From: Pseudomonadota bacterium
Lineage (GTDB): Bacteria > Pseudomonadota > Alphaproteobacteria > Acetobacterales > Acetobacteraceae
Assembly (NCBI GenBank): GCA_021781835.1
Contig: JAJXWD010000011.1
Location: 1-64,000, forward strand
Direction of reading: 5' to 3'
Length of the DNA stretch: 64,000 bases
In this document: positions 1-64,000 of the stretch, one piece after another
Layout: every line of letters starts with the position of its first letter
Position numbering within the stretch: the first letter of the stretch is position 1
Program-made: the position numbers and the translations under genes
The notes under the pieces: generated by a model
Database searches by the model: none
What the model saw: the letters and a program-made list of their open reading frames with translations, nothing else
Told to the model about the DNA's origin: nothing

Positions 1-1
1 C

Positions 2-1702
2 AATGATACGCGCGTGGTCGAGGGGTGGCTCGACGAGATTCTCGACAGCTTCATTTTATGGCCAAAAGCGGGGCTGGTCGGCTCGAAGCTTTTTTATGCC
101 GACGGCAGTTTGCAGGAGGCGGGGGGCATCATCTGGCGAGATGGCTCATCGTGGAATTATGGCCGCAACGACGACCCCAACAGGCCGCATTATTCATATG
201 CCCGGCAGGTGGATTATATATCCGGCTGTTCAATCGCGCTGCCCGCGGATTTGTGGCGCGCGCTCGATGGGTTTGACCGGTTATTCACCCCCGCCTATTG
301 CGAAGATGCCGACCTCGCATTGCGGGTGATTGCCGCGGGGCGCGAGGTTTGGTTTCAGCCGCGCTCACGCATTGTTCATTACGAGGGCAAGACGTCCGGA
401 ACGGATACCGGCGCGGGCACCAAAGCCTATCAGGTCGTCAACAGCAAGAAGCTGTTTTTGCGCTGGCAAGACCGGCTTTCGCACAGAGGCCGAAACGCGC
501 AAGCGCCCTATTTTGAGCGTGAGCGCGATGTGCGCAAGCGCATATTGGTCATCGATATCACCACCCCCACGCCCAACCAAGATGCCGGCTCGGTGCAAAC
601 GTTCATGGCGCTGCAATGCTGCTTGGAGTTGGGCTACAAGCCGGTTTTTGTGCCGGTGGATAATTGGCTGTTCCAGCCCGGCTACACCACAGACCTGCAA
701 CGAATCGGGGTGGAGTGTGCCTATGCGCCCTACGATCTTGATTTTACTCTCTACATGGCGCGTTATGGTTGGTTGTTCGATGCCATTTTGGTCTATCGCC
801 CGAGCGTGATGGAGCGCTGCATATCCACCATCCGCGAGGCTGCCCCTCAGGCCGCCTTGTTGTTTCACGTTGCCGATTTGCATTATCTGCGCATGGAGCG
901 CACAGCGGCACTGAACGATGATGACGATCTGCGTGCGGCGGCGGCGGTTATGAAGCAGCGCGAGCAGGGCATGGTGCAAGCCGCGGATTGCACCATCACC
1001 CACTCGGAAGCCGAAGCCGAGCTGCTGCAGGAGATGAGCGGCCGGGACAACATCGTTACGTGGCCGTTGATGTTTGAATATTTCGGCACGCGCGTGCCTT
1101 ATGCCCAGCGCCGAGACATCTGTTTCCTGGGAGGCTACGGGCATCCACCCAATATTGACGCGGTGCTTTATTTTGTAAACGAAGTTTTCCCGCTCTTGCG
1201 TCGCGCTGAGCCCGGGATACGCTTTCTCATAGCCGGCTCCCGCACGCCCGAGGAAATCAAGGCGCTGGCCTGCGAGGATATCGAAGTGCTGGGCATGGTC
1301 GAGGATCTGCGTGATCTGTTCGATCGCGCGCGTGTGTTCGTGTGCCCGCTGCGCGCGGGGGCGGGCGTAAAAGGCAAGGTGGCATCGTCGATGTCCTATG
1401 GGTTGCCCGTGGTTTCCACCGATATCGGCGTTGAGGGGGCGGGTCTCGAAGATGGCACACATGTGCTGGTGGCCAACGGCGCCGAGATGTTCGCGGCATC
1501 GACCTTGCGGCTTTACCGTGACGAAACACTGTGGAATCACCTCTCGCGTGAGGGGCAGAATTTTGTAAAGACCAATCTCTCGGTCGGCAAAGGTGTCGCG
1601 GTTCTGGCCGAAGCCTTAAACGTCGCCCAAGCTCACAGGCTTGATCTTGACCAAGCCGCGCTACGCCAGATCAAGACGGCACAACAGGAATATGGCGTAT
1701 GA
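2..1702 (+). CDS. Two-domain glycosyltransferase (GT2 end + GT4), 5' partial
   Basis: The frame is open to the left edge (it reads NDTR before the first GTG, like the LNNDT stretch of GT2 enzymes), so the true start lies outside the window. The visible N-terminal part is the end of a GT2 glycosyltransferase, with an EDADLALR acidic motif near residue 97 of the track ORF and a GFD..F segment before it. From about residue 175 a second, GT4/GT-B-like unit begins (RILVIDITTPTPNQDAGS, later GGYGHPPNIDAV and VCPLRAGAGVKGK). Such tandem proteins build cell-surface polysaccharides in the cytosol from nucleotide sugars. The stop overlaps the next start (ATGA), so the two genes are probably translationally coupled. 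Sugar donor and acceptor cannot be read from the sequence. Confidence 0.88.
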   Translation, partial: NDTRVVEGWLDEILDSFILWPKAGLVGSKLFYADGSLQEAGGIIWRDGSSWNYGRNDDPNRPHYSYARQVDYISGCSIALPADLWRALDGFDRLFTPAYCEDADLALRVIAAGREVWFQPRSRIVHYEGKTSGTDTGAGTKAYQVVNSKKLFLRWQDRLSHRGRNAQAPYFERERDVRKRILVIDITTPTPNQDAGSVQTFMALQCCLELGYKPVFVPVDNWLFQPGYTTDLQRIGVECAYAPYDLDFTLYMARYGWLFDAILVYRPSVMERCISTIREAAPQAALLFHVADLHYLRMERTAALNDDDDLRAAAAVMKQREQGMVQAADCTITHSEAEAELLQEMSGRDNIVTWPLMFEYFGTRVPYAQRRDICFLGGYGHPPNIDAVLYFVNEVFPLLRRAEPGIRFLIAGSRTPEEIKALACEDIEVLGMVEDLRDLFDRARVFVCPLRAGAGVKGKVASSMSYGLPVVSTDIGVEGAGLEDGTHVLVANGAEMFAASTLRLYRDETLWNHLSREGQNFVKTNLSVGKGVAVLAEALNVAQAHRLDLDQAALRQIKTAQQEYGV

Positions 1703-2994
1703 ACGACATGCAACCTCCCCCGGCCGGCCAGCTTGACCTGATCTCAGACGAAGGATGGGTCATCGGCTGGGCATGGTATCCCGGCGCGCCCGAGCGTCGT
1801 GTCGATGTCGAAATTCTGGCCGATGACGTGGTGGTCGGCACCATGACCGCCGGCTTGCATCGCGAAGACGTGGCCGCGGCCGGCTTTGGCGATGGTGCTT
1901 ACGGGTTTTCCGTTGCGTTGCCTCATCATGTGCTCTCCAGCCCGCGCCCATCCATCATAAGCCTGCGCGACCGGGTGAGCGGCCTGTCCCTCGCAAAACC
2001 GGTGGTTTTCAGCCAGCCTGCCTTGCGTGAGGCCAGCGCCCAGCTCGATGCGCTGAACCAGGATGTGCGTTTGTTGAGCGCCAGCTTGGCGCGGTTGCAG
2101 ACGAAGGAAGCCGCCGATGGTCACGCCACCGCGGCGCTGTTTCGCACAGTGGCTGATTTTTTCAGTCAGTTGGCCGAAGTTACGCTGGCGGGCGCCTCGC
2201 CGCGCACATTGCGTACCTTGCGTGAGGCGGTAACTGAAACCACCAACACCTATCTGCCACTTGATTTCTCACCCGCCGAAACGCCCGAAATCAGCATCTG
2301 TTTTCTGGCCCAAGCTGGCATGGAGGCCATGTATGCCACCCTGGCGGCATTGCAGCCGGGATTTGCCGCCGCCAAGGCCGAATTGCTGATTTTGGACCCT
2401 GATGACAGCGCCGACGCGCCCTTATTGCCGCTGCTCGCCGGCAATGCCCGCTACCTGCGCCGGCCCGCCGCCTTGGCGCCGGCCACATGGCTCAATAACC
2501 TCGCCCAGGCGGCGCACGGTACGTTGTTGTATTTCATAACCGAGCCGGTTGCCCCCGTACCGTCCAGCTTACCTAGCTTGGCCTCTTCCTTCGCCACCGC
2601 GCAAGCGGGTATTTTAACGCCGCGCGTCATGGCAACCGATGGTATTGTCGAGCATGCGGGTGCCTCGTTCACCGATGGCCTCTTGCGCCCGTGTGCCGCC
2701 CAAACGGCCGATGATCTTGCGGCGGCGGTGGACGTGGCGGCCCCGCAGAGTTTCGTGGTCAAACGCGAGATCTGGCAGGCGCTTGATGGCTTTGATACCC
2801 GCTTCGAGACACTAACCGCGGCGGTGGCGGCTTTTTGCCTCCACGCGGCCAGTTACGGCCTGCAAACCATATACCAGCCGCAATTTACCGCCTCCTACGT
2901 CGCCAATACGGCCCCGCTCCCCGATGATCCCGCCAAGGCCAGCGCCGATTCTACAAAATTGCGGGACTTTCACCTCTCACTCGCGCGGGGTTAA
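1699..2994 (+). CDS. Glycan-cluster protein with degenerate GT2-like C-terminus
   Basis: 431 residues, overlapping the upstream glycosyltransferase by 4 nt. The N-terminal 90 residues contain GWVIGWAWYP followed by a short beta-rich stretch (VDVEILADDVVVGTM...FGDGAYGFSVALP). This looks like the small domain often appended to alphaproteobacterial glycosyltransferases. The C-terminal half has GT2-like features (ISICFLAQAG, LLILDPDD, and QALDGFDTRF near residue 360) but I see no clear acidic catalytic motif equivalent to the EDAD of the neighbour. It may be a non-catalytic partner or a very divergent transferase. Role is inferred mainly from context. Confidence 0.7.
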   Translation: MNDMQPPPAGQLDLISDEGWVIGWAWYPGAPERRVDVEILADDVVVGTMTAGLHREDVAAAGFGDGAYGFSVALPHHVLSSPRPSIISLRDRVSGLSLAKPVVFSQPALREASAQLDALNQDVRLLSASLARLQTKEAADGHATAALFRTVADFFSQLAEVTLAGASPRTLRTLREAVTETTNTYLPLDFSPAETPEISICFLAQAGMEAMYATLAALQPGFAAAKAELLILDPDDSADAPLLPLLAGNARYLRRPAALAPATWLNNLAQAAHGTLLYFITEPVAPVPSSLPSLASSFATAQAGILTPRVMATDGIVEHAGASFTDGLLRPCAAQTADDLAAAVDVAAPQSFVVKREIWQALDGFDTRFETLTAAVAAFCLHAASYGLQTIYQPQFTASYVANTAPLPDDPAKASADSTKLRDFHLSLARG

Positions 2995-3032
2995 ACCTCA
3001 ACAATGTCCCGGCTTTCGTCTAAGGCGCAGCA

Positions 3033-4241
3033 ATGACCTCACGTTTTTTCCCTGTTTCCCGCAGGGCGCCGCTGTTTTTCATGCACATCCCCAAAACGGC
3101 GGGCACCAGCATGCGCCTGTTTCTGGAGATGCAATACCCCGACAATGAAGTCTGCCTCGATGAAGGCTGGCACTCGCTCCCCAGCGTCGATCAGTTGGCC
3201 AACAAATCGCTCATCCGCGGGCATTTCCAGTATAATCTCAGGCAGGTTCTTCCCCCTGAATTCAAGCTTCTCACCATTTTGCGAGACCCGGTGGCCCGCA
3301 CCTTGTCCTCGCTGAAACATTTGCAGCGCGAGGCCACCTTCGCCCCCGAGCACGCCCTCACCAAGGGGCGCACGATGGGCCAAATCATCCGTATCCCCGA
3401 AGTGATGCGCACCCAGCGCAACATCCACGCGGCCTATCTCTGCGCCTCCACCCCGCCCGGCCCGCTTCTGAAAACCATGCGTGACAAGCCGTACATGGGC
3501 CCAACCGACCTGGACGCCCCGGCAACGCTCGATCTAGCCTGCGCCCGCCTGCATGAAATCGACTTCCTGGCCACGGTCGAAGAGCTTCCGCTCGACCTGC
3601 AATCCTTCTGCACACACATGAACTTCCATCCCGCCTCCTACTTCCCCTTCACAAACGAGGCGCCAAACCGCCAGCTTGACCTTACCCCCGAAGATCATGA
3701 AATTTTGCGCGCCTATAACGATATTGACCTGAAACTATACGAATACGCCCAAAAACTCATCAAGCTTCGCCGCTTTGAGGCCGCCATGAAGCCGCTTCTG
3801 GCCAACGGCACCTACCAGGAAATGACGGGTGATTTCGAGATCGATCTGGGCGGTATCGTTCCAGGCTCGGGCTGGCATCTCCCCGAGCGTGAAGGCAGCG
3901 CCGTTTGGCGCTGGACCGGCCCGGGCGATCATTTCACCCTGGAGCTGCCCTTGTCCCGTGCCTGCAACCACGAGGTCTCGATGCGCTTCAGCGCCCAGCC
4001 CCATTTCACCGAACAAGACTTTCAAGTCGCCGCCAACGGCCAGTCGCTCTCCCCCACATTCAGCCGTCATTATCAAGCCCATGTGGTCAACTTTATCATT
4101 CCGCGCGCGGCGGTCGAGGCCGGCAACGGCTTCTGCCAGCTTGTCTTCCAGGCAAAAGCCAAGATCCCCCCAGGCGATACGCGCAGCCTCGGCGTGGCGG
4201 TCCGCCACATCGGCTTCACGGCGCGCGACAATGGAGCATGA
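3033..4241 (+). CDS. Sulfotransferase family protein with C-terminal beta-rich domain
   Basis: 402 residues. The PAPS 5'-phosphosulfate loop is clear near the N-terminus (HIPKTAGTS, residues 18-26) and the 3'-phosphate motif follows as LRDPVARTLSSL around residues 83-94, as in the Sulfotransfer_2 family. The predicted reaction is transfer of sulfate from PAPS to a hydroxyl or amino group of a glycan. From about residue 270 an extra domain begins (SGWHLPEREGSAVWRWTG) that resembles the beta-sandwich-like module found on some polysaccharide enzymes. Located between glycosyltransferase and methyltransferase genes, so a surface glycan is the likely acceptor. PAPS could come from cysD-cysNC in this window. 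The acceptor is unknown. Confidence 0.82.
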   Translation: MTSRFFPVSRRAPLFFMHIPKTAGTSMRLFLEMQYPDNEVCLDEGWHSLPSVDQLANKSLIRGHFQYNLRQVLPPEFKLLTILRDPVARTLSSLKHLQREATFAPEHALTKGRTMGQIIRIPEVMRTQRNIHAAYLCASTPPGPLLKTMRDKPYMGPTDLDAPATLDLACARLHEIDFLATVEELPLDLQSFCTHMNFHPASYFPFTNEAPNRQLDLTPEDHEILRAYNDIDLKLYEYAQKLIKLRRFEAAMKPLLANGTYQEMTGDFEIDLGGIVPGSGWHLPEREGSAVWRWTGPGDHFTLELPLSRACNHEVSMRFSAQPHFTEQDFQVAANGQSLSPTFSRHYQAHVVNFIIPRAAVEAGNGFCQLVFQAKAKIPPGDTRSLGVAVRHIGFTARDNGA

Positions 4242-4281
4242 CATGCCGCCGCAAGCCCCCCGCATCAGCGGAGCCTGAGCG

Positions 4282-5100
4282 ATGACGCTGCAAAACGCCC
4301 ATCGCGACACCGAACAATTCCGCCCCAGCACCTTGGGCTTGGCGCCCCGCTTTCCCGCGTGGCGCTTCCGGGCGAAGTCCGAGTTCGATGAGTTCCTGAA
4401 AACCCGCCAGCCCGTGCTGGACAGCCGCCACCTCCACCAGCTCTCCCTCGCCACGCGCGAGAAAACCTTTGAGCGCCCCGGCACATGCGCCGTCTGCCTG
4501 TGCCCCACCCTGTTCCAGGCGGCGGTGAACGGCGAAATCTTGAGCGATGGCAAGCGCATGCCCAACTGGCGCGAGGAGCTGCAATGCGGCTGCGCGCGCC
4601 GGCTCAATAACCGCCAGCGGGCGGTGCTGCATTTGGCCCAGAGCTGCGGCCTGCTGGGGTGGATGAAACCCCTCCTGCTCGGCGCCCCGGCTGATTTCAC
4701 ACTCGCCTGCCGCGCCCTGGCGCCTGAAATCATGCCGCTCCGCCGCTTCCACTTCACCGGCGGCACCGCCCATCTGGCGGCGGCAAGCGCCTCATGCCAC
4801 TTCGCCATTTCGCAGGATGAATTGCAGGATATCGAACCCCTGCAAAGCGCCCTGACCGAGCTGGCGCGGGTGCTGGTCCCCGGCGGACGCTTGATTTTCA
4901 CCGTGCCTTTTTACTTCGGCCAGTCAGCCTCCGTGCTCACCCCCGGCCCCGCCATGCGCGCCGGCGCCCACCAGCTCGGCTGGGATATCTTGCGCCGCCT
5001 GCAAGACGCCGGCTTCTCAAACGCCGAGGCCCTGCTCTACTGGTCGGAAGAGCTGGGCTATCTCGGCAACATGAATTTTTTGTTCCTGGCGGTGAGGTAA
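4282..5100 (+). CDS. Methyltransferase-like protein with Cys-rich metal site
   Basis: 272 residues. The C-terminal half has the post-motif of class I SAM methyltransferases (ELARVLVPGGRLIFTVPFYFGQ, the strand and turn after motif III), but I see no convincing GxGxG SAM loop upstream. An N-terminal cysteine cluster (CAVCLC near residues 69-74 and QCGC near 101-104) suggests a zinc site of CxxC...CxC type. The gene sits 40 nt after the sulfotransferase, in the same direction, and ends the GC-rich part of the glycan block. It could methylate the glycan, or be a degenerate methyltransferase with another role. Function is inferred. Confidence 0.62.
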   Translation: MTLQNAHRDTEQFRPSTLGLAPRFPAWRFRAKSEFDEFLKTRQPVLDSRHLHQLSLATREKTFERPGTCAVCLCPTLFQAAVNGEILSDGKRMPNWREELQCGCARRLNNRQRAVLHLAQSCGLLGWMKPLLLGAPADFTLACRALAPEIMPLRRFHFTGGTAHLAAASASCHFAISQDELQDIEPLQSALTELARVLVPGGRLIFTVPFYFGQSASVLTPGPAMRAGAHQLGWDILRRLQDAGFSNAEALLYWSEELGYLGNMNFLFLAVR

Positions 5101-5174
5101 CTATGGTTATCTTGCTAGTTGCTATTGGCGCTGTTAGGTTTAAATAAATTATATTTTTGATTGGGTTAAACTAG

Positions 5175-6020
5175 ATGTCGATAGATATTGTCTGTGTGGC
5201 TGATGGTCCGCGTATCTCGCTAGGGGTTGCGTTAAATATTCTTGTATCCCAAAGGTCTTGCCCAGGGGCTAAATTTTCAATAATGATTCCAGAAAATGGC
5301 GGATTTGGAAGTGCGTGTGCTGAAGAGGTGATAAGAAAATTTGCGCACGAAATTATTTCTATTCCGGCACCAACTTTATTGGTTGAGGATAAGTTATATA
5401 GAATTGAAAATAAAATCAATGCGTTGCGCTTCGCGGGGAATAGAAAAGCAATTTTAGCTGACTCAGATACATTGATTCTTCGCACCTTGCCTAGCTCGTT
5501 TTTGTTTAGAGATGTTCCGTCTGTGGTTCCCGAGCATGGCAAACATGAATTTCCGTGGGAAAGACTCCATGAGAATTTTAACTTGAATATGAGTTCTGTT
5601 GAGGTGCTCCTGGGCGGCAATGAAATATCTAATCCTTGGATGAATGCCGGGTTTGTTGTTTGTCCCAACGCCGAACAGCTTGGAAATGTCTGGAGAACCA
5701 TTGCGGAAGAGGTGAATAACTTGTCTTGGGTGCCAGAAAGGTGGCCGTATCTGGATCAAATCTCGTTACCTTTGGCCATTGCAGCCCTTTCTCCAGAACG
5801 ACGTTTTCAGCATTCAAGCGTCTTGCCGGAAAAATTCAATCAAAATATTTTCTATTGGCGAGATGATCAACACTACGTCAAAGACGGATTTGTAATTCAC
5901 CATCATAACCGCGTAAAACTTTTGGAAAAATATGTCCCAAATGTCATAATATGGGTTCGTGAACTTTACCCAATAATTGACAATGTTATCGCTGAGTTAA
6001 GGGCGTTTGATGAAAATTAA
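5175..6020 (+). CDS. AT-rich putative sugar-nucleotide transferase
   Basis: 281 residues. Base composition is strikingly AT-rich compared with the flanking genes, and codon use follows (many AAT, ATT, TTA), which suggests recent acquisition. The protein has a GT-A-like arrangement: an N-terminal beta strand (SIDIVCVADG), a central KAILADSDTLIL with a DSD acidic motif suited to metal and nucleotide-sugar binding, and a later NPWMNAGFVVCP stretch typical of GT8-like enzymes. It has an HHH run near the C-terminus. I read it as a nucleotide-sugar-dependent glycosyltransferase of the surface-glycan block; family and substrate are uncertain. Confidence 0.62.
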   Translation: MSIDIVCVADGPRISLGVALNILVSQRSCPGAKFSIMIPENGGFGSACAEEVIRKFAHEIISIPAPTLLVEDKLYRIENKINALRFAGNRKAILADSDTLILRTLPSSFLFRDVPSVVPEHGKHEFPWERLHENFNLNMSSVEVLLGGNEISNPWMNAGFVVCPNAEQLGNVWRTIAEEVNNLSWVPERWPYLDQISLPLAIAALSPERRFQHSSVLPEKFNQNIFYWRDDQHYVKDGFVIHHHNRVKLLEKYVPNVIIWVRELYPIIDNVIAELRAFDEN

Positions 6021-6021
6021 T

Positions 6022-6095
6022 AGACAGGCGTGAGCCTGTCTTAATATTGCTGGTCTCTCTTGCCGCAAGACGTCTTTTGACGTTTTTGCGGCTTT
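6022..6095. terminator. Paired hairpins between convergent genes
   Basis: Two hairpins lie just past the end of the + strand sugar transferase. The first is AGACAGGC-GTGA-GCCTGTCT (6022-6041). The second pairs GCCGCAAGACGTC with GACGTTTTTGCGGC around a TTTT loop (6062-6092) and is followed by TTTG. The position between two converging genes fits a bidirectional transcription terminator. Confidence 0.6.
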
Positions 6096-6203
6096 GTTTT
6101 GGACTGTAGGCAGAGGGCGGGGCTTGGGCTGACCCGTTCAGCATGTCGCGATGAATATGTATAATAAATGATGCTAAAGCGCAGCCTCTCCGATGCCCTA
6201 TAA

Positions 6204-7262
6204 TCATAAGATGATTGGTGTATCTTGCTTTGAGTAGTGATCGGATTTCCGTTGCGGTCGATGTGAAACTGCTTGGTAGAGCAATCCTGCGTCAAGTGCG
6301 TCAAATATTCGGTGAGAGTACAGGCATAGTTCTGGGTATATTGCGAGTGTATAGGCAATTGGACCTGTTAGCCTTAGAACAGCGAGCGTGCCTACTCCAC
6401 TTAGAGCAGCCTGATAGCGAGAAATATTCGTTAATACGAAATTTATGGCGCGTTCAAGAAGTGGGTGTCCGGCGGCGGCAATGATATGCCAGTTCTGAAA
6501 CTCACCTCTAGGTATAAAAGAGAGCTCAGAGTGAAGGCCGGCACCGGGGAAGGGGTCATCTTCAGAATTGCGCCAGTGTGAGAGAAGAAATTGATCTTCT
6601 GGTTTTATAATGTTGTCAAACGGGGCGGTGCTTCCAGATTTGATGTCAAGATACACGCCACCAAATTGATAAATAAGTAAATATCTAAACAGATCAGCTC
6701 GTGCTGCGCCATAACGAGGGTTTATGCGCAAATATTGTTTAAGAATATCCCAACCGTAATATTGATAAATGAAGTCATGGCAGGATTTGTCACACCAATA
6801 GCGATAAGTCCAATCAGGATTTAGTTCCTTTAAGAGGTCAACATTCTTAGATACTTCTTTCGGAACGTTCTCCGAAAAGCTTGTTTGATGTATAGTTTTG
6901 GGAATATAAAAATCTCGTGGCTTACGTGAAAAACTCTGAGGAGAGGCATGCAGAGCGTTCCGTAATTCATCTAATGAAAGCAGGGTAAATATTTCCCAAA
7001 TTAAACATTGAGAGCGATATTCAATGCGACCTTCTGGTATGGCGCAAAGAAACCCTTTTTCTGTTCGCAATCCTACGGACCGCGCCGGGCCAAGCCGTAC
7101 GACCTCAAAAGTTTTTCCATCGACCAGCAGTTCGCCGTTTTCATTACAAAATAAATTGGCGCCTGTGACCGTTGGTTTGGTGTGACGAAATTTACCATCC
7201 GGGGTAAGATACAACATCGTTTGGCAATGTGATATAAACACGAATCTGTTGTCGTTACTCAC
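6204..7262 (-). CDS. OCH1/capsular-type glycosyltransferase (DXD sugar-binding family)
   Basis: 352 residues on the minus strand, GTG start with GGAG 8 nt upstream. The core is the Gly_transf_sug (OCH1-like, GT32-type) signature: IPKTIHQTSF near residue 120, then NPDWTYRYWCD, ARADLFRYLLIYQFGGVYLDIKSG (residues 187-210). The usual DxD is DIK here, a variant seen in some members of this family. The first 110 residues form an extra domain I do not recognise. AT-rich like its convergent neighbour, so probably from the same transfer event. Predicted to add a hexose to a surface glycan. Confidence 0.75.
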   Translation of the reverse strand: MSNDNRFVFISHCQTMLYLTPDGKFRHTKPTVTGANLFCNENGELLVDGKTFEVVRLGPARSVGLRTEKGFLCAIPEGRIEYRSQCLIWEIFTLLSLDELRNALHASPQSFSRKPRDFYIPKTIHQTSFSENVPKEVSKNVDLLKELNPDWTYRYWCDKSCHDFIYQYYGWDILKQYLRINPRYGAARADLFRYLLIYQFGGVYLDIKSGSTAPFDNIIKPEDQFLLSHWRNSEDDPFPGAGLHSELSFIPRGEFQNWHIIAAAGHPLLERAINFVLTNISRYQAALSGVGTLAVLRLTGPIAYTLAIYPELCLYSHRIFDALDAGLLYQAVSHRPQRKSDHYSKQDTPIIL

Positions 7263-7315
7263 AAGTTAACTCCGCAGTATATGTCACGAAAAACCTTATC
7301 GTATGGTAACCAGAC

Positions 7316-7450
7316 GGAGGGGGGCAGACAAGAGTGTGTTATGTGGAGCGGTCACGGATGGTAAGCGCTTTTCGGCCCACGACGCGGCTGCACAAGAGAG
7401 AGAGAGGAGAATAGGGGGGCGTACCACTCTTGTCTTTGCTTCCCCCCACC
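7316..7450. repeat. Small element with imperfect terminal inverted repeats
   Basis: A left arm reading GGAGGGGGGCAGACAAGAGTG (7316-7336) matches, in reverse complement and with a 3-nt insertion, a right arm at 7425-7450. The roughly 90 nt between carry no ORF I believe in. It sits between the AT-rich sugar transferase and the glycine riboswitch. It may be a MITE-like remnant or a simple structured leader; no target-site duplication was confirmed. Confidence 0.4.
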
Positions 7451-7505
7451 TTTCCCCATTGCCAAACCTTTCCCCCTCGCGTTAAGCTGCCCCTTGTCCT
7501 CATCA

Positions 7506-7690
7506 GACGCAGGAGAGAGCGGGTGCAAACCCCGCCGCCGAAGGCGCAACCGGCCCCCGGAACCGCTCAGGCAAAAGGGCTGCGAACGGGTTACAGGATA
7601 CTCTGGAAAGCCGGCCGCAACGCCGCACCGACGGGGTCAAGAGCATGAAAATGCTCGAATCTCTCAGGTCCAAAGACAGAGGGGGGTCAG
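7506..7690 (+). promoter_or_regulatory. Tandem glycine riboswitch
   Basis: Two consecutive gcvT-type aptamers are visible. The first carries GGAGAGAG, GCCGAAGGCGCAA and CGCTCAGGCAAAAGGGC. The second carries ACTCTGGAAAG, CACCGACGGGGTCAAG and CTCTCAGGTCCAAAGACAGAGGG. These match the conserved glycine-binding cores and their order. A GC-rich hairpin (GCCGGC...GCCGGC, 7695-7714) follows, but without a T-run, so control may act on translation or through alternative pairing. Glycine aptamers usually switch on glycine-using genes. The next gene starts about 120 nt downstream, so the riboswitch should control the four-gene operon ending in L-serine ammonia-lyase. Confidence 0.9.
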
Positions 7691-7812
7691 GTCCGCCGGC
7701 TGTTACAGGCCGGCAAACTGACGAATGGGGGGGTATTTGCACATCATCATCCAGGCCCAGCGCCGCCGCGCCGCCCTCATGCCCGTTCCCCCGGCCTGAA
7801 GGAGCAAGCCCG

Positions 7813-8568
7813 ATGCCCGACCTCTACGCCCCGCTCATCGAGCGCACCCCCCACCCGGCCAAGCCGCCCGTGCTGCTGGTGTGCGAGCATGCCAGCAACC
7901 ACATCCCGGCCGCGTTCGCCAATCTTGGCCTGCCCCAGTCAACCCTCCAAACCCACATCGCCTGGGACCCAGGCGCCCAGGGCGTCGCCCGCGCGCTCCG
8001 CGCCGCCCTCAACGCCGATCTGGTGGCCGGCTCCGTCTCGCGCCTGCTCTATGACTGCAACCGCCCCCCCGAATCCCCGGGCGCCATGCCCGAAACCTCC
8101 GAAATCTACGAAATCCCCGGCAACAAGGCGCTCACCGCCGCCCAGCGCGCCGCCCGCACGGCCGCCATCTACACCCCCTTCCGCGCCGCCCTGGCCGAGC
8201 TGATGGACCAGCACCCAACCGGCATCATGGTCACCGTGCACAGCTTCACCCCCCTCTATCACGGCCAGCCGCGCCGCTGCGAAATCGGCATCCTGCACGA
8301 CACCGACACCCGCCTCGCCGATGCCCTGCTCGCCCAGCCCCCGGCCGAATTCCCCCACAAGCTGGAGCGCAACGTCCCCTACAGCGCCTCCGATGGCGTC
8401 ACCCACACCCTCAAAACCACCGCGGTGGCGCGCGGCTGGCCCAACGTCATGCTCGAAATCCGCAACGACCTCATCGCCACCGCCCCCCAGCAGCACACCA
8501 TGGCGCTCGCCCTGGCGCAGCTGCTCACCAAAGCCATAAAAACCCTGAAAGAGGCTGGAAATGTCTGA
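7813..8568 (+). CDS. N-formylglutamate amidohydrolase family protein
   Basis: 251 residues from the ATG at 7813, preceded by GGAG; the longer track ORF runs into the riboswitch and is rejected as the start. Family signatures are VCEHASNHIPAAF near residue 20, AWDPGA, SRLLYDCNR and TVHSFTPLYHG, which supply the metal-binding and catalytic residues of the N-formylglutamate deformylase/FGase family. Such enzymes hydrolyse amides of glutamate. As first gene of an operon with a glutamine-synthetase-like ligase and an aldehyde dehydrogenase, it may remove the glutamyl group at the end of a gamma-glutamylation route instead of acting in histidine breakdown (no other hut gene is near). Overlaps the next gene by 8 nt. 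Confidence 0.85.
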   Translation: MPDLYAPLIERTPHPAKPPVLLVCEHASNHIPAAFANLGLPQSTLQTHIAWDPGAQGVARALRAALNADLVAGSVSRLLYDCNRPPESPGAMPETSEIYEIPGNKALTAAQRAARTAAIYTPFRAALAELMDQHPTGIMVTVHSFTPLYHGQPRRCEIGILHDTDTRLADALLAQPPAEFPHKLERNVPYSASDGVTHTLKTTAVARGWPNVMLEIRNDLIATAPQQHTMALALAQLLTKAIKTLKEAGNV

Positions 8569-9925
8569 CGAACTGCTCAAAACCATCACCGCCAAGGTCC
8601 AATCCGGCGAGATCGACACCATCCTGGTCTGCCTGGTCGACATGCAAGGCCGCCTGATGGGCAAGCGCTTCCACGCGCATAATTTCATCAAGCACGCGGT
8701 GCACGAAACCCATTGCTGCAACTACCTGCTGGCCACAGACCTCGAAATGTCCACCCCCGGCGGCTACCGTTCCAGCTCCTGGGAAAACGGCTATGGCGAC
8801 TACACCATGCACCCCGATTTATCCTCCTTCCGCCTCATGCCCTGGCTCGAAGGCACGGCCATGGTGCTCTGCGATCTGGTCGATCACCACACCCACGCCC
8901 CCGTGCCCCACTCACCCCGCCAAATCCTCAAGCGCCAGGTCGAGCGCCTGCACGCCCTCGGCGGCTATGAGGCGATGATGGCCACCGAGCTGGAGTTTTT
9001 CCTCTTCGAAGGCAGTGTCGATGAAAACCGCAAGCGCGGCTTCCAAAACATCACCCCCCTCGGCGGCTTTTCCCAGGATTACCACATCTTCCAAACCACC
9101 AAGGAAGAAGGGGTCATGCGCAAGCTCCGCAACGCCCTCTATGCGGCGGGCATCGAGGTCGAGTGCACCAAGGGCGAAGCCGAAATGGGGCAGGAGGAGC
9201 TGAACCTCCGCTACGGCCCGGCGCTGTTATGCGCCGAGCAGCACACCATCGCCAAGCACGCCACCAAGGAAATCGCCTGGCAGCAGGGGGTGAGCGCCAC
9301 CTTCCTGCCCAAATGGCGCGCCGACAAGGTGGGCTCGTCGAGCCACATCCATTGCTCCTTGTTCAAAGACGGCGCCAACGCCTTCCACGATCCCGCGCGC
9401 CCCTTGGCCAAATCCGCCCTCATGGATCATTTCGTGGCCGGGCTGCTGCACTACGCCGCCGAATATACTTGTTTCCTCGCCCCCTACGTCAACAGCTACA
9501 AGCGTTTCCGCAAGGGCACCTTCGCCCCCACCAAAATCGCCTGGTCGGTCGATAACCGCACCGCGGGCTTCCGCCTGTGCGGCGCCGAGTCAAAGGGCGT
9601 GCGCATCGAGTGCCGCATCGCCGGCTCGGACGTAAACCCCTACCTCGCCCAGGCCGCGCTGCTGGCGGCGGGCATCAAGGGCATCGAAAAACAGCTCGCC
9701 CTGCCGCCCGAGGCGCAAGGCGATCTCTACGAGCAGAAACAGATCAACGAAATCCCCCGCACGCTGCGCGCCGCCACCGAAACGCTCCGCCGCTCCGAGG
9801 TGCTGCGCGAGGCCATGGGCGATGATGTGATCGATCATTACGTCCGCGCCGCCGAGGTCGAGCAGGAAGAGTTTGACGCCGTGGTCACGGATTGGGAAAT
9901 CAAGCGCGGTTTTGAAAGGTGCTGA
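8561..9925 (+). CDS. Glutamine-synthetase-like gamma-glutamyl amine ligase
   Basis: 454 residues with the full GS fold signature: N-terminal beta-grasp region (ILVCLVDMQGRLMGKRF), then the catalytic part with ATELEFFLFEG (metal-binding ELEFF), GEAEMGQEELNLRYG, SSHIHCSLF, and the RIECRIAGSDVNPYL arginine motif near residue 350. It is closer in style to PuuA/GlnA4-type enzymes that glutamylate amines than to GlnA, and lacks the adenylylation-loop context of GlnA. The predicted reaction is ATP + glutamate + amine to gamma-glutamyl-amide. It overlaps the upstream amidohydrolase and is followed directly by an aldehyde dehydrogenase, the classic layout of gamma-glutamylated amine catabolism. The amine is unknown. 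Confidence 0.85.
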   Translation: MSDELLKTITAKVQSGEIDTILVCLVDMQGRLMGKRFHAHNFIKHAVHETHCCNYLLATDLEMSTPGGYRSSSWENGYGDYTMHPDLSSFRLMPWLEGTAMVLCDLVDHHTHAPVPHSPRQILKRQVERLHALGGYEAMMATELEFFLFEGSVDENRKRGFQNITPLGGFSQDYHIFQTTKEEGVMRKLRNALYAAGIEVECTKGEAEMGQEELNLRYGPALLCAEQHTIAKHATKEIAWQQGVSATFLPKWRADKVGSSSHIHCSLFKDGANAFHDPARPLAKSALMDHFVAGLLHYAAEYTCFLAPYVNSYKRFRKGTFAPTKIAWSVDNRTAGFRLCGAESKGVRIECRIAGSDVNPYLAQAALLAAGIKGIEKQLALPPEAQGDLYEQKQINEIPRTLRAATETLRRSEVLREAMGDDVIDHYVRAAEVEQEEFDAVVTDWEIKRGFERC

Positions 9926-9926
9926 C

Positions 9927-11303
9927 ATGAAAGAGCTGACCTGTATCTCCCCCATCGATGGCGCGGTGGTGGCCAAACGCCAATCCGCCACGCCCGAGGC
10001 CGCCATCGCCAAGGTGGCCGCCATGCGCAAGGCGCAAAAAGCCTGGGCCGCCCGCCCGCTGGCCGAGCGCATCGCCCTGGTGCGCAAAGCCACCGAAATC
10101 ATCGGCGGCCAGACCGAGCGCATGGCCCGCGAACTGGCGCTGCAAATGGGCCGCCCCATCCGCTATGGCGGCGAGTTCCGCGGCTTCAACGAGCGCGTCT
10201 CCTATATGTGCGACATCGCCGAAGCCTCGCTCAAACCCATGGTCATCGAAGACAGCCCCACCGCGCTCCGCCAGATCGCGCGTGAGCCGCTGGGCGTGGT
10301 GCTGGTCATCGCCCCCTGGAACTACCCCTACATGACCGCCGTCAACACCATCGCCCCGGCGCTGGTCGCGGGCAATGTCGTGCTGCTCAAACATTCCGAG
10401 CAAACCCTGATGGTCGGCGAGCACATGGCCGAAGCCTTCCAAGCCGCGGGCATCCCGGCCGATGTGTTCGATAATATTTTCCTCGACCATGCCGGCTCCG
10501 CCGCGCTCATCTCGGGCCGCCATGTCAATTTCGTCAATTTCACCGGCTCGGTGAAAGGCGGCGCCGCAATCGAGCAGGCGGCGGCTGGCACCTTCATCAA
10601 CGTCGCCACCGAGCTCGGCGGCAAAGACCCCGCCTATATCCGCCACGATGCCAATCTCGACGCGGCGGTGGATGGCGCCATGGACGGCGCCATGTTCAAT
10701 GCCGGCCAATGCTGCTGCGGCATCGAGCGCATCTATGTCCATGAGAGCCTCTACGACGCCTTCGTCGAAAAAGCCGTCGCCTGGGTCAAGGCCCTCAAGC
10801 TCGGCAACCCGCTGGAGCCGGAAACCACCATCGGCCCCATGGCCAATATCCGCTTCGCCCGCACGGTGCGCGAGCATGTTGCCGAGGCCGTGGCCCAGGG
10901 CGCCATCGCCCACATCCCCACCATGCCGGCCGATGACGGCGGCGCCTATGTCACGCCGCAAATCCTCACCAACGTCACCCACGCCATGAAAGTGATGCGC
11001 GAGGAAACCTTCGGCCCCGTGGTCGGCATCATGAAGGTCAAGGATGACGAGGAAGCCATCGCGTTAATGAATGACAGCGATTTCGGCCTCACCGCCTCGC
11101 TCTGGACCGAAGACACCAAAGCCGCCGAGGCCATCGGCGCCCGGCTCGAAACCGGCACGGTCTTTCAAAACCGCTGCGACTATCTCGACCCCGCCTTGTG
11201 CTGGACCGGCTGCAAGGACACCGGCCGCGGCGCCGGCCTCTCGGTGCTGGGCTATCTGGCGCTCACCCGGCCCAAATCCTACCACCTCAAGCGCCAACTC
11301 TAA
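9927..11303 (+). CDS. NAD(P)-dependent aldehyde dehydrogenase
   Basis: 458 residues from the ATG at 9927, one nucleotide past the ligase stop; the track ORF begins earlier inside the ligase gene. Catalytic glutamate lies in VATELGGKDPAYI and the nucleophilic cysteine in NAGQCCCGIERI. The cofactor region is APWNYPYMTAVN and the FTGSVKGG loop. Related to succinate-semialdehyde/betaine aldehyde dehydrogenases. In this operon it would oxidise a gamma-glutamyl-aminoaldehyde to the acid, before the amidohydrolase frees glutamate and the amino acid. Substrate is inferred from context only. Confidence 0.9.
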   Translation: MKELTCISPIDGAVVAKRQSATPEAAIAKVAAMRKAQKAWAARPLAERIALVRKATEIIGGQTERMARELALQMGRPIRYGGEFRGFNERVSYMCDIAEASLKPMVIEDSPTALRQIAREPLGVVLVIAPWNYPYMTAVNTIAPALVAGNVVLLKHSEQTLMVGEHMAEAFQAAGIPADVFDNIFLDHAGSAALISGRHVNFVNFTGSVKGGAAIEQAAAGTFINVATELGGKDPAYIRHDANLDAAVDGAMDGAMFNAGQCCCGIERIYVHESLYDAFVEKAVAWVKALKLGNPLEPETTIGPMANIRFARTVREHVAEAVAQGAIAHIPTMPADDGGAYVTPQILTNVTHAMKVMREETFGPVVGIMKVKDDEEAIALMNDSDFGLTASLWTEDTKAAEAIGARLETGTVFQNRCDYLDPALCWTGCKDTGRGAGLSVLGYLALTRPKSYHLKRQL

Positions 11304-11321
11304 GCGCCCGGCGGCACACGC

Positions 11322-12716
11322 ATGTTCATCTCCAGCTTCGAGATCTTCAAACCCAGCATCGGCCCCTCGTCATCGCACACCATGGGGCCGATGATCGCCG
11401 CCGCCCGCTTCCTGGCGCGCCTGCGCGAGGCGGCGGGGCAGGGGGGCAATCCGCCCGCCCGCCTCACCGTCACGCTGCATGGCTCGCTGGCCTTCACCGG
11501 CAAGGGCCATGGCACAGACCGCGCCGTGGCCCTCGGCCTGCTCGGCTTCGCCCCCGAAACCCTCGACCCCGACGAGGCCGAGGCCGCCTTGGCCCGCTTG
11601 CGCGAGACCCAAACCCTCACGCCCCCGGGCCTGCCCGCGCTCCATTTTGCGCCCGAATCAGACATCGTCTTCGATTATGGACCGCCTCTGCCCCAGCACC
11701 CCAACGGCCTGGTGTTCCAGGCGTTGTGCGCCGATGGCACGCCGGGCTTCGCGCTCACCTGCTTCTCTCCTGGCGGCGGCTTCGTGCAAACCCTGGCCGA
11801 GATCACCGCCGCCGCTTCAGGCGCGCCGCCCGAAACGCCCGGCCCCGCCTATCCCTACCCGTTTGGCACGGCGGCCGAGATGCTGGCCATGGGCAAGGCG
11901 TCGGGCAACTCCATCGCCGCCATGATGCGCGCCAACGAACAGGCCCACGGCATCACCGACCTCGATGACGGGCTGGACCGCATCGCGGCGGCCATGACGG
12001 CCTGCATCGAGCGCGGTCTGGCGCAAGAGGGCATCCTGCCCGGCGGCCTCCATGTCCGCCGCCGCGCCAAATCCATGTATGAAACCCTCCAGCGCCAACG
12101 CCAGACCAACCGCCAGCCCCCGCACGCGGTCAATGACTGGATCAGCGTCTACGCCCTGGCGGTGAACGAGGAAAACGCCGCGGGCGGGCGCGTGGTCACC
12201 GCCCCCACCAACGGCGCGGCGGGCACCATTCCGGCGGTGCTGCGCTACTGGCAAACCCAGTGCGATGACGTCACCGACGCCAAGCGCCGCGATTTCCTGC
12301 TCACCGCCGCCGCCATTGGCGGGCTCATCAAGCAAAACTCCTCCATCTCGGGCGCCGAGGTCGGCTGCCAGGGCGAGGTCGGCTCCGCCGCCGCCATGGC
12401 CGCCGCCGGCCTGTGCGCGGCGCTCGGCGGCACCAACGCCCAAATCGAAAACGCCGCCGAAATCGCGCTCGAACATCATCTCGGCCTCACCTGCGACCCC
12501 GCCGGCGGCCTGGTGCAGGTGCCCTGCATCGAGCGCAACGCGCTTGGCGCCATCAAGGCGGTCTCGGCGGCCTCGCTCGCCTTGCTCGAAGACGGCAGCC
12601 ACTTCATGCCGCTCGATAATTGCATCCGCGTCATGCTCCAAACCGGGCGCGACATGAACCAGAAATACAAGGAAACCTCCACCGGCGGCATCGCGGTCAA
12701 CCTCCCCGAATGCTGA
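11322..12716 (+). CDS. sdaA: L-serine ammonia-lyase, single-chain iron-sulfur type
   Basis: 464 residues. The N-terminal beta domain has the substrate loop [13 protein letters not shown], and the C-terminal alpha domain has the cluster cysteines in [13 protein letters not shown] and [19 protein letters not shown]. This is the single-polypeptide type II L-serine dehydratase that converts serine to pyruvate and ammonia through a 4Fe-4S cluster. It is the last gene of the glycine-riboswitch operon, 18 nt after the aldehyde dehydrogenase. Glycine turned into serine by glyA could drain into pyruvate here, which would explain glycine control. No strong Shine-Dalgarno is visible before the ATG. Confidence 0.95.
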
Positions 12717-12777
12717 CCGCCTAAACCTCCCCGACATTGCCAAAAAGGGCTCGAAATTTCGTGAGCTATCGTGCGCG

Positions 12778-13908
12778 TCACTCAGCGGCCCGCATCCGCG
12801 CCTGCGCCGCCAGCAGGCAGGGCGAGGCGAATAAATGCCCCCTATACCCGCCCTTGAAGGTCAGCACCGCCACCATCGCCCACAGCCCCACGAACAATAT
12901 CGTCAACCCGTTGGCGGCATCGGCGAAAACCCCAAGCCCGGTCTGCGCCGCCAGCGCATGGGTGGCCAAAATGAACACGCCGAGGGGAAAGGTGAACCCC
13001 CACCAGCCCATATTGAAAGGCAGGCCGCGCGGCACATGGGTCAGGGTCATGGCCAAGGCCAGCAGCAGCCACCAGGCGCCATAAGCCCAAATGATCAACC
13101 CGCCGATTATCCCTGCCCCCTGCGCCACCGTGGCGGCGGCGGCCAGCCCGGTATGGGGAAAAACCCCCGCCGCCGCATGGCCCAGCAGCAGCAGCGCCAG
13201 CGCGCCGGTGCCCAGCGGCCCCACCGCCAGCCAGGAAGACACGCCCATCTCCGGCCCCGGCAGCTTATGCAGGGCCAGACGCATGAACAAAATCGCCAAA
13301 ATAGACAAAGCCACCGGCACCGAGAGCGCCCACAGCACATAGCCCTGCACCACCAGCGAAAGCCCATCCGCGCCCGGCAGGTTGGGCGCCAGCAGCCCGG
13401 CGCTGGCCGCCGAGACCTCGCACGGCACCACGGGCAGCAGCCACACGGCGGTCATGGTCTCCAGCGCATGGGGCTGCTGGGTAAACATGGCATAAGGCAC
13501 CCCCAGCCCAATCACCACCGAGAGCACGGTGTTCACATACCAAAGCGTCTCCGCCAGGCTGTAATCATGGGTAAACGCCACCGTGCCGTTGACCAGCGTG
13601 GTCATGCCCATCGGAATCGCGCCCAGAAACATCGGCATCACCGGATGCCCGAAAATCAGCGCCGCCTCGCGCGGAAACAACACCCAGCGCGCGGCGTAAA
13701 GCAGCGTGAAGGCCGCGAACAGCCCGATATTCACCGCCCAAATCCCCTTGGCCAGGTCATGCAGCGGCGCATAAGGGGCCAGCAGCAGCGCCAGCACGCC
13801 GGTGCCCATGGTCACGGTAAACCAGTTGGGGGCAAAATGCCGTATCACATCCACCTTGCGCGCATGGTGAGAGAGCGGAGCCAGAGACATACCAAACCTG
13901 CCTTTCAT
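12778..13908 (-). CDS. TDT-family (TehA/SLAC1/Ssu1-like) membrane exporter
   Basis: 376 residues with about ten hydrophobic segments. The family start FAPNWFTVTMGTGVLALLL is present near residue 25, and WWGFTFPLGVF near residue 310 is characteristic of the tellurite-resistance/dicarboxylate transporter (TDT) family, which includes TehA, SLAC1 anion channels and Ssu1 sulfite pumps. Divergent from a LysR gene 79 nt away, so that regulator probably controls it. An alternative ATG at 13890 (MSLAPL) is possible, since GGAGG lies only one base from the first ATG. Sulfite or another small anion is a plausible substrate; tellurite is not implied. Confidence 0.85.
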   Translation of the reverse strand: MKGRFGMSLAPLSHHARKVDVIRHFAPNWFTVTMGTGVLALLLAPYAPLHDLAKGIWAVNIGLFAAFTLLYAARWVLFPREAALIFGHPVMPMFLGAIPMGMTTLVNGTVAFTHDYSLAETLWYVNTVLSVVIGLGVPYAMFTQQPHALETMTAVWLLPVVPCEVSAASAGLLAPNLPGADGLSLVVQGYVLWALSVPVALSILAILFMRLALHKLPGPEMGVSSWLAVGPLGTGALALLLLGHAAAGVFPHTGLAAAATVAQGAGIIGGLIIWAYGAWWLLLALAMTLTHVPRGLPFNMGWWGFTFPLGVFILATHALAAQTGLGVFADAANGLTILFVGLWAMVAVLTFKGGYRGHLFASPCLLAAQARMRAAE

Positions 13909-13987
13909 GCCTCCTCATACGCCCCGGCAAACGACATTAAAAACTGATTATTCTTTTTGATTTAATAGAATAATGTTATAAATCGCC

Positions 13988-14932
13988 ATGACCCTTGAGC
14001 AGTTGCGCATTTTCATCGCCGTCGCCGAGCGCGAGCACATGACCCGCGCGGCCCAGGCGCTCAACCTCACCCAGGCGGCGGTATCGGCCTCCATCGCCGC
14101 GCTCGAGAGCCAAAGCGGCACGGTGCTGTTCGACCGTGTGGGGCGCAACATCGCGCTCACCCCGGCCGGGCGTCTGTTCCTGCCCGAAGCCCGCGAGGTT
14201 CTGGCCCGCGCCCAGGCCGCCCAGGCGGTGCTCGATGACATATCCGGCCTCCAGCGCGGCCAGCTGCGCCTGCATGCCAGCCAGACCATCGCCTCCTATT
14301 TCCTGCCCGCCTTCATCGCGGTGTTTCACGCCCGCCATCCGGGCGTCGCGCTGGATCTGGCCATCGGCAACACCGCCCAGGCCGAGCAGGCGGTGCGCGC
14401 GGGCACGGCCGATCTAGGCTTCGTCGAGGGCCCGCTCGAAACGGCCGACCTCACCGTCCTGCCCATCGCCACCGAGGAAATGGGCATCTACGTGCCCGCC
14501 TCCCACCCCTGGGCCAATGGCCAACCCCTCACCCTGCCCGCGCTCACCCGCGCCCCCTGGATCTTCCGCGAGCCGGGGTCTGGCACGCGTGAAGCCTTTC
14601 TCGCCGCGCTCACCGCCCAGGGTGTCAGCCAGGCCGGCCTCACCATCGCGCTCACCTTGCCCTCCAACGAGGCGGTGCGCGAAGCGGTCATCGCCGGGGC
14701 GGGCGTGGCTTGCCTCTCGCCCCTGGTCTGCATCCGCGCCGTGCAGGCGGGCGCCCTGGCGCGCGCCAATTTCGCCCTTCCCGCCCGCCATTTCCACGCC
14801 GTGCGCCACCCGCGGCGCTACTTCACCCAGGCCGCGCGCGCCTTTCTCACGGTTGTTCACGCGTCTGGGGCGTTCCCTGTATCAGCAGGGTCAGGGGCGC
14901 CGCCAGCAATGTCAGCCCCATCATCAGCCTGA
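13988..14932 (+). CDS. LysR-family regulator (YeiE/CbbR-like)
   Basis: 314 residues. Standard N-terminal winged helix (MTLEQLRIFIAVAEREHMTRAAQALNL) with the recognition helix in LTQAAVSASIAALE, followed by a periplasmic-binding-like effector domain (residues 90-300). The sequence resembles the YeiE/CysB/CbbR-like branch, and YeiE proteins are commonly paired with TDT exporters and have been linked to sulfite sensing. It is divergent from the TDT gene with an AT-rich 79-nt intergenic stretch suited to a shared operator. Its 3' end overlaps the convergent MFS gene by 86 nt. Effector is inferred. Confidence 0.88.
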   Translation: MTLEQLRIFIAVAEREHMTRAAQALNLTQAAVSASIAALESQSGTVLFDRVGRNIALTPAGRLFLPEAREVLARAQAAQAVLDDISGLQRGQLRLHASQTIASYFLPAFIAVFHARHPGVALDLAIGNTAQAEQAVRAGTADLGFVEGPLETADLTVLPIATEEMGIYVPASHPWANGQPLTLPALTRAPWIFREPGSGTREAFLAALTAQGVSQAGLTIALTLPSNEAVREAVIAGAGVACLSPLVCIRAVQAGALARANFALPARHFHAVRHPRRYFTQAARAFLTVVHASGAFPVSAGSGAPPAMSAPSSA

Positions 14933-16403
14933 AATCGTCGATATAGCCGATCATCGCGGCCTGGCGTGTCACCTCTTCGTTCAGCAGCGCCAACCCGCGC
15001 GCGGTGTTGGGCGCATAAAGCGCCAGGGCGGGCTGAGAGAGCTGGCGGGTAAAGGGTGTCAGCATGCCGCCGAGAATGGCGTGATTGATCTGGGTATTGC
15101 GGTCAACCAGCGCGGTCATGATCGAAATCCCGATCGAGGCGCCCATATTGCGCACCAGATTATAAATCCCCGCCGCCTCCACCCGCCGCGCCTCGGGCAG
15201 GGTCGAGAAACTCGCGGACACCAGCACAGGAAACACAAACCCCAGCCCAAACCCCTGGAGCAGCCCGCACACAAACACCTCCCAAGGCCCGATCCGCAGC
15301 GAAAACCCGCTCATCTCCGCCATCGCCAGCGCCGCCAGCAACATGCCGCCCAGCATCAAAACCCGCCCCGGCACCCGCCCGGCAATCTGCCCCACCAGCA
15401 TCATCGCGGCCATGGTGCCAATGCCGCGCGGCGCCAGCAGCAGCCCGACCGTGGTGACCGGAAAATTCAACAGCCCCTGCAACAAGGGCGGAAACAGCGC
15501 CATGCTGCCCATCAGCACCACGGCGACCACCGCGTTCAGCACCAGCCCGACGCCAAATTGCTTGTCGGCAAACAAATCCGGCCGCACAAACGGCGCCTTG
15601 ACCAAAAAACTCTGCACCAGAAACAGATAAAACCCCAGCCCCGAGGCCAGCGCGGCGGTCACGATCACGGGCGAGGAAAACCAGTCATCGGTCTCCCCCC
15701 GGTCGAGCACGATCTGCAACCCGGCAATGGCGAGGCTGAGGCACAAGAACCCAACCCCATCAAAGCGCGGCGCCGCCCGTTTCACGCCGTCGCGCACATA
15801 GGCCGCCACCAGCAGCGCCGCCATCCCGCCGACCGGCACATTGATGTAATACACCCACCGCCAGCTCCACTGGTCGGTCAGCCAGCCGCCGAGCGTGGGG
15901 CCCAAAATCGGCCCGAGCATGATGCCCATGCCCCAAATCGCCATGGCCTGCGGGTGGCGCTCGCGCGGGTAGGTATCGAGCAGCGTCGCCTGCGAAAGCG
16001 GCGTCAGCGCCGCGCCCATTATCCCCTGCACCACCCGCGCGCCAATGGCCTCTGGCAAGCTCTGGCACAGGCCGCACAGCACCGAAGCGCCGATAAACCC
16101 AAGAATGGCGGCCAGAAACAGCCTGTGGCGCCCAAATTTGGCGGCCAGCCAGCCGGTTGGCGGGGTCATGATGGCGGCGGCGATGATATAAGAGGTCAGC
16201 ACCCAGGTCGCCTTGTCATAAGAGACCGCGAACGTCCCCGCCATATAAGGCAGCGCGACATTCGAGATGGTCATATCCAGCCCCTGGATGAGCGTCGCCA
16301 GCATCACGCCCGCGGTCACCATCGCCACGCTTCCCCCCTGCCAATGGGCGCGCGGCGCGCCGGCATCGGGCAGGTGCAGGGCAGGGGCGGGCAAGTCGGC
16401 CAT
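14847..16403 (-). CDS. DHA2-type (EmrB/QacA) MFS multidrug efflux pump
   Basis: 518 residues from the ATG at 16403; the track starts at the TTG directly before it, but GGGAG is 5 nt from the ATG. Fourteen membrane segments are expected for this DHA2 family. Motifs include IQGLDMTISNVALPYMAG (helix 1), GWLAAKFGRHRLF (motif A, loop 2-3) and GIMLGPILGPTLGGWLTD (motif C of drug/proton antiporters). It would export lipophilic compounds across the inner membrane using the proton gradient. No EmrA-like or TolC-like partner is adjacent. The upstream LysR gene, in the same direction, is about 100 nt away. Confidence 0.92.
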   Translation of the reverse strand: MADLPAPALHLPDAGAPRAHWQGGSVAMVTAGVMLATLIQGLDMTISNVALPYMAGTFAVSYDKATWVLTSYIIAAAIMTPPTGWLAAKFGRHRLFLAAILGFIGASVLCGLCQSLPEAIGARVVQGIMGAALTPLSQATLLDTYPRERHPQAMAIWGMGIMLGPILGPTLGGWLTDQWSWRWVYYINVPVGGMAALLVAAYVRDGVKRAAPRFDGVGFLCLSLAIAGLQIVLDRGETDDWFSSPVIVTAALASGLGFYLFLVQSFLVKAPFVRPDLFADKQFGVGLVLNAVVAVVLMGSMALFPPLLQGLLNFPVTTVGLLLAPRGIGTMAAMMLVGQIAGRVPGRVLMLGGMLLAALAMAEMSGFSLRIGPWEVFVCGLLQGFGLGFVFPVLVSASFSTLPEARRVEAAGIYNLVRNMGASIGISIMTALVDRNTQINHAILGGMLTPFTRQLSQPALALYAPNTARGLALLNEEVTRQAAMIGYIDDFRLMMGLTLLAAPLTLLIQGTPQTREQP

Positions 16404-16505
16404 CAAAGCTCCCGGATCAGTCTCGCCTTCATGTCACCATTCTCTGGCGGCCACCTTGATCCGCTTCAAACAAAGCGGTTTTTCCGCCTGGCGCGGCGCC
16501 ATCCC

Positions 16506-17408
16506 TCACCCCCGGCCGGAGGGCAAAAACAGCCCCGCCTCCCGCTGCACCTCCCCGGCGATAAACGCGCTTGTCACCTGCACCCGCGCCAGTTCGCGTA
16601 TATCGGAGGGCACCAGCAGCCAAAAACTCCGCACCAGCCTGATCTCGCCGCCCAGCACCCGCACCAGCCGCGCATCGTCATCGGCCAAAAAACACGGCAG
16701 CACGCACAGCCCCGCGCCAGAGGCCGCCGCCTCATGCTGCGCCAGCACGTTCGAGAGCCGGAGCCGGGGCTCAATCCCCTTGGTCACGCTGGCGGCGTAA
16801 TCCAGCTCGGGGGCAAACAGCATGTCGTCGATGTAGGAGATAAACGCCAGCCGCGCCACATCCTCGCGGCGTGCCACCTGCGCGGCCAGGGCGGGCACGC
16901 CATAAAGCCCCAGCTCGTAATCGGTCAGCTTGCGCGCATGTATCCGCCCCACGCTTGGCCGCGAGAGCGAAATCGCCAGATCCGCCTCGCGTTTCGAGAG
17001 CGAAAACCCCCGCGGCGCGGCGGCCAGCTCAATGTGCAGGCCCGGATGCGCCGCCGCCAGCCGCCCGATGCGCGGCGCCAAAAACCGTGTGCCAAACCCG
17101 TCCGGCACGCCCACCCGCACCGTGCCCGAGACACGGGCCCGGCTCTGCCCGGCATCCTCCTCAATCGAGAGCACCAGCGCCTCCATGGCCTCGGCCCGCC
17201 GCAGCAGCGCCTCGCCATGGGGGGTGAGCACATAGCCCGACACCCGCCGCTCAAACAGTTTCAACCCCAGCGCCGTCTCCAGCGCCGCCAAATGCCGGCT
17301 GAGCGTCGAGTGCTCCACCCCCAGCCTCTTGGCCGCCAAGGTCAGCTTCCCCGCCCGCGCCAGGCCCAAAAAGCTTTTCAGCAGGTCCCAGTCAAAATGC
17401 TTGTCCAT
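16506..17408 (-). CDS. LysR-family transcriptional regulator
   Basis: 300 residues from the ATG at 17408 (MDKHFDWDLLKSFLGLAR); the longer track start would add a poorly conserved tail. N-terminal helix-turn-helix with LTLAAKRLGVEHSTLSRHLAALE, then an effector domain. The Trp-containing DWDLLKSF opening and HSTLSRHLA are typical of the subgroup that often sits next to mmsA. It is divergent from the valine operon, 86 nt from mmsA, so it may regulate that operon. It reads away from it toward the efflux gene, which is an alternative target. Confidence 0.88.
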   Translation of the reverse strand: MDKHFDWDLLKSFLGLARAGKLTLAAKRLGVEHSTLSRHLAALETALGLKLFERRVSGYVLTPHGEALLRRAEAMEALVLSIEEDAGQSRARVSGTVRVGVPDGFGTRFLAPRIGRLAAAHPGLHIELAAAPRGFSLSKREADLAISLSRPSVGRIHARKLTDYELGLYGVPALAAQVARREDVARLAFISYIDDMLFAPELDYAASVTKGIEPRLRLSNVLAQHEAAASGAGLCVLPCFLADDDARLVRVLGGEIRLVRSFWLLVPSDIRELARVQVTSAFIAGEVQREAGLFLPSGRG

Positions 17409-17494
17409 GTGAATTCCTGCACAGTCGCTTTGCGGTGTTACCCCTATTCCCGTGCACAAATTCATGCAAACTTGCCTCAAAACCGGAGGATCCC

Positions 17495-18991
17495 ATGCGC
17501 GAAATCGGCCATTTCATCGGCGGCAAACACGTGCCCGGCACATCGGGCCGTTATGCCGATGTGTTCAACCCCTCAACCGGCGAGGTTCAGGCCCGCGTGG
17601 CGCTGGCCACCGCCGCCGAGCTGCGCGCCGCGGTCGAAAACGCGCGTGCCGCGCAAATCGGCTGGGCCGCCCAAAACCCGCAAAAACGCGCCCGCGTGCT
17701 CATGAAATTCCTGGAATTGATCGCCAAGGAGCATAACAGCCTGGCCGCCCTGCTGGCCTCCGAGCACGGCAAAACCATCCCCGACGCCAAGGGCGACATC
17801 CAGCGCGGCCTGGAAGTCATCGAGTTCTGCCTCGGCATCCCGCACCTGCTCAAGGGCGAGTTCACCGATTCAGCCGGCACCGGCATCGATGTGTTCTCCA
17901 TGCGCCAGCCGCTTGGCGTGGTCGCGGGCATCACCCCCTTCAACTTCCCGGCCATGATCCCGCTCTGGAAAGCCGGCCCCGCGCTCGCCTGCGGCAACGC
18001 CATGATCATGAAACCCTCCGAGCGCGACCCCTCGGTGCCCCTGCGCATCGCCGAGCTGTTCCTCGAGGCCGGCCTGCCGCCCGGCGTGCTCAACGTCGTC
18101 AATGGCGATAAAATCTCCGTCGACGCCATCCTCGATGACCCCGACATCAAAGCCGTCGGCTTCGTCGGCTCCACCCCCATCGCGCAGTATATCTATGAGC
18201 GCGCCGCCCAAACCGGCAAACGCGCCCAGTGCTTCGGCGGCGCCAAAAACCACGCCATCATCCTCCCCGATGCCGACATGGACCAGACGGTGGATGCCCT
18301 GATCGGCGCCGGCTACGGCTCGGCGGGCGAGCGCTGCATGGCCATTTCGGTTGCCGTGCCGGTGGGCGAGGGCACCGCCAACCGCCTGATCGAAAAACTC
18401 ATCCCCCGCGTCGAGGCCCTGAAAATCGGCCCCTCCACCGACATGGTGGCCGATTACGGCCCGCTGGTCACGCGAGAGGCCGTCAAGCGTGTCGAGGGCT
18501 ACATCGCCACCGGCGCCGCCGAGGGCGCCAAGCTCCTCGTCGATGGCCGCGGCTTCACGCTCCAGGGCTACGAGAACGGCTTCTATGTCGGCGGCACGCT
18601 GTTCGACCATGTCACCAAGGACATGACCATCTACAAGGAAGAAATCTTTGGCCCCGTGCTCTCCGTGGTGCGCGCCAAAACCTACGAGGAAGCCCTGGCC
18701 CTCGCCACCGACCACGAATACGGCAACGGCACCGCCATCTTCACCCAAAGCGGCGATGCCGCGCGCGATTTCTGCGCCCGCGTGCAGGTCGGCATGGTCG
18801 GCGTCAATGTTCCCATTCCCGTGCCCATCGCCTATCACACCTTTGGCGGCTGGAAGCGCTCAGGCTTTGGCGACCTCAACCAGCACGGCCCGGATTCGAT
18901 CCGTTTTTACACAAAAACCAAAACCGTCACCGCCCGCTGGCCCTCCAGCAACAAGGATGGCGCGAGCTTCGTCATCCCCACCATGAATTAA
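17495..18991 (+). CDS. mmsA: CoA-acylating methylmalonate-semialdehyde dehydrogenase
   Basis: 498 residues from the ATG at 17495, with GGAGGA 6 nt upstream. MmsA signatures are IGGKHVPGTSGRYADVFNP at the start, GITPFNFPAMIPLWK (cofactor), and the catalytic Cys in GSAGERCMAISVAVPVG. It converts methylmalonate or malonate semialdehyde to propionyl- or acetyl-CoA with NAD and CoA, the last step of valine breakdown. It leads a four-gene set with the acyl-CoA dehydrogenase, hydrolase and mmsB; a 100-nt palindromic element lies between it and the second gene. Confidence 0.96.
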   Translation: MREIGHFIGGKHVPGTSGRYADVFNPSTGEVQARVALATAAELRAAVENARAAQIGWAAQNPQKRARVLMKFLELIAKEHNSLAALLASEHGKTIPDAKGDIQRGLEVIEFCLGIPHLLKGEFTDSAGTGIDVFSMRQPLGVVAGITPFNFPAMIPLWKAGPALACGNAMIMKPSERDPSVPLRIAELFLEAGLPPGVLNVVNGDKISVDAILDDPDIKAVGFVGSTPIAQYIYERAAQTGKRAQCFGGAKNHAIILPDADMDQTVDALIGAGYGSAGERCMAISVAVPVGEGTANRLIEKLIPRVEALKIGPSTDMVADYGPLVTREAVKRVEGYIATGAAEGAKLLVDGRGFTLQGYENGFYVGGTLFDHVTKDMTIYKEEIFGPVLSVVRAKTYEEALALATDHEYGNGTAIFTQSGDAARDFCARVQVGMVGVNVPIPVPIAYHTFGGWKRSGFGDLNQHGPDSIRFYTKTKTVTARWPSSNKDGASFVIPTMN

Positions 18992-19090
18992 AAGTTTTTG
19001 CGGGGTGCGGGGGGCTTTTTACAAAAAGCCCCCCGCGTCTTTCGTGGCCCCTTTTTAAAAAAAGGGGCCACACCCCCAAAAACTTTTAAA
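18990..19090. repeat. Double-hairpin palindromic intergenic element
   Basis: The element opens AAAAGTTTTTGCGGGG and closes with its inverse CCCCCAAAAACTTTT. Inside are two hairpins: CGGGGGGCTTTTTACAAAAA paired to AAAAAGCCCCCCG, and GTGGCCCCTTTTT paired to AAAAAGGGGCCAC. The same opening occurs in the repeat region near 27110, so this is a member of a dispersed family. It may attenuate or stabilise the mmsA message. Confidence 0.75.
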
Positions 19091-19106
19091 ACCATAAGAG
19101 AGTGCC

Positions 19107-20246
19107 ATGGATTTCTCCCTCACCGAAGACCAGCAAGCCATCCGCCAAATGGCCGAAGATTTCGCGGCGGGCGAGCTGGCCCCCCACGCCCTCGCATGGG
19201 ATGAAACCAAAACCTTCCCCGTCGAGGCCCTGCGCCACGCCGCCTCACTGGGCTTTGGCGCCATCTACGCCGCCGAAGACCATGGCGGCACCGGCCTCAA
19301 ACGCCTCGATGCCGCCTTGATCTTCGAAGCCCTCTCCAAAGCCTGCCCGGCCATCGCCGCCTACATCTCCATCCATAATATGTGCACCTGGATGATCGAC
19401 CGTTACGGCCGGGAAGATCAGCGCGCCCGCTACATCCCCAAGCTCGCCAGCATGGCCTATCTCGCCTCCTACTGCCTCACCGAGCCCAGCGCCGGGTCTG
19501 ATGCCGGCAGCCTGCGCACCAAGGCCGTGCGCGATGGCGATGACTATGTCATCACCGGCGAGAAACAATTCATCTCCGGCGCCGGCACCGCCGATCTCTA
19601 CGTCGTCATGGCCCGCACCGCCGATACCGGCCCGCGCGGCATTTCCGCCTTCCTCATCGAAAAAGACACGCCCGGCCTGTCCTTTGGCGCCAACGAGAAA
19701 AAAATGGGCTGGAACGCCCAGCCCACCCGCGCCGTGCTCATGGATCAGGTCCGCGTTCCCGCCAGCGCCATGCTGGGGGAGGAAAACAAGGGCTTCAACA
19801 TCGCCATGAGCGGTCTCGATGGCGGGCGTCTCAACATCGCCGCCTGCTCGCTCGGCGGCGCCCAGGCGGCGTTCGACAAGGCCGTCTCCTACATGGCCAG
19901 CCGCAAAGCCTTTGGCCAGAGCTTGAATAATTTCCAGGCTCTGCAATTCCGCATCGCCGAAATGGCCACCAACCTCGAAGCCGCCCGCCTGTTCCTGTGG
20001 CGCGCGGCCGCGGCGCTGGACGCCAAAACCCCCGACGCCACGCGGCTATGCGCCATGGCCAAGCTGTTCGTCACCGATCATTGTTTCGAAATCGCCAACC
20101 AGGCCCTCCAGCTCCATGGCGGCTATGGCTATCTGGCCGATTATGGTATCGAAAAACTTGTGCGAGACCTGCGCGTGCACCAAATACTCGAAGGCACCAA
20201 CGAAATCATGCGCGTCATCATCGCGCGCGGCCTGCTGGCGGAGTAA
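19107..20246 (+). CDS. Acyl-CoA dehydrogenase, probably isobutyryl-CoA dehydrogenase
   Basis: 379 residues, full length for the family. Features: N-terminal MDFSLTEDQQAIRQMAEDFAA, the FAD/substrate motif YCLTEPSAGSDAGS, MGWNAQPTRAVLMDQVRVP, and the C-terminal GGYGYLADYGIEKLVRDLRV with LEGTNEIMRVIIAR. The catalytic base is expected in the GYGYLADYGIEKLVRD region as in ACAD8-like enzymes. It oxidises isobutyryl-CoA to methacrylyl-CoA, passing electrons to ETF. The chain-length assignment comes from its place between mmsA and the 3-hydroxyisobutyryl-CoA hydrolase. The next gene starts 3 nt after its stop. Confidence 0.9.
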   Translation: MDFSLTEDQQAIRQMAEDFAAGELAPHALAWDETKTFPVEALRHAASLGFGAIYAAEDHGGTGLKRLDAALIFEALSKACPAIAAYISIHNMCTWMIDRYGREDQRARYIPKLASMAYLASYCLTEPSAGSDAGSLRTKAVRDGDDYVITGEKQFISGAGTADLYVVMARTADTGPRGISAFLIEKDTPGLSFGANEKKMGWNAQPTRAVLMDQVRVPASAMLGEENKGFNIAMSGLDGGRLNIAACSLGGAQAAFDKAVSYMASRKAFGQSLNNFQALQFRIAEMATNLEAARLFLWRAAAALDAKTPDATRLCAMAKLFVTDHCFEIANQALQLHGGYGYLADYGIEKLVRDLRVHQILEGTNEIMRVIIARGLLAE

Positions 20247-20249
20247 GAC

Positions 20250-21290
20250 ATGGACGTTATCATCGAAAAAACCCACGCGCTCGGGCGCATCCGCCTCAAC
20301 CGCCCCAAGGCGATCAACGCGCTCACCTTGCCGATGATCGAAGCCATTGCGCACGCCTTGCCAAATTTCGCCGCCGATCCGGCCATCGCCGCCGTGCTGA
20401 TAACCGGCGAAGGCGAGCGCGGCCTGTGCGCGGGCGGCGATATTCGCGCCCTCTATGATTCGCGCGCCAATGCCGGCCCCCATGCCGAGGCGTTTTTCCG
20501 CGCCGAATACCGCATGAACGCCGCCATCAAGGCGTATCCCAAGCCCTATGTGGCGATCATGGATGGCATCACCATGGGCGGCGGCGTCGGCGTCTCGGCG
20601 CACGGGTCGGTGCGTATCGTCACCGAGCGTACCCGCATGGCCATGCCCGAAACCGGCATTGGTTTCTACCCCGATGTCGGCGGCACCTGGCTGCTGAGCC
20701 AAAGCCCCGGCGAATTCGGCACCTATCTCGGCCTCACCGGTGATTCATTTGGCGGAGCCGATGCCATACTCGCCGGCTTCGCCGATCATTTCGTCACTTC
20801 CAGCCAGCTCCCCGCCCTCATCGCGGCGCTCGAAGCCATGCCCGCCACCGCTACGCTCCAAACCGTGCAAGCGCTGGTCAAAGGATTTTCCGAATCCCAC
20901 GAACCGCCCCACACACCCTATCTGCCCGAAATCGACCGCGCCTTCGCCCATGACCGGCTGGAAGACATCATCGCCGCTCTCCAAGCCTCAAACAGCGACT
21001 TCGCCAAAAAGACGCTTGCCGTCATGGCCCAGAAATCCCCCACCTCCATGAAGGTGACGCTCAAGCTGCTCCGCCTCGCACGCGGCTCTCAAAATCTCGA
21101 AGCCTGCCTGGAGCGCGAATTCATCGCCACCCAGCGCGTCGTTCTGTCCGATGAGTTCTACGAAGGCGTCCGCGCCGCCGTGGTCGATAAAGACCGCGCC
21201 CCGCGCTGGAACCCTGACAAACCCGAAGCCGTCACCGACGATCTCGTCAATTCCTATTTCACCATCGACCTGCCGAAGCTGTTCCCCTAA
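20250..21290 (+). CDS. 3-hydroxyisobutyryl-CoA hydrolase (enoyl-CoA hydratase family)
   Basis: 346 residues, longer than simple crotonases and matching the HIBCH branch. Motifs: RLNRPKAINALTLPM, the oxyanion-hole stretch GLCAGGDIRALY, ITMGGGVGVSAHGSVR, MPETGIGFYPDVGGTWLL, and the HIBCH-type C-terminal extension ending DLVNSYF. It hydrolyses 3-hydroxyisobutyryl-CoA to the free acid, so that MmsB can oxidise it. It is 3 nt downstream of the acyl-CoA dehydrogenase with GGAG as Shine-Dalgarno. A separate short-chain enoyl-CoA hydratase for the preceding hydration step is not in this window. Confidence 0.92.
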   Translation: MDVIIEKTHALGRIRLNRPKAINALTLPMIEAIAHALPNFAADPAIAAVLITGEGERGLCAGGDIRALYDSRANAGPHAEAFFRAEYRMNAAIKAYPKPYVAIMDGITMGGGVGVSAHGSVRIVTERTRMAMPETGIGFYPDVGGTWLLSQSPGEFGTYLGLTGDSFGGADAILAGFADHFVTSSQLPALIAALEAMPATATLQTVQALVKGFSESHEPPHTPYLPEIDRAFAHDRLEDIIAALQASNSDFAKKTLAVMAQKSPTSMKVTLKLLRLARGSQNLEACLEREFIATQRVVLSDEFYEGVRAAVVDKDRAPRWNPDKPEAVTDDLVNSYFTIDLPKLFP

Positions 21291-21311
21291 ACATTCCCGG
21301 AGGAAACCACC

Positions 21312-22199
21312 ATGAGCGAGAAAATCGCCTTTATCGGCCTTGGCAATATGGGCCTGCCCATGGCCGCGAATTTGCGCAATGCCGGGCACGATGTCATCGG
21401 CTTCGACCTCGCCCCCAACGCCAAGATCCTGGCCGAGACAGCGGGTTTGAAATTCGCGGTGAGCGCGGTGCGCGCGGTCGCGGGCGCTTCCATCGTCATC
21501 ACCATGCTGCCCATGGGCAAGCATGTGCTGAGCGTATGGAACGAGATCGTCGCAGAACTCCCCGCCGGCACCTTGATCATTGACTGCTCGACCATCGATG
21601 TGGAGAGCGCCCGCAAGGCCCATGAGCTGGGCGCCCGCCACGATCTGCTCACCCTCGATGCCCCGGTCTCTGGCGGCACCATGGGCGCGCAGGGCGCGAC
21701 CCTCACCTTCATGGCGGGCGGTGCCGAGGCCGCTTTCCTTCGTGCACAACCAATTTTACTGCAAATGGGCAAGCGCGCCGTTCATTGCGGCATCGCCGGC
21801 GCGGGCCAGGCCGCTAAAATCTGCAACAACATGATTTTGGGCATCTCCATGGCCGGTGTCGCCGAGGCGTTTGTTCTGGGTGAGAAACTTGGCCTCTCCC
21901 ACCAGGCTTTGTTCGATGTCGCCTCCACCTCATCGGGCCAATGCTGGGCGCTCACCACCAACTGCCCGGTGCCGGGCCCGGTGCCAAACTCCCCCGCCAA
22001 CCGCGACTATAAACCCGGTTTCGCAACGGCCTTGATGCTCAAGGATCTCAAACTCTCCCAGGAGGCCGCGCTCTCGGCGGGCGCCGCCAGCCCCATGGGC
22101 GCCCAGGCCGCCGCCCTCTATGCGCTGTTCGAGAAACAGGGCCATGGCGGGGATGATTTTTCGGCCATCATTAATTTTTTCCGCGGCATCCCGCACTGA
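21312..22199 (+). CDS. mmsB: 3-hydroxyisobutyrate dehydrogenase
   Basis: 295 residues. N-terminal Rossmann motif IAFIGLGNMGLPMAANL, substrate signature LDAPVSGGTMGAQGATLTFM, and the catalytic lysine in GQAAKICNNMILGISM. NAD-dependent oxidation of 3-hydroxyisobutyrate to methylmalonate semialdehyde feeds MmsA. GGAGGAAACCACC precedes the ATG. It ends the valine operon, followed by a long hairpin at 22214-22263. Confidence 0.95.
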   Translation: MSEKIAFIGLGNMGLPMAANLRNAGHDVIGFDLAPNAKILAETAGLKFAVSAVRAVAGASIVITMLPMGKHVLSVWNEIVAELPAGTLIIDCSTIDVESARKAHELGARHDLLTLDAPVSGGTMGAQGATLTFMAGGAEAAFLRAQPILLQMGKRAVHCGIAGAGQAAKICNNMILGISMAGVAEAFVLGEKLGLSHQALFDVASTSSGQCWALTTNCPVPGPVPNSPANRDYKPGFATALMLKDLKLSQEAALSAGAASPMGAQAAALYALFEKQGHGGDDFSAIINFFRGIPH

Positions 22200-22213
22200 A
22201 TTTGGCTTTTTGT

Positions 22214-22263
22214 GGCTTTGTCCGCCCAAAATGTGGGTTTGTGTGGTTTTGGCGGGCAAAGCC
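22214..22263 (+). terminator. Long-stem hairpin after the valine operon
   Basis: GGCTTTGTCCGCC pairs with GGCGGGCAAAGCC (13 positions, one G-U pair) around a 24-nt loop. No T-run follows directly, so it is a weak terminator candidate or a message-stabilising hairpin before the kinase gene. Confidence 0.4.
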
Positions 22264-22322
22264 GGGAATTTTATGGGAGTGCCCGTGTTTACAGCGGCAC
22301 GCCGCTGGTTCACTCACTCCCC

Positions 22323-23231
22323 ATGACCACGCCCGACCTCCGCGCCCCCGACCGTGCCGCTTTCATGGCCCGCCACCAGCGGCGCGGGGCCCATGCCGCC
22401 CTGCCGGCCGATGCCTCGCCCCGCCGCTATTACCGCCTGGAGGGCACGGGCGAGCTGCTTATGGAAGTCACCCCGGATGCCCCGGATTTCCGGGCGTTCG
22501 TAACGATATCAAATCATCTTCGCGCCCTCGGCCTCTCCGCCCCCGAAGTGCTGGCCGCCGATACCGCCCAGGGCTATGCGCTAATTGAGGATTTTGGCGC
22601 CAATACCTTCACCCGCCTGCTGGCCGATGGCGCCGATGAGCAGGGGCTGTACGAGTTGGCGGTCGATGCGCTGATCGCCCTGCACACGGCCCCCAAGGCC
22701 GCCGACATCGCCGTGCCCGCCTATGACGAGGCGCCGCTGTTTGAGGAACTGGCCATGTTCACCCGCTGGTACGTGCCCCACTGCGCGCCCGGCGTGGCGG
22801 TGGAGGGGTTCGAGGCGCGGTTTCTGGCCCTTTGGCGCGCGGCGCTGGCGCCGGTTTCGGCGTGCCGGGAGACGCTGGTGCTGCGCGATTATCATGTTGA
22901 TAATCTTATGGTTTTGCCCACCCGCCTGGGCCCCGCCCGCTGCGGCCTGCTCGATTTCCAAGACGCCCTGCTGGGCTCGGCGGCCTATGATCTCGTCTCC
23001 CTCACCCAGGATGCCAGGCGCGATCTGGCCGAGGGGCTGGAGGAGCATTTGCTGCGGCGCTACCTCGCCCACCGCCCGGAGGTGGATGAAGCCGGGTTCC
23101 GCCAGGCGTTTTGGCTGCTGGGCGCGCATCGCCATACCAAGATTTTGGGCAATTTCGAGCGGCTTTCCAAGCGCGACGGCAAACATTCCTACCTCGTCCA
23201 TATACCCCGCGTGCAGCGTTTATGCGTGTAA
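22323..23231 (+). CDS. amgK: AmgK-type N-acetylmuramate/N-acetylglucosamine 1-kinase, apparently C-truncated
   Basis: 302 residues from the ATG at 22323. Kinase features of the aminoglycoside-phosphotransferase fold: AALPADASPRRYYRLEG near the N-terminus, catalytic loop VLRDYHVDNLM, and the metal-binding LLDFQDALLGSAAYDL. AmgK phosphorylates MurNAc at C1 in cell-wall recycling, normally with the nucleotidyltransferase MurU. No murU follows here. After the TAA stop, the same frame continues for 28 coding-like codons (ALEKAGLTEISALMDAELPG...) to a TGA at 23316, which resembles the missing C-terminal helix of the family. The gene may carry a recent nonsense change. Confidence 0.8.
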   Translation: MTTPDLRAPDRAAFMARHQRRGAHAALPADASPRRYYRLEGTGELLMEVTPDAPDFRAFVTISNHLRALGLSAPEVLAADTAQGYALIEDFGANTFTRLLADGADEQGLYELAVDALIALHTAPKAADIAVPAYDEAPLFEELAMFTRWYVPHCAPGVAVEGFEARFLALWRAALAPVSACRETLVLRDYHVDNLMVLPTRLGPARCGLLDFQDALLGSAAYDLVSLTQDARRDLAEGLEEHLLRRYLAHRPEVDEAGFRQAFWLLGAHRHTKILGNFERLSKRDGKHSYLVHIPRVQRLCV

Positions 23232-23318
23232 GCCCTTGAAAAAGCCGGGCTTACCGAGATAAGCGCGCTCATGGACGCCGAACTGCCCGGCTGGCGGCAC
23301 CACCGCCCCCGGGCCTGA

Positions 23319-23518
23319 GCCGGGCCCGCGGCGCAAGTTTTGCAGGGTGGGGGATAATTGGCAATAAATTCTTTATAAAAAGATATTTTGATAAAAATAT
23401 TTTTAAATCACCAGAAACTCTGGATGTTTGGAAAATATTTATATATCCAGCCGCAAAGCCTGCCGAGGGCGGCTTGTTTGTGGCAACATGACCCCACGGC
23501 CGGGTGATGGAGGTTTGA
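23319..23518 (+). other. AT-rich leader upstream of cysD
   Basis: About 200 nt without a gene. The middle (23360-23450) is very AT-rich (TTATAAAAAGATATTTTGATAAAAATATTTT) and likely carries the cysD promoter. I looked for SAM or SAH riboswitch cores and did not find a convincing one. GGAGG at 23509 serves the GTG start of cysD. Confidence 0.35.
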
Positions 23519-24436
23519 GTGGCGTTTGAAGCGGGCAGGGGCCTGACGCATTTGGAGCGTTTGGAGGCGGAATCGATCCACATTCTGCGTGAGGTGGTGG
23601 CGGAGACCGAGAAGCCGGTGATGCTCTATTCGGTGGGCAAGGACAGCGCGGTGATGCTGCATCTGGCGCGCAAGGCGTTCTACCCGAGCCCGCCGCCCTT
23701 TCCGCTGCTGCATGTGGATACCACCTGGAAATTCCGCGCCATGTATGAGCTGCGCGACCGCATGGCGCGCGAGAGCGGCATGGAGTTGCTGGTCTATCAC
23801 AACCCCGAGGCCATGGAGAAAGGCATTAACCCGTTCGACCATGGGGCGCTGCACACGGATATGTGGAAAACCGAAGGGTTGAAGCAGGCGCTTGATAAAT
23901 ACGGCTTCGATGCGGCCTTTGGCGGCGCGCGCCGCGATGAGGAGAAGAGCCGCGCCAAGGAGCGGATTTTCTCGTTCCGCTCCGCCAACCACCGCTGGGA
24001 CCCGAAAAACCAGCGGCCCGAGCTTTGGAATCTCTATAACGCCCGCAAGGCCAAGGGCGAGAGCATCAGGGTGTTTCCGATCTCGAATTGGACGGAACTT
24101 GATATCTGGCAATATATCCATCTCGAGAACATCCCCATTGTGCCGCTGTATTTCGCGGCCAAGCGGCCGGTGGTGGAGCGCGACGGGCTGCTGATCATGG
24201 TCGATGATGAGCGGTTCCGGCTGAAGGATGGCGAGGTGCCGATGGAGAAGAGCGTGCGCTTCCGCACGCTCGGCTGCTACCCGCTCACCGGCGCGGTGGA
24301 AAGCGAGGCGACGACCTTGCCCGAGGTGATCCAGGAAATGCTGCTCACCACCACCTCCGAGCGCCAGGGCCGGGTGATTGACAAGGATGCTGGCGGGGCC
24401 AGCATGGAGAAGAAAAAGCAGGAGGGGTATTTCTGA
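23519..24436 (+). CDS. cysD: Sulfate adenylyltransferase small subunit
   Basis: 305 residues with a GTG start; GGAGG lies 5 nt before it. The PP-loop ATP-binding motif is [20 protein letters not shown] near residue 35, then [18 protein letters not shown] and [19 protein letters not shown], all conserved in CysD. With CysN it makes APS from sulfate and ATP. It overlaps cysNC by one base (TGATG), so the two subunits should be co-translated. Confidence 0.97.
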
Positions 24437-26346
24437 TGGCCGACATGCAGGAAAGCTCCTATAAGGCTGATGAGCTGATCGCCAGAGACATTGATGCGTA
24501 TCTGGCGCAACATCAGCATAAATCCTTGTTGCGCTTCATCACCTGCGGGTCGGTGGATGACGGCAAATCGACGCTGATCGGGCGGCTTTTGTATGATTCG
24601 AAGATGATCTTCGAGGATCAGCTTGCCGCGCTCGAGGCGGATTCGAAAAAGCTTGGCACACAGGGGCAGAATATAGATTTCGCGCTGCTGGTGGATGGTC
24701 TGGCCGCCGAGCGCGAGCAGGGCATTACCATTGACGTGGCGTACCGGTTTTTCGCCACCGAAAAGCGCAAATTCATCGTCGCCGATACGCCGGGGCATGA
24801 GCAATATACGCGCAACATGGTCACCGGCGCCTCGACCGCCGATCTAGCGGTGATCCTGATCGATGCGCGCAAGGGGGTGCTGACGCAGACGCGCCGGCAT
24901 TCTTACCTCGTCAATCTCATTGGCATCCGCCATGTGGTGCTGGCGGTGAACAAGATGGACCTGATCGGCTATGATCAGGCGAAATATGATGAGATTGTAG
25001 CCGCGTACAAGGCATTTGCCGGGAGCATCGGCATCGGCGAATTCACGGCGATTCCGATTTCGGGGTTTGTGGGCGATAACATCACCGCCAAATCCGGGAA
25101 CACGCCCTGGTATGCGGGGCCGACCTTGATGCATGTGCTGGAAACGGTTGAGCTGAACGTGACCGCCGAGAGCGAGCGGCCCTTTCGTTTGCCGGTGCAG
25201 TGGGTGAACCGGCCCAATCTTGATTTCCGTGGATTTTCCGGGCTGATTGCCGGCGGCGTGATCGAGGCTGGGGATGCGGTGCGGGTGCTGCCTTCGGGCA
25301 AGACCTCGGTGGTGAGCCGCATTGTCACGCAAGGCGGGGATCTGGCGCGGGCGGTGGCGGGGCAATCCGTGACGTTGACGCTGGCCGATGAGATTGATTG
25401 CTCCAGGGGCGATGTGATCACCAAGGCCGATGAGCCTGTGCAGGTGGCCGACCAGTTTGAGGCGACGCTGGTGTGGATGAGCGACGAGGCGCTTTCGGTC
25501 GGGCGGGGCTATTGGCTGAAAATGGGTACGCAAACCGTTTCGGCGACGGTGCAGGCACCCAAATATCAGGTCAATGTGAACACGCTCGAGCATGTGGCGG
25601 CCAAGACGCTGGAACTCAACGCCATTGGGGTGGCGCAGGTTTCAACCGACCGGGCGATTCCCTTTGAGCCTTACGACGCCAACCGCACGCTGGGCGGGTT
25701 CATTTTGATCGACAAGATGACCAACGCTACGGTGGGGGCGGGGATGATCCGCTTCGCGCTCCGCCGCTCGCAGAATGTGCATTGGCAGGCGCTGGATGTT
25801 TCGCGCGAGGTGCGCGCCGGGCTCAAGAACCAGAAGCCGGCGGTGCTGTGGTTTACCGGCCTCTCGGGGGCGGGCAAGAGCACCATCGCCAATCTGGTCG
25901 AGAAGAAGCTGGTGCGCATGAACCGCCACACCTTCCTGCTCGATGGCGACAATGTGCGCCACGGGTTGAACAAGGATCTGGGCTTTACCCAGGCGGACCG
26001 GATTGAGAATATCCGCCGCGTGGGCGAGGTGGCGCGGTTGATGGCCGATGCTGGGATGATCGTGATTACCGCGTTCATCTCGCCCTTCCGTTCCGAGCGT
26101 GAGATGGTGCGCAGGATGTTGCCTGAGGGCGAGTTTTTCGAGGTGTTTATCGATACCTCGCTGAGGGAGGCCGAGGCGCGCGACGTGAAGGGCTTGTACA
26201 AGAAAGCCCGTGCGGGGCAGTTGAAGAACTTCACCGGCATCGACAGCCCCTATGAGCCGCCGGTGGCGCCGGAGATTCATATCGATACCGCCATGATGAG
26301 CCCGGAGGCGGCGGCGGAGCTGATTATTGAAAGGCTGATTCCGTGA
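24436..26346 (+). CDS. cysNC: Bifunctional sulfate adenylyltransferase GTPase subunit / APS kinase
   Basis: 636 residues, two enzymes in one chain. Residues 1-430: CysN, with G1 [16 protein letters not shown]3 [12 protein letters not shown] and G4 NKMDL, followed by the EF-Tu-like beta barrels. Residues 455-636: APS kinase, with P-loop [17 protein letters not shown] and [16 protein letters not shown]. The pair drives APS synthesis by GTP hydrolysis and phosphorylates APS to PAPS. PAPS then goes to sulfur assimilation or to sulfotransferases. Overlaps cysQ by 4 nt (GTGA). Confidence 0.97.
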
Positions 26347-27071
26347 CGGATCTGGAACTGGCGGAAGCCATTGCGCGCCAGGCGGGCGAGTTGCTGCTGG
26401 GGCTGCGGGCGGGCGGGTTGTTTGAGGGCAAGAGCCTGGGACGGGCGGGCGACCGGGTGGCCAATGGCTTTATCCTGGAAGCCTTGCGCACGCACCGGCC
26501 CGAGGACGCCGTGCTCTCGGAGGAGGAGAAGGACAATCCGGCGCGGCTGGCGGCCGGGCGCGTGTGGGTGGTGGACCCGCTCGATGGCACGCGCGAATAT
26601 GGCGAGGGGCGGGCCGATTGGGCCGTGCATGTGGGGCTGAGCGTGGATGGCGAGCCCGCGCTGGGCGCCGTGGCGCTACCCGGGCTTGGCGAGGTGCTGG
26701 GCGCGCGGCCGCGCGCCCTGCCGGCTTTGGGCGCGCCGCTGCGCATGCTGGTGAGCCGCACCCGCCCGGCGAAGGAGGCGCTGGCGGTGGCCGAGGCTTT
26801 GGGCGCCGCGCTGGTGCCCATGGGCTCGGCGGGCGCCAAGGCCATGGCGGTGCTCCGCGGCGAGGCGGATATTTATCTGCACACGGGCGGGCAATATGAG
26901 TGGGATAATTGCGCGCCGGCGGCCGTGGCCTTGGCGGCGGGGCTGCATGTTTCGCGCGTTGATGGCAGCACGCTGGTTTATAACAACGCCGATCCGTATT
27001 TGCCGGATTTGCTGATTTGCCAGAAGGAACTGGCGCCCAAGGTGCTGGAGGCGCTGCGGGTGGCGGCGTGA
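26343..27071 (+). CDS. cysQ: 3'(2'),5'-bisphosphate nucleotidase
   Basis: 242 residues, GTG start overlapping the cysNC stop. Inositol-monophosphatase-fold motifs are [16 protein letters not shown] (metal-binding DPLDGT) near residue 77, LSEEEKDN (metal-binding glutamates), and [20 protein letters not shown] (C-terminal WD motif). CysQ hydrolyses PAP, the by-product of PAPS-using enzymes, and limits PAPS. The three-gene cysD-cysNC-cysQ order makes a complete supply and recycling unit, but no PAPS reductase or sulfite reductase gene follows. Confidence 0.92.
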
Positions 27072-27080
27072 TGATATATT

Positions 27081-27430
27081 GAGAGACTGTTTTAAAAGTT
27101 ATTCTTTATAATAATTTGAAATTATTAAAAATTTTTGCGGGGTTTGGGGCTTCGCCGCACGCTCGAACCAATGGCGCGCGCGGCTCAGTTTTATAAAAAG
27201 CTCCCCAAGATTCCGCCCCTTTTTTGTAAAACTGCGAGGGGAGCGCCACCGGTTCAAGCGACCCGAGCAGGCGGCCCCAAAAAACTTTTGATAATTTTTC
27301 AGGAGATTTTTTTAAGAGGCTTTTAAAACAGTTTCTTAGGGGTGTTTTGAAAGTCTCTTTGAAAACAGACTGAAAATCATCAAAAATTTTTGGCGCGCCG
27401 GCTCGGGCCGCTTGAAGCGGTGGCGCTCTT
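27081..27430. repeat. Nested inverted repeats of the AAAAxTTTTTG family
   Basis: Gene-free stretch of about 460 nt between cysQ and the MFS gene. A left arm (GAGACTGTTTTAAAAG... at 27082, AAAAATTTTTGCGGGGTTTGGGGC at 27118) is answered by an inverted copy ending ...CTTTTAAAACAGTTTC near 27337. A further inverted pair, 27241-27299 versus 27372-27427, shares GAGCGCCACCG, CGGGCCGCTTGAAGCGG-like and AAAATTTTTGG segments. At least three degenerate copies are present, similar at their edges to the element at 18990. Confidence 0.65.
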
Positions 27431-27533
27431 CTTGCCCTGGCACGAGACAGGGACGGCGATTTTGGGCGCGCGCATGGCAGGGTTTCTGACGTGTGGTTTG
27501 CGCCCGGGCCATGTGCGCCTTTAAGCCTTTGGC

Positions 27534-28913
27534 ATGAACCAGAGCGTACATTCAGACGGGCTGCCCGAGGGGCGGCGCCAGCAGGCGATGTTTGCGGTGG
27601 CCATGTCGGTGCTGCTGTCGGTGCTGGATTATGCGGTGGTGAACGTGGCGCTGCCGCGCATTGCGGCCAGCATAGGCTGCACCGATTCATCGGCCATCTG
27701 GGTGATCAACGCCTATCAGCTCGTGACGCTGGTGGCGCTGCTGCCAGTGGCCGCGCTGGGCGACAGGCTGGGCCATGCCAAGCTGTGCCTGTGGGGCATT
27801 GGGCTGTTTTTGCTGGCCTCGGTGTTGTGCGCCCTCTCGCGGACCCTGCCCGAACTGGCGGCCGCGCGCGGGCTGCAAGGCTTGGGGGCGGCCTGTATTT
27901 TGGGCGTGAACGCGGCGCTGCTGCGCCGGATTTATCCGGCGCGCCTGCTGGGGCGGGGCATTGCGCTGAACGGGCTGGTGATTGGGCTGGGGGTGGCGCT
28001 GGGGCCGACGGTGGCCGCCTGCGTGCTCGCGGTGACCAGCTGGCCTTGGCTGTTTCTCATCAATCTGCCCATGGGGGGCTTGGGGATTTATTTCGCCCTC
28101 AAGGCTTTGCCCGAAACACCGCGAATCAGCGCGCCGTTTGATTATGTGAGCACGGTTTTGCTGGCGCTGGCCGTGGGGCCGCTGATCATTGGGGGGGATG
28201 GTTTCGCGCATCGGGAGTCGGTGGCGCTGGATCTGACGCTGATTGGCGGCGGGCTGTTGTGCCTGGGCGTGCTGGTGGTGCGCCAGATGGAAATGACCGA
28301 CCCGCTGCTGCCGGTGGATTTGCTGCGCCGGCCGGCGTTTCGGGTGTCGTTTTTAACCGGGTTCGTGGCGTTTGTGGGCTCGAATTTCTTCATGATCCCG
28401 ATGCCCTTCGCGCTCATGAACGTGCTGCACAAGGGGCCGGTGGCGACCGGGCTTTTGATTACGCCCTGGCCGGTGGCGATTATGGTGGTGGCGCCCGTGG
28501 TCGGGCGGCTGACAGACCGGTTTCCGGCGGCGATACTCTCGAGCATCGGGCTGGCCATGACCGGCATGGGGTTTTTTCTGCTCTGGACGATGGGGCCAGA
28601 CCCCAGCGATTTCGCCATCGCCTGGCGGGTGTTTGTGGCCGGGGCGGGGTTTGGGCTGTTTCAGCCGCCCAACAACAAGGCCATGCTGATTACCGCGCCG
28701 GTGAGCCGCACGGGCGGGGCGAGCGGGATGATCTCGGTGGCGCGGCTGATGGGGCAGACCGTGGGCGGCATGCTGGTGGCGCTGACACTGGGGCTGGTGG
28801 CGCAAATGCCGACACAGACCTGTTTGATGCTGGCCTCGATTGTGACGTTTGGGGCGGCGGGGATTTCGGTGTCGCGCAATTTTGTCAAAGGCGGGCGGGT
28901 GGTCGTGGGATAA
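27534..28913 (+). CDS. MFS drug/proton antiporter (DHA2-like)
   Basis: 459 residues, 12-14 hydrophobic segments. MFS motifs: SVLDYAVVNVALPRIAASIG (helix 1), AALGDRLGHAKLCL (motif A), and LNGLVIGLGVALGPTVAACV (motif C, antiporter). It is shorter than classical EmrB proteins. Expected to extrude small molecules at the inner membrane. It is preceded by the inverted-repeat region and followed, convergently, by the TadE-like genes. No regulator gene is adjacent. Substrate unknown. Confidence 0.88.
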   Translation: MNQSVHSDGLPEGRRQQAMFAVAMSVLLSVLDYAVVNVALPRIAASIGCTDSSAIWVINAYQLVTLVALLPVAALGDRLGHAKLCLWGIGLFLLASVLCALSRTLPELAAARGLQGLGAACILGVNAALLRRIYPARLLGRGIALNGLVIGLGVALGPTVAACVLAVTSWPWLFLINLPMGGLGIYFALKALPETPRISAPFDYVSTVLLALAVGPLIIGGDGFAHRESVALDLTLIGGGLLCLGVLVVRQMEMTDPLLPVDLLRRPAFRVSFLTGFVAFVGSNFFMIPMPFALMNVLHKGPVATGLLITPWPVAIMVVAPVVGRLTDRFPAAILSSIGLAMTGMGFFLLWTMGPDPSDFAIAWRVFVAGAGFGLFQPPNNKAMLITAPVSRTGGASGMISVARLMGQTVGGMLVALTLGLVAQMPTQTCLMLASIVTFGAAGISVSRNFVKGGRVVVG

Positions 28914-28925
28914 GCCAGGGCGGCG

Positions 28926-29459
28926 CTAGATCTGGGCGGTGCCGGTTATGCTTAGGCTATATGGGTTTGAAAAGCCGGGAAGGGGAAAGGCCAGGCCGAA
29001 GCTGACATTTAGCTGGTATTGGATATAGAGCTGCAAGGTTTGGCCGCTGGAGCAGCTTGTGCCGGTTGTGAAAGGCTGAAGCGAGGAGACCGTGTAGGCG
29101 CCATTGCCGCCAGACACGCAAGCATACTCGACATTAGAGTTGCTGCCCGACACCGTGCCCGAGGCGAGGGTGATATTGAACACCGAACCGCTGCCGCTGC
29201 TGGCCAAGACGGCCGATTGCGCGCTGGCATTGGCCGTGTTTTGCGCGACGACATTGTTGCTGGTGAGGTGTGAATCATTCGCCCAGGCGTAATAAAGCAT
29301 CGATTGCATCGCCGTGTTCATCTGCGATTTGGCCGACAGGATGCTGGTGAAATCCACGCCACCGGCAAGGAGCGGCAGGAATATCAGGGTTGAGATCAGC
29401 GCGAACTCGACCGATATGCTCGCGTGGCGGTCGCGGTGGAAGAGAGATGCTATTTGCAT
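28926..29459 (-). CDS. TadE-family pseudopilin-like protein (third gene)
   Basis: 177 residues. N-terminal arginine/histidine-rich stretch followed by ASISVEFALISTLIFLPLLAGGVDF, the single hydrophobic helix and conserved Glu of TadE-like proteins. The rest is Ser/Thr/Asn/Gly-rich with two cysteine pairs (YACVSGG, TSCSSGQ) that could form disulfides outside the inner membrane. It overlaps the upstream TadE gene by 10 nt. TadE-type proteins are minor pilins of Flp/Tad pili, but no tadA, tadB, tadC or flp gene is in the window. Confidence 0.8.
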   Translation of the reverse strand: MQIASLFHRDRHASISVEFALISTLIFLPLLAGGVDFTSILSAKSQMNTAMQSMLYYAWANDSHLTSNNVVAQNTANASAQSAVLASSGSGSVFNITLASGTVSGSNSNVEYACVSGGNGAYTVSSLQPFTTGTSCSSGQTLQLYIQYQLNVSFGLAFPLPGFSNPYSLSITGTAQI

Positions 29460-29962
29460 GTGGCGGCCACCGTTTGAGAGGCGCTGCCCACGATCGGGGC
29501 GATGGCGGACATGGTGAATGTCAGTCCGGAAAACTCCGCGAATCCCAATGGTTGCCAGTTATAGGTGGCGCGGGCAAGGACGGACGTGCTGCTGCCGGAT
29601 CCCGACCATGTGACGGTGAGCGAGAGGGGCGAGCCCGATATGGTGCCAGATGCACCGCTGGGCGCAGTGCCCGTTGAGACCGCCGGCACGCCGGTATCGA
29701 AACCATTGAACGTCGAAATCGTGCGGGTCAAGCACGGCTCGGTCAGGCTTGGGCTGGAGGTGACCAACCCATTGGTCGCCTGAATGGAGGCCCAGCGTAC
29801 GGTTGCCTTTAGCGCGTTGGTCACGGAGTCCAGGGAAAAGGCCAGAAAGCCGATATTTATGAACGCCATGACAAATGCCATGAAGGCAAGACCAACCAGG
29901 GCAAACTCGATCGCGGCGCTTGCCCGCCGCTGTTTGCGGAAGCGGAAGAAGATCGGTTTCAT
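29450..29962 (-). CDS. TadE-family pseudopilin-like protein (second gene)
   Basis: 170 residues. Basic start (KPIFFRFRKQRR) and then ASAAIEFALVGLAFMAFVMAFINIGF, the TadE transmembrane helix with its Glu. The C-terminal part is Thr/Ser-rich and likely periplasmic or extracellular, with two cysteines (EPCLTR and the final ATCK). It overlaps the TadG-like gene by 4 nt (ATGA) and the next TadE gene by 10 nt, so all three are translated together. Confidence 0.82.
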   Translation of the reverse strand: MKPIFFRFRKQRRASAAIEFALVGLAFMAFVMAFINIGFLAFSLDSVTNALKATVRWASIQATNGLVTSSPSLTEPCLTRTISTFNGFDTGVPAVSTGTAPSGASGTISGSPLSLTVTWSGSGSSTSVLARATYNWQPLGFAEFSGLTFTMSAIAPIVGSASQTVAATCK

Positions 29963-31938
29963 TGCATCAATAGAGCCTGGGCCGCGCCGCCGCCGCTGGA
30001 GCCGCCGCCGGTGCCGCCGGTCTCTTCAAGGATGACCGTGCCGCCTTGGGTAACGGAGATTGAGCCGACGACAATGCCCAATGAGCCAGTGATTCCAGAA
30101 GCGCCGCCCGTGCTGTACCCGCTGGGCGCGATGGTGCCGGCACCGCTATCCGTGAGAGACGCGCTTGGCGCATATATCCAGCCATTCATGACCGTGCTCG
30201 CCCCTTCATTAACGGTGTCGGCCGCCGTGTCGGCGCGGGACTGGTAGATTAAAACCCCGCAAATGCCTTCGCCATCGGTGCCGTCGTAAGGTGGGGCGGT
30301 GACGTCGGCGTCGATCGGGTAGGCCGCGGGTTGAACGCAGTTGCTGGTCGGGGCGCTGAGGGAGGTCGATGTACCGCCGGCGATGTCAAATCCGGCCGTG
30401 CCTTCCAGGATGAACGTGACCCCCGTTCCAGTTACATCGGCGCCTGCTGTAATTGTCAGGTTGCCGTTGCGGATATAGTATATGCCCGGGCAAAACGTGA
30501 CGTTTTTGGTGCCGTTGGAGATGTTGAGGCCGCCATCGAACCAGTAGGTGCCGGGGCTGGTGCCGCAGTCTCCGGCGCTGTCCACCGCGCCAAAAACGGT
30601 GTTGCCTTGGTCGGCGTAATAGGCGCCGTTTTTCGCGCCGGAATAGGCTGTGAAGACATAATTTCCCGTTGGCCAATAGGCGTCTGTCGTTGCGGTGCCT
30701 TGAATTTTGGCGCCGCCATTGAAAATATAAGTGCCGCCGGGCTGTGTTTGGATCGTCAGGATGGCGCATTGATTGTCGAAGGCGTAATCGTTGCTGTTGT
30801 ACATGTTGTAGGAATTTCCTTGCAACTCCAAGCCTGGGGATTGTCCCCAGCAATTGGTTGCAAAGCCGCCGGCGATATAATAGGCGCCATTGTCGAAAAT
30901 GGTGCTGTCGCCGTCCGATCCTCCGATGCCGCCCGTGATGTATGTTGTGCCCAAAGCCCCATAGCCAAGCTCATTTGACGGATTATTGATCTTCGACATG
31001 CCGTTGTAAGCACCCGGCGGCTCGCTGCAGCAGACATATTTCACGAAATTCGAGGCGGTGGGAAAGCCGCCCTGGCCGAGCTGATTGGTCCATGGTGTGG
31101 ACGCGGTTGAATATTGCCAGTTTTGCCAGGGCAAATTGCTGGAGGTTGTTGTGTCTCCCGGGGCCATGTTGGCCAAAGGATCGGGTGTCACGCTCGCATT
31201 GTCTGTGCCGGCATAGGTCCCGTGGGGAATTGGCGATTGGGTGGGGCCGATATAGCCGTTGCTGTAGGAGATCGAGCCGCCGCCAACCGCGTTGACGGAG
31301 CTGCCTTCGATAACGGCTGACCCATATGGAATGGAAATGGCGCTGGAACTGCTGGAGTTTGCGGTGATGCCGCATTTGACCCCTTGAATGAACCCCGCGC
31401 CTTCTGCCGTGATGTCCGTGCCGGTGGTTCCGGTGGCCAAGAGGCAGGCGCTGGAACTGCTCGCCACATAATCGGCGGCGGCTCGGGCGGTTTGCATGCC
31501 CGCCGGCATGCCCGACAAGCCAAGCCCCCCCACGCCGGAAAAGAAGCTCATGCGTGGGGCCGAAACCGTTGCCACCCACTGGGTCGCGGACTGGCCGTTG
31601 ACGGTGATCGCGCTTGGCTTGATGGTTACCGATGCCGAGCTTAGCGCCGAGCGGTCGCTATTGGCGGCCCTGGCCGCGGACAGGGCGAAGGGTTGGGCTT
31701 GTGCTGAGGTGCCGACATTCGAGGCCCCATAGACGATCTCGGCCTGAGCCGCGGACATTGCCGCCGCATCGGCCGCTGTTTGCAGGGAGCCCTGCTCTTG
31801 ATACCAAAATCCGATATCGGCGACAAAACCGATCATGGCAATTAGCATGGGCGCCATTAGCGCGGTAGGCAGCACCAGACTGCCCCGCCAGTCACGCCAA
31901 AGGCGGAAGAGCGGAAAACGGCAAACGGCTTGTTTCAT
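29959..31938 (-). CDS. TadG-like surface/pilus-assembly protein
   Basis: 659 residues. Basic N-terminus, then WRGSLVLPTALMAPMLIAMIGFVADIGFWY, the hydrophobic helix of the Tad_N/TadG type, and LQTAADAAAMSAAQAEI, the usual stretch after it. From residue 170 to the end it is a long Gly/Ser/Asn/Tyr-rich region with scattered cysteines and repeated beta-like phrases (GTYIFNGGAKI, GTYWFDGGLNI). It lacks a recognisable VWA domain. First gene of a three-gene minus-strand operon with an AT-rich 650-nt upstream region. Role in a pilus or other exported structure is inferred. Confidence 0.75.
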   Translation of the reverse strand: MKQAVCRFPLFRLWRDWRGSLVLPTALMAPMLIAMIGFVADIGFWYQEQGSLQTAADAAAMSAAQAEIVYGASNVGTSAQAQPFALSAARAANSDRSALSSASVTIKPSAITVNGQSATQWVATVSAPRMSFFSGVGGLGLSGMPAGMQTARAAADYVASSSSACLLATGTTGTDITAEGAGFIQGVKCGITANSSSSSAISIPYGSAVIEGSSVNAVGGGSISYSNGYIGPTQSPIPHGTYAGTDNASVTPDPLANMAPGDTTTSSNLPWQNWQYSTASTPWTNQLGQGGFPTASNFVKYVCCSEPPGAYNGMSKINNPSNELGYGALGTTYITGGIGGSDGDSTIFDNGAYYIAGGFATNCWGQSPGLELQGNSYNMYNSNDYAFDNQCAILTIQTQPGGTYIFNGGAKIQGTATTDAYWPTGNYVFTAYSGAKNGAYYADQGNTVFGAVDSAGDCGTSPGTYWFDGGLNISNGTKNVTFCPGIYYIRNGNLTITAGADVTGTGVTFILEGTAGFDIAGGTSTSLSAPTSNCVQPAAYPIDADVTAPPYDGTDGEGICGVLIYQSRADTAADTVNEGASTVMNGWIYAPSASLTDSGAGTIAPSGYSTGGASGITGSLGIVVGSISVTQGGTVILEETGGTGGGSSGGGAAQALLMQ

Positions 31939-32588
31939 AATCGCGCTTGAAGGTTAATGAAAAATTGTTTTCGGGCGCCAAGTCACGCTTTTCGTTGTTG
32001 TTTGTCAATATGATTGGCGGTGTGCGCCGCGCATCTGATGGTCACATTATTTTGATTGGTTGTTTAAGGGAGTTTGGTTGACTTAAAGTAAGGGGGGTTA
32101 ATAGATTTTTTTGGCTTGTCCGGGAGGGGCGAAATCCGGAACATAATAAAAAAATCAGCGCTTATTTGCTTGGTAAAATTTAATCTTCAGGCCGCGCGTG
32201 GAGGGTGAAATGCAGGGCGGGGTGATGTGTGTTTTAAGGTCCGGTGGCGTTAATGATGTGCTGTTGCGAATACATATTCATCAAATTCACGAAGGTAAAA
32301 ACGGCTTCCAAGCAGAGGTCAAGAATTTTGTGTGAATGGTGGAATGTTATGAATTTGTTTTGATTTGAATTTGAGGTTTTGTTTCTTTTTAAATGACGTT
32401 TTTAATGATTTTGGCAATTTGCCCAAGATGACAAAATGTTCCGGGTGTCTGGTGTTTGTTGCAACCAGATTGGACGGTGAGATAAGGGTTTATGCGAGAA
32501 AAATCTTGTGAAGATAAGAAATATTCATAAAATCCGGTCATTTAATTCATATATGGTTGGGCCATCCGTGAACGGATGCGGGGGAGGC
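31939..32588. other. AT-rich intergenic region between divergent genes
   Basis: 650 nt with no gene I can support; short ORFs are absent or unconvincing. It is AT-rich and separates the TadG-like gene from the haloacid dehalogenase. A possible promoter reads TTGACT (32078) with ATAGAT 17 nt later. No clear hairpin terminator or known RNA motif was recognised. Confidence 0.4.
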
Positions 32589-33266
32589 ATGTCTGAAATA
32601 AAAGCCTGCGTTTTTGACGCCTATGGAACCTTGTTTGATCTGGCCTCCGCCGCCGCGCGTTGCCCGGATGTGCCCGAGGCCGCGCGCGCGCCGCTGAGCG
32701 CGCTGTGGCGCGACAAGCAGCTGCAATATACCTGGCTGCGCGCCCTGCAGGGGCGCTATGCCGATTTTCGCCAGGTGACGGCGGAGGCGCTCGATTTCGC
32801 GCTGGAAAGCCTGGGGCTGGCGACGCCCGGGCGCCATGGCGCGCTGATGGCGTTGTTTGACACGCTGCGGGCGTTTCCCGAGGTGCCGGACATGTTGCGC
32901 CGCCTGCGCGCGGCGGGGCTCAAGACCGCCATTCTCTCGAACGGCACGCCGGAGATGCTGGCCTCGGCCATTGGCAGCGCCGGGCTGGAGGGGCTGTTTG
33001 ACGAGGTGCTCTCGGTGCATCCGTTGCGGACCTATAAGACCGACCGGCGCGCGTACCAGTATGCGCTTGATATGCTGGGTCTCACGGCGGGGGAGATCAG
33101 CTTTCAGTCTGCCAATGGCTGGGATGCCCATGCGGCGGCGGATTTTGGGATGCGCGTGGTGTGGTGCAACCGCTATGGCCAGCGGCCTGAACGTTTGCCC
33201 GGCCAGCCCGCGCACGAGATTGCCACCCTGGCCGCGCTGCCCGCCTGGCTGGGGCTGGCGCCGTGA
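32589..33266 (+). CDS. (S)-2-haloacid dehalogenase type HAD hydrolase
   Basis: 225 residues from the ATG at 32589 (GGGGAGG upstream); the longer track ORF is rejected. Residues match the L-2-haloacid dehalogenase set: nucleophile Asp10 in VFDAYGTLFD, Arg in RDKQLQYTWLRAL, SNGTPEM, the Lys in RTYKTDRRAYQYAL, and SANGWDAHAAADFG. Those residues support hydrolytic removal of halide from short 2-haloacids with inversion at C2. Some family members act on other substrates, so the halogenated substrate is inferred. It stands alone; the next gene is convergent. Confidence 0.88.
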   Translation: MSEIKACVFDAYGTLFDLASAAARCPDVPEAARAPLSALWRDKQLQYTWLRALQGRYADFRQVTAEALDFALESLGLATPGRHGALMALFDTLRAFPEVPDMLRRLRAAGLKTAILSNGTPEMLASAIGSAGLEGLFDEVLSVHPLRTYKTDRRAYQYALDMLGLTAGEISFQSANGWDAHAAADFGMRVVWCNRYGQRPERLPGQPAHEIATLAALPAWLGLAP

Positions 33267-33275
33267 AAGCGGCGC

Positions 33276-34034
33276 CTATGGCGTGGCGCTGGTTGAGGCC
33301 GTGGCCGGTGGGGCGGCTTTAGGGGCGGGCGCGGCGCTGGTGGGGCTGGCGGTGGCCGCTGTGCTGGGGCTGGCCGGTGTGGTGCTGGCTGGCGTGGTGT
33401 TGGCGGCGGCCGTACTGGCGGTTGTGGTGTTGGCGGCGGCCGTGCTGGCCGGGGTGGTGGCGGGTTTGGTGCTGGCGGCAGGCGTAGCCGGTGCGGCTGG
33501 TTTGGGCGCGGCGGGCGGCTTGGGCGTTGCCGGGGTGGGCGTTGCCGGTTTGGGGGCTGCCGGCGCGGGGACCGGCACGGTATAATCGGGCACGATGCGG
33601 GCTTGCTGGCTGCTGGCGATGACCAGCACATGCAAGCCGATGGGCAGGGGGGTTTTGCTCGTCTGGGTGACGGAGACCAGGTTGTTGTTGGTCTCCTGGA
33701 CGATATATTCCCAGCCTTTGGTGTCGGCCATTGCCTGCTGGGCCGCCGCGCCGCCAAGGCCGCCGACCAGCGCGCCGCCAATGGCGCCAAGGGCCGTGAC
33801 CTCGGGCGGACCCGCGAGCTGCGCGCCCGCCACTCCGCCCGCCGCGCCGCCAGCCGCTGCCCCCACCGCGCCATTGGCGGCAATGAGCACGGCACGCGCG
33901 CCGATGATGACACCACGCTGCACGGGCGCGGCCTGCTGGGCGGCGGCGGCGGCGTAGGTGTTGGGGGAGTAGCTGTCATGGCAGCCAGTGAGGGCGGCGG
34001 GAAGCAGAAGCAGGGGCAAGGCAAGACGGCGCAC
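33276..34034 (-). CDS. Glycine-zipper outer-membrane lipoprotein with Pro/Ala/Thr tail
   Basis: 252 residues, GTG start. A lipobox LPAALTGC ends at about residue 18, so the mature protein would be lipid-anchored. Residues 45-105 are a glycine-zipper region (ANGAVGAAAGGAAGGVAGAQLAG, GAIGGALVGGLGG) as in SlyB/Pcp-type proteins. After a short conserved stretch (GWEYIVQETNNNLVSVTQ, LPIGLHVLVIA) comes an 85-residue tail made of A, P, T and S, with TASTAAANTT-type repeats. SlyB-like proteins sit in the outer membrane and help its integrity; the tail may reach the peptidoglycan. Start codon is not certain. Confidence 0.78.
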   Translation of the reverse strand: MRRLALPLLLLPAALTGCHDSYSPNTYAAAAAQQAAPVQRGVIIGARAVLIAANGAVGAAAGGAAGGVAGAQLAGPPEVTALGAIGGALVGGLGGAAAQQAMADTKGWEYIVQETNNNLVSVTQTSKTPLPIGLHVLVIASSQQARIVPDYTVPVPAPAAPKPATPTPATPKPPAAPKPAAPATPAASTKPATTPASTAAANTTTASTAAANTTPASTTPASPSTAATASPTSAAPAPKAAPPATASTSATP

Positions 34035-34264
34035 GGGGGATCCATTTTGGTCGGGATGGGGGGAATTTAGCCGCCTCGGGGCGGGCTGTCACGCGCGGGG
34101 GGCGTTTGGGCGGTGGGGGTGGGGGGTAACAAAATGATACGGCGGGGCGGGCGGTTGACTTATGAAAGGCGCGGCGCAGAGTGGGGCGGCGGCAAAATGC
34201 CCGCTTCAGGAACGAGGTTCTCGGAGTGGCTTGGGGGGGCGTGCCGCGGGATTGGAGATTGGTG

Positions 34265-35170
34265 ATGAGTGAAACGCACGCGCCGGTGGTCAGCTATTTG
34301 GGAAACAGAATTTTGGTGCGGGACGGCGAGACCGTGCTCGACGCCATGCTTAGAGCCGGGATCGATTTGGCGTTTTCGTGCAAGGCGGGCAGTTGCCAGA
34401 CTTGTCTGCTGCAATGCCTGGAGGGCGAGATACCTGAGCGGACGCAGCGGGGGCTTGCGGATGGGGTGCGGGCCAAGGGGTATTTCATGCCCTGCCGGTG
34501 CAAGCCCGTGGGCGATATGGTGCTGGCGCCCAAAAATGCCGATGATCTGGCGGCGGAGGCGTCCGCCAAACCCGTGGCGGCCACGGCCCCGGGGGCGGTG
34601 GAGATTGCCTATCCCGAAACCGATCCGGGGCTGTGGGCGGAATTGCAGGAGGGCGGCGACAAGGTGCGCCGGATTTTGGCGGATTTTTATGACGCGGTGT
34701 ATGCGGATGAGGCGCTGGCGCCGTTTTTCGAGCGGGTCTCGAAAGAGCATATCGCCGGGCAGCAATATACCTTTATGAAGCGCTGCCTGCTGGGGGAGAA
34801 GGTTTATTTTGGCGACCGGCCGCGCAATGCCCATCACTGGATGGTGATTTCGGAGGCGCTGATGGACCACCGCCAGGCGCTGATGGAGAGGGCGCTGCTC
34901 GATAACGGGCTGACCCCCAGCCAGGCCGAGCGCTGGATGCGGCTGGAGGAGCATTTCCGGGGCGATATCGTGAAAACATCGGCATGGCCGAAGCGAATCG
35001 GGGCGCTGGAGGTGATGTTCGAGGGCGTGGGGCAGGAGGTTATGGCCGTTGCCACGCTGTGCGATTTTTGCCAGGCGGAAATCGATGCCGGGACCAGGGT
35101 GGTGGTGCACCAGCGGCGCGGGTGGGTGAGCTGCCCGGATTGCGCGGAGGCGGCGGTTTTGCAGGCGTAA
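34265..35170 (+). CDS. Ferredoxin / truncated-hemoglobin / zinc-ribbon fusion
   Basis: 301 residues from the ATG at 34265, with GGAG 8 nt upstream. Residues 5-90 are a plant-type [2Fe-2S] ferredoxin with Cys39, Cys44, Cys47 and Cys77 (C-x4-C-x2-C-x29-C). Residues 128-245 resemble a truncated globin (ILADFYDAVYADEALAPFFERV, then FGDRPRNAHHWMVIS with candidate heme-ligand histidines 190-191). Residues 266-293 hold CDFC and CPDC, a zinc-ribbon-like site. The order suggests a heme protein with its own electron-transfer module, perhaps for NO or oxygen chemistry. The domains are seen in the sequence; the role is inference. Confidence 0.82.
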   Translation: MSETHAPVVSYLGNRILVRDGETVLDAMLRAGIDLAFSCKAGSCQTCLLQCLEGEIPERTQRGLADGVRAKGYFMPCRCKPVGDMVLAPKNADDLAAEASAKPVAATAPGAVEIAYPETDPGLWAELQEGGDKVRRILADFYDAVYADEALAPFFERVSKEHIAGQQYTFMKRCLLGEKVYFGDRPRNAHHWMVISEALMDHRQALMERALLDNGLTPSQAERWMRLEEHFRGDIVKTSAWPKRIGALEVMFEGVGQEVMAVATLCDFCQAEIDAGTRVVVHQRRGWVSCPDCAEAAVLQA

Positions 35171-35195
35171 CCCGCCCTCTCTGTCTCTGTGGGGG

Positions 35196-35687
35196 TCAGG
35201 TTTTGGGCGGCGGGGCGGCGATGAGGGCGGCCCAGCCGATGGCGGCGCCGACCGCGATGCCGAGCGCCACCTCGGCCAGGCGGGTGGCGAGGAAGGCGGG
35301 CATGGATTCGGTGTGGGGCACCAGCATGAGGATGGTGATGGTGACCGCCGAAACCTGGGTGGCGCCTTCGAGGGCCAGCTCGTGGCAGAGCACCCCGGCC
35401 AGGATGATGCCCAGCAGATAGACCGGCAGGGAATCACCGAACACCAGCACCAGGGCGAGGCCGATGGCGCCGCCGATGAGGCCGCCGAGCGCCTGGTTGC
35501 GGGCCATGGATTTCATGGCCCGCATTTCGGTTTGCAGCACCAGGATGGCGGTGATCGAGCCCCAGAAATCCTGGCGCAGCCCGAGCCAATGGCTGGGGGC
35601 GTAGGCGAGACCGGCGGCCAGCGCCAACAGGCCGCCACGGGTGAGGCCGGTGACCAGGCGGTGCAGAAAGGTTGCGGCGCTGGTCAT
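35196..35687 (-). CDS. FUSC/aromatic-acid-exporter-like membrane protein
   Basis: 163 residues with about five hydrophobic segments. The core FWGSITAILVLQTEMRAMKSMARNQALGGLIGGAIGLAL resembles the N-terminal half of FUSC/ArAE proteins, which includes YeeA- and PET-type exporters. It lacks the soluble domain found in full-size family members. It ends one base before the AceE-like gene (35688), which reads in the same direction, so it could be co-transcribed with that gene. Confidence 0.7.
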   Translation of the reverse strand: MTSAATFLHRLVTGLTRGGLLALAAGLAYAPSHWLGLRQDFWGSITAILVLQTEMRAMKSMARNQALGGLIGGAIGLALVLVFGDSLPVYLLGIILAGVLCHELALEGATQVSAVTITILMLVPHTESMPAFLATRLAEVALGIAVGAAIGWAALIAAPPPKT

Positions 35688-38051
35688 TCAGGCGGGTTTC
35701 AGGGCGTCTTCGCAGGCGGCGAGGATGGCGGCTTCGTCCATCTCATATTCGCGGTACAGGCTCTCGACCGTGCCGGACTGGCCGAACCGGTCGGGGCCGA
35801 GCGCCATGACACGCTGGCCGCGCACCGCGCCCAGCCAGGCATGGGCGGCGGGGTGGCCATCGAGCACGGTGACCAGGGCGGCATCGGGGGCGAGCGGGGC
35901 CAATATGTCTTCGATATGGGCGCGGATGCGGTAGCCTTGGCGGCGGGTGCGCTGCACGGCGCGCCAGCCCGCGTAGAGCCGGTTGGGCGAGGTGATGGCC
36001 AGCAGCCCGGCGGTGGGTTCGCGCAGGCGCAGGGTGGCGAAGGCTTTTTCGGCCTCGCCCGCCAGCGGGCCCTGATAGGCGATGGCGAGTTTGGCGCCCG
36101 GCGCGGGCGGCACCACCCAATGGGCGCCGGCGATGACGTGGCGGGCGTTCAGCTCGCGCTCGGGCTGGGGGAGCGGCAGATTGGAGAGGCGCAGCCAGAC
36201 GGCCGAGCCGTTGGGGCGCTGCATATAGTCGAAGGCATGGCGGAGCAGGATGCGCAGCTCATCGCAATAGCTGGGCTCGAAGGTGGCGAGTTTGTCTTGC
36301 ACGATGCCGAGCAGGGGGGTGTTGGTGGCCTGGTGCTGGCCGCCCTCGTGGCTGAGGGTGAGGCCGCTCGGCGTGGAGACCAGCAGGAAGCGGGCATCTT
36401 GGTAGCAGGCGTAATAGAGCGCGTCGTGGCCGCGGTTGACGAAGGGGTCGTAGACCGTGCCGATGGGCAGGATGCGCGCGCCGAACAGCTCGTGCGCCAT
36501 GCCGGCCGCGCCGAGCAGCAGGAACAGGTTTTGTTCGGCGATGCCAAGCTCGATATGCTGGCCCTTGGGGTTGGTGCCCCAGCGCTGGGCGGAGGCCAGT
36601 TTGCCGTCGCGGAAAATATCTTCTTTCACCTCGCGGTCGAACACGCCGCGGCGGTTGATCCAGGGGCCGAGATTGGTGGAGACCGCGACATCGGGGGAGG
36701 TGGTGACGAGGTGGCGGGTGAGCGCGGCGGTTTCGGCGTTGCCGCGGCCGATTTCGGAGAGGAGTTCGCCAAAGCCGGACTGGGTGCTCATGCGCCGGCC
36801 GACCGTGCGGGGCTGGGGCAGCTGGGCCGGCACCGGCACGGGCGGCGCGGAGAGCTTGCGGCCCTCGGGCGAGAGAGGCTGGGCGTAGGGCGCGGCCATG
36901 ATCAGCCGCTCGACGGCGCGCGGGTCGGTGAGACCTTCGAGCCGGTCCCATTCATGGCCGGGGCGGATGTGATGGCGGGCCTTGAAGGCTTCCATCTGCT
37001 CGGGCGTCATGAGGCCGGCGTGGTTATCCTTGTGGCCGGCGAAGGGCATGGTGTTGCCCTTGATGGTGTAGGCCAGGAACAAGGTGGGGCGCGAGGACTG
37101 GCTGGCCTTGGCGAAGGTTTCGGTGAGGGTGCCGAGATCATGGCCGGCCAGGTTGGTCATCAGGCCGTGCAACTCATCATCGGGGAGGGGGTCGATGAGG
37201 GCGCGGACATAGCGGTTGCGGCCCAGATCGCGGGTCAGCGCCTCGCGCCAGGCCGGGCCGCCTTGGAAGGTGAGGGCGGAATAATCGGTGTTGGGGCAGT
37301 CATCGAGCCATTTTTTGAGCGCGCCGCCGCCCGGGCGGGCAAAGGCGGCTTCCAGCCGGCGGCCATATTTGAGGGCCAGCACGTTCCAGCCCATGTCGCG
37401 GAACAGACCCTCGAAACGGCCGAACAGCCGGTCGGGCATGACCGAGTCGAGGCTTTGGCGGTTATAATCGACCACCCACCAGACATCGCGCACGCCGTGT
37501 TTCCAGCCCTCGAGCAGGGCTTCGTAGATATTACCCTCGTCGAGCTCGGCATCGCCCGCGATGGCGACCGAGCGGCCCTTGGGCAGCCCGTCCCGCGAGA
37601 GGCCGTGGCACTCGGCGTAATCCTGGATGAGCGAGGCGAAGGAGGTGAGCGCCACGCCGAGCCCCACCGAGCCGGTGGAAAAATCGATCTCGGGGCCGTC
37701 CTTGGCGCGGGAGGGATAGGCTTGGGCGCCGCCGAACTGGCGGAGATTTTGGATGGCTTCGAGCGATTGCCGCCCGAGCAGATAGTTGATGGCGTGCAGC
37801 ACGGGGGCCGCGTGGGGTTTGACGGCGACACGGTCTTGCGGGCGGAGCGAATCGAAATACAGCGCCGCCATGATCGAGGTGACCGAGGCGCAGGAGGCTT
37901 GATGGCCGCCGACTTTTTGGCCCTCGGGGTTGGGGTGGCCATGATTGGCGTGATGGATCATCCAGGAGGCGAGCCAGAGCAGCTTGCGCTCGATCTCGGC
38001 CAGCGTTTCCAGTTTCCCCGTGCCGTGCAGGAGCGGCCTTATTTGGTTCAT
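35688..38051 (-). CDS. AceE/transketolase-family thiamin-diphosphate enzyme
   Basis: 787 residues from the ATG at 38051; the track adds ten residues from a repeated leader. It resembles the homodimeric pyruvate dehydrogenase E1 (AceE): GHQASCASVTSIMAALYF, TPP/Mg motif AIAGDAELDEGNIYEALLEGW followed by VVDYNRQSLDSV, and GIAEQNLFLLLGAAGM in the C-terminal half. It is about 100 residues shorter than AceE and no E2/E3 genes are nearby. Such short relatives are often called transketolase in databases and their reaction is unsettled. Possible roles: decarboxylation of a 2-oxoacid, or transketolase-type transfer. Confident on fold, not on substrate. Confidence 0.82.
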   Translation of the reverse strand: MNQIRPLLHGTGKLETLAEIERKLLWLASWMIHHANHGHPNPEGQKVGGHQASCASVTSIMAALYFDSLRPQDRVAVKPHAAPVLHAINYLLGRQSLEAIQNLRQFGGAQAYPSRAKDGPEIDFSTGSVGLGVALTSFASLIQDYAECHGLSRDGLPKGRSVAIAGDAELDEGNIYEALLEGWKHGVRDVWWVVDYNRQSLDSVMPDRLFGRFEGLFRDMGWNVLALKYGRRLEAAFARPGGGALKKWLDDCPNTDYSALTFQGGPAWREALTRDLGRNRYVRALIDPLPDDELHGLMTNLAGHDLGTLTETFAKASQSSRPTLFLAYTIKGNTMPFAGHKDNHAGLMTPEQMEAFKARHHIRPGHEWDRLEGLTDPRAVERLIMAAPYAQPLSPEGRKLSAPPVPVPAQLPQPRTVGRRMSTQSGFGELLSEIGRGNAETAALTRHLVTTSPDVAVSTNLGPWINRRGVFDREVKEDIFRDGKLASAQRWGTNPKGQHIELGIAEQNLFLLLGAAGMAHELFGARILPIGTVYDPFVNRGHDALYYACYQDARFLLVSTPSGLTLSHEGGQHQATNTPLLGIVQDKLATFEPSYCDELRILLRHAFDYMQRPNGSAVWLRLSNLPLPQPERELNARHVIAGAHWVVPPAPGAKLAIAYQGPLAGEAEKAFATLRLREPTAGLLAITSPNRLYAGWRAVQRTRRQGYRIRAHIEDILAPLAPDAALVTVLDGHPAAHAWLGAVRGQRVMALGPDRFGQSGTVESLYREYEMDEAAILAACEDALKPA

Positions 38052-38085
38052 GGCCCCACAATCTTGTTCATGGCCCCACATCTAG
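38052..38085 (-). repeat. Direct repeat in the leader of the AceE-like gene
   Basis: The 14 nt GTTCATGGCCCCACA occurs twice, at 38047 and 38067, so that on the coding strand a mini-ORF ATGAACAAGATTGTGGGGCCATGA starts at 38071 and its stop overlaps the likely true start (CCATGA). The peptide would be MNKIVGP. It may be a chance duplication or a coupling leader. Confidence 0.35.
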
Positions 38086-38155
38086 GGCAAGCGGTGGCTA
38101 AGCGCAAAGATTAGCGCAAGGCGGGGGCCATGAAAATGACAGACCGGCGCGGGGG

Positions 38156-38422
38156 TTAGTTGTCGTCGTCGTCGTCATCCCCGTTATATGGGTAGGGGGG
38201 CGCGTAGCCGTTGGCGACCGCCCATTGGTGCTCGCGCCATTGATGTTCGCGCCATTCATGCCGCTGCCAGGCGGCTTGCCGCTGGGCCTCGTACCAGCCG
38301 GGCGGGGGCGGCGGCGGGGCATAGGCCGGGCCGCCCCAGACCATGATCTGCGCCATGGCGGGGGCGGCGAACAGCGTGAGCAGCGCGCCGAGCATGAGGG
38401 GTTTGTGGAAATGCTTGAGCAT
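38156..38422 (-). CDS. Small secreted Pro-rich, Asp-tailed protein
   Basis: 88 residues from the ATG at 38422 (MLKHFHKPLMLGALLTLFAAPAMAQ), with AGGAAC upstream. A signal peptide with an AMA-Q cleavage site is clear. The mature part has YAPPPPPPGWYEAQ, then HEWREHQWREHQW and an acidic end (GDDDDDDN). Both the histidines and aspartates could bind metal, but that is only a guess. No family recognised. Not in an obvious operon; the RcnB-like gene is 230 nt upstream and reads the same way. Confidence 0.7.
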   Translation of the reverse strand: MLKHFHKPLMLGALLTLFAAPAMAQIMVWGGPAYAPPPPPPGWYEAQRQAAWQRHEWREHQWREHQWAVANGYAPPYPYNGDDDDDDN

Positions 38423-38655
38423 GGTGATGTTCCTGACGGTGGCGGCAAGGGGCGGTGGCCGCGCTGTGCCGATGCAGCCTCTATGCCCAGGAAAAACGGC
38501 GCGATTGCGGGGAGATGATGGCGCGCTTGGGATGGTTGATGGCCAGATGAAGGCGGATATGAAAACGCCCCGCAAGCCTACATTGGCCTGCGGGGCGCGG
38601 CGGGACGGGATTTGCGTGGACAGGGCGCGAAGCCCGACCCGCCCGTGAGGTCCGG

Positions 38656-39261
38656 TTACTGGGCCATGCTGCCCGCGATGATGCCGGCAATCAAGCCGCT
38701 GGTAATGGCGATGAGCAGATACTGGTTGCCCGTATAAACCCACTCATAGCCCGCCGGAGGTGCATGGAGATGGTGGCGATGCCAGTCTCTTACCACCTGG
38801 CGGTGGGCATGGAAATGCTCGCCCTTGGCCCAGGGGCCGTGGCCCGGCGGCTGGCCATGGGCGGGGCCTTGGAAGCCGGGGCCGGGCTGGCCGGCATATG
38901 GCGGGGCATGGCCGGGGGCCTGATGGGTGCCGGGGGGCTGCATGGGGTGCTGGCCGCCGCCCGGGGACTGCATGGAGTGAGGGGGGTAGCCTGGCGGTGA
39001 CATTGATTGGTGTTGGCCGCTTGGCGGCGACATGGAGTGGTAAGCGCCGCCCTGCGGCGGCATGGAGTGGTGAGTACCGCCCTGCGGCGCCATGGATTGG
39101 TGTTGGCCGCCCTGCGGCGACATGGATTGGTGTTGGCCGCCCTGCGGCGGCGTGGATTGGTAAGCGCCGCCCTGCGGCGGCGCGGCTTGGGCGGCGGCCC
39201 ATTGGCCGCACAGGGCGGCGAGTAAGGTGGCGGTGCCGAGGGTTTTGGACAGGCGGGGCAT
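38656..39261 (-). CDS. RcnB-family periplasmic protein with decapeptide repeats
   Basis: 201 residues from the ATG at 39261, with AGGAG 7 nt upstream; much longer track ORFs in this frame are shadows. A signal peptide ends near residue 26 (WAAAQA-APPQ). Residues 28-109 are about eight copies of a 10-residue unit such as PPQGGQHQSM. The C-terminal part (RDWHRHHLHAPPAGYEWVYTGNQYLLIAITSGLIAGII) is the RcnB domain, named for an E. coli protein involved in nickel/cobalt homeostasis. The His/Gln-rich repeats could bind metal. No rcnA-like exporter is nearby. Confidence 0.85.
   Translation of the reverse strand: MPRLSKTLGTATLLAALCGQWAAAQAAPPQGGAYQSTPPQGGQHQSMSPQGGQHQSMAPQGGTHHSMPPQGGAYHSMSPPSGQHQSMSPPGYPPHSMQSPGGGQHPMQPPGTHQAPGHAPPYAGQPGPGFQGPAHGQPPGHGPWAKGEHFHAHRQVVRDWHRHHLHAPPAGYEWVYTGNQYLLIAITSGLIAGIIAGSMAQ
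38938..39180. repeat. 30-bp tandem repeats coding the RcnB decapeptides
   Basis: The + strand shows repeated blocks of GGATTGGTGTTGGCCGCC and CTGCGGCGACAT, about eight units of 30 nt that keep the reading frame. The units are least diverged in the middle (39060-39150), suggesting recent slippage or unequal exchange there. Confidence 0.75.
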
Positions 39262-39334
39262 GGCGATCTCCTGCTGTGTGATGTGGGGAGGGAGATACGC
39301 CGTGAAAAGGGCGGGGATGGGCCGGATTTGTGCC

Positions 39335-40696
39335 TTAACCGGGCCGTTGTGTAACGGGGTGCAACCGCGCGCGGCGCAGGGCGGCGGGGATGTGGGCGGG
39401 CAAATCCTCGGCGAGCAGCCCCTCGCCCGCCAGGGTGGCGGCCTCGCCGTGCAGCCAGACGCCGGCGCAGGCGGCCTGGAAGGCGGGCATGCCCTGGGCG
39501 AGCAGGGCGCAGATGAGGCCGGACAGCACATCGCCCGTGCCGCCGGTGGCGAGCGAGGCGGGGGCGTTGCTGTTAATGGCGGCCAGGCCGTCGGGCGCGG
39601 CGATGATGCTGGCGGGGCCTTTGAGCACCACCACGGCGCCGGTGAGGCGCGCGGCGGCGCGCGCGGCGGCCAGCCTGTCTGGCCCGATGGGGCCGAACAG
39701 GCGGGTGAATTCGCCTTCATGCGGGGTGATGACGCTGACGCCGCGCAGCCTGGCGGGGGTGTCGGCGCAGGCGGTGAGGGCGTCGGCGTCGGCGACGATG
39801 TGGAGGCTGGGGCGGGCGGTGAGCAGGGCGAGCGCCTGGGCGGCGGCGGGGATGCCGAGCCCCGGGCCGATGACGAAGCTTTGGCGCCGTGGGTCTTGGA
39901 GGAGGGTGGAGAGCGGCGCCTGGCGGTGCAGGATGCCGGGCTCGGGCAGGGTGAGCGGATGCGCGGCCGCCAGCGAGACGATGCCGGCCCCAGCCCGCCT
40001 TGCCGCCTGGGCGGCCAGGCGCGCCGCGCCCGGCATGGCGCCCGAGAGCACGCACAGCTCGCCGGCGGAGAATTTATGCGCGGTTGGCGCGCGGAGGGGC
40101 AGGGTGAACAGAGCGGGCGTGTTTTCGAAGGTTTGCGGGGCGATGGGGGCGAGCACCTGGGCGGGCAGGCCGATATCGGCCAGGACCAGCTCGCCGCACA
40201 GGGCGCGGCCGGGATAGAGCAGGTGGCCGGGTTTTTTGCGGCAAAACGTGACCGTGAGCGCGGCTTGCGGGGCGAAACCCAGGGGCTGGCCGGTGGCGCC
40301 GTCGAGTCCGGAGGGAACGTCGATGGCGACGAGGGCGGGGGCGGCCTGGAGCAGGGCGGCGCTGTGATCTTCGAGCGGGCGGGAGAGGCCGGCGCCGAAC
40401 AGGGCGTCGATGACCAGGGCGGCGCGCGATATGTCGGCCTGGGTGGCGTCCGTGGGGGGGAGGCATTTGACCGCCCAGCCCGCGCGGGCCAGATGGCGGG
40501 CGGCGACTCGGCCATCGCCGCCATTATTGCCCGGCCCAACCAGCACCAGCGTGCGGCGGGGGGTGAAGCGGCGCAGGATGGCGCGCGCCACCGCGCGGCC
40601 CGCGGCCTCCATGAGGGCGGGCGTGTTGTTGGCCAGATGGTCGGCCTGGGCCATCTCGGCCGGGGTTAACAGGGCGGTGACAAAACCGTTGGGCAT
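39335..40696 (-). CDS. nnr: Bifunctional NAD(P)H-hydrate epimerase / ADP-dependent dehydratase
   Basis: 453 residues from the ATG at 40696; another ATG 18 nt upstream (MAEKF) is possible. N-terminal YjeF_N epimerase domain: LTPAEMAQADHLAN, LVLVGPGNNGGDGRVAARHL and AIDVPSGLDG. C-terminal carbohydrate-kinase-like dehydratase: LCVLSGAMPGAARLAA, TPHEGEFTRLFG and the ATGGTGDVLSGLICALLAQG motif. The enzyme repairs hydrated NADH and NADPH. It is divergent from a ParA-like gene across only 52 nt. Confidence 0.93.
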   Translation of the reverse strand: MPNGFVTALLTPAEMAQADHLANNTPALMEAAGRAVARAILRRFTPRRTLVLVGPGNNGGDGRVAARHLARAGWAVKCLPPTDATQADISRAALVIDALFGAGLSRPLEDHSAALLQAAPALVAIDVPSGLDGATGQPLGFAPQAALTVTFCRKKPGHLLYPGRALCGELVLADIGLPAQVLAPIAPQTFENTPALFTLPLRAPTAHKFSAGELCVLSGAMPGAARLAAQAARRAGAGIVSLAAAHPLTLPEPGILHRQAPLSTLLQDPRRQSFVIGPGLGIPAAAQALALLTARPSLHIVADADALTACADTPARLRGVSVITPHEGEFTRLFGPIGPDRLAAARAAARLTGAVVVLKGPASIIAAPDGLAAINSNAPASLATGGTGDVLSGLICALLAQGMPAFQAACAGVWLHGEAATLAGEGLLAEDLPAHIPAALRRARLHPVTQRPG

Positions 40697-40748
40697 TTGG
40701 AACTTCTCTGCCATAAACTTGCTGCACGGCACAAAGGGAGAGGCGAGT

Positions 40749-41378
40749 ATGGGCAAGGTTATCGCGGTTGCACAGCAAAAAGGCGGCGCGGGCAAGACCA
40801 TGCTGGCCGCGCAATTCGCCGTGGCGCTGGCGGCCGATGCCAGGGTGGCGCTGCTCGACATCGACCCCCAGGGCAGTTTGAGCGTGTGGGGCAGGCTGCG
40901 CGAGGGCGCGGCCAAGGCCAATGCCGGAATCGAGGTGGCGGGTGTCTCGGGGTGGCGGCTGGGGGCGGAGCTGGAAAAGCTGAAATCGGCGCATGATTTC
41001 GTGTTCATAGATACGCCGCCGGTGATCGACTCGGATGCCAGGCGGGCCGTGCGCGCGGCGGATCTGGTGCTGATCCCGCTCAATCCCGCGCCGCCCGATC
41101 TGTGGGCCGCCGAGGGCACGCTGAAACTGGCCGCCGAGGAAAAACGCAGGGCCGCCCTGATCTTTAACCGCGCGCCCGCGGCCTCGAAGCTGCGCAAGCG
41201 GCTGGAGGCCGAAATCGCCGCGCGGGGGCTGGCCTTGCTGCCCGTGGCGCTGGCCAACCGCGCGGGCTATGCCAATGCCTTCGCCGACGGGCTGGGCGTG
41301 ACCGAGGCCGGGCCCGCCACCCAGGCGGCCGATGAAATACGCGCCGCCGTGGCGGCACTGGTTAACGTGCTGCCTTAA
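40749..41378 (+). CDS. ParA/MinD-family ATPase
   Basis: 209 residues from the ATG at 40749, with GGAGAGGCGAG upstream. Deviant Walker A AVAQQKGGAGKTMLAAQFA at the N-terminus, and FIDTPPVIDSD as Walker B-like motif near residue 85. Small ParA proteins of this kind position chromosomes, carboxysomes, chemotaxis arrays or secretion machines. No ParB, parS-like site or cargo gene is next to it, so the cargo is unknown. A strong hairpin with eight T follows at 41585. Confidence 0.85.
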   Translation: MGKVIAVAQQKGGAGKTMLAAQFAVALAADARVALLDIDPQGSLSVWGRLREGAAKANAGIEVAGVSGWRLGAELEKLKSAHDFVFIDTPPVIDSDARRAVRAADLVLIPLNPAPPDLWAAEGTLKLAAEEKRRAALIFNRAPAASKLRKRLEAEIAARGLALLPVALANRAGYANAFADGLGVTEAGPATQAADEIRAAVAALVNVLP

Positions 41379-41439
41379 GTTGTTTATGAAACAAAATTCT
41401 CGAAAATGACGTTAACCTGCAAAAAAGCTCATATTCACT

Positions 41440-41584
41440 CTTGCCAAGCTGCCCAAATTCCGCCACATATGGGCCGTGGCATGAACCGAGCGGGAACGAC
41501 GCCCAGGGCGACGGTCTGCGAGGGAAAATAAAGTCAGCCGCCAAGTTTAGGGAGCGAATAAAAGAGGCATCCAAAGAGGTGCTG
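41440..41584 (+). ncRNA. Possible small transcript ahead of a strong terminator
   Basis: The 200 nt after the ParA stop contain no convincing gene; the only ORF (41441) lacks codon bias and runs through the terminator. The block ends in a textbook intrinsic terminator, so either parA has a 3' UTR of 200 nt or a small RNA starts near 41440. No known family recognised. Confidence 0.3.
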
Positions 41585-41613
41585 GGCCGGCTGGAACAGC
41601 CGGCCTTTTTTTT
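41585..41613 (+). terminator. Strong intrinsic terminator
   Basis: GGCCGGCTG-GAA-CAGCCGGCC forms a perfect 9-bp stem with a 3-nt loop followed by eight T. It should end transcription from the parA side before the minus-strand YciI gene. Confidence 0.88.
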
Positions 41614-41654
41614 GGCTGGGCGGTGGGCGGCAGAAAATTGCCGGTGAATGAAAC

Positions 41655-41945
41655 TCAGCCGAGGCGGCGCAGGAAGCGGCTGATGCTGACCTCGCCCCAT
41701 ACGCCCTGGCGCATGAACGGATCGCCCGCGATGAAGGAATCGACCGCCATGCGGTCTGGCGCCTCGACGATGAAGCAGGAGCCGATCATCTCGCTGCCGT
41801 CGTCGGATTGCAGGGGACCGCCGAAAATGATCTGCACGCCAGCGGCCTCGCCATCATCGCGGTGGGAGCGGTGGGCGGCGTAAAGCTCAAGGCGGAGGGG
41901 CAGGGCGTTGGGGGCGTCTAGCGCGTGAACGGCGAACAGCGGCAT
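41655..41945 (-). CDS. YciI-family small protein
   Basis: 96 residues from the ATG at 41945, with GAGAGAGG upstream. YciI features: LFAVHALDAPNALPLRLELYAAHRSH at the N-terminus and GSCFIVEAPDRMAVDSFIAGDPFMRQGVW with the conserved DPF motif. YciI-like proteins are small ferredoxin-fold dimers with an active-site His/Asp, but their reaction is generally unknown. Divergent from the FAH gene 109 nt away. Confidence 0.9.
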   Translation of the reverse strand: MPLFAVHALDAPNALPLRLELYAAHRSHRDDGEAAGVQIIFGGPLQSDDGSEMIGSCFIVEAPDRMAVDSFIAGDPFMRQGVWGEVSISRFLRRLG

Positions 41946-42054
41946 CGTCTTGCCTCTCTCCTCAGCTGGCGGCCCGGCTACCCGTAATGGCAAAACCGTG
42001 CTTTGACACGATGCATGATCGCCACCCAGCCATGACAGGGAAGGGAGAGACCGC

Positions 42055-42888
42055 ATGAAGCTGCTGAGATACGGGGACAGGGGCCTGGAAAAATGGGGCA
42101 TGCTGGACAAGCAGGGGCGCGTGCGCACGCTCGATGACGCGCTGGTGAGCGTGAGCGGCGAGGTGCTGAGCCACCATTGGCTGGCGCAGCTGGCGAAGCT
42201 GGACCCCGAGACCCTGCCGCTGCTCAAGGCCGAACGGCGAATCGGGGCTTGTGTGCCGATGCCGCGCAATTTTGTCTGCGTGGGGGCGAATTACGCCGAC
42301 CATGCCGCCGAGGCCGGGATGAGGATACCGCGCGAGCCGATTTTGTTCTTGAAGGCGCTTTCGGCCTTTTCGGGGCCGTTTGACGATATCGAGATGCCGC
42401 CGGGCAGCACCAGCACCGATTACGAGGTGGAGCTGGGCGTGGTGATGGGCGCCAAGACCAAGCGTGTCTCGGAAGAGCAGGCGATGGCGCATGTGGCCGG
42501 CTATTGCGTGGTGAACGATGTTTCGGAGCGCGAGTTTCAGACCAAGCGCGGCGGGCAGTGGGACAAGGGCAAGGGCTGCGATACGTTTGGGCCGGTGGGG
42601 CCTTATTTTGTCACCAAGGACGAGGTGGCGGACCCGCAGGACCTGTCTTTGTGGACCGATGTGGATGGCCTGCGCCGCCAGGACAGCAACACGGCGCAAA
42701 TGGTGTTTAACGTGTGCCAGCTGGTGGCTTATGTGTCGCAGTTTTTCACGCTCCATCCGGGTGATATCATCGCCACCGGCACGCCGGCCGGGGTGGGGAT
42801 GGTGAAGGGGTTTTTGCGCCCCGGCCAGGAGGTGCGGATGGGCATTGCCGGGCTGGGTGAACAGCGCGCGCTGATTGTGGAGGGATGA
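42055..42888 (+). CDS. Fumarylacetoacetate hydrolase family enzyme
   Basis: 277 residues. The FAH core starts at residue 75 (NFVCVGANYADHAAEAG) and includes DYEVELGVVMG (metal-binding Glu residues), GYCVVNDVSEREFQ, KGCDTFGPVGPYFVT and IIATGTPAGVGM. Members act as metal-dependent C-C hydrolases, decarboxylases or isomerases on 2-oxo acids of aromatic or sugar breakdown; which one is not determined. It overlaps the following small gene by context and shares its direction. Confidence 0.88.
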   Translation: MKLLRYGDRGLEKWGMLDKQGRVRTLDDALVSVSGEVLSHHWLAQLAKLDPETLPLLKAERRIGACVPMPRNFVCVGANYADHAAEAGMRIPREPILFLKALSAFSGPFDDIEMPPGSTSTDYEVELGVVMGAKTKRVSEEQAMAHVAGYCVVNDVSEREFQTKRGGQWDKGKGCDTFGPVGPYFVTKDEVADPQDLSLWTDVDGLRRQDSNTAQMVFNVCQLVAYVSQFFTLHPGDIIATGTPAGVGMVKGFLRPGQEVRMGIAGLGEQRALIVEG

Positions 42889-42890
42889 GC

Positions 42891-43181
42891 ATGGTTACCG
42901 AATTTGCCGAGATCGAGGTGAAGCCAGGCCTGGAGGCGGCGTTCATCGCGGGGGTGGAGAAAAGCAAGCCGGCGTTTTTGCGCTCGCCGGGCTGCCACGG
43001 GGTGGGGCTGGTGCGCAGCGTGGAAAACCCGCTGAAATTCGTGCTGCAGGTGCGGTGGGAAAGCGTGGACGCCCACATGGTGACGTTTCGCGCCTCGCCC
43101 GAATTTCAGGAGTGGCGGGGGAATGTGGGGCATTGTTTCGCCAGCCCGCCCAATGTGTGGCACGGCGAGGCCGTGGCTTGA
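42891..43181 (+). CDS. Antibiotic-biosynthesis-monooxygenase-type (ABM) small protein
   Basis: 96 residues from the ATG at 42891, chosen because GGAGG is 7 nt upstream; another ATG at 42885 overlaps the FAH stop. Ferredoxin-like ABM fold: TEFAEIEVKPGLEAAFIAGVEKS, GCHGVGLVRSVENP, FVLQVRWESVDAHMVTFRASPEFQEW. Such dimers can oxidise or degrade small aromatics or heme, or simply bind ligands. Coupled to the FAH gene upstream and the CAP gene downstream (TTGA overlap). Confidence 0.85.
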   Translation: MVTEFAEIEVKPGLEAAFIAGVEKSKPAFLRSPGCHGVGLVRSVENPLKFVLQVRWESVDAHMVTFRASPEFQEWRGNVGHCFASPPNVWHGEAVA

Positions 43182-43672
43182 GGGCGCGCGCCGGGCTGTT
43201 GGCGGGGGGGATGTTTCTGGCGCTGGCGCATGGGGCGGCGGCGCAGATGACCCCTGACAATATAGCCGAGCTGCTGGCCGCGCATAATGCCTACCGGGAG
43301 CCGCTGGGGCTGGTGCCGCTGCAATGGTCGGACCAGCTGGCGGCGCAGGCGCAGCAATGGGCCGAGCATCTGGCCGATATCGGGCAGCTTGTGCATAGCG
43401 GCTCGGGGCAGAATCTGGCCATGGCCTCGGCGGGGACCGAGACGCTGACCCAGCTGGTGGATTTGTGGGGCGGCGAGGCGCAATATTTCGTCAACGGCAA
43501 TTTTCCCGACATCTCGACCACCGGGAATTGGGAGGATGTGGGGCATTATACCCAGATCATCTGGCGCTCGACGCGGCGGGTGGGCTGCGGGGGCGCGGAG
43601 GAGAACGGCATGGATTTTCTGGTGTGCGACTATGACCCGCCGGGCAATGTGATGGGCGAGAAGGCGTATTGA
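43178..43672 (+). CDS. Secreted CAP/SCP-domain protein
   Basis: 164 residues starting at a TTG that overlaps the upstream stop (TTGA). This start gives a proper signal peptide (RARAGLLAGGMFLALAHGAAAQ), whereas the next ATG (43211) would leave only 11 residues before cleavage. CAP motifs: LLAAHNAYREPLGLVPLQWSDQLAAQAQQWA, GQNLAM, VGHYTQIIWRSTRRVGCGG and FLVCDYDPPGN, including the conserved His/Glu residues. Bacterial CAP proteins are exported and bind lipids or polysaccharides; exact role unknown. Confidence 0.87.
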   Translation: MRARAGLLAGGMFLALAHGAAAQMTPDNIAELLAAHNAYREPLGLVPLQWSDQLAAQAQQWAEHLADIGQLVHSGSGQNLAMASAGTETLTQLVDLWGGEAQYFVNGNFPDISTTGNWEDVGHYTQIIWRSTRRVGCGGAEENGMDFLVCDYDPPGNVMGEKAY

Positions 43673-43724
43673 GCGCGCCGCCCGGGAAAAACTGTAACAA
43701 TCGATCAGCCGTTTGGATTGGCCC

Positions 43725-44456
43725 ATGACCACCGTTAAATACCGGCTTTACCAGCCGCGCCTTGCCCCGCGCCGCACCAAGGTGGAGGTGCCCGGCTGGG
43801 GCGGCACCAAGGCGCCGCGCCAGGATGGCGCCCATGAGCAAGGCTGGCATTGCCTGCCCTTTGTGGAGGGCGCGCAATATGGAATCGAGATTTTCTACCC
43901 CCATGAGCATGAGGCGCGGGTGACCCATGACGGGGAACGGTTTGAGTTTGCCGGGGCGTTTGGGCCCGCGCCCAGCCCCGGCCTGCAATGGCCGCCTTTT
44001 CGGGCCTTTGGCGAGGGGTTTTATACCTACCAGTTGCTGCTCGACCTGAAAGTGCCCGAAGGCTGGGCCGTGCGCGCCGAGCCGCATCCGCGCTTTTACC
44101 TGAGCGCGGCCAATGATGTGCCCCTGGCCGTGCCGGCGCTGCTGCGCACCTCGTGGTGGCCGATGATCAATTTCGTGGTGTTCAAGGCGCCGCCCGCCGG
44201 GCAGGCGCATGTGTTTCGCCCTGGCGAGCCCTTCATGCAGCTTTGCGTGGTGCCCGCCGAGCCGGGCTTTACCCTGGAGCCGATGAGCGCCGAGGAAGCC
44301 GCCGAGCGCGAGATGCAGGCCAGGCGGATTCATGCCAGCCGCGAGACGCTGGGGGCGGAAACGCGGTGGACCTCTTCGACCCATACGGTGTTCGATGGCA
44401 CGTATCGCCGGATTTTGGGCGCGGCGCGGGCGCGCGACCGGGACCATGAGCCCTGA
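43725..44456 (+). CDS. Conserved hypothetical protein (possibly DUF6065-like)
   Basis: 243 residues from the ATG at 43725. No signal peptide or membrane segment. Features: YRLYQPRLAPRRTKVEVPGW, GWHCLPFVEGAQYGIEIFYPHE, WPMINFVVFKAPPAGQAHVFRPGEPFMQL and an end rich in Arg/Glu. The GEPF...VVP stretch is reminiscent of DUF6065, but I cannot confirm it. A GC-rich terminator follows. No neighbour explains its role. Confidence 0.72.
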   Translation: MTTVKYRLYQPRLAPRRTKVEVPGWGGTKAPRQDGAHEQGWHCLPFVEGAQYGIEIFYPHEHEARVTHDGERFEFAGAFGPAPSPGLQWPPFRAFGEGFYTYQLLLDLKVPEGWAVRAEPHPRFYLSAANDVPLAVPALLRTSWWPMINFVVFKAPPAGQAHVFRPGEPFMQLCVVPAEPGFTLEPMSAEEAAEREMQARRIHASRETLGAETRWTSSTHTVFDGTYRRILGAARARDRDHEP

Positions 44457-44464
44457 TCGGGCGA

Positions 44465-44511
44465 AGCGGGGGCCTGGCGCTATGGCTTGGCCCCCGCTCT
44501 ATTCTTGTTTT
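44465..44511. terminator. GC-rich hairpin with T-rich tail
   Basis: AGCGGGGGCC pairs with GGCCCCCGCT across a 14-nt loop, followed by CTATTCTTGTTTT. It closes the transcription unit of the hypothetical gene. Confidence 0.7.
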
Positions 44512-44527
44512 AACGATCAATTGCATT

Positions 44528-44579
44528 GGGTTGGCTTGCGTCTGCCGACGCATCGGGTTGGCTTGCGTCTGCCGACGCA
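44528..44579. repeat. Two direct 25-bp repeats with inner hairpin
   Basis: GGGTTGGCTTGCGTCTGCCGACGCA occurs at 44528-44552 and again at 44555-44579, two bases apart. Each copy contains TGCGTC-TGCC-GACGCA, a small hairpin. Only two copies exist, so it is not a CRISPR array. It lies between two genes' ends. Confidence 0.7.
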
Positions 44580-44597
44580 AGCGAACCTAATGTTGAG

Positions 44598-44996
44598 CTA
44601 ATTGATCCCGATCCCGATGCCGGGAAGCATGATCACCGCGCCGTTATGGTGGTGGTGATGATAGACCGGCGGCGGGGGCGGGTAATATTCGGGCGGCGGC
44701 GGCGGGTAATATTCGCGGGGCGGCGGGGGCGGCGCGTAATAATCATGGTGGTGATGGTGATGGTGGTGGTCATCCACCCGCACCAGGGCCGGCCCGGAGG
44801 CGGCGGCCTGGGCGGCGAGCTGGGCGTTATGGGCGCGCAGGGCATCGAGCGCGTTGGGCACGGGGGCCAGCAGGTCGGCGTATGAGGCGGCGGCCAGGCT
44901 GACATGGCCGTTTGGCGCCGCCTGTGCGCCGCCAGCCCCCCCAAGGGCCGCGACCCCGGCCAGCGCGCCGAGCAGACTTGCTGTTTTGCGCTCCAT
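44598..44996 (-). CDS. Secreted His- and Pro-rich protein
   Basis: 132 residues from the ATG at 44996, with AAGGAG 7 nt upstream (the track's GTG is too close to it). Signal peptide to AGGAQAA. The mature chain has a predicted helix (ALDALRAHNAQLAAQAAAS), then eight His in a row, then three PPPPP-YY blocks, a second run of five His, and a hydrophobic GAVIMLPGIGIGIN tail. His runs suggest Ni, Zn or Cu binding in the periplasm. It could act with the RcnB-type protein at 38656. No named family recognised. Confidence 0.72.
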   Translation of the reverse strand: MERKTASLLGALAGVAALGGAGGAQAAPNGHVSLAAASYADLLAPVPNALDALRAHNAQLAAQAAASGPALVRVDDHHHHHHHHDYYAPPPPPREYYPPPPPEYYPPPPPVYHHHHHNGAVIMLPGIGIGIN

Positions 44997-45192
44997 ATCC
45001 ACACTCCTTCAGTCAAAGACATTTGATTATTTACAGGGCTATTTAGTGGGGTTTGATTGAAGAGCAAAGACGGTCGGATTGTGGCGCGGCTGGGGCGGCG
45101 GATGAAAAGATGGTCAGAAAGCGCGCGCGACAGGGCCGATGCCGGGCGCGAGATGGTTTGGCCCGTGGCGGGAAATCTGCTATCGCGCCGCG

Positions 45193-46761
45193 ATGGACCA
45201 GACCCTGCATAGCCCCGAGGCGCGCCTTGCCGTGCCGCCGCGCCGTACCTTCGCGATCATCTCGCACCCTGACGCGGGCAAAACCACGCTGACCGAGAAG
45301 CTGCTGCTGTTTGGCGGCGCCATTCGCGAAGCCGGCATGGTGAAGGCGCGCCAGGACCGGCGCCAGACCAGATCCGACTGGATGAAGATCGAGCGCCAGC
45401 GCGGGATCTCGGTGACGTCGTCGGTGATGACGTTCGAGTTTGGCGGCGCGGTGTTCAATCTGCTCGACACGCCAGGCCATGAGGATTTCTCGGAAGATAC
45501 CTACCGCACGCTGACGGCGGTGGACAGCGCGGTGATGGTGATCGACGCGGCCAAGGGCATAGAGCTGCAGACCAAGAAGCTGTTCGAGGTGTGCCGGTTG
45601 AGGAATATCCCGATCACGACGTTCATCAACAAGATCGACCGCGAGGGGCAGAACCCGTTCGCGCTGCTCGATGAGATCGCCGACACGCTGCAGCTCGATA
45701 TTTGCCCGATGGTGTGGCCGGTGGGGCTGGGCGGGCTGTTTCGGGGCTGCTTCGATATTCGCAATGACCGGCTGGTGAGCGCGAGGAAGCCCGGCGAGGA
45801 GGATGGCGGGCAGGGGTTTGAGATACCCCCTGAGCAGCGCGCGCAGCTTGAGGAGGATGTCGAGCTGATCCGCGCGGCCTACCCGGAATTTGACCGCGAG
45901 GCGTTTGAGGAGGGGCATCTCACCCCGGTTTATTTTGGCTCGGCGCTCAAGGATTATTCGGTGCGCGAGCTGCTGGAGGGGCTGGTGGCCAACGCCCCGC
46001 CGCCCCAGCCCCGCGCCGCCGATGTGCGCAGCGTGGCGCCCGAGGAAGAGCCGGTGACCGGGTTTGTGTTCAAGGTGCAGGCCAATATGGACCCCCAGCA
46101 CCGCGACCGCATTGCCTTTACGCGCATATGCTCGGGCAAGTTCACGCGCGGCATGAAGCTGACCCACTCGCGCACCAATAAGCCGATGGCCATTCAGGCG
46201 CCGATCTTCTTTTTCGCGCAGGACCGCTCATTGGCCGAGGAGGCTTATCCGGGCGATATCATCGGCATTCCGAACCACGGCACGCTGCGGGTGGGCGATA
46301 CGCTGACCGAGGGCGAGAAGCTGCGCTTTACCGGTATTCCTGACTTCGCGCCCGAGATTTTGCGCCGCGTGCGCCTGGCCGACCCGATGAAGGCCAAGCA
46401 GATGAAAAAGGCCCTGGAGGATTTGGCCGAGGAGGGCGTGACGCAGGTGTTTCGGCCGATGACCGGGGCGGACTGGATTATCGGCGTGGTGGGGATGCTC
46501 CAGCTCGATGTGCTGGCGAGCCGGATTGAGCAGGAATATAACGTGCCGATCGGGTTTGAGCAGGCGGCGTTCGATACCGCGCGCTGGGTCTCCTCGAGCG
46601 ATACGGCGCGGTTGAAATTCTTCATCGATGTGAACAAGAGCGCCATGGCCGAGGACCGCGAGGGGGCGCCGGTGTATCTGGTGCGCAATTCGTGGGAGCT
46701 GAACCGGATGAAGGAGAATTTCCCGGAGCTGAGCTTCTCGGCGACCCGAGAGCGGGTATGA
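45193..46761 (+). CDS. prfC: Peptide chain release factor 3
   Basis: 522 residues from the ATG at 45193. RF3 GTPase motifs: AIISHPDAGKTTLTEKLLLFGGAI, DTPGHEDFSEDTYRTLTAVDSAVMVIDAAKGIE, NKIDREG, and the RF3-typical C-terminus QLDVLASRIEQEYNVPIGFEQ. RF3 recycles RF1/RF2 from the ribosome. It lies just upstream of, and overlaps, the GT-C-like gene, which is not a usual partner. Confidence 0.96.
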   Translation: MDQTLHSPEARLAVPPRRTFAIISHPDAGKTTLTEKLLLFGGAIREAGMVKARQDRRQTRSDWMKIERQRGISVTSSVMTFEFGGAVFNLLDTPGHEDFSEDTYRTLTAVDSAVMVIDAAKGIELQTKKLFEVCRLRNIPITTFINKIDREGQNPFALLDEIADTLQLDICPMVWPVGLGGLFRGCFDIRNDRLVSARKPGEEDGGQGFEIPPEQRAQLEEDVELIRAAYPEFDREAFEEGHLTPVYFGSALKDYSVRELLEGLVANAPPPQPRAADVRSVAPEEEPVTGFVFKVQANMDPQHRDRIAFTRICSGKFTRGMKLTHSRTNKPMAIQAPIFFFAQDRSLAEEAYPGDIIGIPNHGTLRVGDTLTEGEKLRFTGIPDFAPEILRRVRLADPMKAKQMKKALEDLAEEGVTQVFRPMTGADWIIGVVGMLQLDVLASRIEQEYNVPIGFEQAAFDTARWVSSSDTARLKFFIDVNKSAMAEDREGAPVYLVRNSWELNRMKENFPELSFSATRERV

Positions 46762-48410
46762 GCGGGGCTGGGTGGCGGTGGCATTTGGGGGCGGTGGCGC
46801 TTTATGCCGCCGTCGCCTATGGCGTCATCGCCCATGGGGCGGGGGTGACCTCGACCATTTGGGGGAGCGGATCAGACCCTTATCCGTTTATGTGGTTCTT
46901 CGCGTGGTGGCCCTACGCTCTGGCCCATCATCTCAATCCGCTATTCACCACCTTGGTTTGGCAGCCCTGGGGGGTGCATCTGGGCTGGACGACCTGCGTG
47001 CCGCTTCTGGCGCTGATATTCGCCCCCGTGACCCTGACGCTCGGGCCGGCGGCGGCTTATAATTTGGCCATGCTGGCCGCGCCGGTGGTTAGCGGTTTTG
47101 CGGCGTGGCTGTTGTGTCTGCGGCTGACCGGCAACCGCTGGGCCGCGCTGATGGGCGGGTTTTTGTTCGCGGTCTCTGGTTATGAGATGGCGGAATGTCT
47201 GGAGGAGTTGAACCTCGCTTATAATTTCGCCCCGCCTTTGCTGTTGTTGTTGGCGGTGCGGCGCCTGCAAGGGGAGATTTCGTGGCCCGCGGCGGTGCTG
47301 GGCGTCGCGGCTGTGCTGGGCGCGGAGTTTTATGTTTCGGTCGAGAGTTTCGCCACAAGCATCGTATTTGGCGGGGTAGCTTGGTTGCTGGGCTGGGGGA
47401 TGCTGCCCCGTTGGCGTGGGCGGATGGTGAGGCTGCTGGGGGAGGGCGCCATTGCGATTGCCATCACGATACTTGGCTGTGCGCCGTTTCTGGTGCCGAT
47501 GCTGATGCATCACGATGTGCAGATTCCTGGCGGGTGGGCGAAGTGGTTTGTGGCGCGTCCAGGCGGACTATTGATGCCGTCGCCGGAAATCGTGCTCACC
47601 GATCCGCACTGGGCGCCGTTGGGCTATGGCTTGTTTGGTCTGCTGCCCGATAATGATGCGGTCACTGGGCTGCCGCTGATTATCATGCTGGGTCTGCTGC
47701 TCAGAACGCGTGGCCGGGAGCTGGTGGTTAGATATGCGTTTGTTATGTTGTTTGTCATCTTGCTCTGCGCCTTGGGGCCCAGATTATGGTGGCAGTCGCA
47801 GCAGACATCCATCTTGCTGCCCTGGCGGCTTGTGGCCGGTTTGCCGTTACTCGGGTCGGCGTTGCCGGTCAGGTTCCTGAGTTATTCATCGCTGCTGGTG
47901 ACGGCGTTGTGTTCGTTATGGCTCGCGGGCGGACGTAGGCGCGCGGTTTTGGGCGTTTTGGGTGGTCTGGTGCTCATTCCGGCGCCGCACCCGGTGAAGC
48001 CCGTGCCGCTGGAGGCGTTGTTTCAGCCGGGCCGGTTGCAGGCGGTGTTGGCGGCACCGCAGCCGCGTGTGTTGCTTTTGCCGGGACAGGACCAGGATGC
48101 TTCACCGCTCTGGCAAGTGCAGAATCAGTTCGGCTTTGTCGCCACGCGGGGGTTTTTGGGGATGCCGCCGGTGAAGGAGATGGGATTTCCGGGTCTGGTC
48201 GATATTTCATTTGGTCTGCGCACGGCGAGGATGGACGGGCAGATTAGGCAGTTTTGTTTTGAAACAGGAACAAATTTCGTGCTTGCCCCACCGGATGTTC
48301 AGCCGAGTCTTCTTACGCTGTTCGAGGGGTTCGGCTGGCCCATGAGGCAGGTGGACGGGTTTGCCATCTTCACCGTGCCGCAGGGGGTCAATAGTCGAGC
48401 TGGTAGCTGA
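46758..48410 (+). CDS. GT-C-like polytopic membrane protein
   Basis: 550 residues from the ATG at 46758, overlapping the prfC stop by 4 nt. About ten hydrophobic segments. The first loop has SGSDPYPFMWFFAWWPYALAHHLNPLFTTLVWQPWG, with an acidic Asp like that of GT-C (lipid-linked sugar) transferases, followed by LGWTTCVPLLALI. A soluble C-terminal domain begins near residue 410. It may move sugar from a lipid carrier to an envelope acceptor. Its 3' end overlaps tamB by 23 nt on the opposite strand. Confidence 0.68.
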   Translation: MSGAGWRWHLGAVALYAAVAYGVIAHGAGVTSTIWGSGSDPYPFMWFFAWWPYALAHHLNPLFTTLVWQPWGVHLGWTTCVPLLALIFAPVTLTLGPAAAYNLAMLAAPVVSGFAAWLLCLRLTGNRWAALMGGFLFAVSGYEMAECLEELNLAYNFAPPLLLLLAVRRLQGEISWPAAVLGVAAVLGAEFYVSVESFATSIVFGGVAWLLGWGMLPRWRGRMVRLLGEGAIAIAITILGCAPFLVPMLMHHDVQIPGGWAKWFVARPGGLLMPSPEIVLTDPHWAPLGYGLFGLLPDNDAVTGLPLIIMLGLLLRTRGRELVVRYAFVMLFVILLCALGPRLWWQSQQTSILLPWRLVAGLPLLGSALPVRFLSYSSLLVTALCSLWLAGGRRRAVLGVLGGLVLIPAPHPVKPVPLEALFQPGRLQAVLAAPQPRVLLLPGQDQDASPLWQVQNQFGFVATRGFLGMPPVKEMGFPGLVDISFGLRTARMDGQIRQFCFETGTNFVLAPPDVQPSLLTLFEGFGWPMRQVDGFAIFTVPQGVNSRAGS

Positions 48411-51400
48411 GGCCGACGCTGGAGGAGGTGCCGGTGGTGGTGGTGCCGGTGCTGCTGTCGAGCTTGAGGCCGTGGCCGAGATTGACCTCGACATTGGCGC
48501 TGGTGCCTGGGCCGGTGGTGGATTGGGCGGCGCCGATATAGATGCCCGGCGCGATATAGCGCCCGGCTTGCAGGGTGGGGGCGCCGGACTGGTCGGCACC
48601 GACGGAAAGCTGGTCGAGGCCGAGCGTGTTGCGCAGCTTGTCGAGCGGGTTGAGGTCTGAGCCCACGCCCGAGAGCTGGGCCACCGCCAAGGCCAGCGAG
48701 GCGGCTTGGAACGGCGACAGGCTGGCGCTGCTCTCACCGAACAGAAGCTCGGCGAGCACTTCATCGGACGGGGCGGGGGGGCTGCTGGTGAGGGTGATGG
48801 TGGGCGCCGCCGCCGTGCCGCCGATGATGAGCGTGGCGGTGCCGGTGCTGGTGGTGGTGGTGGCCTCGATGTCGAGCGTTGGGGCGAAGCCCTCGCCGGT
48901 GAAGCTGACCCGGCCGGAGGTGAAGGTGAGCAGCTTGCCCGCCAGGGTGAGCTGGCCGCGAATGAGCGTGAAGGCGCCCAGCGGGGCGAGCGCGCCCGAG
49001 GCGCTGGTGAGGCGCATATGGCCGCCAAATTCGGCGTTCAGCCCATCGCCCTGGATGAGGATGCCGCGCGGGGCGTTGAGGGTGATGTCATATGCCAGGG
49101 GCGGCCAGGGGGTGGGCGCTTGGGGCGGCGGCGGGGGCGCGCCTTTTTGCAGGATGGGCAGGACGGCGACGCTGGCGGGCAGGGATTTGGGGATGGTGAT
49201 GAGGGCGTGGCTGATGTCGAGCGTGCCGGCGAGCGTGAGGGCGCCGCGCAGCCCGCCGGTGAGGGTGAGGGTGCCGCTGGTGGTGGCGCTCAGCAGGTCG
49301 GTTTGCACGGGCTGGGCCTTGGCGGCGGTGAGGGTGAGGGCGAGCGGCCAGCTTGGCGTGGCGAGGCTGATTTGCCCCTGGCCTTTGAGCGTGCCTGTGC
49401 CTGATTGGGCGGTGAAGCTGGTGAGGGTGAGGGTTTGGCCCGCCAGCGCGGCCGTGGCGGCGATGCCCGATAAATGCAGGCCGATGCCGATATTGACCGC
49501 GTCGCCCTGGGTGAGGCTGAGCGTGCCGCTGGCCTGGGGCGCGCGGTAGGGGCCGGTGAGGGTGAGGGCGAGCGCGGCTTCGCCTTTGAGGGCGGTGCCC
49601 GAGGAATCGAGCCAGGGGTTGAGCAGGGCGGCCTGGCCCGTGCCGGTGAGGTGGAGGGCCAGGGGCGCGCTGGCGCTGAGCGGGATTTGGCCCTGGGCGG
49701 CGAGGGTGAGTTGGGTGTTGGCGCTGATATGGGCGGTGAGGCGGGCGGTGGCGCCCTGAAGCTGGGCCTGGGCGCTGGCCTGGAGTGGCGGCAGGCCGGC
49801 GGTTTGCGGGGCGGTGACACCGGCCAGGGCGAGGGTGAGCGCGCCGGTGGGGTGGGCGGGCGTGCCGGTGAGCCGCGCGGCGGCGGTGCCGGTGCCGGTG
49901 AGGCCGGTCAGCGCCGGCCAGAGCTTGCCGAGCTGGCTGAGCGGCAGGTTGGCGAGGCTGGCGGTGGCGTTGAGCGTGGGGGTGAGCTGGCCGGAAACCG
50001 CGCCCGTGCCGCCCGCCAGGGTGAAATGCGCGGCATCGAGCGCCCAGCCATGCAGGGCGGTGAGGGTGGCCGGGCCGGTGAGCCGGACGGGCAGGCCGTG
50101 CCAGCTGGCGGTGAGGGTGGCAAGCGTGAGGCTATGGGTGGTGGTGGAGACCAGACCGGTGGCGCTGAGGCTGGCAGGCGCACCGCGCAGGCTTTGCGCG
50201 CGGGCGGTGAGGGTGAGCGGCAGGGCCGAGAGCCGGCCCTTGGCGGTGAAGCGGGCGGTGAGGCCCACAAGGCCCCAGAGCCCCCCGGCATCGCGCGTTT
50301 GCAGGCTGGCGGCGATGTCATCGCCCCCCTGATAGGCGAAGCGGGCGGTGAGCGCGCCGGTGAGGAGATGAGCCTGGGGCAGCAGGGGGGCGAGGTCGGC
50401 CAGCCGGGCGATGCCGAGGCTGAGCGTGCCGATGGGCAGGCCCCGGCTGATGGCGAGCTGGCCGCTGGCGTGCAGGGAGCGCCAGTTGGCCGCGGGCAGG
50501 CTGGCCTGGCAGATGGCGGGGGCGGTGCAGGCGAAGGCGGCGTTGAGCGTGAGGGGCGCGGCGCCCAGCATGCCTTGGCCGGTGAGCCGGCCCTGGGGGG
50601 CGCTGGGCAGGTGGCTGGCGGTGAGGGTGAGGGTGAACGGCCCGGCCTTGGGGGTGTTGCGCGGGTCGGCCTGGCCGGTGAGGACGAGGCGGGTGGTGAG
50701 GTCGTCAAGCGGGCCGGTGAGGCTGGCTTGCAGGGCGGCATGGCCGGTGAGGCTGGGGAAGAGCGCGCCGATATGGGGCAGGGTGAGGGTGGCGCCGAGC
50801 GCCACGGCCTTTGGGGTGAGCGTGCCGGTGGCGCTGAGCGTGGCATGCGGGCCGCTGAGGGTGAGGCGGGACACCGCCAAGTTGGTGCCGGTGAGCCGTG
50901 CCTGGGCGGTGAGCTGCGGGGTGGCGCCGAGCAGGGCCAGCACGGCCGGGGGGGCGGTGGTGAAATGCGGGGCGAGGGTGAGGGCGAGCTGCTCGCCTCG
51001 TGGCGTGGGGGTGGCGATGAGCTGGGCGCGGGCTGGGCCGGTGAGGCGGTTGCCGGTGAGCGGGGCGAGGTTGGAGGCGCTGAGGGTGAGGGCGGCGCAC
51101 CAGTGCCGCGCCACCAGGCCGAGCGTGCCCTGGGCGGTGAGGGTGGTGGCGGGCAGGGGGGCGGTGAGGTCGAGGGTGGCGTTGGTGAGCGGGCCGGTGA
51201 GGGTGAGGTGGCCCGGCCCGTCGAGCCGCTGCACGGCGAGGGTGAGGCGGTTGCCGGTTTGCAGCCCGCCTTGGGCGCGAAGCACCATGGGCTCGCCCGC
51301 CAGCGCCGCGCCCAGGCTGATATGGGGCAAGGCGAGCTGCCCAACCGAGAGACGCCAGCGCGCCCAGCCAAAGCCGGGGCCGCCGCCATTGGCGCCGCCA

Positions 51401-51747
51401 TAGGCGGGGGGGCGGACGATGGTGAGGTTTTGGGCGCTGAGCGCGCGGATGGCCAGATGGTGGCCGAGCAGCGCCCAAGGCGACCAGGTGAGCGAGAGGC
51501 CGGTGGCGCTGAGCCAGGGGCCTTGCGGGTCGGAGAGGGTGAGGCTGGAGAGGGTCAGGCGGGTGGGCAGGGTGCCGCTTAGCCCCTCTATGTGCACATA
51601 GGGCGCGGCGCGCTGGTTGAGTTGTGCCGTGAGCCAGAGCTGGCCGGGCCGGGTGTTGAGCGCGCCCAGCAGCGCCAGGGGCATGGCCAGCAGCAGGGCC
51701 AGCGCGCTGGCCAAGCCCCATGGCCAAAGGCGGCGCGGGCGGCTCAA
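48388..51747 (-). CDS. tamB: Translocation/assembly module protein TamB
   Basis: 1119 residues, TTG start overlapping the tamA stop (TTGA), with GGAG 8 nt before it. N-terminal signal anchor WGLASALALLLAMPLALLGAL, a long low-complexity beta-repeat region (threonine/alanine/leucine-rich), and the conserved DUF490 end DEVLAELLFGESSASLSPFQ...LDKLRNTLGLDQLSVG. TamB spans the periplasm and with TamA helps insert outer-membrane proteins or move lipids. Chain length is at the short end for the family. Confidence 0.92.
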   Translation of the reverse strand: MSRPRRLWPWGLASALALLLAMPLALLGALNTRPGQLWLTAQLNQRAAPYVHIEGLSGTLPTRLTLSSLTLSDPQGPWLSATGLSLTWSPWALLGHHLAIRALSAQNLTIVRPPAYGGANGGGPGFGWARWRLSVGQLALPHISLGAALAGEPMVLRAQGGLQTGNRLTLAVQRLDGPGHLTLTGPLTNATLDLTAPLPATTLTAQGTLGLVARHWCAALTLSASNLAPLTGNRLTGPARAQLIATPTPRGEQLALTLAPHFTTAPPAVLALLGATPQLTAQARLTGTNLAVSRLTLSGPHATLSATGTLTPKAVALGATLTLPHIGALFPSLTGHAALQASLTGPLDDLTTRLVLTGQADPRNTPKAGPFTLTLTASHLPSAPQGRLTGQGMLGAAPLTLNAAFACTAPAICQASLPAANWRSLHASGQLAISRGLPIGTLSLGIARLADLAPLLPQAHLLTGALTARFAYQGGDDIAASLQTRDAGGLWGLVGLTARFTAKGRLSALPLTLTARAQSLRGAPASLSATGLVSTTTHSLTLATLTASWHGLPVRLTGPATLTALHGWALDAAHFTLAGGTGAVSGQLTPTLNATASLANLPLSQLGKLWPALTGLTGTGTAAARLTGTPAHPTGALTLALAGVTAPQTAGLPPLQASAQAQLQGATARLTAHISANTQLTLAAQGQIPLSASAPLALHLTGTGQAALLNPWLDSSGTALKGEAALALTLTGPYRAPQASGTLSLTQGDAVNIGIGLHLSGIAATAALAGQTLTLTSFTAQSGTGTLKGQGQISLATPSWPLALTLTAAKAQPVQTDLLSATTSGTLTLTGGLRGALTLAGTLDISHALITIPKSLPASVAVLPILQKGAPPPPPQAPTPWPPLAYDITLNAPRGILIQGDGLNAEFGGHMRLTSASGALAPLGAFTLIRGQLTLAGKLLTFTSGRVSFTGEGFAPTLDIEATTTTSTGTATLIIGGTAAAPTITLTSSPPAPSDEVLAELLFGESSASLSPFQAASLALAVAQLSGVGSDLNPLDKLRNTLGLDQLSVGADQSGAPTLQAGRYIAPGIYIGAAQSTTGPGTSANVEVNLGHGLKLDSSTGTTTTGTSSSVGLSYQLDY

Positions 51748-53552
51748 AACGCTTCTCCCAGCCCGGCATAGAGGGCGAAGGCGCCGCTGCCCGCCGTGCG
51801 GTTGAGGGGGAAGGCGAGGTCGAGCCGGACGGGGCCGATGGCGGTGTAATAGCGCAGGCCCAGCCCGGCGCTGACGCGGAGATGGCCGGTGAAGGGGGCG
51901 TTGCCGGCGGCCACCTGTCCGGCATCCATGAAGGGGACGAGGCCGATATGGGGGGTGAGGTGCTGGCGCAGCTCGAGGCTGAAGGCGTCGAGCGAGAGGC
52001 CGCCTTTGGGTTTGTCGTCGGGGAACAGGGGGCCGATGGTTTGGTAGGTGAAGCCGCGCACCGTGCCCGAGCCGCCGGCATAGAGGCGCTGGTCGGGCGG
52101 GACCTGGAACAGGGAGGCGCCGTAAATGCCCGCCAGCTGGGCATGCACCGCGATGAGGCTGGCGCGCGTGAGGCTGAAATAGGCCGAGCCGCCGGTGCTG
52201 GCGATGAGAAAGGCCGCGTGGCCGCCGACCATGGGCCTTGTGGGGGTGAGCGCGAGGCTGGCCTGCCAGCCGCCCGTGGGCTCGAGCGGGTTTTGCACGG
52301 TGGAAAACACCAGGCTGGCGGGCAGCTGGGCCAGCACATAAGAGCGGGTGACGCCTTCTTGGTGCACGCGCTCGCTGGTGAACTGGGCCGCGGCGTGGAG
52401 GGTGAGATGGGCGCCAAACGGGCGGATGAGCCCGGCGCTGGCGAGCAGGGCGGTGCGGTCATAGGCGGTGAGGGCGGCGCGCAGACCTTCGAGCGAGAGG
52501 TCGAGCGACTGATTTTGGCGCAGGAAATCGGGTTTTTGGAAATCGGCCTTGAGGTCGTAGCCGGGCGCCTTGGTGCCGGTGCCGCCAAGGCCGGTGGCGT
52601 TGGCGGCGAGGGTGAGGGTTTCGGCGCGGCCGAGAAGGTTGCGGTCGAGCCAGGAGGTGCCGAGGCCGAGGCCGGTGTCGGTGGCGTAATCGGCGCTCAC
52701 GGTGACGCTGTGGCGCTTGCGCATGCCGGCCTGGAAAATGATGGGCACGCGGCCTTGCTGGTCTGGCGGGGGCAGCGGCGCGGTGGCGAGGCTGGCGAAA
52801 ATGCCGAGCGCGAGCAGGCGGGTGCGCGCGGCCTCGACGGCGGCGGCGGAATAGGGCGCGCCCGGGGCGAGGCCGGCATGGCGGCGCAGAAACGCCGCGT
52901 TGGTGCGGGTGAGGCCAGTGAAGCCCACCGCGCCCAGCGTGACGCGCGGGCCGGGGATGAGCCGGTAGGTGACGGCGAGGCTGTGGGTGGCGGGATCGGC
53001 GATGGCCTGGGGCGTGGGCACGGTGGCGAAGGCGTAGCCCTGGTCACGCAAGGCGGCTTGCAGGCGCGCGGCTTCGGCCAGGATGGGCGCGGCATAGGCG
53101 CGCTGGCCGGGATGGAGGCTGGGGGTGAAGGCCAGCCCCGGCGGCGCGCCGGCGAGGGTGAGGGCGCCGAGATGATAGGCGGGGCCTTTATGGAAGGTCA
53201 CCTTGACGGCGATGGTCTGGGTTTGGGGCAGGGCGTCGAGCGCGGGCAGCAGGGCGGGGTCGGCGGGGCTGAGCCCGTCGATGGTCAGGGTGGCGGTGCC
53301 CTGATCATACCCTTGGCTGTGCAGGAGGGTGGTGAAGAGGGCGGCATCGCTCTCGGCGCGCGCGATGAGCGCGACGGGCGCGGGTGGCAGGGCGCGGGCC
53401 AGTGTGGCCAGGGCGGAGGCTTGCATGGCCGCCGTGTCGAGTGCCGGGTCGCCGGATGGGGTGAAGGTGACGTGGTAGCGCACCGGGTCGGCCGCGCGGG
53501 CCGCCCCGGCGAGGGCCAGGGCGGCGCACAGCCAGGCGCCGCGCGCGCGCAT
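51744..53552 (-). CDS. tamA: Outer-membrane assembly protein TamA (Omp85 family)
   Basis: 602 residues from the ATG at 53552 (MRARGAWLCAALALAGAARA signal peptide). Three POTRA-like repeats lie in the N-terminal half (VTFHKGPAYHLGALTLAG and VTYRLIPGPRVTLGAVGF), followed by a 16-strand barrel with RGF-type loop GGSGTVRGFTYQTIGP near residue 500 and a C-terminal aromatic residue (GLGEAF). It works with TamB, with which it is translationally coupled. Confidence 0.93.
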   Translation of the reverse strand: MRARGAWLCAALALAGAARAADPVRYHVTFTPSGDPALDTAAMQASALATLARALPPAPVALIARAESDAALFTTLLHSQGYDQGTATLTIDGLSPADPALLPALDALPQTQTIAVKVTFHKGPAYHLGALTLAGAPPGLAFTPSLHPGQRAYAAPILAEAARLQAALRDQGYAFATVPTPQAIADPATHSLAVTYRLIPGPRVTLGAVGFTGLTRTNAAFLRRHAGLAPGAPYSAAAVEAARTRLLALGIFASLATAPLPPPDQQGRVPIIFQAGMRKRHSVTVSADYATDTGLGLGTSWLDRNLLGRAETLTLAANATGLGGTGTKAPGYDLKADFQKPDFLRQNQSLDLSLEGLRAALTAYDRTALLASAGLIRPFGAHLTLHAAAQFTSERVHQEGVTRSYVLAQLPASLVFSTVQNPLEPTGGWQASLALTPTRPMVGGHAAFLIASTGGSAYFSLTRASLIAVHAQLAGIYGASLFQVPPDQRLYAGGSGTVRGFTYQTIGPLFPDDKPKGGLSLDAFSLELRQHLTPHIGLVPFMDAGQVAAGNAPFTGHLRVSAGLGLRYYTAIGPVRLDLAFPLNRTAGSGAFALYAGLGEAF

Positions 53553-53553
53553 G

Positions 53554-54522
53554 TTACGCCCTGCGCACGGGCTTGGCCGCGGGCGGGGTGGCGAAGCCCA
53601 GATATTTGAACGAGGCGCGCATGTGCTCGGGCAGCTCGGCCTCGAGGGTGAGGGTGCCGCCCGTGGGGTGGGAGATGGTGAGGCGGCGGGCATGCAGGTG
53701 CAGCTGGGGCGCGAAATGCTCGGCGAAGGCGCCGCCATAGGCTTCATCGCCCATGATGGGCGTGCCGAGCGCCAGGCAATGGGCGCGGAGCTGGTGCATG
53801 CGCCCGGTGTGGGGCTTTAGCTCGATGAGGCAAAAGCGCATGGCCGCGCGGTCGAGCACGCGGTAATCGGTGATGGCTTTCTGGCCGTCCTTGTCCTTGC
53901 GGGTGGTGGGCTCGGCGCGCGAGGTGGTGCCGAGATCCTGGCGTTTCAGGGGCAGGTCGATGCGGCCCTCGAACGGCTCGGGCACGCCGGCGAGCAGGGC
54001 CCAGTAGGTTTTCTCGACATCGCGCCCCTTGAAGGCGGCGGTGAGCTTGGTGGCCATTTTGCCCGATTTGGCGATGAGCAGCAGGCCGGACGTGTCGCGG
54101 TCGATGCGGTGGACGAGCTTGGGGCGCTCGGGATTGTCGCCTTGCAGGGCGTCGAGCATGCCATCGACATGCACATTGATGCCCGAGCCGCCCTGGACGG
54201 CGAGGCCGGCGGGCTTGTTGAGGGCGATCAGCGCGTCGTCTTCATAGATGATCATGGCCTTGAGGGCCTTGAGGCGCTCGGGGTCCATTTTGACGATCTG
54301 GCGTTGTTTGGGGGCCTCCTTGGGGGGCGCGATCTCGGGGACGGTGAGGGTGTCGCCCGCTTGCAGGCGGGCATTGGCCTCGGTTTTGGCGCCGTTGAGG
54401 CGGATTTTGCCGGTGCGCAGCAGTTTTTGCAGCACGCCCTGGGTCAGGCCCGGCACTTCGCGGCGGAGGTAGCGGTCGAGCCGCTGGTCGGCGGCGCTGT
54501 CGTCGATGAGGAACTCTTTCAT
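53554..54522 (-). CDS. RluA/RluC-family pseudouridine synthase
   Basis: 322 residues from the ATG at 54522 (MKEFLIDDSAADQRLDRYL). An N-terminal S4 RNA-binding region (VLQKLLRTGKIRLNGAK) is followed by the catalytic stretch KLVHRIDRDTSGLLLIAK with its Asp. Then KPHTGRMHQLRAHCLALGTPIMGDEAYGG. RluC-like enzymes modify 23S rRNA; the exact target position cannot be told. Overlaps the rarA stop by 4 nt; next to tamA without overlap. Confidence 0.92.
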   Translation of the reverse strand: MKEFLIDDSAADQRLDRYLRREVPGLTQGVLQKLLRTGKIRLNGAKTEANARLQAGDTLTVPEIAPPKEAPKQRQIVKMDPERLKALKAMIIYEDDALIALNKPAGLAVQGGSGINVHVDGMLDALQGDNPERPKLVHRIDRDTSGLLLIAKSGKMATKLTAAFKGRDVEKTYWALLAGVPEPFEGRIDLPLKRQDLGTTSRAEPTTRKDKDGQKAITDYRVLDRAAMRFCLIELKPHTGRMHQLRAHCLALGTPIMGDEAYGGAFAEHFAPQLHLHARRLTISHPTGGTLTLEAELPEHMRASFKYLGFATPPAAKPVRRA

Positions 54523-55844
54523 GCCTTCTCTTCGCGCAATTTGGCCCAATAAGCGAGACGGCGGTTGATTTCACGCTCGAAGCCGCGCTCGGGGGGGCGG
54601 TAAAAATCGGGGCGGCCCATGCCTTCGGGGAAGTAATTATCGCCCGAGAAGCCGTCGTCGGTGTCGTGGTCGTAGGTGTAGCCTTCGCCATAGCCAAGGG
54701 TTTTCATGAGCTTGGTGGGGGCGTTGAGGATGTTCATGGGCGGCATGAGGCTGCCGGTTTCGCGCGCCGCGCGGTTGGCGGCGCCGATGGCCTTGTAGAC
54801 CGCGTTGGATTTGGGCGCGGTGGAGAGATAGACCACCGCCTGGGCGATGCAGACCTCGCCCTCGGGCGTGCCCAGGCGCTCATAGGCTTCCCAGGCGGCC
54901 AGGGCCTGGGGCAGGGCTTGCGGGTCGGCGAGGCCGATATCCTCGGCGGCGAAGCGGGTGAGGCGGCGGGCGATGTAGCGTGGGTCCTCGCCGCCGGCCA
55001 GCATGCGCGCCAGCCAGTAGAGGGCGGCGTCGGGGTCGGAGCCGCGCATGGATTTATGGAGCGCGGAGATGAGGTTGTAATGCTCCTCGCGGTCGCGGTC
55101 ATAGAGCGCGGCGCGGCGCGAGAGCAGGGCGGTGAGGGCGGCTTCGTCGAGCGGGCCGCCCGCGGGCAGGGCGAAAAGCTGCTCGGCCATGTTGAGCAGG
55201 GCGCGGCCGTCGCCATCGGCCATGGCGCGGAGGCTGGCGCGCGCCGGGGCGGTGAGCGGCAGGGCATGGGCGCTTAGCGCCTCGGCGCGGGCCAGCAGGG
55301 TTTCCATGGCCGCGTCATCGAGGCGCTTCAAGACAAACACCTGCGCGCGCGAGAGCAGCGCGCCGTTCAGGGCGAAGGAGGGGTTTTCGGTGGTGGCGCC
55401 GATGAGGGTGATGGTGCCCGCCTCCATGACCGGCAGGAAGGCATCCTGCTGGGCGCGGTTGAAGCGGTGGATTTCATCGACGAACAGCAGCGTGCGCTGG
55501 CCATTGGCGGCGAAACGCTCGGCGTCCTCGAAAATCTTCTTGAGGTCGGCGACGCCCGAAAATACCGCCGAGACCTGGCAGAAGCGCAGCCCCGCCGCCT
55601 TGGCCAGCAGCCGGGCGATGGTGGTTTTGCCCACCCCCGGCGGGCCCCAGAGCATGGACGAGGCCAGCGCGCCGCGCGCCAGCATGCGGGTGAGCGCGCC
55701 CTCGGGGCCGAGCAGATGAGGCTGGCCCGCCACCTCGGCGAGTGTTTGGGGGCGCAGTTTCTCGGCCAGCGGCGCGCGCTCGGCCTTGGCCTGGGCGGGG
55801 GTGGGCGCCGGGATGGCGCCGCCGAAGAGGTCGGGGTTTGACAT
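54519..55844 (-). CDS. rarA: Replication-associated recombination protein A (AAA+ ATPase)
   Basis: 441 residues. Walker A MLWGPPGVGKTTIARLLAK near residue 65, Walker B RTLLFVDEIHRFNRAQQDAF, sensor GATTENPSFALNGALLSR, and the C-terminal SMRGSDPDAALYWLARMLAGGEDP domain typical of MgsA/RarA/WRNIP1. Acts on stalled replication forks with SSB and RecA. First gene of the four-gene minus-strand run rarA-rluC-tamA-tamB. Confidence 0.95.
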   Translation of the reverse strand: MSNPDLFGGAIPAPTPAQAKAERAPLAEKLRPQTLAEVAGQPHLLGPEGALTRMLARGALASSMLWGPPGVGKTTIARLLAKAAGLRFCQVSAVFSGVADLKKIFEDAERFAANGQRTLLFVDEIHRFNRAQQDAFLPVMEAGTITLIGATTENPSFALNGALLSRAQVFVLKRLDDAAMETLLARAEALSAHALPLTAPARASLRAMADGDGRALLNMAEQLFALPAGGPLDEAALTALLSRRAALYDRDREEHYNLISALHKSMRGSDPDAALYWLARMLAGGEDPRYIARRLTRFAAEDIGLADPQALPQALAAWEAYERLGTPEGEVCIAQAVVYLSTAPKSNAVYKAIGAANRAARETGSLMPPMNILNAPTKLMKTLGYGEGYTYDHDTDDGFSGDNYFPEGMGRPDFYRPPERGFEREINRRLAYWAKLREEKA

Positions 55845-56004
55845 TGGGGCTTATTGTACCGGTAGAGCCGGGTGGCCGCCACTGGCATGCCATATACGTA
55901 ATTTATGTTAATTAGCGGGGGGCGGGCGCTGTATTTCTTGGCGGGTCCGTGCTTTCATGCCCGCGTTGTCCGTGGGTATGGGCTCGATCGGGAGGTGGGC
56001 AGAC

Positions 56005-56892
56005 GTGAATGAAGTGATGGCCGACCAAAATCTGCTGGAGGTCGAGCAGCTACCCTTCTGGACGGGGCCGATCAAGATTTGGCCGCTGGAAGGCGGCACC
56101 ACCAACCGCAACTATGGCGTGTTGCAGGCCGATGGCCAGCGCTTCGCCGTGCGCCTGGGCCAGGACCGGCCCGAGCATGGCGTGATGCGCTTTAACGAGC
56201 AGGCCGCCGCCAGGGCCGCCGCGCGGGCGGGGATCTCGCCCAAGATTTATTACACCGCGCCGGGCGTGATGGTGAGCCGGCTGCTGCCCGGGCGCAGCCT
56301 GAACGCCCAGGAAATGGTGAAACCCGAAAACCTGCTGCGCGTGGCCGCCCTGCTGCGCCGCTGCCATACCTCCATGGCGGCGTTTTTGCAGGGGCCGCTG
56401 CTCTCATTTTGGGTGTTTCACGTCAACCGCTCCTATGCGCACGCGCTCACCCGCGCCGAGGGGCGCATTGTGAACGAGCTGCCGCGGCTGATGGAGATCA
56501 ATGATTTTCTCGAGACCCGCATCGGGCGGGTGGAGATCGTGTTTTGCCACAATGACCTGCTGGCCGGGAACGTGTTCGACGACGGCGCCAGGCTGTGGCT
56601 GCTGGACTGGGATTATGCCGGCTTCAATGCCGCGCTGTTCGATCTGGCCAATTTGTCCTCCAACAACAATCTGCGGCGCGAGGATGACATCGCCCTGCTC
56701 GAGGCTTATTATGGCCGGCCGTTCGAGCGCGGGGAATATGACATGTTCCGGGCGTTCAAATGCGCCTCGCTGCTGCGCGAGGCGCTGTGGAACGCGATTT
56801 CGGAATTCACGTCGGACATCGACCATGATTATGCGCGCGCGACGGATGAGTATCTGGGCCGGCTCAATACCGCGCTCGGCGATCTGGATTGA
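56005..56892 (+). CDS. Choline/ethanolamine-kinase-like phosphotransferase
   Basis: 295 residues from a GTG at 56005 with GGAGG 9 nt upstream; an ATG at 56017 is an alternative. Kinase motifs: PLEGGTTNRNYGVLQADGQRFAVRLG (ATP loop and lysine/arginine region), the Brenner motif IVFCHNDLLAGNVFD, and WLLDWDYAGFNAALFDLANLSS. This is the LicA/choline kinase subgroup, which phosphorylates choline, ethanolamine or related amino alcohols. Translated with the small membrane gene downstream (TGATG). Confidence 0.85.
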   Translation: MNEVMADQNLLEVEQLPFWTGPIKIWPLEGGTTNRNYGVLQADGQRFAVRLGQDRPEHGVMRFNEQAAARAAARAGISPKIYYTAPGVMVSRLLPGRSLNAQEMVKPENLLRVAALLRRCHTSMAAFLQGPLLSFWVFHVNRSYAHALTRAEGRIVNELPRLMEINDFLETRIGRVEIVFCHNDLLAGNVFDDGARLWLLDWDYAGFNAALFDLANLSSNNNLRREDDIALLEAYYGRPFERGEYDMFRAFKCASLLREALWNAISEFTSDIDHDYARATDEYLGRLNTALGDLD

Positions 56893-57134
56893 TGCCCATG
56901 GCTGAAAATGGCCCGATCATCGACATGACCCCCGAAGGCGAGTTCACGGGGCCCAAGCCGCCGCATAAGTGGCTGGTGTTTCTGGTGCGGCTGGCGATGT
57001 TTGGCGTGGCGCTGGTGCTGATCGGCGTGATGTTCTGGGCGGCGGTGATCTTGGTGCCGCTGATCTTGCTGATGGCGCTGGTGGGGGCGGTGTTTTTCAT
57101 GCCCGCCGCCTGGCGGCCCTTTGGGCGCCGATGA
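56892..57134 (+). CDS. Small membrane protein
   Basis: 80 residues from the ATG at 56892, overlapping the kinase stop. A polar start (ENGPIIDMTPEGEFTGPKPPHK) is followed by a long hydrophobic stretch (WLVFLVRLAMFGVALVLIGVMFWAAVILVPLILLMALVG) that fits one or two membrane helices, and a basic end. No family recognised; coupling to the kinase suggests a related role. Followed by a bidirectional terminator. Confidence 0.72.
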   Translation: MPMAENGPIIDMTPEGEFTGPKPPHKWLVFLVRLAMFGVALVLIGVMFWAAVILVPLILLMALVGAVFFMPAAWRPFGRR

Positions 57135-57164
57135 GCAGCTGAAACCGTTGCGGTTTAGAGTGTG

Positions 57165-57198
57165 AAAACCGCCCGGCGGGGATGCCGGGCGGTTTTTT
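57165..57198. terminator. Bidirectional intrinsic terminator
   Basis: AAAACCGCCCGGC pairs with GCCGGGCGGTTTT around a short loop, with T-runs on both sides. It separates the converging small membrane gene and the Hint-domain gene. Confidence 0.85.
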
Positions 57199-57209
57199 GC
57201 GGGGCTTGT

Positions 57210-58163
57210 TCAGGCGGCCTGGATGGCGGCTTGGAACAGCGCGGTGGCACGGGCCTCGAGGCGGGATTTGGTGGCGGCGGGAACTTGGCGCGCGGATTTG
57301 GCGCGCGGCAGGCTCATCTCGACCAGGGCGGTATTGCCGGGATGCTCTTCCCAATTATCGAAGGCCAGGCGATCGACATTGTCGATGAAGGTTTCGGCGG
57401 GCACGGCTTCGGCCAGAATCAGCGAATGGTCGGCCACTTCGATGTGGTAATAGGTGAAAATGGTCGGCAGGTCGGTCTCGCGCAGGATCGAGCGGCCATT
57501 GACCAGGGCGCCGGCGTGGACCAGCACGCCATCGACCAGCAAGGCATGATCGGGGGAGACGCGCAGGTCGCGCACCGGCAGGTTTTCGCCCAGCGCGCCG
57601 GCCTTGATGCGGATGGGGTTGACGCGCAGCGGGTCCGCGAAACGGGTGGAGACGGTCTGGCGGCCGAGCCAGGTGATGGGCGCGGCGCGGCCATCGGCCA
57701 GGGTGACGAGGTCGCCGGATTTCAGGGTTTCGACGGCAACTTCGCCCGAGGGGGTGGCGATGAGGGTGCCGGGGAAGAAGCAGGTGACCTCGGCGCCGGT
57801 CGAGAAGTTCCAGCCATAGCTCGTGTTGACGGTGGAGGTAACACCGGTCTTCAGGTCGTTTCCGGGATTGCTGGGGGACAGGAAATAGTAATTTCCAGCG
57901 CCGTTGGTAACGACAATGCCGTTGAATTTGCCGACGGTGGCATCACCAACGAAATACCAGGTGCCCGTCAGATAGCCCGTGGAGCTCAGGGACGTCGTGC
58001 CGCCATTGGGGTATTCTACAGAGCTGGCCGCGGTGATGGATTCGGTGGTTTTGCCGCCGCCGCTCAACAGGTTGCCGGACGTGGCGGTGAACACGCCGGT
58101 GGCGCTGTTGTAGGTGCCTGAGGCTACGGCCTGAAAACTCTCGGTCGTTAATGTGCCGGACAT
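57210..58163 (-). CDS. Hint-domain (hedgehog/intein-like) protein
   Basis: 317 residues from the ATG at 58163, GGGGAG 8 nt upstream. Residues 1-125 are Gly/Ser/Thr-rich with repeated beta-like phrases (ATGVFTATSGNLLSGGG), then the Hint core: Cys-initiated TCFFPGTLIATPSGEVAVETL, DLVTLADGRAAPITWLGRQT, and LRVSPDHALLVDG. The block matches the Hint_2 domain. Hint folds usually self-cleave at the Cys, so the N-terminal part may be processed or attached to another molecule. No signal peptide is seen. Confidence 0.85.
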   Translation of the reverse strand: MSGTLTTESFQAVASGTYNSATGVFTATSGNLLSGGGKTTESITAASSVEYPNGGTTSLSSTGYLTGTWYFVGDATVGKFNGIVVTNGAGNYYFLSPSNPGNDLKTGVTSTVNTSYGWNFSTGAEVTCFFPGTLIATPSGEVAVETLKSGDLVTLADGRAAPITWLGRQTVSTRFADPLRVNPIRIKAGALGENLPVRDLRVSPDHALLVDGVLVHAGALVNGRSILRETDLPTIFTYYHIEVADHSLILAEAVPAETFIDNVDRLAFDNWEEHPGNTALVEMSLPRAKSARQVPAATKSRLEARATALFQAAIQAA

Positions 58164-58516
58164 GATTAAGCTCCCCATTGCTTTAAGCGGAAAATATCGC
58201 AGTGGTAATAACTGACGATTCCTCCACGAAGCAATATTTGTCGCTAAAATTGAGAGCTTTTGGAAGATGTGAGACGGTATGCGACTCGTTGGTGAGAGTT
58301 TTTGAAAACTTTAGGAAATCATTGATATTTTTGGTCACGTTTTTGTGATTGTTTTTTGAGACCGTTGGGGTTGACGGCTTGATACGATATCAGAATCGCT
58401 GAATAAATGAGGAATTTTTGAATTTTTGTAGAAATATGTAGACGAACGGTTTGACAAGACGTCAAAGCGTGACAGATGCTGATCAATTTTACGTGAGGGG
58501 ACCGGGAGGGGCGTTT
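58164..58516. other. AT-rich upstream region of the Hint gene
   Basis: About 350 nt without a gene, AT-rich, between two minus-strand genes. It probably holds the Hint gene promoter. A short inverted repeat TTGAC-AAGAC-GTCAA (58451-58465) is the only clear symmetry. Confidence 0.35.
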
Positions 58517-59386
58517 TTAGGTCAGAACAGGTTCGAGATCGACACCGACGCGCACGATGTGGCGCCCGCCGCCCAGGATGATGCCGCGCAGGGGCGAGAC
58601 ATCGGCGAAGTCGCGGCCCCAGGCGAGGGTGACGTGCTCGTCGGCCACGATGAGGTTGTTGGTGGGGTCGAAATCGACCCAGCCGGTCTCGGGGCCGCAC
58701 CAGGCGCCGATCCAGGCGTGGCTTTGGTCGGCGCCGCGGCGCTTGACCTGGCCCGGCGGCGGCAGGGTACGCAGATAGCCAGACACATAGCGCCCCGGCA
58801 GGCCGAGCGCGCGCAGGCAGGCGAGCATGAAATGGGCATAATCCTGGCACACGCCGATGCGGGTTTTATAGGCGTGGAGGGCGGTGGAGGCGTTGGTGGT
58901 GACACCGGGAACGTAGCTCATCTCGGTGTAGAGGCGGCTGTTCAGCTCGATCAGCCCGTCCAGGATCTTGCGCCCGGGCAGGAAGCTCAGGGCCGCGTAA
59001 TCGGCGATTTCGTTATGAAAGCGCGTGAGTTTGGAGGTGAGGCAGAATTCGGCCACGTCGGCGTCTTGGAGGGCGCGGGCGGTTATGGCTTCCCAGCGCG
59101 GCGTGTCCTCGGCGGCGGGGGGCTGGGGGGGGGATACGTCGATCGTGGCGTCGAGCGTGACGGCGAATTGCTTGTGCGCGCCGGTGAGGGAGACGGTGGT
59201 GGTGGGGTTGCCGAAATGGTCGATCTCGTCGCGGCGGGAATCGGGGCCGGGGAGGATGGCGAGTTCGGCTTCGACCACCGCCTGGCCCGGGCGCGCGCGC
59301 GGCAGCAGATGCATGAAATGCGTGCCCAGCACGACGGGGGATTCGTATTCGTAGGTGGTGGCGTGGTGCAGGCGGTAGCGCGTCAT
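58517..59386 (-). CDS. Transglutaminase-like cysteine protease family protein
   Basis: 289 residues. N-terminal beta domain (MTRYRLHHATTYEYESPVVLGTHFMHLLPR) typical of the family, then the transglutaminase core with catalytic Cys in RIGVCQDYAHFML, His in DQSHAWIGAWC and Asp in WVDFDPTNN. Such proteins are almost always found with the circularly permuted ATP-grasp and alpha-E genes; a role as peptidase or amide-processing enzyme is presumed. It reads in the same direction as the fused ATP-grasp/alpha-E gene 48 nt upstream. Confidence 0.92.
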   Translation of the reverse strand: MTRYRLHHATTYEYESPVVLGTHFMHLLPRARPGQAVVEAELAILPGPDSRRDEIDHFGNPTTTVSLTGAHKQFAVTLDATIDVSPPQPPAAEDTPRWEAITARALQDADVAEFCLTSKLTRFHNEIADYAALSFLPGRKILDGLIELNSRLYTEMSYVPGVTTNASTALHAYKTRIGVCQDYAHFMLACLRALGLPGRYVSGYLRTLPPPGQVKRRGADQSHAWIGAWCGPETGWVDFDPTNNLIVADEHVTLAWGRDFADVSPLRGIILGGGRHIVRVGVDLEPVLT

Positions 59387-59434
59387 GATGCGGTGCAGGG
59401 TAACAGTTTGGCGCCTGCCGTCAAAACCGTGCCG

Positions 59435-61636
59435 TTATTGGGCGGCTTCCAGCAGCTCGTCATCGTCGAGGGCGTGGGCCTCGGGCAGGAGGGTGAAGAA
59501 GCGGTGATGCACGCGGTCGGACAAGGCGCGCAGGCTGGTGGCGACGCCGTTCAGGGGTGCGCGGAGCTGGCGCACCTGGCCGGCGAGGTTGAGGATGTCT
59601 TGCATCAGCTGGTGGGCGGTGGCGGCATCATCGTCGGCGCCCAGGCGCTCGAGGCAGGCGCGCAGGGCGGCGGCCTGGAAGCCGAGCGCGCGGGGGTTGG
59701 CGAGGTCGGCCAGGAGCATGGAGAGCACGGGGCCGGGCGCCAATATGCCGGCGTGGCGCAGATCGTAGGAGAGCACCGAGTCGGCCAGCTCGATGCTCAA
59801 GCCCATGCCGGGCTCGAGGCGCTCGGGCGGCGCGTCGAGCAGGAGGGCCAGGGCCTCGGCCATGCTCTCGCCGCGCTCCAGCCGGCGGCCCATTTCAAGG
59901 AACAGCCAGCCGCCCTCGCGCGACATGTTCTCGGCCGCGATGCCGGCGAAGGTGGCGGTGAAATTGAGCATGGTGGGGAGCGCGGTTTCTTCGTTGGGCA
60001 GGGCCTCGGTGGCCTGGTGCAGGGCGAAGCGCACGGTGGAGAGCATGGAGGGGGAGAGACGCTCGGACGAGGCATCGACCAGCCGCCCGACCTCCTTGAG
60101 CAGCCCGGCGAGGGGGCGGCGGCGGGCCAGGGTTTGGCGGAGCAGGCGGCCCGAGATGGAGGCGGTGGCGATTTCGGGCGGCAGCAGGCCGGCTTGCGCC
60201 AGGCAGCGGGCGAGCAGGGCGCGCTCGGCGATGTCACGCGGCAGCGAGGTGCCGGATTCGAGCCGGGGCAGGGCCAGCATGAGCAGGCGGCAGGCCGCTT
60301 CCAGCCGCTCGACCGAGCGGCCGAGCCAGAACAGGTTATCGGCGAGGCGCGAGGGCAGGTGGGCGGCGGCCAGGAATTTGACCCGCTCAGGCGGCTCGGC
60401 CGGGGCGGCGCCGGCGATGAAGCGGGGCTCCTCGGCATCGAGCACCCAGACATCCTTGGTGCCGGGCGCCGGGCCGTGGGGAGCGGGCGCCAGCGCCATG
60501 CCCAGCCCGCCGGGCAGCACCTGCCACTCCGCGCCATCATGCCAGGCGAACAGGCGAAAGCTCATGGGCAGGGGAATGAAGCCCTGGCCGTGGGCAAAGG
60601 GCGCCTTGGAGGCGGTGTGCCGGGCATCTTCCTGGGCGTCTGGCAGGAGGGGGGATTCGGTGAGGAGGGCTGGGAACAGCGCGGCCAGATACGGCTTGAG
60701 GGGGGCGGATTCGAGCAGCGCCGAGCCGGGCGCGTTGAGCATTTCGAGCACCCCCGCGCGGATGGCTCCGAACGCGCCGGGAATGCCAAGGCCGGGGCGG
60801 CCGCCTTGCTCGAGGGGGTCGATGTCGATGCCCGAGATGCCGCGCAGCAGGGTGGAGACGTGCAGCAGCCCGCTCAGGGTTTTCATGTGCAGGGCGCCGT
60901 TGCGGGTGGCGAGGTCGCCCGGCTCGATGAGCATGAGCCCGAGCGCGCGGGCGAGCAGCGCGTCATCGACCGTATCGTGCTCGGCGCCATTGGCCGAGCC
61001 CGCCGAGAGCACCGCGACGATGCCGCCCTCGGCCTCGCGGTGCAGATGATCGACCAGCATCTCGCGCGCCGGGCGGAGCGAGCGCAGCCCGCCGGCGCGA
61101 AACAGCTCGGGCACCGTGCCAGATGACCAGCGGCGCAGGTTGAGCGCCAGGCCCAGCCCTGGGATCATGCCGGTATGGTCGGCGAGCAGGGCGAAGCCGC
61201 CTTCGGGGGTGCGCACCACATCGGCGGCGTAGAGCGACAGGCGCGGGCGCGGCAGGGGGGCGCGCGTGTGCATGGGGCGGAGGAAATGCCGGTCGCCCAG
61301 CACCAGGGCCGGGGGCAGATGGCCGCCATGCAGCAGGGTTTGCGGGCCGTACAGATCCTCGAGGGCCGCCGAGAGCAGGCGGGCGCGCTGCTTGATGCCG
61401 GCTTCCAGGGTCGCGAACTCGGTGGCGGTGAGCGGGGCGGGCAGCGGGTCGGCGGTGAAGCGGGGCGGCTGGCCGAAGGGCGCGGCGAGGGCGATCTGGC
61501 GGTTGAGGGCGGCGCCGCGGCGCTCCAGCTCGGCGGGGCCGATCTCGCGCGCCGCGCCCATGATGGGCATCCAGGGCGTGCGGACGCGGCCCTGGCGGTC
61601 GATCATCTCGTCACAGGCGGCGGTAATGCTGAACAT
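59435..61636 (-). CDS. Fused ATP-grasp-like + alpha-E protein, ATP-grasp part degenerate
   Basis: 733 residues. Residues 1-415 resemble circularly permuted ATP-grasp type 2 (LYGPQTLLHGGHLPPALVLG, LYAADVVRTPEGGFALLADHTG), and 420-733 are an alpha-E helical domain (LPSRLADNLFWLGRSVERLEAACRLLML). Compared with the intact paralog at 61943, the RRLNDDFLDP block is altered to LLRGISGIDIDPLE, and the nucleotide-lysine segment (LVTKPVGESGGYG) is missing; GTKDVWVL is retained. So this protein is likely inactive as a ligase and may act as a partner. Divergent from the intact gene. Confidence 0.85.
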   Translation of the reverse strand: MFSITAACDEMIDRQGRVRTPWMPIMGAAREIGPAELERRGAALNRQIALAAPFGQPPRFTADPLPAPLTATEFATLEAGIKQRARLLSAALEDLYGPQTLLHGGHLPPALVLGDRHFLRPMHTRAPLPRPRLSLYAADVVRTPEGGFALLADHTGMIPGLGLALNLRRWSSGTVPELFRAGGLRSLRPAREMLVDHLHREAEGGIVAVLSAGSANGAEHDTVDDALLARALGLMLIEPGDLATRNGALHMKTLSGLLHVSTLLRGISGIDIDPLEQGGRPGLGIPGAFGAIRAGVLEMLNAPGSALLESAPLKPYLAALFPALLTESPLLPDAQEDARHTASKAPFAHGQGFIPLPMSFRLFAWHDGAEWQVLPGGLGMALAPAPHGPAPGTKDVWVLDAEEPRFIAGAAPAEPPERVKFLAAAHLPSRLADNLFWLGRSVERLEAACRLLMLALPRLESGTSLPRDIAERALLARCLAQAGLLPPEIATASISGRLLRQTLARRRPLAGLLKEVGRLVDASSERLSPSMLSTVRFALHQATEALPNEETALPTMLNFTATFAGIAAENMSREGGWLFLEMGRRLERGESMAEALALLLDAPPERLEPGMGLSIELADSVLSYDLRHAGILAPGPVLSMLLADLANPRALGFQAAALRACLERLGADDDAATAHQLMQDILNLAGQVRQLRAPLNGVATSLRALSDRVHHRFFTLLPEAHALDDDELLEAAQ

Positions 61637-61942
61637 TCGATGCGATTATCAGACTGGCCCGGCCATGCCTACCAGGAAAATCCTCTTCCGGCGGGGGGAC
61701 GGGACGCTTGGGTACGGCGCTTGCATGGTGTTGCGCGGGAGGGCTTGCGGCCCGCCCGGTTTTGGTGACAGCTTGCGAGGGAAACATGGCGGAGAGGCGT
61801 CAACGGATGGTTAGCGCATGATGAAAACCAGAGCGCCCGCCGCCACGCTGCCGCGAAAAGCGGCAGGATTTTGCCCCCGGCCCCGCAAGGGGCTCCCGGC
61901 GGGCGCCGTGTTTTCCCTTCCCCTGATGCGGAGGCTTGTGGT
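61637..61942. other. Divergent intergenic region of the ATP-grasp cluster
   Basis: 306 nt between two diverging operons, so it should hold both promoters. Short ORFs here have no support. A possible hairpin (GCTGCCGCGAAAAGCGGCAG, 61850 region) and a GGAGG at 61930 serving the TTG start are the only features I can point to. Confidence 0.4.
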
Positions 61943-63418
61943 TTGACGAATTTATTTTCCTCCCTCTGGCCGGATTATTCGGCCGGGCGGTTTTTTTGCG
62001 AACTCACCGCCCAGCGCCCCGATGCCGGGCCGGTGCCGCATTTGCTGGCCGAGCGGCTCAAATCCATCGGGCTCGACGCGCTGCGCGCCAGGGCCTCGGC
62101 GGCGGAGACCGATCTGATCGATCTCGGCGTGACCTTCACGGTTTATTCGGATGCCGCCGCCATCGACCGTATTTTGCCCTTCGACTGCATTCCGCGTGTG
62201 CTGACCGCGCGCGAGTGGGATTTGATGGAGCGCGCCTGCATCCAGCGCGTGGCCGCGCTCAATGCGTTTCTGGGCGATATTTATACCAAGGGGCGGGTGA
62301 TCAAGGAGGGGGTGATTCCCGCCGATCTGGTGTATGGCAATGCCAATTACCGCCCGGAAATGCAGGATTTTCCGGTGCCTTACGGCACGTATGCGCATAT
62401 TTGCGGCATCGACATCATCCGCGACGAGGCGGGGAAATTCCGGGTGCTCGAGGATAATGCCCGCACGCCGTCCGGGGTTTCCTATGTGGTGGAGAACCGG
62501 CATTTGATGCTGCGCACCTTTCCCGACCTGATGGCCGGGATCAAGCTGCGGCCGGTGGATGATTATGGCCGCCGGCTGCGCGCGGCCATGAGCGAGGTGG
62601 CGCCCGAGGGCACCGATGACCCGCAAGTGGTGCTGCTCTCGCCCGGTATTTATAACTCGGCCTATTTCGAGCATGTGTTTCTGGCCCGCGAGATGGGCGT
62701 GCCGCTGGTGGTGGGCGCCGATCTGGTGGTGGAAAATGAGCGCGTTTACATGCGCACCACCAATGGCCTCAAGCGCGTGCACACCATTTATCGCCGCCTG
62801 AACGATGATTTTCTCGACCCGCTGGTGTTCCGGCCAGATTCGATGCTGGGCGTGCCCGGGTTGATTGGCGCCTGGCGGGCGGGCAAGGTGGCGATTGCCA
62901 ACGCGGTGGGCACGGGGGTGGCCGACGACAAGGCGGTTTATGCCTATATGCCACGGATTATTAAGTATTATCTGGGCGAGGAACCGCTGATCGACAATGT
63001 CGATACGCATATATGCCGCGAAGCCGAGGGGCTGAAATACACGCTCGATAATCTGGACAGGCTGGTGACCAAGCCGGTGGGTGAGTCGGGCGGGTATGGC
63101 ATCACCATCGGCCCGCGTGCCAGCAAGGCGGAGCTCGATGCCTCGCGCGCGGCGATTTTGGCCAATCCGGAAAACTGGATCAGCCAGCCGATGATCGGGC
63201 TCTCGGTGGCGCCGACGCTGGCCGAGGAGGGGATTGGCGCGCGGCATCTGGATTTGCGGCCCTTCATCATCACCGGCCGCTCGAGCTGGGTGCTGCCCGG
63301 CGGGTTGACGCGCGTGGCCATGAAGCGCGGCTCGCTGATTGTGAACTCCAGCCAGGGCGGCGGGTCCAAGGATACCTGGGTGCTGGCCGAGGATTTCGGG
63401 AAGGGAGGCGTGCAATGA
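61943..63418 (+). CDS. Circularly permuted type 2 ATP-grasp protein
   Basis: 491 residues from a TTG with GGAGG 8 nt upstream; the track extends 24 residues into non-conserved sequence. All family blocks are present: VLEDNARTPSGVSYVVENR, LSPGIYNSAYFEHVFLAREMG, RRLNDDFLDPLVFRPDSMLG, NAVGTGVADDKAVYAYMPR, LVTKPVGESGGYG and SSQGGGSKDTWVLAED. This suggests an active ATP-dependent carboxylate-amine ligase of the set proposed to make small peptide-like products. Overlaps the alpha-E gene by 4 nt. Confidence 0.93.
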   Translation: MTNLFSSLWPDYSAGRFFCELTAQRPDAGPVPHLLAERLKSIGLDALRARASAAETDLIDLGVTFTVYSDAAAIDRILPFDCIPRVLTAREWDLMERACIQRVAALNAFLGDIYTKGRVIKEGVIPADLVYGNANYRPEMQDFPVPYGTYAHICGIDIIRDEAGKFRVLEDNARTPSGVSYVVENRHLMLRTFPDLMAGIKLRPVDDYGRRLRAAMSEVAPEGTDDPQVVLLSPGIYNSAYFEHVFLAREMGVPLVVGADLVVENERVYMRTTNGLKRVHTIYRRLNDDFLDPLVFRPDSMLGVPGLIGAWRAGKVAIANAVGTGVADDKAVYAYMPRIIKYYLGEEPLIDNVDTHICREAEGLKYTLDNLDRLVTKPVGESGGYGITIGPRASKAELDASRAAILANPENWISQPMIGLSVAPTLAEEGIGARHLDLRPFIITGRSSWVLPGGLTRVAMKRGSLIVNSSQGGGSKDTWVLAEDFGKGGVQ

Positions 63419-64000
63419 GCCAGATGCGTGATTCGGGCCTGCTGGCCCGCGATGCCGAGGGGCTGTTCTGGATGGCGCGCTATCTGGAGCGCGTGGAAAA
63501 TCTGGCCCGGCTGATCGATGTGACGCAAAGCTTTGAGAGCCCGGGCTTTGAGACCGAGGCGTGGTGGGGGCTGATCCGCATCAATGCCGATGAGACGAAT
63601 TTTCTGGAGCGCGGCTTCTCGCCCGATGCCACCCATATCAAGCGCTTCTATCTGCTCGACAAAGGCAACTCGACCTCGATTCCGGCGAGCGTGGAGGGGG
63701 CGCGCACCAATGCCCGCACGCTGCGCCCGCTGATGAGCACCGAGATGTGGCGCCAGATCAATGTGTTTCAGCGCTTTGTCAGCAGCATGTCGCCGGCCGA
63801 TCTGGAGGGCGACGCGCTCTCGCGGCTGTGCACGCGGCTCAAGGAGGGGGTGCAGGCGCATACCGGCATCACCATGGGCACGCTCTACCGCGACCAGGGC
63901 TGGTATTTTTACGAGCTGGGCCGGTATCTGGAGCGCGCCGACCAGACCACGCGCATGCTCGACATTAAATACACCGCCCTGCTGCCCAAGGGCGCCGAGG
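63415..64000 (+). CDS. Alpha-E domain protein (3' partial)
   Basis: 195 codons visible from the ATG at 63415 to the window end, open at the right edge. Alpha-E hallmarks: LLARDAEGLFWMARYLERVENLARLIDVTQ, and later GWYFYELGRYLERADQTTRMLDIKY. It is the free-standing partner of the ATP-grasp protein, as is usual. A transglutaminase is expected further downstream but lies outside this window; another sits at 58517. Confidence 0.93.
   Translation, partial: MSQMRDSGLLARDAEGLFWMARYLERVENLARLIDVTQSFESPGFETEAWWGLIRINADETNFLERGFSPDATHIKRFYLLDKGNSTSIPASVEGARTNARTLRPLMSTEMWRQINVFQRFVSSMSPADLEGDALSRLCTRLKEGVQAHTGITMGTLYRDQGWYFYELGRYLERADQTTRMLDIKYTALLPKGAE

Follow-up and report, generated by a model that had tools for sequence, protein, structure and literature searches.

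Our analysis indicates that a gene of Acidocella encodes, in a single chain, a predicted plant-type [2Fe-2S] ferredoxin, a predicted group 1 truncated (2/2) globin and a four-cysteine tail, and that this protein, judged by sequence, is the reductase-less deletion form of a family found in Pseudomonadota, Myxococcota, Acidobacteriota and Gemmatimonadota. Since relatives usually adjoin the gene for a Ras-like GTPase switch, the globin may be a gas or redox input and not just a detoxifying enzyme. Our best reading, which we hold with slightly less than even confidence, is that the protein would provide an O2- or NO-binding, redox-maintained haem input to a GTPase/Roadblock module, with signalling as the presumed output. 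More tentatively still, we propose a widespread form of gas or redox signalling in which an Fe-S-coupled truncated globin, mostly equipped with an NADH reductase of its own, would control a Ras/MglA-like GTPase, Roadblock proteins and a fusion of an ABC ATPase with a dual-specificity phosphatase (ABC-DSP), the reductase being an optional part that has repeatedly been lost.

The window, by which we mean the whole 64,000-nucleotide stretch that was analysed, encodes the protein as an open reading frame that translates into 301 residues (Table 1). Its ATG is the start codon also used by the closest homologue (L024); initiation further upstream, at a GTG at 34181, is conceivable but has no homologue support. 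Close relatives assign the window to Acidocella; the orthologue from A. aromatica is 69-70% identical, and comparison with the 86%-identical orthologue gives dN 0.08 and dS 0.46, which points to purifying selection on the gene. A chance reading frame on either strand is ruled out by the Pfam matches, the orthologues and dN/dS, and a unique fusion or assembly artefact is ruled out as well, since the short domain order recurs in about 15 relatives and the longer in many more. Carriage on a plasmid was rejected as well, there being no full match among 72,556 plasmids. The neighbouring genes encode a HAD hydrolase, another protein and a FUSC-like protein, and no signalling partner adjoins. Upstream of the ferredoxin-globin gene, at 28926-31938 on the - strand, lie TadE/TadG-like pseudopilin genes, which we named by eye.

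Table 1. The ferredoxin-globin gene and its parts, in window positions.
Feature	Position	Strand	Basis
Likely ribosome-binding site, GGAG, about 7 bases 5' of the ATG at 34265	34254..34257	+	Direct sequence reading
Open reading frame, Fer2 - truncated globin - CxxC/CxxC tail	34265..35170	+	Orthologues with 86/70/67% identity in G007, G034, G012
Predicted plant-type [2Fe-2S] ferredoxin domain, residues 1-95 (Pfam Fer2 15-81; Cys 39, 44, 47, 77)	34265..34549	+	Pfam, Foldseek
Linker, residues 96-117; FAD and NAD domains occupy the same place in full-length relatives	34550..34615	+	Alignment
Predicted group 1 truncated (2/2) globin domain, residues 118-240	34616..34984	+	Pfam, AF2, Foldseek
Tyr142, position B10	34688..34690	+	81/81 in family; aligned to Y25 of Tetrahymena trHb
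Gln167, position E11	34763..34765	+	Gln 67/81, Val 11/81; aligned to Q50 of Tetrahymena trHb
His190, position F8, proximal haem ligand by alignment	34832..34834	+	81/81; aligned to H73 (EAHKGM) of Tetrahymena trHb
His191, within family signature N[A/S]HHWMVI, not the proximal ligand	34835..34837	+	81/81
Four-cysteine tail, probable zinc ribbon, residues 250-301 (C266xxC269, C290xxC293)	35012..35167	+	Cysteine conservation

The cysteines of the protein are exactly those of the tail and the pattern C39-x4-C44-x2-C47-x29-C77, as the first-pass annotation had read them. The N-terminal part scores above the curated cut-off for Pfam Fer2 (E 5.7e-14) and its model matches the PDB entry 1rfk in Foldseek (TM 0.84, normalised by target), so that the spacing CX4CX2CX~29C and the beta-grasp fold are both present, and we predict that the domain is a ferredoxin that binds its cluster; the ferredoxin domain is also the only part of the protein matched in PHROGs. 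The four Fer2 cysteines are kept in all 65 relatives that carry the domain and each tail cysteine is kept in 78-79 of the 81 family members, which argues that the pattern is not due to chance. Against the PDB the tail shows a weak similarity to zinc fingers (E 0.03), and it is probably a zinc ribbon.

The middle of the chain had been proposed to be a truncated globin with one of two adjacent histidines as proximal haem ligand, a proposal that a model lacking the globin fold or a haem pocket was to overturn. What we find is the fold together with the pocket positions, which we take to be B10, E7, E11 and F8 in helix numbering. Pfam Bac_globin matches residues 130-234 above its curated cut-off (E 1.8e-7), and the AlphaFold2 model, computed from an alignment of 81 sequences, has a pLDDT of 92.2 and a pTM of 0.85 and resembles the solved truncated globins 1dlw (TM 0.87), 1idr (0.81) and 8ugz (0.88; all normalised by target). 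In the alignment to Tetrahymena trHb, I163 falls on Q46 (E7) and H190 on the F8 histidine, which rules out H191 as the proximal ligand; mutants of the Tetrahymena protein named Y25F, Q46E and Q50E occur among the solved PDB entries that were matched. The family profile gives E 3e-15 against group 1 truncated globins and 0.02 against both HbO and group III, and we therefore place the domain, as modelled, much nearer to group 1 than to either of the other groups. Haem binding is predicted from these positions, and the sequence of the pocket corresponds to an O2-binding group 1 truncated globin, which in principle could dioxygenate NO. The perfect conservation of the signature around the two histidines is partly a selection effect, because NAHHWMVI was one of six patterns used in the family search; a relative found by profile and not by pattern has NSHHWMVI.

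The family search over GTDB genomes found 104 relatives, and 80 loci were retained. Over 81 members, Pfam detects the globin in 81, Fer2 in 65, FAD_binding_6 in 42 and NAD_binding_1 in 41. About 40 relatives, which make up most of the Fer2-bearing ones, are some 520 residues long and read, from their open frames, Fer2-FAD-NAD-globin-CxxC/CxxC, and we regard this form, on its sequence, as a truncated globin joined to a complete NADH-linked reductase. The relative that was found independently by profile shares this architecture. The model of a full-length relative (pLDDT 88) matches the reductases GcoB (E 1e-27), BenC (E 3e-25) and T4moF, and its reductase part also matches flavohaemoglobin. The remaining members have about 370-400 residues with a remnant of the FAD domain, about 300 residues, as in the window, or about 200 residues with globin and tail only. 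In the window protein Pfam matches neither an FAD nor an NAD domain, and an outside electron donor would be needed. The suggestion that a haem domain wired to its own iron-sulfur module makes a self-contained NO or oxygen redox enzyme thus survives in part: the domains and the fold stand, while self-containment fits the full-length relatives and not the window copy. The pairing of 2Fe-2S and truncated globin, for which a domain-architecture search had been proposed, is widespread, mostly in chains that also carry FAD and NAD domains.

How did the short form arise? In a tree of globin and tail the length forms cluster but are not monophyletic; the 300-residue form needs five changes, of which well-supported branches force at least four, and the reductase has, as we read the tree, been lost several times. 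A profile of the reductase region detects FAD remnants in most of the 370-400-residue forms (E 1e-24 to 1e-2, the best shuffled control being 0.37), and in one 300-residue protein (L033) the region's two ends are each detected (E 1e-6), the pattern that an internal deletion would leave. The linkers of the Acidocella orthologues match both ends of the relatives' reductase region weakly (E 0.008-0.08). Acidocella is nested in a clade (support 100/99) of mostly betaproteobacterial reductase-less forms, many of them with FAD remnants, and for this reason a simple ferredoxin-globin fusion is ruled out as the ancestral form, for the Acidocella branch only. The nesting among betaproteobacteria, together with the presence of the globin in only 4 of 37 Acidocella genomes, suggests horizontal transfer of the gene.

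Clustering of the neighbouring proteins reveals recurrent partners of the globin gene in relatives, mostly upstream and on the same strand: a GTPase of about 180 residues that resembles Rab and MglA, an ABC-DSP fusion, a conserved 135-residue protein, a Roadblock/LC7 protein that resembles CvnB5 and MglB, and one further protein. Of the 80 loci, 50 have one or more of the four named partners within 8 kb; among the 40 loci whose upstream sequence extends for 7 kb or more, the number is 26. Many relatives have the MglA-like GTPase and a Roadblock protein in one operon, and some flanks beyond the core genes encode PAS, GGDEF and EAL signalling domains. The ABC-DSP fusion occurs at L028:5708-7048 and at 40 other loci, its phosphatase part, of the dual-specificity/tyrosine kind, matching DSP families (E 4e-21); it is usually paired with the highly conserved 135-residue protein, and the pair is also found with no globin nearby (L161, L162, L163). 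The 135-residue protein belongs to no recognised family and has no PDB match, and a Roadblock identity was not accepted for it, the profile comparison giving 70.8% probability over 33 columns only. Neither a recurrent histidine kinase nor a recurrent oxygenase or catabolic gene was seen near the family loci. NO-responsive neighbours, for which the first-pass annotation had advised looking, do not recur and appear at one locus only; it is the GTPase and Roadblock genes that recur instead.

A few loci merit separate mention. PilT/PilU-like ATPase genes, named by eye, lie near the ABC-DSP pair at L162:2377-4868, which may hint at a connection with type IV pili such as MglA has. The globin gene of A. 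aromatica and that of a relative (L025, L026) stand between EpmA/EpmB-like genes (class II tRNA synthetase-like and radical SAM) and the gene for elongation factor P, an adjacency that is probably coincidental. Chains in which a 3/3 globin precedes a 2/2 truncated globin (Pfam Globin and Bac_globin) came from the phylum sample at L136, L137, L142 and L167 (3095-4144), three of them confirmed; the locus of the last, which represents a distant group, holds Roadblock, 135-residue-like and GTPase genes and so lends further support to a tie between globins and GTPases.

In Acidocella the module is dispersed over the genome. The window's own genome encodes, away from the globin gene, two copies of the 135-residue protein, a homologue of the GTPase and an ABC-DSP protein divided between the ends of two contigs, while three sister genomes have intact pairs of ABC-DSP and 135-residue genes (G007:C3, G034:C3, G012:C33). 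All four globin-bearing Acidocella genomes encode the ABC-DSP protein. The 135-residue protein is present in all four as well, compared with 7 of all 37 Acidocella genomes (hypergeometric p 5e-4, uncorrected for shared ancestry). In a sample of 399 Pseudomonadota genomes it is found at high score in 5, and the one other globin-bearing genome of the sample has it too.

How could such a chain act on a GTPase? In the path that we consider, electrons from a cellular donor would enter the 2Fe-2S domain, which would hold the globin haem in its ferrous state, able to bind O2 or NO in the Tyr(B10)/Gln(E11) pocket; most Fer2-bearing relatives would have the donor within the chain, with electrons passing from NADH to FAD to 2Fe-2S to haem. 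The ligand or redox state of the haem might then be read by the Ras/MglA-like GTPase, the Roadblock/LC7 protein or proteins, the ABC-DSP fusion and the 135-residue protein, a module whose genes are dispersed in Acidocella. Repeated loss of the reductase with retention of the globin is more easily understood for a sensor than for an enzyme of high turnover, and together with the operon it favours an input role, whereas the pocket and the reductase favour NO dioxygenase chemistry. The two are not mutually exclusive.

Several observations weigh against the signalling input: the partners are not next to the globin gene in Acidocella, where only two of the four globin-bearing genomes have a GTPase homologue; 30 of the 80 loci lack a partner within 8 kb, although many of these are short contigs; the genus-level statistic ignores common descent; and an efficient NO dioxygenase has just such a pocket. 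The main rival, which we consider possible though the less probable account, is that the protein is a truncated-globin counterpart of flavohaemoglobin, converting NO and O2 to nitrate with electrons that arrive through the 2Fe-2S domain from the relatives' own NADH reductase or, in Acidocella, from an outside one. Its Tyr B10, apolar E7 and Gln E11 reproduce the distal pattern of M. tuberculosis trHbN, full-length relatives have the complete reductase, and FNR-type reductases have been proposed as donors to truncated globins elsewhere (PMC3820574). At one locus (L042:10020-16179) a nap-like cluster for periplasmic nitrate reductase follows the operon and ccm-like genes lie upstream, the only such case that we noticed. 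However, the recurrent neighbours are signalling genes and not NO-response genes, the reductase has been lost repeatedly from a retained haem domain, and valine replaces the E11 glutamine in 11 of 81 members. An unlikely third account makes the protein an electron-transfer or oxygenase/peroxidase component whose haem would act on a small molecule other than NO or pass electrons to a partner protein, with the tail as docking site; the likeness of the reductase part to the oxygenase reductases BenC, GcoB and T4moF speaks for it, as does the specific interface suggested by the conserved tail and the invariant H191-W192-M193 beside the proximal histidine, but no oxygenase or catabolic gene recurs nearby. 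That residues 118-240 have lost haem, as in RsbR, is very improbable: identity to known globins is low and the model was made without haem, but the F8 histidine and B10 tyrosine are invariant and the fold match is strong.

The natural deletion series, from full reductase through decayed FAD domain to none, would allow a direct test, in environmental species including Marinobacter and Acidocella, of whether the protein is an enzyme or a sensor. The single domains are already known, each as a member of its family, and the architecture is apparently uncharacterised. As the first-pass annotation had anticipated, the searchable literature, incompletely covered, yielded no well-studied protein of this domain order; nor did it yield a description of the Fer2 - truncated globin - four-Cys architecture, of the deletion series or of its association with GTPase, Roadblock and ABC-DSP genes.

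Among known systems, the group 1 truncated haemoglobins (M. tuberculosis HbN, Tetrahymena trHb, Chlamydomonas THB1) share with the window protein the 2/2 fold, the F8 histidine, the B10 tyrosine and mostly the E11 glutamine, but they are single-domain, whereas the window protein adds the N-terminal 2Fe-2S domain, the four-cysteine tail and the N[A/S]HHWMVI signature. Flavohaemoglobin (Hmp) resembles the full-length relatives in joining a haem globin and an NADH-FAD reductase in one chain; its globin, in contrast, is 3/3 and N-terminal, and it has neither a 2Fe-2S domain nor the tail. With no reductase, a 2/2 globin and, in its relatives, the reverse domain order, the window protein does not class as a flavohaemoglobin. 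The raphidophyte NR2-2/2HbN is a eukaryotic nitrate reductase with molybdenum and cytochrome b5 modules. There, as far as it is described through PMC3820574, a truncated globin likewise lies within a multidomain redox chain of the FNR type. Ferredoxin reductases of the BenC/GcoB type have the same Fer2-FAD-NAD order as the roughly 40 full-length relatives, while the window protein lacks FAD and NAD; those reductases serve separate oxygenases or P450s, whereas in the relatives the globin is fused as presumed acceptor. Globin-coupled sensors have the globin fused to an output domain, of which the window chain has none, its link to signalling being one of neighbourhood and genome. Actinobacterial conservons, which are GTPase-Roadblock operons sometimes with a cytochrome P450 accessory (PMC13343842), and MglA-MglB (PMC13343842, PMC4316618) share the small GTPase and Roadblock and at times a haem accessory (P450 CvnE); the family loci differ in the ABC-DSP fusion and the 135-residue protein and in having no recurrent histidine kinase. 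If our reading is correct, bacteria have a haem-globin input to small-GTPase switching. The sole precedent that we found for such a link is Methylacidiphilum HGbRL, a globin fused to Roadblock/LC7 (PMC4476040), which shares the physical tie between globin and Roadblock but belongs to another globin group, has no iron-sulfur domain and achieves by fusion what would here be achieved through an operon.
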